The notes under the pieces were generated by a model, which made no database searches, had not been told where the DNA came from, and saw only the letters and a program-made list of their open reading frames with translations. DNA of 33,264 bases from Bdellovibrionales bacterium (GTDB taxonomy: Bacteria; Bdellovibrionota; Bdellovibrionia; Bdellovibrionales; UBA1609): contig JABSOQ010000028.1 in assembly GCA_013216195.1 (NCBI GenBank), positions 1-33,264 of the forward strand, in the 5' to 3' direction. Shown here in pieces: positions 1 to 33,264 of this stretch. The first letter of the stretch is position 1, and each line of letters begins with the position of its first letter. The position numbers and the translations under genes were made by a program.

Positions 1-1
1 C

Positions 2-883
2 ACGGCCAGAAGTACAGACGAACTGATTGTTCTCTTTGAAGCGGGGCAGAGTTATTCAAGCCCTGAGATTCAAGCGATAAAAAAGCGACTCTACATTTAG
101 TACAGCAGCTTTATTCTAAGTTCTTTAAAGCCTGGTCTTAACAAATTAAGGCGTCTATTTCGCACCTTTGCCACCTCCGAAGAAGATCTCGTCAGTCACC
201 TCAATGGCCTTTTCGAGTACTTTTCTAATGCAGAGCTTGCAGGCATTTATGTTGACCCTCTCGCACCCGACAATGATGCCTATCGTGATGAAGTTCAAAG
301 ACAGTTCGGGGGTAAGATCTGGACCCGCTCAAGAGACATGCAATTTGAGCAAATTAGCCGGCTTATTGAAACATCAAACACGGCCTATCAAAATTTAAGA
401 ATGCGCGAAGGTCTCATCAAATCGGCGAGAAACAGAGCACAGTTCGTTTCAGCCATCACTGGTCTAACGGAAATCGAAAGACTCGCATTGAACTTCAATC
501 AAGTTAGAGAAACATTGATTATCAATGATGAAGAAGCCGCAAAGCTTGAAGAGATCGAACAGCTCGATAACTTTAGCGTGAGACAAAGAAGACAAATTCT
601 TAAAGAGTCTATTGTCGGAGCCTTTGACTCTGGCCTAACGATAACGCCCGATCGATTAGGCTTCTCGCTCGCTGAGTTTCTAAACCTCGTTGAGTTTTAC
701 AAACCTCTCAGCATTGATTTCAGAAAACCTGAATTCGAGCCTTTCTGGCGGTTCGCCATGCAGAGTCTAGAGTCTGAGACAATGGCAAGAGCATTCTTGC
801 AAGAGGCACCAAGAAGCTTTCTTAGAGACAACCGAGCTGATATGAATCAGTGGGTCTATAGGCGTTTTGATATCTTTGACTAA
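2..883 (+). pseudogene. Interrupted gene, 5' end outside window, in-frame amber stop
   Basis: One reading frame is open from base 2 to the TAA at 881-883 except for a TAG at 98-100. The 32 visible codons before the TAG and the 260 after it both look like charged, soluble, helical protein. The downstream part has no ATG, GTG or TTG before 338, so it is unlikely to be an independent gene starting right after the TAG. An internal ATG at 338 could give a 181-residue C-terminal piece, but it has no clear ribosome-binding site. I do not recognise the family. The C-terminal part is rich in Arg, Glu and Phe, with no membrane segment. A single C-to-T change in a CAG glutamine codon would explain the stop. 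Pseudogene, sequencing error and read-through all remain possible. Confidence 0.6.
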
Positions 884-1128
884 TGACTACTCGAAGAATT
901 TTTTCCGCAAATTAATTTCTCACGCCGAGACCAACTTTTAGACTGCTGTAAAAGCTTTGATGAACTCACTAATTTAGGGAACGATTCAAGACGCCCTCAA
1001 CAAGTTCAAGTTTTGCAATCTTGATCTGTTGGTCGAGAGTCAATCGCAGTCATACACATGATTTCTCAAAATGAGACGCTCTTCCGAAAACACATATATT
1101 AATTGAGAACCCGGGGGGGCAGCTAAAT

Positions 1129-1857
1129 ATGATGAAAATCAATGTACTTCTTCTATCGACAGTCATGATGGTAGCTTTTCAAAACTGCAGCAGTAGTAAT
1201 AGCAACTACAGCCAAAAAGATAATGGATCGAGCTATCCCGAAGGGTCACAAGCCCCTCTGAACCCTGGAGAGCCAGGACTTCAGCCACAAGAGCCATCAC
1301 CGTCGCAAAAGTTCTTTGTTGAAAAACAAAAGTGTATATTTAAGCTCGAGGGCGAAGCGGGCTGGCGATGGAGCGTAGAGAGATTTACAAACGCAGGAGG
1401 TGACTGCAGTGATTTCGACTCGATGATCGCCGAAGCCAACCCTCGAGCGATTGTAGTGGAATCTGAAAGTCGATATGTATACGACCCAGTGACTAATAGC
1501 TCTAAATGGAAGTGTCAGTTTGACTTCGTCGGGCCAAATGGTTTTGAGTGGACAACAGAAAGATACACTGAGGAGCGTGCTAATTGCAGGGAAGTCGAGT
1601 TGCCAATTGTTGAGGAGAATAACCCCCGGGCCTCAGTTTCTCTTTCTACTGTGTTTGTCAAAGACCCCATCGGCTCAGGTAGCAAACACAAGTGCGTGTA
1701 TGAGATGGTTGGAGACCAGTCTGCTACGTGGAGGAGCTTAAGGTATGTTGCGGATTCCGAAGAGTGTAAAACCTCTGAACTCGACTTCGTTGAAGCAAAT
1801 AACCCGTTAGCATCGGTCTCTCTTGAGGCCATTATATTCACAACGGACATTTGGTAA
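1129..1857 (+). CDS. Exported, probably lipid-anchored protein with three tandem ~60-residue Cys repeats
   Basis: 242 residues. The N-terminus is a short hydrophobic stretch ending in a cysteine at residue 20, followed by a Ser/Asn/Gly/Pro-rich linker (about 21-62). This is typical of lipoproteins, although the residues just before the Cys (Phe-Gln-Asn) do not fit the strict lipobox. Three repeats then run at about 67-126, 127-186 and 187-242. Each has Lys-x-Lys-Cys near its start, a Trp, an Arg-aromatic pair, a second Cys, and a Glu-x-Asn-(Asn)-Pro-x-Ala-x-Val end, so each repeat probably closes its own disulfide. The start is fixed by a seven-G run at 1113-1119, nine bases before the ATG; a second ATG follows at once. 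The gene ends 23 bases from the convergent protease gene. Function unknown; a periplasmic or surface binding role is a guess. Confidence 0.75.
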   Translation: MMKINVLLLSTVMMVAFQNCSSSNSNYSQKDNGSSYPEGSQAPLNPGEPGLQPQEPSPSQKFFVEKQKCIFKLEGEAGWRWSVERFTNAGGDCSDFDSMIAEANPRAIVVESESRYVYDPVTNSSKWKCQFDFVGPNGFEWTTERYTEERANCREVELPIVEENNPRASVSLSTVFVKDPIGSGSKHKCVYEMVGDQSATWRSLRYVADSEECKTSELDFVEANNPLASVSLEAIIFTTDIW

Positions 1858-1880
1858 ATTACTGAGCTGCGAGCTCAAGC

Positions 1881-3230
1881 TCATTGAGTTTGCCGTTCGA
1901 GACTTTTCATTGCCTCGAGGCCCTGTATTCTGCCGAACCCGAAATCAACATCATACCCCTGGGGGCCAAGGTCTTTTGCAGTCTCAATCACGGTCGAGAT
2001 CAAAAGCTCGCTTTCGACCTCAGGATGAGCTTGCCTCAATAATGCAAAAATACCAGCGACGTGTGGGGCCGACATGGATGTACCAAGTTGCTCCCTATAT
2101 CGTCCGTTAGAACTTGCTGAGTAAATTTTAAAGCCCGGTGCCGTAAGTTCTGGCTTGTTCAGCGAAAAGTCTTGCCACTGAGCCGGGCCCACGGCGCTGA
2201 AGTACATCAAGCGGTCACTGTGCTCAGTTGAGCCGACTGAAACTGCTCCCGGGCAGCCTCCTGGTAGCCCGATCGAAGCTTTAGCCGGGCCATTGTTACC
2301 AGCTGCAAAAACAGGTATTACGCCCATATCAGCCCAGGAGGCAACAACTTCACAATAGGCCACATCTTCTGGGCTTCGTTCTGAAAATGAAGACCTCGTA
2401 CCCCAAGAGCCGTTGACGATATGAACCGAGTCGTCAGTTTCAGGATATTCATCAGGGTCAACCATCCAGTGCATAGCTTCTAGTATCTTCTCTTTACTCG
2501 ACTCGCCGCCACGATCAAAAATACGAGCCACAACGAGCATGGCACCTGGAGCTACCCCGATGGCACGGCGAGAGTGAGTGCCCCCAACAAGAGTTCCGGC
2601 AATGTGCGTACCGTGGTCAAACTCATCGGCTGGCTCTTCATTTTTTTCGGCAGAGAAGTTTTTGAAGTGAAGAACTTTGCCCTCTAGGTCGCGGTGGTTG
2701 GCTTTGATGCCTGTGTCGAGCACTCCAATTCGAACCCCCTCGCCTCTGAGCTCTGGGTACTCTTGATGAATCTGCTTGGCTCCGACCTTTTCGATTCCCC
2801 ATGCGTAGGGGTATTTGCGAGAAATCTTTGCTTCAGACTGCTCTTGCTTTTCTAGAAAAACAGGCTCATCGAGCCTTTCGACACTCTTCAAGCCTGGTAA
2901 CTCGAGTGCTTGCCTTAAGTTGTGCCGACTCAACCTCACACCAACGCCATTAATTAAGGGAAACAACTTCAATACGTTGGCATTCAACTGCGGCATAGCA
3001 GTCATCAGCCTCTTTGCAGGCAATGAGTTCGTAGCAATCAACTGACCGAGACTGGCCGGCTTAGCCAACAACTCTGGTTGCTCAAAAAGCAATAGAGTAT
3101 TGTGTGATGGGTCAGCAACAGCCGACGAAGAGTGCAGATATTCAGTTGTCGCGCGATCGACAAAAACCTCTGCCCCAGCTAGCGCTGAGCAAAACCCTAA
3201 GCAAAGAAATAGACCTGACCTTAACACCAC
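1881..3230 (-). CDS. Subtilisin-like serine protease (peptidase S8), exported
   Basis: 449 residues with a Sec signal peptide (about 1-20, Ala-Gly-Ala end). A propeptide-like region runs to about 140. The S8 catalytic core follows: Asp172 in V-L-D-T-G, His206 in D-H-G-T-H, the oxyanion Asn in the A-A-G-N-N-G stretch (about 309-314), and Ser385 in G-T-S-M-S-A-P-H. All catalytic residues are present and the length suits a single-domain secreted subtilase with prodomain. The start is GTG with a strong G-rich ribosome-binding site (complement of 3232-3240). It is divergent from the gene at 3376, with about 145 bases between them. Secreted subtilases usually degrade proteins outside the cell; in a predator the prey envelope or cytoplasm would be plausible targets, which is inference. 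Confidence 0.92.
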   Translation of the reverse strand: MVLRSGLFLCLGFCSALAGAEVFVDRATTEYLHSSSAVADPSHNTLLLFEQPELLAKPASLGQLIATNSLPAKRLMTAMPQLNANVLKLFPLINGVGVRLSRHNLRQALELPGLKSVERLDEPVFLEKQEQSEAKISRKYPYAWGIEKVGAKQIHQEYPELRGEGVRIGVLDTGIKANHRDLEGKVLHFKNFSAEKNEEPADEFDHGTHIAGTLVGGTHSRRAIGVAPGAMLVVARIFDRGGESSKEKILEAMHWMVDPDEYPETDDSVHIVNGSWGTRSSFSERSPEDVAYCEVVASWADMGVIPVFAAGNNGPAKASIGLPGGCPGAVSVGSTEHSDRLMYFSAVGPAQWQDFSLNKPELTAPGFKIYSASSNGRYREQLGTSMSAPHVAGIFALLRQAHPEVESELLISTVIETAKDLGPQGYDVDFGFGRIQGLEAMKSLERQTQ

Positions 3231-3375
3231 TCCCCCCTCCTTGAATTTTCAATAAAAATCGTTTCACAACCGCCCAAAGCTCGCAATAGATGACGCTCAG
3301 GCACCCTCGAAGAAACGGCTCCAGCAGCACCATTCAACCTGTTTTTTTGCACAACTATTGCAATTACCTACTCTG

Positions 3376-4602
3376 ATGAAGTTTATCAGTGTTCTATTGG
3401 CTCTCAGCATGTTGGCAGTGCCCTCATTCGGCACTACGGGGTCTCGCTGTGACGTTATTCTGGAGCAGATCCCAGAGACTGCAGATCTAAAGAACTCCAT
3501 TCCGATGCTTGTTGAGCGGTGGCGAGAGCTCTCATCTAGCCGGCTCAGATCATCGCTCTCGACTGAAAGTGGCCGACTGTCTCAATCCGCTGTGGCTAGA
3601 AGCATTCAGATGGATGTTTCAACGTTTTCAAAATATGCAAACAACAAGCTGCCTATGAACTGGAACCACGCCGTCAAGTTTGGTGAAGCACTTGGAGTTG
3701 ACCCCCTTTGGCTCATTGGCCAAGACTTGCTACTTGCCTACAATAGCACTCGCCATGAACTCAACCCCGTTGATATCAAGGCCTTTGCCCCTTCTCATTT
3801 CGTCAGGACTGCTACCGATGTGCTGACCCGAAGCTCAAATGCCGAGAGCGGGCAACCGCCAATCGCAGATATTGAAGCAGATCAGTTTTGCCTAGAGACT
3901 TGCCCTACAGAGGACCTCTTAAGAGAGCTTGCCGATAGAGGCTGGGACATTTCACATGTGAGATTGATTCACCCTCCCGAAAAACCCAAGACGCCAATGC
4001 AGGTGTTTTTAGAGCAAGTGCCCACTTACTCGCAAAAACGCTCTGAGCTTTACACGAGGGCTGCAGAGGGTGTGCGTTTCGGCTACACAAAAGACCCCAT
4101 CGGTGCAACTGAGCGCTACTTTCAAGATTACTTCGAACCCGCTCTTCGATTGATTTCATCAGCACCTAATTCTGAAGAGCTCAGGCTGCGCATGTACAAC
4201 ACGAATGAAATTCGGTTTCGTGATGACCACCAGGCCCACGCACGAATTGTGAGTTTCAACATTCGAATTAGGCCAACTCGATTCGCTAGAAAAGATGAAT
4301 TTCAAGATGAGTTTCAGGCCTTCACACAAAGTTTTATGAGCGAGCTCTGCGCAAGCAACCTGAGCTTTATAAGAGAACACTTCAGTTCAAATGCCATTGA
4401 GATCAACCAAGAGTTCGGCGACAGTTTCAACCGCCTGGTGCTGCTACCATTGCAATCGGATCAACATGATCAGTTTGATTTGCTAGTTGTCAGGTACTCA
4501 ACAGTCGAGAGAGGCGTAGTGTCTGCAAGTCTACTTACTCACCCTGAGATATTGGCTGCCCAATCTCGAGGAAGCCTAAGAGACCAATTGCTAGGCCTGT
4601 AG
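3376..4602 (+). CDS. Exported protein with an XRE-type helix-turn-helix domain
   Basis: 408 residues from the ATG at 3376; a TTG at 3358 in the same frame is also possible. Neither start has a clear ribosome-binding site. Residues 1-19 form a good Sec signal peptide, followed by G-S-R-C-D-V-I-L at about 22-29. Residues about 50-117 look like a Cro/C1 (XRE) DNA-binding domain: a helix with R-L-S-Q-S-A-V-A-R, the turn and recognition helix with D-V-S-T-F-S-K-Y, then a helix ending G-V-D-P-L-W-L. The remaining 290 residues are not recognised and hold a Cys pair (F-C-L-E-T-C). An HTH domain behind a signal peptide is unusual, because the periplasm has no DNA to bind. A later cytoplasmic start (Met at residue 44) would remove the paradox, but the upstream frame encodes too good a signal to dismiss. 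Divergent from the subtilase. Confidence 0.75.
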   Translation: MKFISVLLALSMLAVPSFGTTGSRCDVILEQIPETADLKNSIPMLVERWRELSSSRLRSSLSTESGRLSQSAVARSIQMDVSTFSKYANNKLPMNWNHAVKFGEALGVDPLWLIGQDLLLAYNSTRHELNPVDIKAFAPSHFVRTATDVLTRSSNAESGQPPIADIEADQFCLETCPTEDLLRELADRGWDISHVRLIHPPEKPKTPMQVFLEQVPTYSQKRSELYTRAAEGVRFGYTKDPIGATERYFQDYFEPALRLISSAPNSEELRLRMYNTNEIRFRDDHQAHARIVSFNIRIRPTRFARKDEFQDEFQAFTQSFMSELCASNLSFIREHFSSNAIEINQEFGDSFNRLVLLPLQSDQHDQFDLLVVRYSTVERGVVSASLLTHPEILAAQSRGSLRDQLLGL

Positions 4603-4792
4603 TCAGCCGCACAAAAGAATCACACGACTCGTCTCACAGCTCCAACAGATTCAAACCAATTCTTGACGAAACGCTCTGACACTTTCTTAACAAAAGTTTC
4701 TTTGGCCACCGAGTTTTGTCGACACAATCAAAACTTGCTAACAGAGCATGTTATGACAGGTCTCCCTTGCACACTAAGGCTTTCAGAATTCT

Positions 4793-4821
4793 TTGACCGA
4801 CAAAAAAAGCTCCAATAGGTT
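4793..4821 (+). promoter_or_regulatory. Possible sigma-70 promoter for the 4900 gene
   Basis: TTGACC at 4793-4798 is a near-perfect -35 box. Seventeen bases later comes TAGGTT (4816-4821), a weak -10 box. A transcript from here would have a leader of about 70 bases containing the hairpin at 4858-4880. The call rests on sequence match only. Confidence 0.3.
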
Positions 4822-4857
4822 TTTTAAACAAGAAAACAATCGTTAACAAAAAACAAA

Positions 4858-4880
4858 TGATCGGCCGAGCTGGCCGATCA
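4858..4880. promoter_or_regulatory. Perfect 9-bp hairpin or operator just before the G-run ribosome-binding site
   Basis: TGATCGGCC and GGCCGATCA are exact reverse complements separated by five bases. The hairpin ends 9 bases before the GGGGG at 4890-4894 of the next gene, so it would sit in the mRNA leader or act as a protein-binding palindrome. On the minus strand it is followed by a T-rich stretch (TTTGTTTTTTG) and would read as a terminator for antisense transcripts, but no minus-strand gene lies upstream to need one. Confidence 0.55.
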
Positions 4881-4899
4881 AAGAACTCTGGGGGACTAC

Positions 4900-5460
4900 A
4901 TGTCAATTTTTCGAAACGCGCTAGTAATTGCCTTAGCGCTTGTGGCGCAAGCTACTTTTGCTCAAGAAATGTCTGTTAAAAAAATCGCTTCGCTATGTAA
5001 AGGCCGAGATGTAGAGACTTGCAACTACCGAAATCAGTACTGGAGAATGACCTGCGAATTTCATGAAGACGGCACAGTTGAAATCAACAAAACTTGGGGT
5101 GGAAATGCTTGGACACCTGTAGTGCCTGTTGTTAGCCCCGACAAAACCATGGAAGAAGATGATCAAGTTCTTCTTATGACTCTTCTTGGTGACATCCGTG
5201 CTACCGACAATGCACCAACTGCCAGCGAGGCACACGACGACAACCTTTTCTATCAGTACGGCATTTGGACTTACGGAGTTTATGAAGAGTACAGCGCCTT
5301 AGAACACAGAGAGGGCTATGAAGAGCCATGGACAACTCGAATCGCCACAATCAACAGCTACGGCGAAGAGAAAATGGAGGGCGAATCTGCCACAGAATTG
5401 ATGGCACTTGCTAACAAGTACTGCACCTGGGATCTACTAAGACGCTCTGACGCTGAATAG
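4900..5460 (+). CDS. Exported protein of unknown function, 186 residues
   Basis: The signal peptide is residues 1-21, ending A-T-F-A. The mature part is acidic and rich in aromatic residues (Trp, Tyr). It has cysteines in L-C-K, E-T-C-N-Y, M-T-C-E-F and K-Y-C-T-W, enough for two disulfides, which supports a periplasmic or secreted location. The start is set by GGGGG at 4890-4894. A strong terminator follows directly, so this is a single-gene transcript. No family recognised. Confidence 0.8.
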   Translation: MSIFRNALVIALALVAQATFAQEMSVKKIASLCKGRDVETCNYRNQYWRMTCEFHEDGTVEINKTWGGNAWTPVVPVVSPDKTMEEDDQVLLMTLLGDIRATDNAPTASEAHDDNLFYQYGIWTYGVYEEYSALEHREGYEEPWTTRIATINSYGEEKMEGESATELMALANKYCTWDLLRRSDAE

Positions 5461-5469
5461 TTTTTTAAG

Positions 5470-5515
5470 CCTTGAAGGGCCCAACCCTCTCCGTGGCTCT
5501 TCAAGGTTCTTTTTT
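5470..5515 (+). terminator. Rho-independent terminator after the 4900 gene
   Basis: CCTTGAAGGGCC (from 5470) pairs with GGCTCTTCAAGG (5495-5506): twelve pairs, one of them G-U. A T-rich tail (TTCTTTTTT) ends at 5515. Confidence 0.85.
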
Positions 5516-5717
5516 CAGGCCCAGCTATTTGCTAAGGCCTTCAAACAGGTGACACTGCATACACGAGAACCGCATCGGTTTAATCCACTGCTCCGGCACT
5601 CACTCGACCAACCAAGTCTCCAAGTCTCCAGACCACCGTTAACTACTTGATTCTACTTAAATTTTGTGACCCCTTCTGATTGCGCAACGCATAATATTTT
5701 GGTAGTTTATTCGTTCG

Positions 5718-7502
5718 ATGAACGTCACCCAATCGGCCAAGAGCCTTCTATTCTTGTTACCTCTGATTTTGAGTGTCGCCGCTGAAACCTCCTTTGCGGC
5801 ACCTCGTGACCGTGGTCGGTGTGCAGCTGAACTAGATGAGCCTTTCCCCGAATTTATAGTTTCTCCCTCTCTCGATCATATGGAAGAAGGCTTTGCTGAC
5901 CACTGCACCGAATCTTGGGTAACCGCAACTCTGGAGAAACTAAAGGGCCATATTGAACACGCTCGTAGACTTAGATTTTCAATGCGAAAAGCTGTGCAAA
6001 ATCAGCGCAGGCTATGGCAACAAGAAGACGCTGAAAGATTAGCCACTCCCTATAATTTCAGCGAACTCACATCTAGGATCATTCACACATACCGAGAAAT
6101 CGACACAAAGAGTTCGGCAAGAGGCCGTGTGCCGCCTGAATTGATTTTCGATTTTGTTATCGACGCCTTAAACTGGTTTTCACCTTTTCCCAGTAGACAT
6201 CAAGACAGTATTCAGCCAGTGTTCGCTAGATCGAAAACTCCGAGCCTAGACATGCACGGCTGGAACCCGGCCCGGTTTCCCACCGAACTTCCAACACCAG
6301 ACTCAGAGCAAACACTTGTCGCAAACGCGACACCCAGGCAGCTCGTTCTAAACCCTAGCCTGAGAGAAAGGGTTGTCTACAACTACTATGAAATTGACAA
6401 AATTAGCCTTCGCCCGGTTCGACTGACAAAAGATAAAAGCTTTGATCACAGCCACAAACCAAACTTTTTGACTGAATTTCAAAACGACATTGGGCCCAAC
6501 TCGTATCGCCTTGTCGAAGTTGATGGTGTACCCATGCTTGCCGGCCCGCCTTTGAAAACCGAGAACGGCCGCCTTATCTGGAGTGAGCAACTAGCAGAAA
6601 CGGCTCGCACCTGGAATACTATAAACCCCTTTTTCAAGTTTTCTATTGGCCAGACAACAGGCGGCGAGTTCAGAGTTCTCTCGCCTTTGTTTAGAATTCG
6701 GTCACTTCGAAACCAAGTGCAATTTAGCCCCGCTGATATCAGACAGCTCGATTCAGCTCTGCTAAATCTAGCTAAACAAAGAGCATCAGACAGCCAATTT
6801 CATGTTGGCTTGGCTGAGAGGCAACATATGCTTGGTCAGCTTTTGCACGATCACTACCGAGTAGCCAACTTTGGCCCATTCGGTAACTCGTTCTCTAGTT
6901 TTGGCATGACTCCTCTTGGCTACTACACTCAGCGCAATCACGTTCTATTCAGTGAAGATTCTCTTTTTCGTTTTTCAAATGTCGTAAAAGCTCAACTGCT
7001 TTTTGCAATGAGTGTTGAAGATCGCTCTAGACATCTTCAGTATCTTGTCGATGAAGACCGATTTCGCGATTTGTTTGAAACCGTTTATTGGCTACAACAT
7101 GAAAGCTTGAGCTTTGGTCGATTTCGAACCGATATAAGAAGACCTGCCACACCTGGCTTTCAGGTACACACAGGCAATAAGACCTCACTGGTCGCTCGTG
7201 AATGGATCACTGAAAAAAGTCTGATCAAGCACCACAAAAAACACGGTGGTCAAGACGAGTTAAACCTAGCGACTACTACCGAATATGAGAGCGCAGCCAA
7301 AGAGTTCTTTGAGGCTGCAGACAACACCCAAATCTCAATTGAAGCCACAAACGGGCAAGTTATCATAAAGTATGACTTTGCTACCCGAGAGTTTGGTGTG
7401 GTTACGTTAGGTGGCAAGATGATTACCTACTTTCAACTCGATGAATCTCAAGTGCCAGTAGATGAGTTTCATGACCGAATCGGAGAGGGCATATTCAGGT
7501 AG
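5718..7502 (+). CDS. Exported multidomain protein with a C-terminal RNase-toxin-like (BECR-fold) domain
   Basis: 594 residues. The signal peptide is residues 1-27, followed by G-R-C-A-A-E-L with Cys35. Residues about 40-480 are not recognised and are rich in Arg, Phe and His. The last 110 residues (about 484-594) carry a pattern I associate with toxin domains at the ends of polymorphic toxins and phage proteins. These are K-H-H-K-K-H-G (504-510), an E-Y-E-S-A-A-K-E-F-F helix (522-531), Y-D-F-A-T-R-E-F-G-V-V (552-562) and M-I-T-Y-F (568-572). That family has the Barnase/EndoU/ColicinE5/RelE (BECR) fold and usually cuts RNA. The assignment is by eye. No immunity gene is evident; the next gene is also exported. 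There is no clear ribosome-binding site before the ATG at 5718. An exported RNase would make sense if delivered into another cell. Confidence 0.7.
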   Translation: MNVTQSAKSLLFLLPLILSVAAETSFAAPRDRGRCAAELDEPFPEFIVSPSLDHMEEGFADHCTESWVTATLEKLKGHIEHARRLRFSMRKAVQNQRRLWQQEDAERLATPYNFSELTSRIIHTYREIDTKSSARGRVPPELIFDFVIDALNWFSPFPSRHQDSIQPVFARSKTPSLDMHGWNPARFPTELPTPDSEQTLVANATPRQLVLNPSLRERVVYNYYEIDKISLRPVRLTKDKSFDHSHKPNFLTEFQNDIGPNSYRLVEVDGVPMLAGPPLKTENGRLIWSEQLAETARTWNTINPFFKFSIGQTTGGEFRVLSPLFRIRSLRNQVQFSPADIRQLDSALLNLAKQRASDSQFHVGLAERQHMLGQLLHDHYRVANFGPFGNSFSSFGMTPLGYYTQRNHVLFSEDSLFRFSNVVKAQLLFAMSVEDRSRHLQYLVDEDRFRDLFETVYWLQHESLSFGRFRTDIRRPATPGFQVHTGNKTSLVAREWITEKSLIKHHKKHGGQDELNLATTTEYESAAKEFFEAADNTQISIEATNGQVIIKYDFATREFGVVTLGGKMITYFQLDESQVPVDEFHDRIGEGIFR

Positions 7503-7607
7503 CCTGACTCGACTTCGTTGCACCTCGGTTTGACCTGCTCGTTCACTAATGCTCACCTTAACAGGTTAGAAAGCTAAAAAGTTTGCTTGATGAATGAGGG
7601 GGATTCT

Positions 7608-7937
7608 ATGAGAGCTATTTTGATCGCTATTTTAATGAGTGTTTTTTGTCTAGCAGCCGGGGCTGAAGTTACACAACATCGCATCGAGCCCGCTGCTGAT
7701 ACGAACGTGGCAGAACAATTCAGACAAAGCCTTACAGCAAGATCTAGCACTGTCGAAATCTGCAACTACAGTGACTCTAGGAACTCACTTAAAGCCTGCA
7801 ACGACCGGCTCTCGACTCTATCACTGTTATCGAATGAAAATGTTCAGATCACAGGCTCGTGCAGAAGGTCATCTGAAAGCATTTACTGCGCAGATTTGAG
7901 AGCTATTGTGACGGTCTTTAAAAACTCAGACAATTGA
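7608..7937 (+). CDS. Small exported protein, 109 residues, unknown
   Basis: The ATG at 7608 is preferred over one 21 bases upstream because the G-run (7598-7602, GAGGGGG) lies at proper distance. The signal peptide is residues 1-19, ending A-A-G-A. The mature part has four cysteines in two close groups, consistent with disulfides. It lies 105 bases after the RNase-toxin-like gene on the same strand. A cognate immunity role is conceivable, but immunity proteins to RNases normally stay in the cytoplasm, so the signal peptide argues against it. Confidence 0.72.
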   Translation: MRAILIAILMSVFCLAAGAEVTQHRIEPAADTNVAEQFRQSLTARSSTVEICNYSDSRNSLKACNDRLSTLSLLSNENVQITGSCRRSSESIYCADLRAIVTVFKNSDN

Positions 7938-7957
7938 CAGATCTGAGACCAAAAACA

Positions 7958-7985
7958 AAAAGGCCTAGTGAAAACTAGGCCTTTT
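7958..7985. terminator. Bidirectional terminator between convergent genes
   Basis: AAAAGGCCTAG (7958-7968) and CTAGGCCTTTT (7975-7985) are exact reverse complements around a six-base loop. With the A-rich left flank and T-rich right arm it can stop transcription from both the 7608 gene and the minus-strand gene ending at 8011. Confidence 0.88.
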
Positions 7986-8010
7986 AAAAATTCAAAATTT
8001 GCGAAAGCGG

Positions 8011-8460
8011 CTACTCTTCTATTGAACAGACAAAGCAGGCATGTGGGCCACCATCACCGGTGCCGGCAAAAAACACAGAGCTGTCAGGGTAGGCCTCATA
8101 CTTGCTCCCACACTGCTCCATGAAGTAGTCAGAACCTGCGATAGCTTCTTCTTTTGAGGCGATAAATGCCGTGTAACGATAGAAATAACCATTCGTCAGT
8201 TTATCTTCTCTGACGCCGCCCTCTTCGTTTGTGTACACAGCATCGAAAACTTCAGTGGGTGCCCCACAGTTAGAGCAACGTTGAACTTTTTCGATAAATG
8301 AGAGCGTCACATCGTCCCAGTCAATTGTGCGATCTGAACCGTCAAGTGGCAGAATCTCACAAACAATGCTTTCTCCGCTCTCAACCACCTCATCAATGAT
8401 TGATGCGTTTGCCGAAAAATTACCAATTAGTAATGTAACTAGAATCAAAACTGACTTCAT
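8011..8460 (-). CDS. Exported Cys-rich protein, 149 residues, unknown
   Basis: The signal peptide is residues 1-19, ending A-N-A. The mature protein is acidic with six cysteines, including R-C-S-N-C-G in the middle and C-F-V-C near the C-terminus. These could form disulfides or bind a metal; CxxC pairs are also seen in thiol redox proteins, but no thioredoxin fold is visible. The ribosome-binding site is strong and canonical (GAGGAGG, read on the minus strand just right of 8460). No family recognised. Confidence 0.78.
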   Translation of the reverse strand: MKSVLILVTLLIGNFSANASIIDEVVESGESIVCEILPLDGSDRTIDWDDVTLSFIEKVQRCSNCGAPTEVFDAVYTNEEGGVREDKLTNGYFYRYTAFIASKEEAIAGSDYFMEQCGSKYEAYPDSSVFFAGTGDGGPHACFVCSIEE

Positions 8461-8604
8461 TTTGGCCTCCTCAGTTTTAAAAGCTAGACAAATACGACCA
8501 AAGCCACAAGAGATACACTTGGTATTGAAAAAATCATGCGCAGAATTGAAAGCCTGAACATATGAGGTTTACCACCTTCTGCCCAGTCGAAGCTGGCACA
8601 GTCG

Positions 8605-9879
8605 GTGAACATAGATATGATTATGAACTCGTCGACCTTATTAAATCGCTCTGCAAGACGCTTAAATGTCTGGAGTTTTTGCGGTTTAGTGACAATTTTG
8701 AGCCTAGTCTTGCCGCTGGCATCTGTTGCTGATGAAGTCGGGTTTTGTGCTTTCGAGCTAAAGCGCCCTGCTCTAGTAATGCCCAAACAGCTATCTGAAC
8801 TCAAAGAGTTCAACCTAGCCACTCAAAATATTGCTCGCAACCTCGAGCACCTTGATTTGCTACACCCCTCAACCGTATTCAACAAAGCACACACAGTAGA
8901 CGTCGCCGTCGAGTATACAATCAGCCAACATTGGGAGCTTTTTCTGCAACTACCAGGTGGCCGAGACCTCCTGATGATTTTGTCTGACCCATTCTTTTTG
9001 ACTGTCCCACGTGAGTTCTTACAGAGAGAGCTCCAAGATTGGGCTCTAGAGTTTATGGGGGGTACAGAGCTCATTTTCAACTCTGATCTAGAAATACTAG
9101 CCATGTCTCACGCCGCTGGAGTCATTCCTGGAGACATATATTTTGGCTGGATCAGTGAAGGAGCTCTACCAATTATCGACATTCATGATCTCATGGGTCA
9201 CATGGCCATCTACACTGATTCTGTGTTACGTGAGCAGATCAAGAGTTTAGCCGGTTTACTTGCAAAGTCGACTGGAGAAGAGAGCAAGCGATTAAACTTA
9301 AAGGTGTGGCACGCGATGGGCGAGAAGGTTCCTTTTTTCTATACCAAAGAAGATGGAACTCCAACGATGACAGCTATCGGGGGGCCTGTGATTACATTCC
9401 GGCCTAATATTACCAATGTCACTCGCAAGCATTATCAATCTCAAGACCCTGAACCAGGAGGTTCAGAATGGGAAGAGTTTGAGCTTGGCTATGTCTCTTA
9501 CATCCAAGACTTCGGGGCGATAAAAAAAGTTATTGAAATGGCCAAAACGAATTACCCCGACGACCCAAGGCTAGAGGCTTTTTTAGAAAAGTACGAACGA
9601 CTAGTAACAGAGACAGGGGTGTTCTCAAGTCTCGATGACTTTCACACAACTTTGAACAAGAGTGTGAAAAGAGCTGCCCGCCTGCGCGTGGCCGAAATTC
9701 GCAATAGCTCATCAGACTTTCAAGACTTTTGGGTAAGACTTCGAAGTCAGATCGATCAAACCAACCCACAGACTCCTGTTGAGAAATACCTGAGCCTGTT
9801 GTCTCCTGATTGGCACAGACCACTGATGCAGATCAACATGGAGTTTGAGTTGCTGTATTATCAGCTAAGAGATCGATAA
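8605..9879 (+). CDS. Exported protein with post-signal Cys motif and an H-D-L-M-G-H motif
   Basis: 424 residues from GTG 8605; ATGs at 8617 and 8623 are alternatives and none has a clear ribosome-binding site. After a long basic N-region the hydrophobic core ends A-S-V-A near residue 42. It is followed by V-G-F-C-A-F-E-L with Cys48, the only cysteine of the mature protein. His194 and His199 lie in I-D-I-H-D-L-M-G-H-M. The spacing and residues recall the two iron-binding histidines of aromatic amino acid hydroxylases (P-D-x-x-H-[ED]-x-x-G-H), but nothing else was confirmed, so I do not assign that family. The rest is helical and charged. The gene stands alone on the plus strand. Confidence 0.7.
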   Translation: MNIDMIMNSSTLLNRSARRLNVWSFCGLVTILSLVLPLASVADEVGFCAFELKRPALVMPKQLSELKEFNLATQNIARNLEHLDLLHPSTVFNKAHTVDVAVEYTISQHWELFLQLPGGRDLLMILSDPFFLTVPREFLQRELQDWALEFMGGTELIFNSDLEILAMSHAAGVIPGDIYFGWISEGALPIIDIHDLMGHMAIYTDSVLREQIKSLAGLLAKSTGEESKRLNLKVWHAMGEKVPFFYTKEDGTPTMTAIGGPVITFRPNITNVTRKHYQSQDPEPGGSEWEEFELGYVSYIQDFGAIKKVIEMAKTNYPDDPRLEAFLEKYERLVTETGVFSSLDDFHTTLNKSVKRAARLRVAEIRNSSSDFQDFWVRLRSQIDQTNPQTPVEKYLSLLSPDWHRPLMQINMEFELLYYQLRDR

Positions 9880-10076
9880 ATCAACTGATCTGTTCTGGCA
9901 AAACCTGGCAACAAAAAACCTGAATGTCACCCGGCTAAAGTACCCTAGACATTGAGCTACCTTTCGTCTGCATTTATGCTCTAAAGCAGCCACCATGGCT
10001 ATCACAGTGTACAATTAAGGTTGTTGAAACACTGGTTCTCGACCGGCTTGTTCACTAGTCAACCTGAAAGGTGCCT

Positions 10077-11597
10077 ATGAGATTTTCGACACTACTTCTA
10101 TGCTTGGTAGCCCTTACCTCTGTGTCCACTTTTGCGAAACCGGCCAAAAAAGCGATTCCCTCTTCACTGAAATACATTTTTGATTTGAAGCAAGAAGAGC
10201 ACTTGTCAGATTTTGAAGAAGAGTTTGCGGGCACAGCTTCAAAGCTTGGCCTTGAAGTGGCCCCAATGAACATTATGCTAGCAGTGATACCAGTTCACTA
10301 TTACGCAACTTCAAGAGATTTCAAAAAGCAGGTCTTACTCATGATAGGCGGTCGTACACCGACCAAGTACGACAATTCAGATTTCAAAGTGAAAAACTTC
10401 ACACTTCACAATCGAAAATATCGAGGCAACTACTACGCTATCTTGATGAAAGGCTTTTCTGATAAAGAAAAAATGCGCATCTTCAACAAGCTGAAATCCA
10501 TCGATCTTGGCGAGAAAAGTAGCGCCTTCAATTTCTTGATCAACCAAGCCCACGCTCAAGAAACCCGAGTCGAAGGGCCCAGCTCTGCAGCTGGCGAAGA
10601 CAGCCCAGGTTTTTGGGGCTCGCTGGGCCGAGCATTTGTTGATTGCGGCCAAGGCATACTTGATGGTGCCAATGCCTTACTCGTAGACCCCTTCGTCGAT
10701 TTCTATGGTGCCGCTCACCTCTGGATTACAGACTCAGAACAGTTCTGGGCGAACTCAGCTGCTCAAGCATAAGCCATAGGTGACTTCGCCTCAGGCGTAT
10801 ACAACGACCCACTCGGGGCCATGGCAAGGGGCAGAGATGCTATCGGGCAAACCACTGCAGCAGATGTAAACCGAATCGGCTGCTCATTGGTAGGCGGCGG
10901 GGGTACCGCAGCTTTTATGAACAGAGGAGTTCGTGGAGCGATGGCAACTGCACAAACGCAAGGTGCCGTGGGGGTCTTGCCTTCAATCGCTCAAACCAAG
11001 GCCCGAGCCCTCGCAACAGCAGAGTCTCTTGGTATCAACGTCGGCAACAGAGCTGCAGTGTTAAGAATGATCGACGATGAAGTTGCTGAATTCGCAAGGC
11101 AAGGTCGCTCTTACCATAATGGGTACGGTGCAGGCTCAGCCTATATTGACCGAGTCATGGCAAGAATAATGGAAGCCTTCGAAAGCACCCACGAGATTGG
11201 AAGTCGGCTTTATCGGCAAGACCTCCAAGCTCATAGACTAAGAAGGCTGCAAGAGATGCGGGCCAGAGCAGACTCAGACTTGATTCAAATAATTAGGCAA
11301 AATATTGAACCCGAGCACGGCTGGAGTGACTTCTACAATGCCTGGTACCAGAGAACAGTTACAGAAGGTGCCGAAACCCTTGTTGGAGGCAGCCAGACAA
11401 ACTTGGCCTTCATACCTGGCCCGACACCTGGCACAGTGCAAGTGTACGGCTATTCTTGGCTAGACGACCCTGTTGCCGCACTAAATGGTCAAGCATCTCG
11501 CCCATTAAATGTCAGCGACGTTGTCGTTCAACAAGCCAGGCGCAACGAAGGTGTCTCGGCCTACCCGCTTAGGTTTAATGCCATAATCAGTGAGTAG
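10077..11597 (+). pseudogene. Long exported-protein gene split by an in-frame ochre stop
   Basis: The frame from ATG 10077 (AAAGGTG just upstream; GTG 10071 is also possible) runs to the TAG at 11595-11597 with only one interruption, TAA at 10770-10772, codon 232. The downstream part stays in the same frame, and its first possible start is 48 bases beyond the stop, so the two parts look like one protein of about 506 residues. The signal peptide ends S-T-F-A at residue 20. The stretch around the stop is Gly/Ala-rich and continuous in style on both sides (A-N-S-A-A-Q-A, stop, A-I-G-D-F-A-S-G), resembling linker or pre-toxin regions of large secreted proteins. The C-terminal half is helical and basic. 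Not recognised. CAA to TAA would explain the lesion. Confidence 0.7.
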
Positions 11598-11767
11598 AAA
11601 GAAGGGACTGGCTTTCTGATGCCAGGTTTAGAATCGTTCGGAAATGACATATTCTCTATCCGCTAACCCTGGTGATGCTAGCTTTGGGGGTTGAAGCCCT
11701 CCTGATCCGTGTTGTTGTTTACATGGTTTTTTGATATCCCTTTTACATGCCTACTAGGGGTGGTATT

Positions 11768-12808
11768 GTGGGACTGAATACGCTCATTACTACAGCAAAA
11801 GCTTTGGCCTTTTTTGTTATAACAATTGGGTTTTCATTAGCGGCACAGGCCGTTGAATCAAAAAGTGATTTGAGGGGCATGCTTCCCTATGTATCGAAAG
11901 TCAAAAGCCAACAAGGTCGAAACACATGCACCGTATTTGCCCTAACCGCTGTGTTAGAGAGTCTCTACATGCGCGATGAAGGCGCCTCCAGTATAGACTT
12001 CTCAGAGGAGTGGCTACAATATCTGGCAGCCGGCTCAACTGCTTCTGGCGGAGCAAAAGGCTCAATGGTCAGCATTAACTTTAATGCTCTAAAACGACAT
12101 GGAGTCACTACCGAGCAGCTAATGCCGTTCACTAAGGGAACCTGGTCAGATGATCCCGCTCACCCGCAGGCACGAGTCATTGAGCAATATTGCGGAGATC
12201 TCTCGGGGCTAGAGTACACGCGGTGCTTGTTTGGCAAAAGAAGCCCTCGGTACCTCACTATGTCAGACAACCAACTTCGAGGCTTACCCGGGGGGCGGCA
12301 GTTTTCAACAGCTAGGCAAGGTGGAAGTCAGTATCAGTCATTTGTGAACTCTTTAAGAATCAATGTGGTCAGCAATCCCACCACAATAAAACACTACCTC
12401 GCTCAAAAGACGCCTTTGACCTTAGAGGTCAACGTGCATTACGGCAGCTGGCACCATTCCGCCGGAGAAAAATACGGGATCGATATCGATAAGAACTCTT
12501 ATAACAGAGGCATTGTGACCTACCCTGAGCGAGGCTCGGTCGACCGTTACCAATCTGATCGGCATCCTGCCCGGCATGCTGTACAAGTGATTGGCTATGA
12601 CGACGATGTTCAAGTTACCTACACGAAAAAAATGCGCGACGGTTCAATGCGAACTTTTACTCGCACTGGGGTCTATTATATTAAAAATTCTTGGGGCAAA
12701 AAGTTCGGCAAGAACTTTCGCTTCGGCCGATCAAGAATCCCAGGACTCGGAATCATCACTCAGGACTACGCTCACCACCTGGGGAAATTCTCAGTTGTGA
12801 CTCGCTAG
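11768..12808 (+). CDS. Exported papain-like cysteine peptidase (C1 superfamily)
   Basis: 346 residues from GTG 11768, chosen because AGGGG at 11756-11760 is at the right distance; an ATG at 11747 has no such site. The signal peptide is residues 1-28 (A-A-Q-A). The catalytic triad is visible: Cys54 after the oxyanion Gln region (Q-Q-G-R-N-T-C-T-V-F-A), His270 (R-H-A-V-Q-V-I-G-Y), and Asn307 in K-N-S-W-G. Unlike classical papains it has no long inhibitory propeptide: the catalytic Cys comes only 25 residues after the signal. An insertion of about 100 residues sits between Cys and His. The likely role is periplasmic or secreted proteolysis. A terminator follows. Confidence 0.88.
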   Translation: MGLNTLITTAKALAFFVITIGFSLAAQAVESKSDLRGMLPYVSKVKSQQGRNTCTVFALTAVLESLYMRDEGASSIDFSEEWLQYLAAGSTASGGAKGSMVSINFNALKRHGVTTEQLMPFTKGTWSDDPAHPQARVIEQYCGDLSGLEYTRCLFGKRSPRYLTMSDNQLRGLPGGRQFSTARQGGSQYQSFVNSLRINVVSNPTTIKHYLAQKTPLTLEVNVHYGSWHHSAGEKYGIDIDKNSYNRGIVTYPERGSVDRYQSDRHPARHAVQVIGYDDDVQVTYTKKMRDGSMRTFTRTGVYYIKNSWGKKFGKNFRFGRSRIPGLGIITQDYAHHLGKFSVVTR

Positions 12809-12848
12809 AGCACGCTCTTTCACTTCGAGTCCTGCTTAGACAAAGAAA

Positions 12849-12874
12849 AACCACCCGGTGGGTGGTTATTTTTT
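12849..12874. terminator. Bidirectional terminator for the peptidase gene and the tRNA
   Basis: AACCACCC and GGGTGGTT form a perfect stem around GGT. A run of six T (12869-12874) follows on the plus strand, and on the minus strand the stem is followed by TTTCTTTG. It lies between the peptidase stop and the 3' end of the minus-strand tRNA. Confidence 0.85.
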
Positions 12875-12950
12875 GGTAGGGGCTGCAGGACTCGAACCTG
12901 CGATCCTTCGGTTATGAGCCGAATGCTTTAACCAACTAAGCTAAGCCCCC
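12874..12950 (-). tRNA. tRNA with CAT anticodon (Met elongator, or Ile2 if lysidine-modified)
   Basis: Read on the minus strand this is a 77-base cloverleaf with encoded CCA. The acceptor GGGGGCT pairs with AGCCCCT (first pair G-U), the D-loop holds TAGTTGGTTAA, the anticodon arm is TTCGG-CTCATAA-CCGAA, and the T arm is GCAGG-TTCGAGT-CCTGC. Anticodon CAT can be elongator methionine or isoleucine-2; I cannot separate these with certainty. Initiator is unlikely: the anticodon stem lacks the three G-C pairs and the acceptor begins with a G-U pair rather than the C-A mismatch. Confidence 0.93.
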
Positions 12951-13186
12951 AAGCTTTGAGCACCAAAAATTATTAGAATCTGGCCAGCTTTACAAGTGGT
13001 TTAAATGTCTGCTGGAGAGCAAAATCAACTTTATTGACCACAACCCAGCTCGGGGTACAGGCTCCAAGTCTTTGATTTTAGTAATTATTTTACTGACACC
13101 CGACCAGGCCTTAGACACCAAATCAACCTTGTGCTCTCTCCTCGCGGGCCTCAAAAGCGTCTATTAGGCACCCCCTTTGCTACTAA

Positions 13187-14795
13187 GTGGGGCGGGAGCT
13201 TTTTTCGATCTGGAATATTCGCTTTGCCTTGGGGCTGTTTCTTTTTGGTACATTCTCTAGCCATTCGCTGGCAAGCCAGAACTCGTGCGCTGTCGACACA
13301 CCTATCGGAGCACATGAGATGAGCCAACCAAGAACAAGTACCTGACATTGGCGATCTGCTTTGCTGCATGCCCGATGATTACAAAAGAAATGTCATGATC
13401 GCCCACACAAGCTTGGCAGGGCAACCTGGCAACCCGCATTCGCCAAGACTGCTGTTTCGTGCAGACCGGGCAGATAACGGCCTTTTTACTAGCCCTATCG
13501 TCTTCTCCGTTAATGGCGGTTACGACACTCCCCCAGTAGTCTCAGAAGATGGAACTTACCCCAACCCAGACGATTTTGAAGAGTCTGAACTTCAGCCTCA
13601 AGGTAACAGTTTAGAGATCGTGATGGCCGAATCTGGTAGACCGCTTGAGTTTTTTGATATGCACGCAAACGACAGCTTGAGTATGCAAAGAAACCCACCT
13701 CTATGTGTTGGCTGTCACTCTGCTGGTAACCCCGATGGCTATGAAGAGCTGCATATGATTTTTCATGCTGACCCGAACTAGCCGAACTCCGTGGGTGGTG
13801 CAAACTTCTGTGATCCTAAGCAAGATCAACTCGTGCGCTCCGCCTCTGAGCAAGCAATTAATGCCGTCAAAAACAACCCACGCTTTCGCTGTGTTGATCT
13901 GTCTAGAGTCGAGCCCCAGACTGAGGAAGCGCAAGTCGTTGATAAAAGAGAAGGTGCCTTTCAAATTTTGGCTGAGACTGACGCCGCTTTCAGACAGTTG
14001 AACGAAGAACGAATTCACCGAGACTTGTTCGCCAACCCGAACTGGAACCGCATGAAGTACGCCGTAATTGGCAGGCTTCAATGCGAAAGCCACGCCCTCA
14101 GGCTCAGTGATTATATACCCGAAGAACAGATCGCTGCAATGAGGCCAAACCTTGAGCTATCAACTCAAATGCTTCAGACAAACCCTCTTCAAAACGACGC
14201 CGCACAAGCCCTTGCTGTCGAGCTACCTTATGAAAGAAAGCGCAGAGAGTACTTAGATGAGTTGTTAGAGAACCCCGAACAGCTTGCTGCCGATGGCTAC
14301 CTTCCTGGTGACGGCGCCTTTGCTTGTGGCCCACTTGAAGACGGAGGGCTTATTGAGTCTTTTGTTGATGGCTCCCACCCCAATAGCCAGACAGACCCTC
14401 TGCTAAACCGAATTGCCTTTGACAGCACCATTCGTGGTTGCCCTGGCGTTCACTTTGGCATTGACCCCTTGTTAAGGTTTTTCGTTGAAGGGCATGGGGG
14501 CACAACAGAGCATTGGCACAAAACTCATGTCGGTGGCAGAGTTGCTACTGATTTTCAGTTTCGAAACATAGCTCCTATTCTTCGGCAAGAACAAGCAAGT
14601 GGTGCAGACCCACTTCTAGTCGGTCTACTCGAGTCGCTACCACGATCGAATCAAAGACTGTGTGAATATGTAAAGGAGACTTCATTAAATGTTCACAGCA
14701 GTGAACAGCCAGAAAGAGTACTTGCTGCCGATCAGCCTGGCGAAGTCATAAACGCTGAGGTTTTAGATGAGGCTGGAGATCAAGAGTCCAGATAA
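13187..14795 (+). pseudogene. Exported CxxCH-containing protein gene with a frameshift and an amber stop
   Basis: From GTG 13187 a clear signal peptide ends S-H-S-L-A near residue 29, then S-Q-N-S-C. That frame closes at TGA 13343-13345. The frame one base ahead continues after 13322 with convincing protein (P-D-I-G-D-L-L-C-C, and so on), so one extra base near 13322 (CATGAGATG-A-GCC) would explain the break. The new frame is interrupted again by TAG at 13779-13781 and then runs to TAA at 14793-14795. A repaired product would have about 535 residues. It has one c-type heme motif, C-V-G-C-H, about 80 bases before the amber codon, and many other cysteines. An exported c-type heme protein of unknown role is likely. 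GTG 13187 has no good ribosome-binding site. Two lesions in one gene favour true decay. Confidence 0.7.
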
Positions 14796-15022
14796 TTAGA
14801 GCCTTTACGCAAAATTTGAGTGCTATGCTCAAAGAGATTAGCTCTCGTTCAAAAAAAACAATTGAGACCTGCTACCGCAAACTTGATTTATGTCATGCCC
14901 GAGTGAAGTGATCTTTTCATAGCTTCTCTGTTTTACAAAGTGGCCCACCTAAAGAATCTTCAACCACCCTTTTCAATCTGAGATCAAGTGATACAAATGT
15001 GTGCATAACTTTGGGGGTATAC

Positions 15023-15472
15023 ATGAAAACTCTAATAATTCTTATTCTCGCTCTATCTGCATGCTCGAGCTTCGCCGAGGTTCAGCTTGTTACAGTTGAT
15101 CAAGTTTTTGAAGCTTTTGATGTTAACTACGACACCGATTGGGGTGGTTACAACGATGATGGCATCGAGTGCAGTTGGTCTTTTTATTATGACGACTTAG
15201 AAGAGGAACATACCGGTGAGTACATTGTGAGCTATGTGATCGATGGTCGCTCTCGAATTCATCGACTGGTGAAGATCAAACAAAGCACCCATTACTGGCA
15301 CACTACTCTTTCTGATGGCTCTGAAAAGTACGTTGAAGAGATTGGCCCGGCTGGCCCGGCTACCCACCCAACTGTTCTTATCTTGAAGCAACTCGGTGAG
15401 GGCAAGGTCAGGCTCGAAGCCAAGAAGGGCGAAGACGATCTTGGAGCCCACTGCATAGTCGATGAGGCTTAA
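15023..15472 (+). CDS. Small exported protein or lipoprotein, 149 residues, unknown
   Basis: ATG 15023 is preferred to an in-frame ATG at 14999 because GGGGG at 15013-15017 lies just before it. The N-terminus is a short hydrophobic stretch with L-S-A-C at residues 11-14, a canonical lipobox, so it may be a lipoprotein. Alternatively signal peptidase I could cut after S-F-A at about residue 18. The mature part is acidic with two further cysteines, many aromatic residues and alternating hydrophobic residues suggestive of beta strands. It is convergent with the minus-strand operon ending at 15509. Confidence 0.75.
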   Translation: MKTLIILILALSACSSFAEVQLVTVDQVFEAFDVNYDTDWGGYNDDGIECSWSFYYDDLEEEHTGEYIVSYVIDGRSRIHRLVKIKQSTHYWHTTLSDGSEKYVEEIGPAGPATHPTVLILKQLGEGKVRLEAKKGEDDLGAHCIVDEA

Positions 15473-15508
15473 CTCCTTGAAGCTGTTCGCCCTAAAGAGT
15501 TACGAAGC

Positions 15509-16507
15509 TTAATCGATAGGATCTTCTAGCTGAAACACACCTTGAGTCGGCGATTCATCTCTGAGCCTGAGGGTTCTCATTCGAGGGCCCTCAACATCGT
15601 TGCTTAGCTTTCTCAAAATCACAAAGTCTTCGGTGCCCTCATTCACCGCCAAAACCTCGAGGCCAGTCACGGCATTGAGATATCGCTCCACAGATATCAG
15701 CTCAGTATCCCCAATCATTCGGTGAGCGTATTCGTGGTCTGCGGCGAATTCAGCTGGCTCAATCATAGGATCAGTTGGAGCCAACACTACAAATTGCGGA
15801 GTGAACATGCCGTACTTTTCAAGAGAAGTGAAAATCAAACCACCTGGCTTCGTCATTCGAGCCAGTGTTCTCAAAGATCTAGCCGGGTCTCCACTGTGAT
15901 ATTGAGCGATTCCATAGAGATCCATGGTGATGTCTGCCACCTCCCACAAACCGTTCTCGGCAAGCTCATCTGGGCTCATCAGAACCCAGTTGCCAGTTTT
16001 GTAGTCTATCAGGCCATTCTCAATCTCTAGGTTCATCTGGGTGTAGGCACCGAGCTCATCAAGGTAGTTGCTGTTGCCTCTTCTCTCTGGCATCGGCGGC
16101 TTGGCATAGGAGCCCGCAATGAACTTTGGAGCATTGTGACCTTTCGCCTGGGCCCCTGCAGCCATCTGAATCAGAGCTGTTGCCATGCCCGCACTAGGGT
16201 CAAGGGCCACCTGCCCATTGCCCAACTCCCAAACCAATTGCGACAAGGTCTTACCATCAAGCTTAGGAAAAGATCGATCATACTCATGCACCCTACGGTC
16301 TGTGCGAAAGGCGTTGCGCTCAAGCTGCGCAGTCAAGAACCTGGTTTCTGCCATTTCATCGGGGCAAGAGCCTGGCGCTGTATCTTGGTCTGCAAACACA
16401 TTAGGGCCAGTCAGTACTGAGATAAAAACCAAAGCTAAGCCAGACAGCATTAGATCAATACTGAATCTCAAAACAATTGGGCTCTCACCACCTTCTGAAC
16501 TAAGCAT
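15509..16507 (-). CDS. Exported protein with a class I SAM-methyltransferase-like fold
   Basis: 332 residues, last gene of a three-gene operon and 22 bases after the previous one. An uncharged hydrophobic signal core (about 19-39, ending N-V-F-A) is followed by P-G-S-C with Cys48, the only cysteine. Methyltransferase-like signs are a motif I region V-A-L-D-P-S-A-G-M-A-T (about 100-110), and a later block with D-L-Y-G-I-A-Q-Y-H (196-204) followed by L-A-R-M-T-K-P-G-G-L-I-F (215-226). These are the usual positions of motifs IV to VI. The glycine motif is altered (D-P-S-A-G instead of D-x-G-x-G). SAM is a cytoplasmic cofactor, so an exported enzyme of this type would act in another cell or have lost catalysis. 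The start has AGAGGT upstream. Confidence 0.68.
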   Translation of the reverse strand: MLSSEGGESPIVLRFSIDLMLSGLALVFISVLTGPNVFADQDTAPGSCPDEMAETRFLTAQLERNAFRTDRRVHEYDRSFPKLDGKTLSQLVWELGNGQVALDPSAGMATALIQMAAGAQAKGHNAPKFIAGSYAKPPMPERRGNSNYLDELGAYTQMNLEIENGLIDYKTGNWVLMSPDELAENGLWEVADITMDLYGIAQYHSGDPARSLRTLARMTKPGGLIFTSLEKYGMFTPQFVVLAPTDPMIEPAEFAADHEYAHRMIGDTELISVERYLNAVTGLEVLAVNEGTEDFVILRKLSNDVEGPRMRTLRLRDESPTQGVFQLEDPID

Positions 16508-16529
16508 ACTTACCTCTAACAGCCCATGG

Positions 16530-17366
16530 CTAATCTTGCAGCCTTCTCAACATATCATCAATCTCACTTTGACTTGGGCCCTCTTCACTTCTCGGAACAG
16601 TTTGCCTGTCAACGAGGTCATCATTGCTTGAGAACGAAACTCCCTGCATGTCTGGGTCTGCCGCTTCTGCCAATGGAGGCACAGGCAAAGTGCCAAGCTC
16701 AAAAAGGCGATCTAAAAATGAATAGAAAAAGTCAGCTGTGATGTCATGATCGCCCACAGCAAGTTCATCTACTGAGTAAAGATGCATCACCGACCCATCT
16801 TCTAGATCTGACTTTGAGTATTCAAAGTTATGCGAATCAAGAAACTCAAGAACATCTGTCTCAGCAATACCTGGGTACTCGACTTCATTAAAGTACTCAC
16901 CGTTAGACAAGATCTTTTGTAGGTCAGCAGATGCCGTCGCTAGCATCTGCCGGGGTACCTCACTTCGCTTTCGAACACCTCTCACACCATTAAACTGCTT
17001 CAAGTAAAAATGAACTCGAATCAAATCAGATTCGGGGTCTACTTCACGTGATGTAGAAGCGATCCATCTGTTTCCGTCAGCTTCAACTAGCATCCAAACG
17101 TAGCCAGGCATACCCTTCATGCCTGGCACTTTGGTGCGGTTAGACCCATTGGTTTGATTGTAGAGATGGGTGAACCTAAATTCGCCTTGCGAGACATCTT
17201 CTAATTCGCGGATTGCTGAATTCATCGAACCAGCGGTTGGCATCCCAGCATGAGCCAACACCTCAAGAGGCCTATTATTGAGTGTAATGAAACACTGCCC
17301 CCTAGGAGTACCATAGGCCACTGCAGCACTTAGACTTAGAATCAAGATACAGAGAGACTTCAACAT
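16530..17366 (-). CDS. Exported protein with post-signal Cys motif, middle gene of operon
   Basis: 278 residues. The signal peptide is residues 1-19 (A-V-A-Y-G), then R-G-Q-C-F-I-T-L with Cys25, the only cysteine of the mature part. The middle has beta-like segments (G-Y-V-W-M-L-V-E-A, W-I-A-S-T). The C-terminal 50 residues are acidic and probably disordered, ending in a short amphipathic helix (S-E-I-D-D-M-L-R-R-L). The start ATG has TTAGGAG at good spacing and begins seven bases after the stop of the preceding gene, so the two are co-transcribed and probably translationally linked. Family not recognised. Confidence 0.78.
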   Translation of the reverse strand: MLKSLCILILSLSAAVAYGTPRGQCFITLNNRPLEVLAHAGMPTAGSMNSAIRELEDVSQGEFRFTHLYNQTNGSNRTKVPGMKGMPGYVWMLVEADGNRWIASTSREVDPESDLIRVHFYLKQFNGVRGVRKRSEVPRQMLATASADLQKILSNGEYFNEVEYPGIAETDVLEFLDSHNFEYSKSDLEDGSVMHLYSVDELAVGDHDITADFFYSFLDRLFELGTLPVPPLAEAADPDMQGVSFSSNDDLVDRQTVPRSEEGPSQSEIDDMLRRLQD

Positions 17367-17373
17367 CGGGCTC

Positions 17374-19107
17374 CTAACTGTTTATCACTGTAATAATGAT
17401 CACAGTCATCAGTATGGTGTCAGTGGTCTCTTCGATTATCTCTTCGACGAGATCAATTGCTGTGTCTTTGGTATCATCAGCGCCTTCATCTTCGATGCTA
17501 CCGGAGCCGGAACCAATGCCATACAGCTGCCGGCGAATTCTCAGAATCTCGAGAAGGTCAATCACGTCTTGGGCTTCAACCGAGGTTGTTCTGTACACAC
17601 GGTCGTCGAGCTCGTTCATCGCCAGACGAGTCTCACCCAGTGTGAAAGGTATTCGACGAGAAAGATAAATGGCCTCACCAATTGTCTTTTCGTTGGCAAT
17701 TCGAATCTGATCCCACATAAATCGACTCTGATCTCTCATTTGATCGACTGTGGCTCCTTCTCTCTCCATGACTTCAGCCAATAAGATACTGCCACCCTCG
17801 TCATTTCGAGTACGTCTGTAGACCGCCTTGGCGTTCTCAGCGAGGGTTTTCACTCTGCCAAGGTCTTCATCGACCTTTAGCGAGAGAGTCACTAAAAGAA
17901 TCGCACCTGCGATTTTCTTGCTGATGCCAACATCATGAATTACCCCTACAGCAGCTCTGCCTGTTTCGAGATTGGCATCAAAGTCTCCACCCTTAAGTAA
18001 CGAATAAGAAAATAGAAAAGGCGCACAGGCTCCCGACCAAAAGCCCACAAGATCTTCTGCTTTGTTGTACTTGGCTTCATACTCAGAGAAGATCGCCTCA
18101 TAGTTCGACTCGTTTATTTGAATGTTCTCCCCTTGCATATTGCGAATCTTAATATGCCCAAGCATGCTGTTTAAAAACAGCATGTAGTACATGCGGTCTC
18201 CACCAACACGTCGTGTGGCCAATCTGTAAATCTTGGTCATCACGTCGACACTTATGCCTAAGGTCATCATCTCATAGGCCAGATCTGTGGCATTGTCAGG
18301 AGTGATCCAGCTAGCACCATTCAGCTCTTTGACTTTTTCAATGGCGAGCTGAATGTGTTCACCTTTATCAATATCGAGGTCCAATTTATCTTGTCTTTTA
18401 AGATCAAGAGCATATCGGTAAGCTGTCTTCACGATATCAATTCGATTGGCGTTGCTAAAACTCCAGCCACTCATTTGGTCGTAGGCCATCAAGAACTCGT
18501 TTACCAATTCAACAGCCCCCTCAGTGCCATAATCATCAATATCTACCACTCGGCCTTCAATGGCAGTGTCGACATCTGAAAGCCTACGACTCTTCTCACG
18601 CTCCCATTTTTTCATACTTCTTCTAAACTGACCGTTACCAACGGCATGAATCTCAACAGAGCCACTCATCTCATTTTCAATCTCTGCGTACAAGTGAACA
18701 GCACCGTTCGAAGTCTTGAAAAGATACAAGCTAAGGCCATTGCCCATCTTGTGAGAATGAGTGTTCGCTGAATCTAAGAACATTGACATGCCTCGATCGT
18801 CCCAACCACCACGAGTAAAGGCATAGGTGGTGTTGATGGAATTCGTCTTGAGTGCCGATTCAACATTCATCAAAAGCGAGGCTGGCCCTGAAGCATTTCG
18901 AACCAGGCCATTGTACCTACGAGAGCTAAAAAGGGTGCTCAACCAATTGCTGGTAATCAGCTTCGGCTGCCTTGTCCTCACAGCTTCAGTTTGCCTCGTT
19001 GAGCGCAATTCAAACTTGCAAGTCAGTGCCTCAGCAGATGTTGAAATGATAAAAAGTAGCACAACGAAGGCCCTGCCTAAGGCCATGCAGCTAGATGGGT
19101 TGCTCAC
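17374..19107 (-). CDS. Large exported protein with post-signal Cys motif and hydrophobic C-terminal tail
   Basis: 577 residues from GTG 19107, chosen because GGGAG lies eight bases upstream (minus strand); a longer frame to 19194 would add a poor N-region. The signal core is about 11-27 (S-A-E-A), then L-T-C-K-F-E-L with Cys30. The body is mostly helical and charged with one other cysteine (S-G-A-C-A). The C-terminus has a Gly-Ser stretch, an acidic stretch and then a very hydrophobic tail rich in Ile, Val, Leu and Thr over the last 20 residues. It is the first gene of the three-gene operon running left to 15509. The hydrophobic tail could insert into a membrane or act as an exit signal. Not recognised. 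Confidence 0.75.
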   Translation of the reverse strand: MSNPSSCMALGRAFVVLLFIISTSAEALTCKFELRSTRQTEAVRTRQPKLITSNWLSTLFSSRRYNGLVRNASGPASLLMNVESALKTNSINTTYAFTRGGWDDRGMSMFLDSANTHSHKMGNGLSLYLFKTSNGAVHLYAEIENEMSGSVEIHAVGNGQFRRSMKKWEREKSRRLSDVDTAIEGRVVDIDDYGTEGAVELVNEFLMAYDQMSGWSFSNANRIDIVKTAYRYALDLKRQDKLDLDIDKGEHIQLAIEKVKELNGASWITPDNATDLAYEMMTLGISVDVMTKIYRLATRRVGGDRMYYMLFLNSMLGHIKIRNMQGENIQINESNYEAIFSEYEAKYNKAEDLVGFWSGACAPFLFSYSLLKGGDFDANLETGRAAVGVIHDVGISKKIAGAILLVTLSLKVDEDLGRVKTLAENAKAVYRRTRNDEGGSILLAEVMEREGATVDQMRDQSRFMWDQIRIANEKTIGEAIYLSRRIPFTLGETRLAMNELDDRVYRTTSVEAQDVIDLLEILRIRRQLYGIGSGSGSIEDEGADDTKDTAIDLVEEIIEETTDTILMTVIIITVINS

Positions 19108-19274
19108 GTTCTGTTCTCCCGATTTACATTTTCGATTTCTTAACCAATGAGTGGTGTGCAAATTTGCGACCAAAATAATGATCCTCAAATCCAACAGATA
19201 GAAACCAGGCTTTAATTTGCAGTGGCTCTTGGCAATTTCTGCAGCAAAAAGACAAAACGGGCCCGCTGTGGAGC

Positions 19275-19303
19275 CAAAAAAAAAGCCCCCGTTAGGGAGC
19301 TTT
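19275..19303 (-). terminator. Rho-independent terminator after rpoD
   Basis: Read on the minus strand: AAAGCTCCC, loop TAAC, GGGGGCTTT, then a T-run from the A-run at 19276-19284. It lies about 55 bases beyond the rpoD stop and separates the housekeeping operon from the exported-protein operon that begins at 19107. Confidence 0.85.
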
Positions 19304-19357
19304 CAAAAATTTAAAAATCGAATTAGCTACTAAGAGCTTTGAGTCAAGTCACATAGA

Positions 19358-21214
19358 CTACTCAGCGGTACCACCGGTTGGGTCAGGCACACCGTCCATG
19401 AAGCCCTTGAGCTTGCCTGAGCGGCTTGGGTGCCTGAGCTTACGCAAGGCCTTGGCTTCAATCTGACGAATACGCTCACGAGTCACGTTGAAGTCTTGAC
19501 CCACTTCTTCGAGAGTGTGGTCACTTTCTTCACCGATACCAAAACGCATTCTCAACACTTTCTCTTCTCTAGCTGTGAGAGTTGAAAGAACTCGTCTCGT
19601 TTGCTCAGCTAGGTTCAAGTTCACAATCGCCTCAGAAGGGTTGATCACTTTCTTGTCTTCGATGAAGTCTCCCAAATGTGAGTCTTCTTCTTCACCAACC
19701 GGAGTCTCAAGACTGATTGGCTCTTTGGCGATCTTCAATACTTTGCGAACTTTATCAACTGGCATATCCATCTTCTCTGCAATCTCTTCAGGAATCGGCT
19801 CTCGGCCAAGCTCTTGAACAAGATAACGAGAAGTACGAACCAATTTGTTGATCGTCTCAATCATGTGAACTGGAATACGAATGGTTCTAGCCTGATCAGC
19901 AATTGCTCTGGTAATCGCCTGGCGGATCCACCAAGTCGCATAAGTTGAGAATTTGTAACCTCGACGGTACTCAAACTTATCAACGGCTTTCATCAAGCCG
20001 ATGTTTCCTTCTTGAATCAGATCCAAGAACTGAAGACCACGGTTCGTGTACTTCTTAGCAATCGAAACCACGAGTCTTAGGTTGGCTTCAACCAACTCAG
20101 ACTTCGCTTTGTCAGCCTCACGCTCACCTTTCCAGATGCTAGTGTAGGTATCTCTGATCCAATCAAAGCTCATCTCAGTCTCTTCAATCAAACGATTCAA
20201 GCGAGTCTCGGCATCAGAGGCATGCAAGTAATGAGAGCGGAACTGGTTGTAGCTCAAGCCAGTCTCGCGAGTCATTTTTGAAACCTCTTGGTCAGAGCTC
20301 TCAAGCACTTTAGCTCTGTCGATCAGAGTCTGAATGTCTTTACTGAACGTACGCTCAATCGCCGTTTTGCGACGTCTGCGAAGCTCAGTCATTCGGCCCA
20401 CCAAGTTCTTAAACTTGATCACAATTCGGTTGATCGTCTTTCTGTTGAAGTTGATGGTCTCAAAGTTAGCCATCAATTCATCGTTTAGCTTCTCAAGGTC
20501 TTGTTGGGCTTTTTTCGCCTCAGCAGAACCTCTCTCGACGTCTTTCAATGTGCCAAAGATCTTAGTGGCACTTTTACGATAATCTTTTACATGACCAATA
20601 AGCTCGTGAATCTTTTCGACGTACTCTTGCTCGTCGTACTGAGTCTCTTCGTCCTCAAGACCCCTAAAGATCGCTTTCACCTTCAAACGGCCTTGCTCAA
20701 GGCGCTCTCCAAGCTGAATAATCTCAGTGGTACCAATCGGCGACATTAGAATCGCCTTCACGATCCCTCTCTCACCGTCTTCGATACGTCTCGCGATTTC
20801 AACCTCACCCTCACGAGTGAGTAGAGAGACGCTTCCCATTTTTCTTAAGTAGAGTCTAACTGGGTCGTTGCTCTTAGTGTCTTCAGCAACTTCTTTCTCT
20901 TCTTCTTCTTCTTCAGTCGCGTTTGGATCAGCTAGGTAGAAGGTGTCGCTGGTCTCATCGTCTTTACTATTTTCTGACGACTCAGTAAATTCTACACCAG
21001 CTACCTCGAGGGCCTGCATAAAGTGGTCCAATACCTCGGCTGCTACGATCTCGGGCGGAAGAAGCTCATTAATCTCTTCGATGCTCAGCACGCCTTTTTC
21101 TTTGGCGATAGCTGTAAACCGCTGAATTTCTTGCTTAATCAGCACATGTTGTTCTTGTACTGAAAGCTCAATTGGTGTGGTTTCTGAAGATGCATTATGC
21201 TCTTGCGTGTTCAT
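19358..21214 (-). CDS. rpoD: Primary sigma factor RpoD (sigma-70)
   Basis: 618 residues, usual for a proteobacterial primary sigma. Region 1.1 is at about 15-80, then an acidic linker with seven consecutive Glu-type residues (101-107). Region 1.2 is [11 protein letters not shown] (117-127). A non-conserved insert spans about 150-365. Region 2 has [12 protein letters not shown] (378-389) and the -10-recognition stretch [14 protein letters not shown] (420-433). Region 3 follows (I-P-V-H-M). Region 4.2 with [10 protein letters not shown] (577-586) recognises the -35 box. It starts 18 bases after the dnaG stop, with GGAG upstream, and is the last gene of the rpsU-yqeY-dnaG-rpoD operon. It directs RNA polymerase to housekeeping promoters. 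Confidence 0.98.
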
Positions 21215-21232
21215 ACTTTGACTCCGTCGGGC

Positions 21233-23086
21233 CTATTCTTCTGACCCATTTTCACGATTTAATGAATGTCGACTTTTGTGGATATTCATTATCTGTTCCA
21301 ACTGCTCTGCCATATTTTTTGAAGAGGGATCTGCTAATTTGTTGGCATACTCACGTTGCTTTTGGCGCAATTTGGCAGCTTTCAGCCTTTTTACGCATTC
21401 GTTGACCAACTTTTTTGCCCCCTCGGATTCCATCTCAGATAGTGGCTTCTTAAGGTGTTTCGCGACCAATTCGCGTGGCTCCACTCTGCTCTGAAGATAA
21501 GCCGTTAACGTATCAAATTTAGAAGGCATCTGTCCATAACGCTCAACAATTAGGCCGAGCACCTGAGCGCCTGTGGCAGTCGCCATTTCAGCACCCGCTT
21601 CATAGTCTATGACCATCTGAAGGGCGCTTTCGTTTAATAAGCAAACGTTGATCAGCTCGATTTCGATCTTCGTTGCTTTTGATAGGTCAATTAAGCTCTC
21701 TGGCAATTCTCTAACACCCTGATTATCTTCAGTTTTTTGCCGTGCCGTGGCTTGCTGCTGAGGTTCCTTGGGCTTTGAGTTCTTGATGGATTTCCAGGCC
21801 CATTCAGGCGTGACGTTAAGCCTTCCTGCAATGGACTGTAAGTAAAGCCCTAATAATCTCTTATCGGTAATTGAGTGCAAAACCGGAGTTAACTTCTCTA
21901 AGATCTGCACTTTTTCGCTGGCATGGCCACCAAAGCCTTTAAGATTCTCAATTAGAATCAACTCAAAAAGGTCAGGGCTCGTAGAAAGCAGTCTACGCAG
22001 CTCTTCTGGGCCCTCGGCCTTCAAAAACTCATCTGGGTCTACCTTGTCTGGCAGAATCAAACCTTTCGGAAAAAGGCCCTCTGTTAGCAGAATTGGTAGG
22101 CTTCTCTCTGCGGCTCTTCTGCCCGCCCCATCGCCATCAAACAGCACATACACGTTGCGAGTGTAGCGCTTCAGGAGCTTTGCGTGCTGGGCTGTAAGAG
22201 CCGTTCCTAGGGTCGCTACCACGCAGCGAATTCCAGCCTGATACAGGGCGATCAAGTCTGTGTAGCCCTCGACAATCACAACTTTGTCAGCTGAACGAAT
22301 GTACTTTGCCGCCTTGTCGAGGCCGTAGAACAAGCGGCCTTTATGAAAAACATCTGAATCTGGCGAGTTCAGGTACTTCGGCTGATCTTCTTTGCTTAAG
22401 ACCCTGCCGCCAAAGCCTACGCATTCATCTTTGTGAGACACGATCGGAAACATTAAACGGTTTCGAAATAAATCGTAAAAACCAGTGCCTTTGTTGCGCT
22501 TGCGTACGAGACCAACCTGGCTAGCCAGCTCTAGCGACTTTGATCGGCCCATGATCTTTTTAGACAACTGCTCCCAATCATCTGGCGCGTAGCCAAGTTC
22601 AAACTCCGCAATGATCTCTTCGCTGAACTCTCGCTTTTGCAAGTACTGCCATACTGCATGTGACTTAGGTAGCTCCATAAGGTTCTTATGAAACGCCACA
22701 CGAGCCATCTCGTTCAGTGCCACCATTTCTTTTTTGCGGCTTACCTCTTTGTCGACCTCTCTGCGAGGCATCTCATCTTTCGGGATAGGAATACCAGCTT
22801 TGTTGGCCAGCTGCTCGATGGCCTCCGGAAAACTCAGGCCACGCATCTCTCTAAGGTAAGTGATAATGTTACCAGATTTCTGACAACCAAAGCAGTGATA
22901 GACCTGCTTTGAAGAGCTTACTGAAAAACTCGGGGTGTTTTCAATATGGTCTGGAAAGGGGCATATGCCCATAAGCTGTGAGCCACCGCCACCACCGGAA
23001 GACTTAAGCTGAGTGTCTTGCGATATGTAGTCTACAAGATCATTGGCCTCTAAGACCTTATCAATAAAATCTTGCGAAAAGCTCAA
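21233..23086 (-). CDS. dnaG: DNA primase DnaG
   Basis: 617 residues. The N-terminal zinc-binding domain has Cys42, His47, Cys65 and Cys68 (C-P-F-P-D-H and H-C-F-G-C). The catalytic core follows, with Y-L-N-S-P and the TOPRIM motifs: Glu273 in I-V-E-G-Y-T-D and the acidic D-G-D-G at 317-320. The C-terminal third is divergent and presumably binds the DnaB helicase. A five-glycine stretch at 31-35 just before the zinc finger is unusual. The start is TTG, supported by GGGGGG eight bases upstream and by the typical M-S-F beginning. It synthesises RNA primers for replication. Located 27 bases after yqeY and 18 before rpoD. Confidence 0.98.
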   Translation of the reverse strand: MSFSQDFIDKVLEANDLVDYISQDTQLKSSGGGGGSQLMGICPFPDHIENTPSFSVSSSKQVYHCFGCQKSGNIITYLREMRGLSFPEAIEQLANKAGIPIPKDEMPRREVDKEVSRKKEMVALNEMARVAFHKNLMELPKSHAVWQYLQKREFSEEIIAEFELGYAPDDWEQLSKKIMGRSKSLELASQVGLVRKRNKGTGFYDLFRNRLMFPIVSHKDECVGFGGRVLSKEDQPKYLNSPDSDVFHKGRLFYGLDKAAKYIRSADKVVIVEGYTDLIALYQAGIRCVVATLGTALTAQHAKLLKRYTRNVYVLFDGDGAGRRAAERSLPILLTEGLFPKGLILPDKVDPDEFLKAEGPEELRRLLSTSPDLFELILIENLKGFGGHASEKVQILEKLTPVLHSITDKRLLGLYLQSIAGRLNVTPEWAWKSIKNSKPKEPQQQATARQKTEDNQGVRELPESLIDLSKATKIEIELINVCLLNESALQMVIDYEAGAEMATATGAQVLGLIVERYGQMPSKFDTLTAYLQSRVEPRELVAKHLKKPLSEMESEGAKKLVNECVKRLKAAKLRQKQREYANKLADPSSKNMAEQLEQIMNIHKSRHSLNRENGSEE

Positions 23087-23113
23087 AAGCTAATCCCCCC
23101 AAAAGTAGAAAAC

Positions 23114-23560
23114 CTAACTTAACTTCGATTTGACCAAACCAGAAAGCATCTTGCCGTCAGCAGCACCAGCAGTGCGAACCTGAACCTCTTTCATCACAGC
23201 GCCCATGTCTTTCATTGAGCTCGCTCCGAGATCAGCGATCACTGCGGCCACAACTTCAGCGGCTTTTTCTTCTGACAGTTGCTCTGGCAAGTACTCTTCA
23301 AGCACTGACAACTCAAACTTCTCTTTTTCAGCTAGGTCGTTTCGACCAGCTTTTTCGTATTGTTCGATCGAGTCTTTGCGTTGCTTAGCAGATTTCTTCA
23401 AGACATCCATGATGTCGTTGTCGGTGATTTCTTTTGGCCGAAGATCGATCTCTTTGTTCTTGATCGCTGACTGCAAAAAACGGATCGCTGATAGGCGATC
23501 CGCTTCTTTGTTCTTCATTGCTGACTTCAAATCATCTAAAATTTTTGATTTTAGACTCAC
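23114..23560 (-). CDS. yqeY: GatB/YqeY family protein
   Basis: 148 residues from GTG 23560. This start has AAGGAG six bases upstream and gives M-S-L-K-S-K-I, matching the family's usual beginning; an ATG 15 bases further out would place the ribosome-binding site inside the gene. Family features are L-K-x-A-M-K-N-K-E near the N-terminus, R-L-S-A-I-R, E-x-Y-L-P-E-Q-L in the middle and a C-terminal helical domain related to the tail of the amidotransferase subunit GatB. The family is thought to be linked to tRNA amidation or tRNA binding, though its exact role is unclear. It sits between rpsU and dnaG, a common arrangement outside the enterobacteria. Confidence 0.93.
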   Translation of the reverse strand: MSLKSKILDDLKSAMKNKEADRLSAIRFLQSAIKNKEIDLRPKEITDNDIMDVLKKSAKQRKDSIEQYEKAGRNDLAEKEKFELSVLEEYLPEQLSEEKAAEVVAAVIADLGASSMKDMGAVMKEVQVRTAGAADGKMLSGLVKSKLS

Positions 23561-23591
23561 AGAATGCTCCTTCATTGAAGAATGAGGTTAC

Positions 23592-23614
23592 GCAGTCAGC
23601 ACATAACTGACTGC
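23592..23614. promoter_or_regulatory. Perfect 8-bp hairpin between rpsU and yqeY
   Basis: GCAGTCAG and CTGACTGC are exact reverse complements around a seven-base loop. No T-run follows on the minus strand, so it is unlikely to be a full terminator. A partial attenuator, RNA processing site or stabiliser of the rpsU message would fit, because ribosomal protein S21 is needed in larger amounts than primase. Confidence 0.6.
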
Positions 23615-23637
23615 TTCACCTGGAAATAGTAGTGGCC

Positions 23638-23832
23638 TTAGTGGCCCTTTTTCATCTTTTTCATAAGTCTTTTACGGGCAGCAATAGACTTCTTTTTCTT
23701 ACGAATTGAAGGTTTCTCGAAGTGTTCTCTCTTCTTAACCTCTGAAAGGATACCTGACTTTTCGCATGCTTTCTTAAAACGACGGAAAGCTTGCTCGAAA
23801 GCCTCGTTATCTCTGACTCTCACTTGTGCCAA
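23638..23832 (-). CDS. rpsU: 30S ribosomal protein bS21
   Basis: 64 residues from TTG 23832, giving M-A-Q-V-R-V-R. A GTG nine bases upstream (23841) is a possible alternative. AGGTGA lies five bases before the TTG. Typical S21 features are [22 protein letters not shown] and a strongly basic C-terminal tail of Lys and Arg. S21 binds near the anti-Shine-Dalgarno end of 16S rRNA and helps initiation. It is the first gene of the operon; the frame is open further upstream but that part is not S21-like. Divergent from tadA, with about 134 bases between them. Confidence 0.95.
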
Positions 23833-23966
23833 AATAATCACCTGCCCTTCTCTTGGCTGAGCTGAGACGTTGACGGAAAGCATAGGGTGTAGCAAAACCC
23901 TGCTCAAAAGACAAACACATACCTCTGAATAGGTAGAGAAAATCAGAGCAGACAAAGGTCGCAGTC

Positions 23967-24446
23967 TTGGACTCTAAACAGCTAGAATTACATGAAAAAT
24001 TCATATCTGTAGCCCTCGAAGAGGCCCGCGAAGGCGAGAGGCTTGGAGAAGTACCGGTTGGAGCCGTCGTGGTAATGGATGGTGAGATTATTGCGTCGAG
24101 TCATAACCGCAAAGAACTCGACCTCTGCGCCACCAGGCATGCTGAGATCGAAGTTCTCGAAGCGGCCAGCAAAAAACTCGGCAGATGGCGGCTGTCAGAC
24201 TGCGATCTTTACGTCACCCTCGAGCCTTGCGTGATGTGCGCGGGAGCAATTGTTGCCTCTCGCATTCGCACCCTGGTCTATGGCGCAACTGACCCTAAAG
24301 GTGGCGCCATTGAGTCGGTTTACCAAATTACGACCGATGAAAGACTGAATCATAACTGCGCGGTTGTGAAAGGCGTGCTACAACAGGAGTGCTCTGAGAT
24401 TCTGCGTACTTTCTTTAAGGCCAAGCGAGAGTCTCAAAAGTCTTAG
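23967..24446 (+). CDS. tadA: tRNA-specific adenosine deaminase TadA
   Basis: 159 residues from TTG 23967 with AAAGGT upstream. The zinc-dependent deaminase motifs are complete: His58 and Glu60 in R-H-A-E-I, and Cys88 and Cys91 in [10 protein letters not shown]. The N-terminal E-V-P-V-G-A-V-V-V strand and the D-P-K-G-G loop are typical of TadA rather than cytidine deaminases. It converts adenosine 34 to inosine in tRNA-Arg(ACG). The gene stands alone, divergent from rpsU; the next plus-strand gene begins 33 bases later with its own ribosome-binding site. Confidence 0.97.
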
Positions 24447-24479
24447 CTCACATGAGCATTGAAGGCAGGGGGATTCATC

Positions 24480-25733
24480 ATGTGCAGGGTTCGGTTATCA
24501 GACTTCATTCTGAGAAGTATAGCTATCGCATTGGCTCCTGCATTTGCCAGCTCAGCATCAGCCTTTGAGCTCTGGCCAGAGCTACAGTTTTTTGACCCCA
24601 AAGAAATAGAGCAGCTCGAGCAACCTCGCAACTTTGATGGCGAGTACCACTCAGACATTCGAAGTTTCTCGAGAAGGCTTGAAGACGAGGCCGTAGTTTG
24701 GAGTAACGACAACTTTTATATCGGCAGCACAGGCAGCTTGAGTGCTAAGAGTTTTCAGGTCGAAGAGCGCTTGAGGCTGAGAAATCAGCTTAGCGACACT
24801 TCGAGAGCTGGCATCATGTACGTTCAGCATGAAGACTTTTACAATCAGCAACAGAACTTGCTAATTGAGTTTGGCCATAGATTTTGGCCCAAGATTCGAA
24901 CGTCAATTCTAGCAAACTTCCTATCAAACAAACAGAACCTCGATGGCGGTGTTCGCCTCGACTACATTTGGTCTCAAAGGGCTGAAACCACTGTTTCGTA
25001 CTGGCTGCCACAGCATTCGTTTAATACCAAGTCAGAAGACGACGGCTTCTTTGATGCTTCACCTTGGGCTGTGTTCGCAGCCCACAAGTGGAGTGATGAA
25101 AGTCACATGTCAGAGTTTTTTGGTCGCTACGAGCCGAGGCTCAATCTTAAAAACAAAACCACAGGTGAGAGGTACATCTACTCGAAGTGGGTCGCCGGCT
25201 TTCGCAGAATTCAAAAGCATGACTCTGGCTCTGTCACAACTTTTAGAGTGGGCTTTGATAACAAATACGAAGGCGAGCAAAGCTTAACCGACCCTAGCAA
25301 CGCCGACTTTTGGAGAATGCAAAGGCTCGAGGCCGAAATCGCCACTCTACCTGCACAAAGACCAAAGTGGCTTCCAACACGCTTTGGCCTTAGAGGGCTT
25401 GGCAAATGGTGGGAGACTGTTCAACAAAGCACGGTTGAGCAGTTCACAGCTCTCCCCTTCTTTGAATACAGCTTTCGAGTCGGCCCAGCATCTAGGGCCG
25501 ACACATTGGCCATTGAATACGAACAGGCCTGGCACTGGGATAACGACAATGACAAAGTCAGCTTTGGCAATGTTCACGACCAAACCTTCAATCATCGAAC
25601 CAACATCATTTGGAGCTTTATTTGGCCCGAAGCCGATGGCCGCATCAATTTCATGTTCACTTTCGATATGGACCGCTTCGGTCAAGGTGACACCTGGGAA
25701 GGTGGCGGCGGCCAAGCTCAGTTCACATTCTAG
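24480..25733 (+). CDS. Predicted outer-membrane beta-barrel protein
   Basis: 417 residues from ATG 24480, preceded by GGGGG at 24468-24472. The signal peptide ends S-S-A-S-A near residue 27. From about residue 100 the sequence alternates hydrophobic and polar residues in strand-length units with many Trp, Phe, Tyr and Arg. The last residues are Q-A-Q-F-T-F; a terminal Phe is the classic signal for the BAM insertion machinery. A Gly-rich turn (E-G-G-G-G-Q) precedes the final strand. No porin or transporter family was recognised. It starts 33 bases after tadA and may share its transcript, but the functions are unrelated. Confidence 0.8.
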   Translation: MCRVRLSDFILRSIAIALAPAFASSASAFELWPELQFFDPKEIEQLEQPRNFDGEYHSDIRSFSRRLEDEAVVWSNDNFYIGSTGSLSAKSFQVEERLRLRNQLSDTSRAGIMYVQHEDFYNQQQNLLIEFGHRFWPKIRTSILANFLSNKQNLDGGVRLDYIWSQRAETTVSYWLPQHSFNTKSEDDGFFDASPWAVFAAHKWSDESHMSEFFGRYEPRLNLKNKTTGERYIYSKWVAGFRRIQKHDSGSVTTFRVGFDNKYEGEQSLTDPSNADFWRMQRLEAEIATLPAQRPKWLPTRFGLRGLGKWWETVQQSTVEQFTALPFFEYSFRVGPASRADTLAIEYEQAWHWDNDNDKVSFGNVHDQTFNHRTNIIWSFIWPEADGRINFMFTFDMDRFGQGDTWEGGGGQAQFTF

Positions 25734-25830
25734 TAGGTTACTTAAACCTCTGTTTTCACCAGCTTTTTAAAAGACACAACTGTTACCCAATTACCTTACA
25801 CCCTCTTGCTTTAATAGATTCATGGGAAGG

Positions 25831-25845
25831 GGAACTTCAAGTTCC
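25831..25845. promoter_or_regulatory. 15-base palindrome, possible operator
   Basis: GGAACTTCAAGTTCC is an exact inverted repeat with 7-base arms and a one-base centre. It lies 29 bases before the ATG of the metallopeptidase-like gene and 17 before its ribosome-binding site. It could be a repressor site or an mRNA-leader fold. Confidence 0.45.
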
Positions 25846-25874
25846 TTACGTGGTCAAACGAAGAGGGGAATACA

Positions 25875-27392
25875 ATGAAAAAATCAAAACTACTATCGAC
25901 TATTGTGGCTTTAATTCTTGCACACAGCTCAGCCAGTGCATGGGATATGGATAACAATGACCCAAGAGGCGACGGCGAAACCGGTGGTTGGTCATCAGGT
26001 GCTTTCAGTGGTGACACTAGCACTAATGATCAAGGCTTCAACAACGCTGGCGGATGGACTCAAGGCCAACAAGACGGCTATTTATCAGCTGGCGGCACGA
26101 TTGACGTTGGTTCTCGCGATAGCATTGGAATGGGCTCTAATTTTGGGGGCAGCCATAGTGGGGTTGCAGGTTACAGTGGTTATCTTTCAATTGGAATAGA
26201 TACTAGCTCAAACCCAGATAGTGGCTATGACTCAGCCTTGTCTGCCGCAGCAGTTGTTGCAGAAATGGCTGACCGAGCGATGACCAAACAGGGCGTACCT
26301 CAAAACGAGAGATCGAGCATTATGAGCTTAGCGCTTCAAACTTACTCTGAAGAGGTCGAAGGCATCTTAGATGCAGCCAACACTGCACTAAGTGATACCA
26401 CTGGTCTTACAGGCCCTGAGGTCGGAATGATCTCAAGCCAAAACGATGGCTTACTTGGCTTTATTGCTCACGACATTGAGGGTTTTGTCGATGCCGTACG
26501 CGAATTCAGTGGCAAATTGGGTGCAGAGCAGATCGACATATCAAAATACAAAGTGGCCCCTAAGTCGAACAAGTTGATCAAACGTTTGGTGAAGTCACTG
26601 CGTGAGTCTAATCTTCTTGAGCCCATTTCTAAGTTAGGTCTAAGAGGTGTCAGAATCGCCATCTACAGCGACTTACCTTCATCTTTCTATAGCAAGAAAC
26701 TTGATGTCGTTTTTCTAGCAAAAAAAGATGTCGACAAATACGGCCCAGCTGTTTTGTTCCACGAAATTCTTCACGCTGGTCTCGAGAAGGGGCGTAAATT
26801 GAGCCTTTTAGGCGGCGGAGACTGGTACTACAAGAAACTTGGTAAACTCAACGAATCGCACTTCAGTCATCTTAATGGCTATGTTGGCACCTGCAGAGGC
26901 CTCTATAAAAGAGGTGGCTTTTGCTACCAAGAGGCTTTCGTAATTGGATTTAGCTTCTTAAGAATTCATCAGCAAGCTGGCAGCATCAAAGATACTGAAA
27001 TGAAAAGAAGAGCTATCAACTACCGAAGCGCTGTTCAAAACAATCACTGGCTTCGCAAGCTAAGTAACGGCCTCAGCTTACGCATGATTACTTCAAAGAA
27101 ACTCACTCAAAGCCAAGTACGCACAACATTTTTAAACCAGTTCTTGGTGCACACAAGTGGAGTTCGAAAAATCATAAGTGGGGCCCAGCACAGAGTTAAC
27201 CAAGGCCTGCCAAGTGTTTGCGCTCCTGGCAAAGTGAAGATTCTAGAAGCGCGCCAATGCGGCAGCCAACAAGTCAAATATGAAAAGCAATTCGACTACA
27301 CGATCCGACAATGTGGCGACAATTACAAATGGGGTAAAGTTGAAAAGCTTGGTTGCGGCCGAGTGGTCTGGGAAAAAGAAACCGGCATGTAA
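25875..27392 (+). CDS. Exported zinc-metallopeptidase-like protein with Gly/Ser-rich N-terminus
   Basis: 505 residues. The signal peptide is residues 1-22. Residues about 23-120 are Gly/Ser/Asp/Asn-rich, low in complexity and probably disordered. A helical part follows (120-215), then a domain with H-E-I-L-H at 296-300, the zinc-binding HExxH signature, followed by A-G-L-E-K. A third ligand is not certain; Glu in Y-Q-E-A-F about 50 residues later is a candidate. The C-terminal 80 residues hold five cysteines in repeated short spacings, as in small disulfide domains. The start is supported by GAGGGG at 25863-25868. Likely a secreted protease, family not identified. A strong terminator follows. 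Confidence 0.78.
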   Translation: MKKSKLLSTIVALILAHSSASAWDMDNNDPRGDGETGGWSSGAFSGDTSTNDQGFNNAGGWTQGQQDGYLSAGGTIDVGSRDSIGMGSNFGGSHSGVAGYSGYLSIGIDTSSNPDSGYDSALSAAAVVAEMADRAMTKQGVPQNERSSIMSLALQTYSEEVEGILDAANTALSDTTGLTGPEVGMISSQNDGLLGFIAHDIEGFVDAVREFSGKLGAEQIDISKYKVAPKSNKLIKRLVKSLRESNLLEPISKLGLRGVRIAIYSDLPSSFYSKKLDVVFLAKKDVDKYGPAVLFHEILHAGLEKGRKLSLLGGGDWYYKKLGKLNESHFSHLNGYVGTCRGLYKRGGFCYQEAFVIGFSFLRIHQQAGSIKDTEMKRRAINYRSAVQNNHWLRKLSNGLSLRMITSKKLTQSQVRTTFLNQFLVHTSGVRKIISGAQHRVNQGLPSVCAPGKVKILEARQCGSQQVKYEKQFDYTIRQCGDNYKWGKVEKLGCGRVVWEKETGM

Positions 27393-27421
27393 CCTTCACT
27401 GACCTAGAAACAAATGACGTC

Positions 27422-27452
27422 GCCTCAAGTGACAAGCACTTGAGGCTTTTTT
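27422..27452 (+). terminator. Rho-independent terminator after the metallopeptidase-like gene
   Basis: GCCTCAAGTG (27422-27431) and CACTTGAGGC (27437-27446) are exact reverse complements, followed by six T. Confidence 0.92.
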
Positions 27453-27466
27453 GTGGGCACTGGGCA

Positions 27467-27481
27467 GTCTCAAGTTGAGAC
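27467..27481. promoter_or_regulatory. 15-base palindrome in the leader region of the 27567 gene
   Basis: GTCTCAAGTTGAGAC has 7-base arms and a one-base centre, the same architecture as the palindrome at 25831, and the two share TCAAGTT in the middle. It lies 85 bases before the next ATG. Confidence 0.4.
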
Positions 27482-27566
27482 ATCGAGTTTTCTAGACATC
27501 AATGTCTGTTCAACTCGTTTCATCAAATCTCTAAGATCCAAGCTCAAGCTTAACGAGGGGAAGAAA

Positions 27567-28022
27567 ATGAAAAACTCACTTATCAAAATTGCAGTATTGT
27601 TCGCAATGCTTTCGCCGGCAATGAGCTTTGCAGAGATGCATCACCTAGGAAAGTCTCTTACCATTCTAAAAACAGCCAATTCAGAGCGAAACATCACATT
27701 CTTGAGCCAAAAGTCATACGAAGCCATGATGAAGCTTCGCAAAGGTCAAACCGCGGTCTCCTCTGTAAGACTTGTTCATTCTGAGGTTAACGAAATAAAA
27801 AGCCGCAGGTACTTTGCCGTAGAACGACTCCGAGTCTACAACGTCAGAGTCAAAAACAATTGCAGCCTTCGACTCGAAGTCTACACAGACATTTACAAAA
27901 ACAAAAACTCGAACAGAACTGTGGGCACTCGAACTGAAACCAATGTCGACATACTGTGCCCTGGCATGAAAGGCCGTGCGGAAGCCCTCAGACTGCACTT
28001 GAGTGACAATGCGCCCGAGTAG
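27567..28022 (+). CDS. Small exported protein, 151 residues, unknown
   Basis: ATG 27567 is chosen because GAGGGG lies at 27555-27560 and the following 21 residues form a signal peptide (A-M-S-F-A). The mature part is basic, with alternating strands (R-L-R-V-Y-N-V-R-V) and two cysteines that could pair. No family recognised. Likely a single-gene transcript, bounded by terminators on both sides. Confidence 0.78.
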   Translation: MKNSLIKIAVLFAMLSPAMSFAEMHHLGKSLTILKTANSERNITFLSQKSYEAMMKLRKGQTAVSSVRLVHSEVNEIKSRRYFAVERLRVYNVRVKNNCSLRLEVYTDIYKNKNSNRTVGTRTETNVDILCPGMKGRAEALRLHLSDNAPE

Positions 28023-28056
28023 AGAAATCTTACTTTGAATACCGAACCCACACCGT

Positions 28057-28083
28057 GCCTGAGCAGGATGCTCGGGCTATTTT
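28057..28083 (+). terminator. Likely terminator after the 27567 gene
   Basis: GCCTGAGCA (28057-28065) pairs with TGCTCGGGC (28069-28077): nine pairs including one G-U, loop GGA, then TATTTT. Confidence 0.7.
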
Positions 28084-28229
28084 CGCTCTATCAGCCTAAC
28101 TATCCAATAGATCTGCCCCACTCCCTTTTCAGAAGGCGCAGTAATCAATAGCCCTTTCTGAAGCTCTTTGATGAGAGAGGCTGGCTTGTGGCCCTGTCGC
28201 GCTCTAATTTTGCTGAGAAAACCAGTTCG
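28077..28229 (-). other. Short protein-like open frame without a start, possible gene remnant
   Basis: On the minus strand, 50 codons lie between two stops with no ATG start. The translation looks protein-like, with segments such as A-S-L-I-K-E-L-Q-K-G and G-Q-I-Y-W-I-V-R-L. It overlaps the 3' end of the SGNH gene in another frame. It may be the eroded tail of a former gene or chance. Confidence 0.2.
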
Positions 28230-29268
28230 CTATTTGGTTAGATAGTGCTTTGTTGTAGTCAGAGTTAAAGTGATTCTCTTTGCCAGGGGCTATTTTCGCC
28301 CTGTTATGATCTTGAAATTTTGGGTGCCTAGAAAAGTTCAGAACCTCGATTCCCTCACCCGCTAAACAGTCTAAGTAATTATCTGGCATCTCGTTGGCCT
28401 TAATTGAAAGCACCACTACTAGCTTTGCCTTAGGCTTTTGAGCCTTCAGCTGCTGGTTGAGCTGCTTGTGCGCCTGGCAGACCAATCGCTTTCTTTCTTT
28501 ACCCAAAAAACGATTGCCGGGGCTGAGGTAAGTCCACCAGATGCGCTCTGCCAGTTTTGATTTTGCTAGCAACCTAATTAGCCGAGTTGATATTGGCGAC
28601 TCCTCAATAAAGCTACCCTTGTACTCTAGCTTGCCATCACTCCCCCAACCGTATTTAGGGCTATGATAAGAGTAGATCAAGTAATCCCAGTCTCCGACGA
28701 TGCGCTCTACAAGGTTTTCATTGAGAAGCAGCAGAAAGTAGCCTGAATCTTGTTCGATCTCTTTTTCAAAACGACCGCTTTCAGCTTGTGCAAGTATGTG
28801 ATTGAGACCGTAACCCGGCACTGCATAATTGAGTACTTCAGATTCAGTCTGTGCAGACAGATGACCCGCCAAAGACGCCTTAAATGAGAGGCCTTCACCA
28901 AAAGTGTTAGAGTCGCCCAGCAGAACTACAAAACCATGGTTTTGATCTTTAACCTCTATGCCAGCCTTTGAGGGCTCGGTCTCTTTAGAAGAATCGGCAG
29001 GACCTGTTCGCCGGCCATGCTCATCAAACAAAAGCTTAACCTCATAAATCACATCGCCATCATAAGTTCTCTTGGTCGTATTTTGGCAATTCGCTTTGGG
29101 CTTGTAGCCGACCCGCTTATCAGAATGGTCATAGCAAGACTGACTTTCAAAAAAGACATTGTCGGGCACCTTACTATCGCTGGCTGCCAAATAGGCTTCA
29201 ACACAGATGAAGACCAAAGCAATCAAAGAACAATTGAACCCAAGTATTTTCAGAAAAGAATTCTTCAT
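28204..29268 (-). CDS. Membrane-anchored or exported SGNH/GDSL-type hydrolase
   Basis: 354 residues from ATG 29268; the frame is open a little further upstream but without a better start. An N-terminal hydrophobic segment (about 9-29) serves as signal or anchor. SGNH blocks: Ser120 in L-L-G-D-S-N-T-F-G, Gly in N-Y-A-V-P-G-Y-G (147-154), Asn in L-L-L-N-E-N, and a C-terminal His333 in E-N-H-F-N-S-D-Y-N. Members cut or move acyl groups on lipids, sugars or peptidoglycan. It is divergent from the alpha/beta hydrolase gene, with about 147 bases between, so two lipolytic-type enzymes may share a control region. Confidence 0.8.
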   Translation of the reverse strand: MKNSFLKILGFNCSLIALVFICVEAYLAASDSKVPDNVFFESQSCYDHSDKRVGYKPKANCQNTTKRTYDGDVIYEVKLLFDEHGRRTGPADSSKETEPSKAGIEVKDQNHGFVVLLGDSNTFGEGLSFKASLAGHLSAQTESEVLNYAVPGYGLNHILAQAESGRFEKEIEQDSGYFLLLLNENLVERIVGDWDYLIYSYHSPKYGWGSDGKLEYKGSFIEESPISTRLIRLLAKSKLAERIWWTYLSPGNRFLGKERKRLVCQAHKQLNQQLKAQKPKAKLVVVLSIKANEMPDNYLDCLAGEGIEVLNFSRHPKFQDHNRAKIAPGKENHFNSDYNKALSNQIANWFSQQN

Positions 29269-29415
29269 CTCAACAAGTATAAGATGAACAGTTTGCAATA
29301 GCCAAACTCTGCTGCCCCAAAAATGAATTTGGCTGAATGCCAGTTCAAAACCTGAGACGCCGTATTGATAGCAATTGAGAGCTTTGGCAAGATGCCTAGA
29401 CCAAAAGGGGGATGC

Positions 29416-30228
29416 ATGAAGGTTGTAGCACAGATTTTGTTCATTTTGTTGTTGGCACCAGGCTGCGCTCTAGCCCAGCTACAAGATGAGACAGTTTTTA
29501 AAGACCCCGCATCTAGCTTTGAAGTCGATGTTCTGGTTTACAAGCCTTACGGTTGGGTAAAAGATGTCGGTCGCACAGTTGTAATCTATCCACCCACGGG
29601 TGGAGTAACTCGCCTTGAAAGATCATACGCAAAGCAATTTGCGAAACGAGGCGCTACCGCTATCGTTTTGACAAATTGGACGGGGTTGAGCGAATCAACT
29701 CTCGAACTCAGCATTCATCAAACACTGCATGAACGCGCGATGAAAGCCTTTGAAGTCACAATGCTCAACATACCAGACACACACAGCATCTCGGTTCTCG
29801 GTACAAGTGTTGGCGGCATTTTCACTTCATTGATTGCTGCAATGTTTGACAGACCTGATCGCTATCTGATCATTGGCGCCGGTGCCCCGGTGGCTGAAGT
29901 CATTTCGCAGTCTGATCAATCAGACTTAGCTAAGGCTCGAGATCAAAGATATGAAAAATACGGATTCTCGACAGAGGCTGAATACGCGGAAGAGCTGTCG
30001 AAAGTCTTTAACCTAGAACCGACTGAGATGTCTAAACCTGCTGAAGGTGTACGACTCGGTGCTTTTGTTTTAACAGAAGATACGACTGTGCCGACTCACC
30101 ACCAGTACAAATTGGCCGAACACTGGCAGGCTCAAGTTTGGGAGATTGAGGCCAGCCACGTTTGGGGCATATTCCGCGCTTGGTGGTCTTACTCAGATGA
30201 AATCGCCGATTTCTTAATAGAGGACTAG
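29416..30228 (+). CDS. Exported alpha/beta hydrolase
   Basis: 270 residues from ATG 29416, with AAAAGGGGG just upstream. The signal peptide is residues 1-20 (C-A-L-A); a lipoprotein alternative through A-P-G-C is possible. Alpha/beta-hydrolase features are the oxyanion-region strand V-V-I-Y-P-P-T-G-G (55-63), nucleophile Ser131 in L-G-T-S-V-G-G, acid Asp222 in L-T-E-D-T-T-V-P, and His248 in A-S-H-V-W-G. All three catalytic residues are in normal order and spacing. The substrate is unknown; esters of envelope lipids are plausible for an exported enzyme. Confidence 0.85.
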   Translation: MKVVAQILFILLLAPGCALAQLQDETVFKDPASSFEVDVLVYKPYGWVKDVGRTVVIYPPTGGVTRLERSYAKQFAKRGATAIVLTNWTGLSESTLELSIHQTLHERAMKAFEVTMLNIPDTHSISVLGTSVGGIFTSLIAAMFDRPDRYLIIGAGAPVAEVISQSDQSDLAKARDQRYEKYGFSTEAEYAEELSKVFNLEPTEMSKPAEGVRLGAFVLTEDTTVPTHHQYKLAEHWQAQVWEIEASHVWGIFRAWWSYSDEIADFLIED

Positions 30229-30470
30229 CTCGTTTCTCTAGCCTGACCATTTTCTTACAAAGCCCCTGACCCTCCAATTGCCAGATAGGCTTTTGCTTAA
30301 AAAGCATATCTATATATTCATATCTAACAATGAAGCGCCGCCTAGCTGGTCTAACTTCTGCTGATAGCACTGGCACAATAATTGACCCTTAAGAGTTCAA
30401 AAGGCCCAAATCAATAAAGATCTGGGACTAATTGTCTTTTTCTTGGGACATTTGTGAAAGGAGCGCTCAT

Positions 30471-30856
30471 ATGTCTTCACCAGTAACCGAGTTTATGACC
30501 CAGGTTCCACATTCTGTTGGACACGATATGAATCTAGAGACCGCCAAGGACATGATGCTCAAGTATTCATGCCACCACTTACCAGTGCTTGATGGCGGAC
30601 ACCTTGTTGGGGTTCTTAGCGACACCGACATTCGCAAAGCTGAAAAGTATCAGAAGAGCGAAAACGTAAAAGTTGAAGACATCATGACTGACGAGCCCAT
30701 AGTGGTTGAGCCAAACATGGATGTCTTTCAAGTCGCAATGATTATGCATCAAAAGAAAATTGGTAGTGTCATTGTTTCAGCTACTGACGACAGCCCTTGG
30801 GCATCTTCACAGCCACAGACGCTCTTCACTATTTCACGCAAAAAGGAGAACACTAA
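30471..30856 (+). pseudogene. CBS-pair protein with a one-base deletion near the 3' end
   Basis: ATG 30471 with AAAGGAG upstream. The frame gives two CBS domains: the first with C-H-H-L-P-V-L-D-G-G and G-V-L-S-D-T-D-I, the second beginning V-E-D-I-M-T-D-E-P. After S-P-W at about 30800 the frame drifts into unrelated residues and runs to 30932 inside the next gene. In the -1 frame it continues exactly as a CBS domain should (G-I-F-T-A-T-D-A-L) and stops at TAA 30854-30856. One G missing from the run at 30799-30801 accounts for this. The repaired product is 128 residues. CBS pairs bind adenosine nucleotides and sense energy state. The restored stop overlaps the next start by one base (TAATG), showing that the intact form was coupled to the macro-domain gene. 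Confidence 0.8.
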
Positions 30857-31344
30857 TGATCAAATACGTACAAGGCGACATCTTAAAAACCAAAGCAGAT
30901 GCTATCGTTCATGGTGTTGCGCCAAACGATGACTTCAAACAGGGGCTTGCACTTTCGCTGCGTGAGAACTGGCCGGCAATGTACAAAGACTTTCGTCACT
31001 TCTGCAAAACCAAGAGCCCAAAAGAGGGCGACGTATGGAGCTGGAAGGGTGCCGGCGGCCCCTACGTTATCAACCTGATGACTCAAGATGCTCCAAAGTC
31101 AAAAAACGATCATTCTGGCAAAGCCTCAATGACCCATGTTCACCATACACTTAAAAATCTCAAGTCAGAACTTGGCGACCTAGGCGATGTTAAGAGTATT
31201 GCGATCACAAGGCTTGCAACAGGCGTCGGGGGCCTAGACTGGTCTGACGTTAAACCAGAGCTTGAGAGCTCTCTGGCCGATCTCAATATACCAATCTATA
31301 TTTACGAGACCTTCCAACAGGGAGTCGAGGCCCAAGCGGCATAG
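30856..31344 (+). CDS. Macro-domain protein, ADP-ribose-binding or hydrolase (TARG1/DarG-like)
   Basis: 162 residues. ATG 30856 overlaps the repaired stop of the CBS gene, with AAAAGGAG upstream. The single macro domain has V-Q-G-D-I at the N-terminus (ADP-ribose adenine side), H-G-V-A-P-N-D-D-F-K-Q-G-L-A, P-Y-V-I-N-L, and A-T-G-V-G-G-L-D-W-S-D-V near the C-terminus. The last block is typical of the TARG1/DarG class, which removes ADP-ribose from proteins or, in DarG, from DNA. No DarT-like toxin is nearby, so a toxin-antitoxin role is not shown. With the CBS partner it may link nucleotide sensing to ADP-ribose metabolism. Cytoplasmic; no signal peptide. Confidence 0.88.
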   Translation: MIKYVQGDILKTKADAIVHGVAPNDDFKQGLALSLRENWPAMYKDFRHFCKTKSPKEGDVWSWKGAGGPYVINLMTQDAPKSKNDHSGKASMTHVHHTLKNLKSELGDLGDVKSIAITRLATGVGGLDWSDVKPELESSLADLNIPIYIYETFQQGVEAQAA

Positions 31345-31348
31345 AAAT

Positions 31349-31697
31349 ATGGGGGAGGAAATCAAGCAAGTTCAATTTCAGTAAGAGGAGCTCGAAGAAT
31401 TCAAAAGAAGACTTCGAGCTGAAACTGTTGAACTCAACACTGACCCGCAGCCACAGGCTAGCGGGCCTATTGTAGCGCTACACAAAAATTCAGATCACCT
31501 TTAAAAGACCCGCATAAATGTGGAACGCTTAAATACCAAAACTAGACCCTATCGATTAACTAAATGAGAAGATTGAAAAAATAGATATCGGAGATATCCG
31601 CAGTGTTTTCCACAATCCTAAGGTTATTTCTTTAACAGGTAAGAAGAGAACCAATACCCTTGTTCACTTAACAAAGGGTCTCTGCAGCCAGCATTGA
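31349..31697 (+). pseudogene. Decayed coding stretch with several in-frame stops
   Basis: Part of an intergenic gap of about 500 bases. From ATG 31349 a frame gives eleven residues, then TAA at 31382-31384, then about 39 charged, coiled-coil-like residues (E-E-L-E-E-F-K-R-R-L) to TAA 31502-31504. In another frame, from 31560 to TGA 31695-31697, a second protein-like piece appears (D-I-G-D-I-R-S-V-F, K-V-I-S-L-T-G-K-K). The pieces look like an eroded small gene after the macro-domain gene. No family recognised. The rest of the gap, to about 31800, holds nothing convincing. Confidence 0.3.
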
Positions 31698-31803
31698 TAT
31701 TCACCGTTGCCCCACTCACGCGTCTTTGGCGTATTTTAAAAAAAGAACTCTTTTACGTGGTCTCCACAACAGATTCTTGCCCAACAAATGATCAGGTTAG
31801 ACA

Positions 31804-31831
31804 GTGCTGAAGGTCAACTGATAGCACTGGA
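31804..31831. promoter_or_regulatory. Inverted repeat in the leader of the 31856 gene
   Basis: CAGTGCT (31804-31810) and AGCACTG (31825-31831) are exact reverse complements 14 bases apart, ending 10 bases before the AGGAGGGGG ribosome-binding site. It could be an operator half-site pair or a leader hairpin. Confidence 0.4.
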
Positions 31832-31855
31832 GATGTAATGAGGAGGGGGAATGTC

Positions 31856-32278
31856 ATGAAATTCATATTTGCACTATTGTTTGCAACTCTATTTGCTCAA
31901 AGCTCTTTTGCCGCTGACGTTGATGGCGAGATCTTCTACAAAGTTCGTGGTGGCGAATTGGTAAGCCGAAGCGTCACGCTAGATGTGCCCTCACGAGGCC
32001 AAGGCGAAGTGGTTTTAAAAGGCGAAAGGTTTGAGTGGAGAACCACAAACTTTTGGACGACTCGCAACGAAGCCGGAGAGGTCGTTTTCACAGCCGCATT
32101 TCTGACTGATTTTATGGGAATGCAGTCAACAATTGCTCTACGAGGCACTTACATCAAAGGCACAAACCTCATTCGCTACGATGGCAGCTTCTACAAAAAA
32201 GAAGGTCACGTAACTGCCGAAGAAGGCCTTGAGGGCTTTCGCTACAACGGTGGCTTTAGCTTTTCGTACGACAGATAA
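31856..32278 (+). CDS. Small exported beta-rich protein, 140 residues, unknown
   Basis: ATG 31856 is chosen over 31838 because AGGAGGGGG (31841-31849) lies between the two and serves the later one. The signal peptide is residues 1-19 (S-S-F-A). The mature part alternates short beta strands and turns, without cysteine, ending G-F-S-F-S-Y-D-R. The size and strand pattern would suit a small barrel or beta-sandwich in the periplasm. No family recognised. Convergent with the RCC1-repeat gene. Confidence 0.78.
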   Translation: MKFIFALLFATLFAQSSFAADVDGEIFYKVRGGELVSRSVTLDVPSRGQGEVVLKGERFEWRTTNFWTTRNEAGEVVFTAAFLTDFMGMQSTIALRGTYIKGTNLIRYDGSFYKKEGHVTAEEGLEGFRYNGGFSFSYDR

Positions 32279-32301
32279 CTTTCAGTCTATTTGATAAAGA
32301 C

Positions 32302-33264
32302 TCAGTTACTGGGCGAAGAGGTCAGAACTGCTGCTGGCTCTATAGTCAGATCTGCTGTTAGGCCTGTTGCCCAGTGGCCTCTGCTATCCCAAATGTGCGT
32401 GGCATTACCGCTAGCCGATAAGCGCAGGTCAGAAGCTCCTTGACCCACCAATTGAGGAAGATGAGTGCGCTTGTAGAGCCGGTTACCTAGTTGGCCCGAC
32501 ATGTTCTGCCCCCAGCAATACACTTCATGACTTTCATTCAAGGCACAGCTGTGCTCAGCCCCCAGGCTCACATCACGCACACGACCTATGCCCTCAACTC
32601 GGTGTGGCTGTGTCACTGCGAACGACTGCGACGACTGCTGATCAGCTAATGCCAGATCAACGCCCACTTGGCCATACTGATTCATCCCCCAACAGTAGAG
32701 TTCGCGCTCAAAAGATATAGCACAATAATGGCCCCAGTGACCTCCCGCCGCAATTTTCAAAACCGGCGGAAGACCATTGATCTTTCTTAAGCCTCTGACA
32801 GGGTCTCCATTTTCATCAATTTCTTCTGTGTCACTGTCCCAGGTGCCTAGTACTCCCCAACAAAAAACTTCTGCTGAGTTGTTTAAGATGCACCCAGCCC
32901 CAGTGTGACCTTGAGAAATTTCAACTTGTGCCACATCATTTAGAGCCTCAACCTCTGGCCACCAAGGCTCGAACTCAGGAAAGCGCGGAAAACAACGAGC
33001 TTGCCCGCTGCCATTTACTGAGCAGACTCGAGCGTAGCCACCCATACCCCCTGAGGAAATTTGACGAACATCAGTGCCAAGATCTTGAACCTGCTGAAAG
33101 CCAGCTGCAGTGTTATCACCCAGACCACCAGCGCAAGAAACTGTTCTGTCGTCGGTTAGCAAGCAAATTGAAGATGTGCCAGCAGCAACCTGCAACACTC
33201 CCTCTGAAACATCTAGGTCAATGAGGTTGTTTTCGAAGTCTTCTAGGCCATAAATGTTTCTTTG
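32302..33264 (-). CDS. RCC1-type repeat protein, N-terminus beyond the window
   Basis: The frame is open from the window edge (33264) to the stop at 32302, so the gene is partial; a GTG at 33198 is internal rather than a likely start. At least five blade-like repeats are visible. Each has a Cys about 8-10 residues before a second Cys that is often followed by Trp-Gly: C-A-I-S-F-E-R-E-L-Y-C-W-G, C-A-L-N-E-S-H-E-V-Y-C-W-G, C-I-L-N-N-S-A-E-V-F-C-W-G. This is the beta-propeller type related to eukaryotic RCC1, with a disulfide across each blade, as often seen in secreted bacterial versions. It is probably a surface or secreted binding protein. Confidence 0.85.
   Translation of the reverse strand, partial: QRNIYGLEDFENNLIDLDVSEGVLQVAAGTSSICLLTDDRTVSCAGGLGDNTAAGFQQVQDLGTDVRQISSGGMGGYARVCSVNGSGQARCFPRFPEFEPWWPEVEALNDVAQVEISQGHTGAGCILNNSAEVFCWGVLGTWDSDTEEIDENGDPVRGLRKINGLPPVLKIAAGGHWGHYCAISFERELYCWGMNQYGQVGVDLALADQQSSQSFAVTQPHRVEGIGRVRDVSLGAEHSCALNESHEVYCWGQNMSGQLGNRLYKRTHLPQLVGQGASDLRLSASGNATHIWDSRGHWATGLTADLTIEPAAVLTSSPSN

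Follow-up and report, generated by a model that had tools for sequence, protein, structure and literature searches.

A predicted exported orphan protein with a phage CI-like helix-turn-helix domain, and a class of sole-cysteine leaders, in a Bdellovibrionales genome

The window analysed here is the whole stretch of 33,264 nucleotides from a Bdellovibrionales bacterium (contig JABSOQ010000028.1). Its gene at 3376–4602 on the forward strand encodes an orphan protein of 408 amino acids, in which a predicted export signal is followed by an XRE helix-turn-helix (HTH) domain. The 408-codon frame is unbroken, and its codon usage is coding-like along the full length. The gene belongs to a region (3376–19194, roughly 16 kb) that lies downstream of rpoD and consists almost entirely of genes for exported orphan proteins, six of them with a leader cysteine. 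Two exported proteases adjoin the orphans, one subtilisin-like (1881–3230) and one papain-like (11747–12808), and a protein with a CVGCH haem-type motif (13368–13781) lies beside a partner ORF (13791–14795); all of these were recognised by eye. By DnaG comparison, the nearest named relatives were metagenome-assembled genomes of the Bdellovibrionales (39–47% identity), an order known for its predators.

Residues 1–19 (3376–3432, forward strand) form a predicted Sec-type signal peptide. The N-terminus reads MKFISVLLALSMLAVPSFG followed by TTGSRC. A single lysine and some 14 hydrophobic core residues lead up to a plausible signal-peptidase-I-like cleavage site, with Cys25 beyond it. Signal peptides were called throughout with our own simple heuristic instead of SignalP; together with in-frame codon usage, this heuristic placed an n-, h- and c-region at the presumed true start. 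No lipobox ([LVI][ASTVI][GAS]C) was found in the 408-aa protein, whose residues 22–25 are G-S-R-C, preceded by FGTT. Because the sole charge ahead of the core is a lysine and the core is short, the positive-inside rule would keep the HTH out of the cytoplasm even with an uncleaved signal. As far as can be predicted from sequence, these results support that the protein leaves the cytoplasm through its signal peptide.

The HTH domain (residues 49–117; 3520–3726, forward strand) was identified by profile, sequence and fold comparison. Two profiles of transcription regulators matched residues 51–117 (phrog_8, E = 8.3e-5; phrog_4, E = 1.1e-4), and Pfam HTH_31 (0.0069) and HTH_26 also matched the protein, both under the cut-off. 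When the HTH fragment alone was compared with PDB sequences, all four matches were HTH proteins and three of them were phage CI proteins (best E 0.03). Structure prediction had been proposed as a check of this domain, and the model of residues 40–134 was indeed an HTH with five helices (AF2, single sequence, pLDDT 62). Its fold matches were almost all HigA, XRE proteins and the P22 and lambda repressors, with a best Z of 7.3; since such Z-scores are moderate, the fold comparison serves to back up the profile matches and would not suffice by itself. The recognition helix region was predicted at residues 81–90 (VSTFSKYANN; 3616–3645, forward strand) from the alignment to CI 6tri and the helices of the model. 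This stretch aligns with the phage CI repressors (TP901-1 CI and its kin; PDB 6tri, 5a7l, 3zhm), as does the closing '-LGV-x-x-WL-x-G-x-D' stretch, and the fold also matches. These comparisons indicate that residues 49–117, approximately, are a real Cro/C1 (XRE) domain with phage CI repressors as its nearest relatives. Phage CI proteins begin with the HTH and are cytoplasmic, whereas the 408-aa protein puts a signal peptide and leader ahead of it and ends in a C-terminal part unrelated to that of the repressors. The presence of a Sec signal and an HTH in one protein, which was the starting claim of the sequence-only reading, was supported for both elements.

The C-terminal region (residues 132–408, about 275 residues; 3769–4599, forward strand) contains Cys172, Cys176 and Cys325. 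No recognisable relative or fold was found for it, and its AF2 model (pLDDT 46) was unusable.

A shared cysteine motif had also been claimed as support for real export. We surveyed 1.74 Mb (42%) of the source genome and called 426 signal-peptide proteins that have no additional membrane segment; exactly one non-lipobox cysteine occurs in 66 of these. This sole cysteine lies 8–31 residues past the hydrophobic core in 28 of the 66 proteins (expected, 6.2). The set was picked only by the number and place of cysteines, and lipobox cases were removed. Position counts were made on these 28 proteins and one extra shorter protein. Of the 29, 26 have a hydrophobic residue at +4 from the cysteine, which is leucine in 19 (p 7e-14), and 11 have glutamate at +3 (p 2e-6). 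Blind alignment of 36 otherwise unrelated members yielded the consensus A.....CxxEL, and no consensus of the same kind was seen when 98 other signal-peptide proteins were aligned. Our initial motif guess, the strand-like C-x-[FILV]-x-L, was dropped for C-x-x-E-L, which was derived without bias from the sole-cysteine proteins. The sole cysteine after the signal peptide, in the form CxxE[LM], is a strong genome-wide class. Bacterial lipoproteins likewise have one cysteine close to where the signal peptide ends, but the class cysteine lies several residues past a signal-peptidase-I-like site, without the L-[AS]-[GA]-C context.

The members were not significantly clustered along the genome overall (p 0.42). 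A search of 36 genomes with the leader profile gave nothing better than 0.01 beyond the source genome, in a search that missed one known example. Small samples from other genomes contained none or nearly none of the class and were too few to judge whether it is confined to this lineage. We found no description of the CxxE[LM] leader in the open-access papers searched. Two paralogue pairs were noticed. In L124:5605–6687 and L124:7739–8851 the bodies have, by eye, strongly diverged and the leader cysteine is kept, and the same was observed for the window protein at 8605–9879 and L053:9670–11094, whose diverged bodies match with E 7e-6 over residues 101–261.

The 408-aa protein itself appears to fit this class only loosely and is not counted as a proven member. 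Cys25 (3448–3450, forward strand) lies within 8–31 residues past the core and has a leucine at +4 (C-D-V-I-L), a loose match to CxxE[LM]. It is one of four cysteines (25, 172, 176 and 325), and the class-profile score of the CDVIL leader ranked 36 of 154, a level equalled by 25% of background cysteines. The shared motif of the sequence-only reading is thus real across the genome and sharper as a sole-cysteine CxxE[LM], but it describes this protein poorly, given its three further cysteines and a score that about a quarter of background cysteines reach. Elsewhere in the window, exported orphans with a leader cysteine lie on the forward strand at 5718–7502 (CAAEL, 594 aa) and 8605–9879 (CAFEL, sole cysteine). 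On the reverse strand, the protein at 15509–16507 is exported with leader CPDEM, its sole cysteine, and a very weak methyltransferase match; exported orphans lie at 16530–17366 (CFITL, sole cysteine) and 17374–19194 (CKFEL, strong class score).

Most class members matched nothing in our searches, but those recognised include several with domains whose usual place of work is the cytoplasm. L121:14750–16048 of the source genome (C124) encodes an exported protein with leader CDFEL and an OmpR/CreB winged helix (E 8.6e-5), and is a stronger example of a DNA-binding domain in the class than the 408-aa protein. A second similar-looking region was seen by eye after its winged helix. Two exported OlsF/GlsA-like acyltransferases (L179:14802–15932 and L108:11622–12794) carry the NH...D motif, each with a sole leader cysteine, and a leader protein on L167 matched a methyltransferase at 9e-4. 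L102:170–865 encodes an exported HNH-type protein (Cas9d HNH match, 4e-7) whose sole cysteine is in the leader, without leucine at +4. In G009, a genome of the same family, L079:2279–3853 combines a signal peptide and the leader CLVLF with an RNB exoribonuclease domain (2.7e-60). This protein keeps the D-x5-D-x-DD catalytic aspartates (IDGKETIDRDD) and has no other cysteine, and it exists beside a separate ordinary RNase R in the same genome. No counterpart at comparable closeness was found among the rest of the 59 relatives.

Envelope-type proteins are also found in the class, namely an M74 murein endopeptidase, an S9 peptidase and a cupin. For the 98 control signal-peptide proteins, the 25 commonest of 232 NCBIfam families were of the envelope, for example OmpA, GltC and TraB. 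Two further leader proteins were noted, an exported repeat protein with leader CPALL and a very weak leucine-rich-repeat match (L098:10863–11816; 0.066), and an exported 278-aa orphan of G009 with leader CKFIF as its sole cysteine (L073:8623–9459). A RelE-like C-terminal domain in the latter was read by eye and had no tool support; an ATP-grasp domain in L178 and a P-loop in L105:7775, also read by eye, were supported by neither PDB nor Pfam. The shared cysteine tag, together with 'inside-the-cell' domains on exported proteins, suggests that the cargo may be meant for another cell.

If translation started at Met44 (3505), the protein would be an ordinary cytoplasmic XRE regulator with an accidental signal-like stretch, as the sequence-only reading had allowed. 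The in-frame ATG at 3505 sits exactly ahead of the HTH, and no clear Shine-Dalgarno sequence precedes 3376; the ribosome-binding sequence before 3505 is no better. Codon usage backs the start at 3376. Codons 3376–3504 score 0.036 in this frame, which is coding-like, versus −0.66 and −0.34 in the other two frames. This score falls at the 35th percentile among the first-43-codon segments of signal-peptide genes, and 3232–3375 is not coding-like. Of 4682 internal in-frame methionines in proteins that lack a signal peptide, 50 resemble the start of one, and signal likeness with C...[LM] arises by chance in just 4 (0.09%). The later start is disfavoured by these results, and we regard it as improbable. 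Start sites could not be compared across orthologues, because none was found in the 59 relatives; genome_contigs and viral_contigs gave none either, and tblastn against phages gave matches only at E above 1. L002, a radical-SAM-like protein, was rejected as a chance match. This lack of orthologues would also fit a decaying or chimeric ORF without function, in which a signal leader was recently fused to a prophage repressor fragment or joined to it in the assembly. Such an origin is about as improbable as the later start: the frame is intact and coding-like from end to end, and the neighbours and the rest of the class, although likewise orphans, follow one common pattern. It is highly improbable that the hydrophobic N-terminus anchors a membrane-bound regulator with its HTH in the cytoplasm. 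RodZ, a membrane-anchored XRE protein, gives a precedent for such an arrangement, but its HTH precedes the membrane segment and the HTH here comes after it; moreover, Lys2 and the short core predict an inward N-terminus and an outward HTH.

The main rival accepts export and keeps the protein in the periplasm, at the surface or in the medium, where a reused HTH fold would bind proteins, ligands or extracellular DNA. The five-helix XRE fold can act as a scaffold, and the four cysteines, C172-x3-C176 among them, would suit an oxidising compartment in which disulfides form. The envelope-type enzymes among the leader proteins (M74 endopeptidase, S9 peptidase) also speak for it. On the other hand, the helix 2–3 stretch retains the CI pattern (LSQSAVARSIQMDVSTFSKYANNK), which is expected if DNA binding is still under selection, and several of the other leader proteins have domains related to nucleic acids or cytosolic cofactors. 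We consider this rival unlikely on balance, though a serious one. The sequence-only reading saw no use for a Cro/C1 domain in the periplasm, which is an argument and not a proof.

Our preferred reading, to which we give slightly less than an even chance, is that the 3376–4602 protein is a Sec-exported effector with the DNA of another cell as its probable target. Its signal peptide would take it out of the cytoplasm. We group it, if only loosely, with an apparently lineage-specific group of secreted orphans in this genome, many of which have a lone-cysteine C-x-x-E-L and several of which carry cytoplasm-type domains. Transport across the outer membrane could be the task of a type II secretion system, for which GspD and GspE genes are present and scored over the cut-off. 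After entry into a prey or host cell, the protein would bind DNA through its CI-type HTH and act on transcription or on the chromosome through its C-terminal part of about 275 residues. Delivery into another cell is consistent with the cytosol-type domains of other class members. Several points weaken the effector reading: the leader of this protein scores no better than background and is accompanied by three more cysteines, the C-terminal part showed no recognisable fold, and no orthologue was found to attest conservation.

Nucleomodulins and translocated DNA-binding effectors are secreted bacterial proteins with a DNA-binding domain for the target cell. The 3376–4602 protein may resemble them as a secreted DNA-binding protein for use in a target cell, but has a Sec signal instead of a type III, IV or VI signal. 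A broader proposal is that the lineage sends tens of unrelated proteins through Sec with a lone-cysteine C-x-x-E-[LM] tag, which would route them into the cytoplasm of another cell in a PEXEL- or RXLR-like manner. The cargo would include HTH and winged-helix proteins, a nuclease, and enzymes that transfer lipid or methyl groups. We hold this proposal to be doubtful. In the PEXEL effectors of Plasmodium and the RXLR effectors of oomycetes, the signal peptide is followed by a short motif common to unrelated cargo (PMC1464399, PMC4740378). The CxxE[LM] class has the same layout of a short post-signal motif on otherwise unrelated proteins, but is bacterial and uses C-x-x-E-[LM] with the only cysteine of the protein; the likeness concerns motif layout and not host delivery.

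A 2023 review (PMC10225642) counts among the open questions how Bdellovibrio gains access to the contents of the prey cytoplasm. Sec-exported DNA-binding, nuclease and transferase proteins with a common cysteine leader would provide concrete candidates, and a tag that can be mutated, for this question. For this gene alone, an exported phage-type repressor domain, if true, would stand out among secreted DNA-binding proteins.
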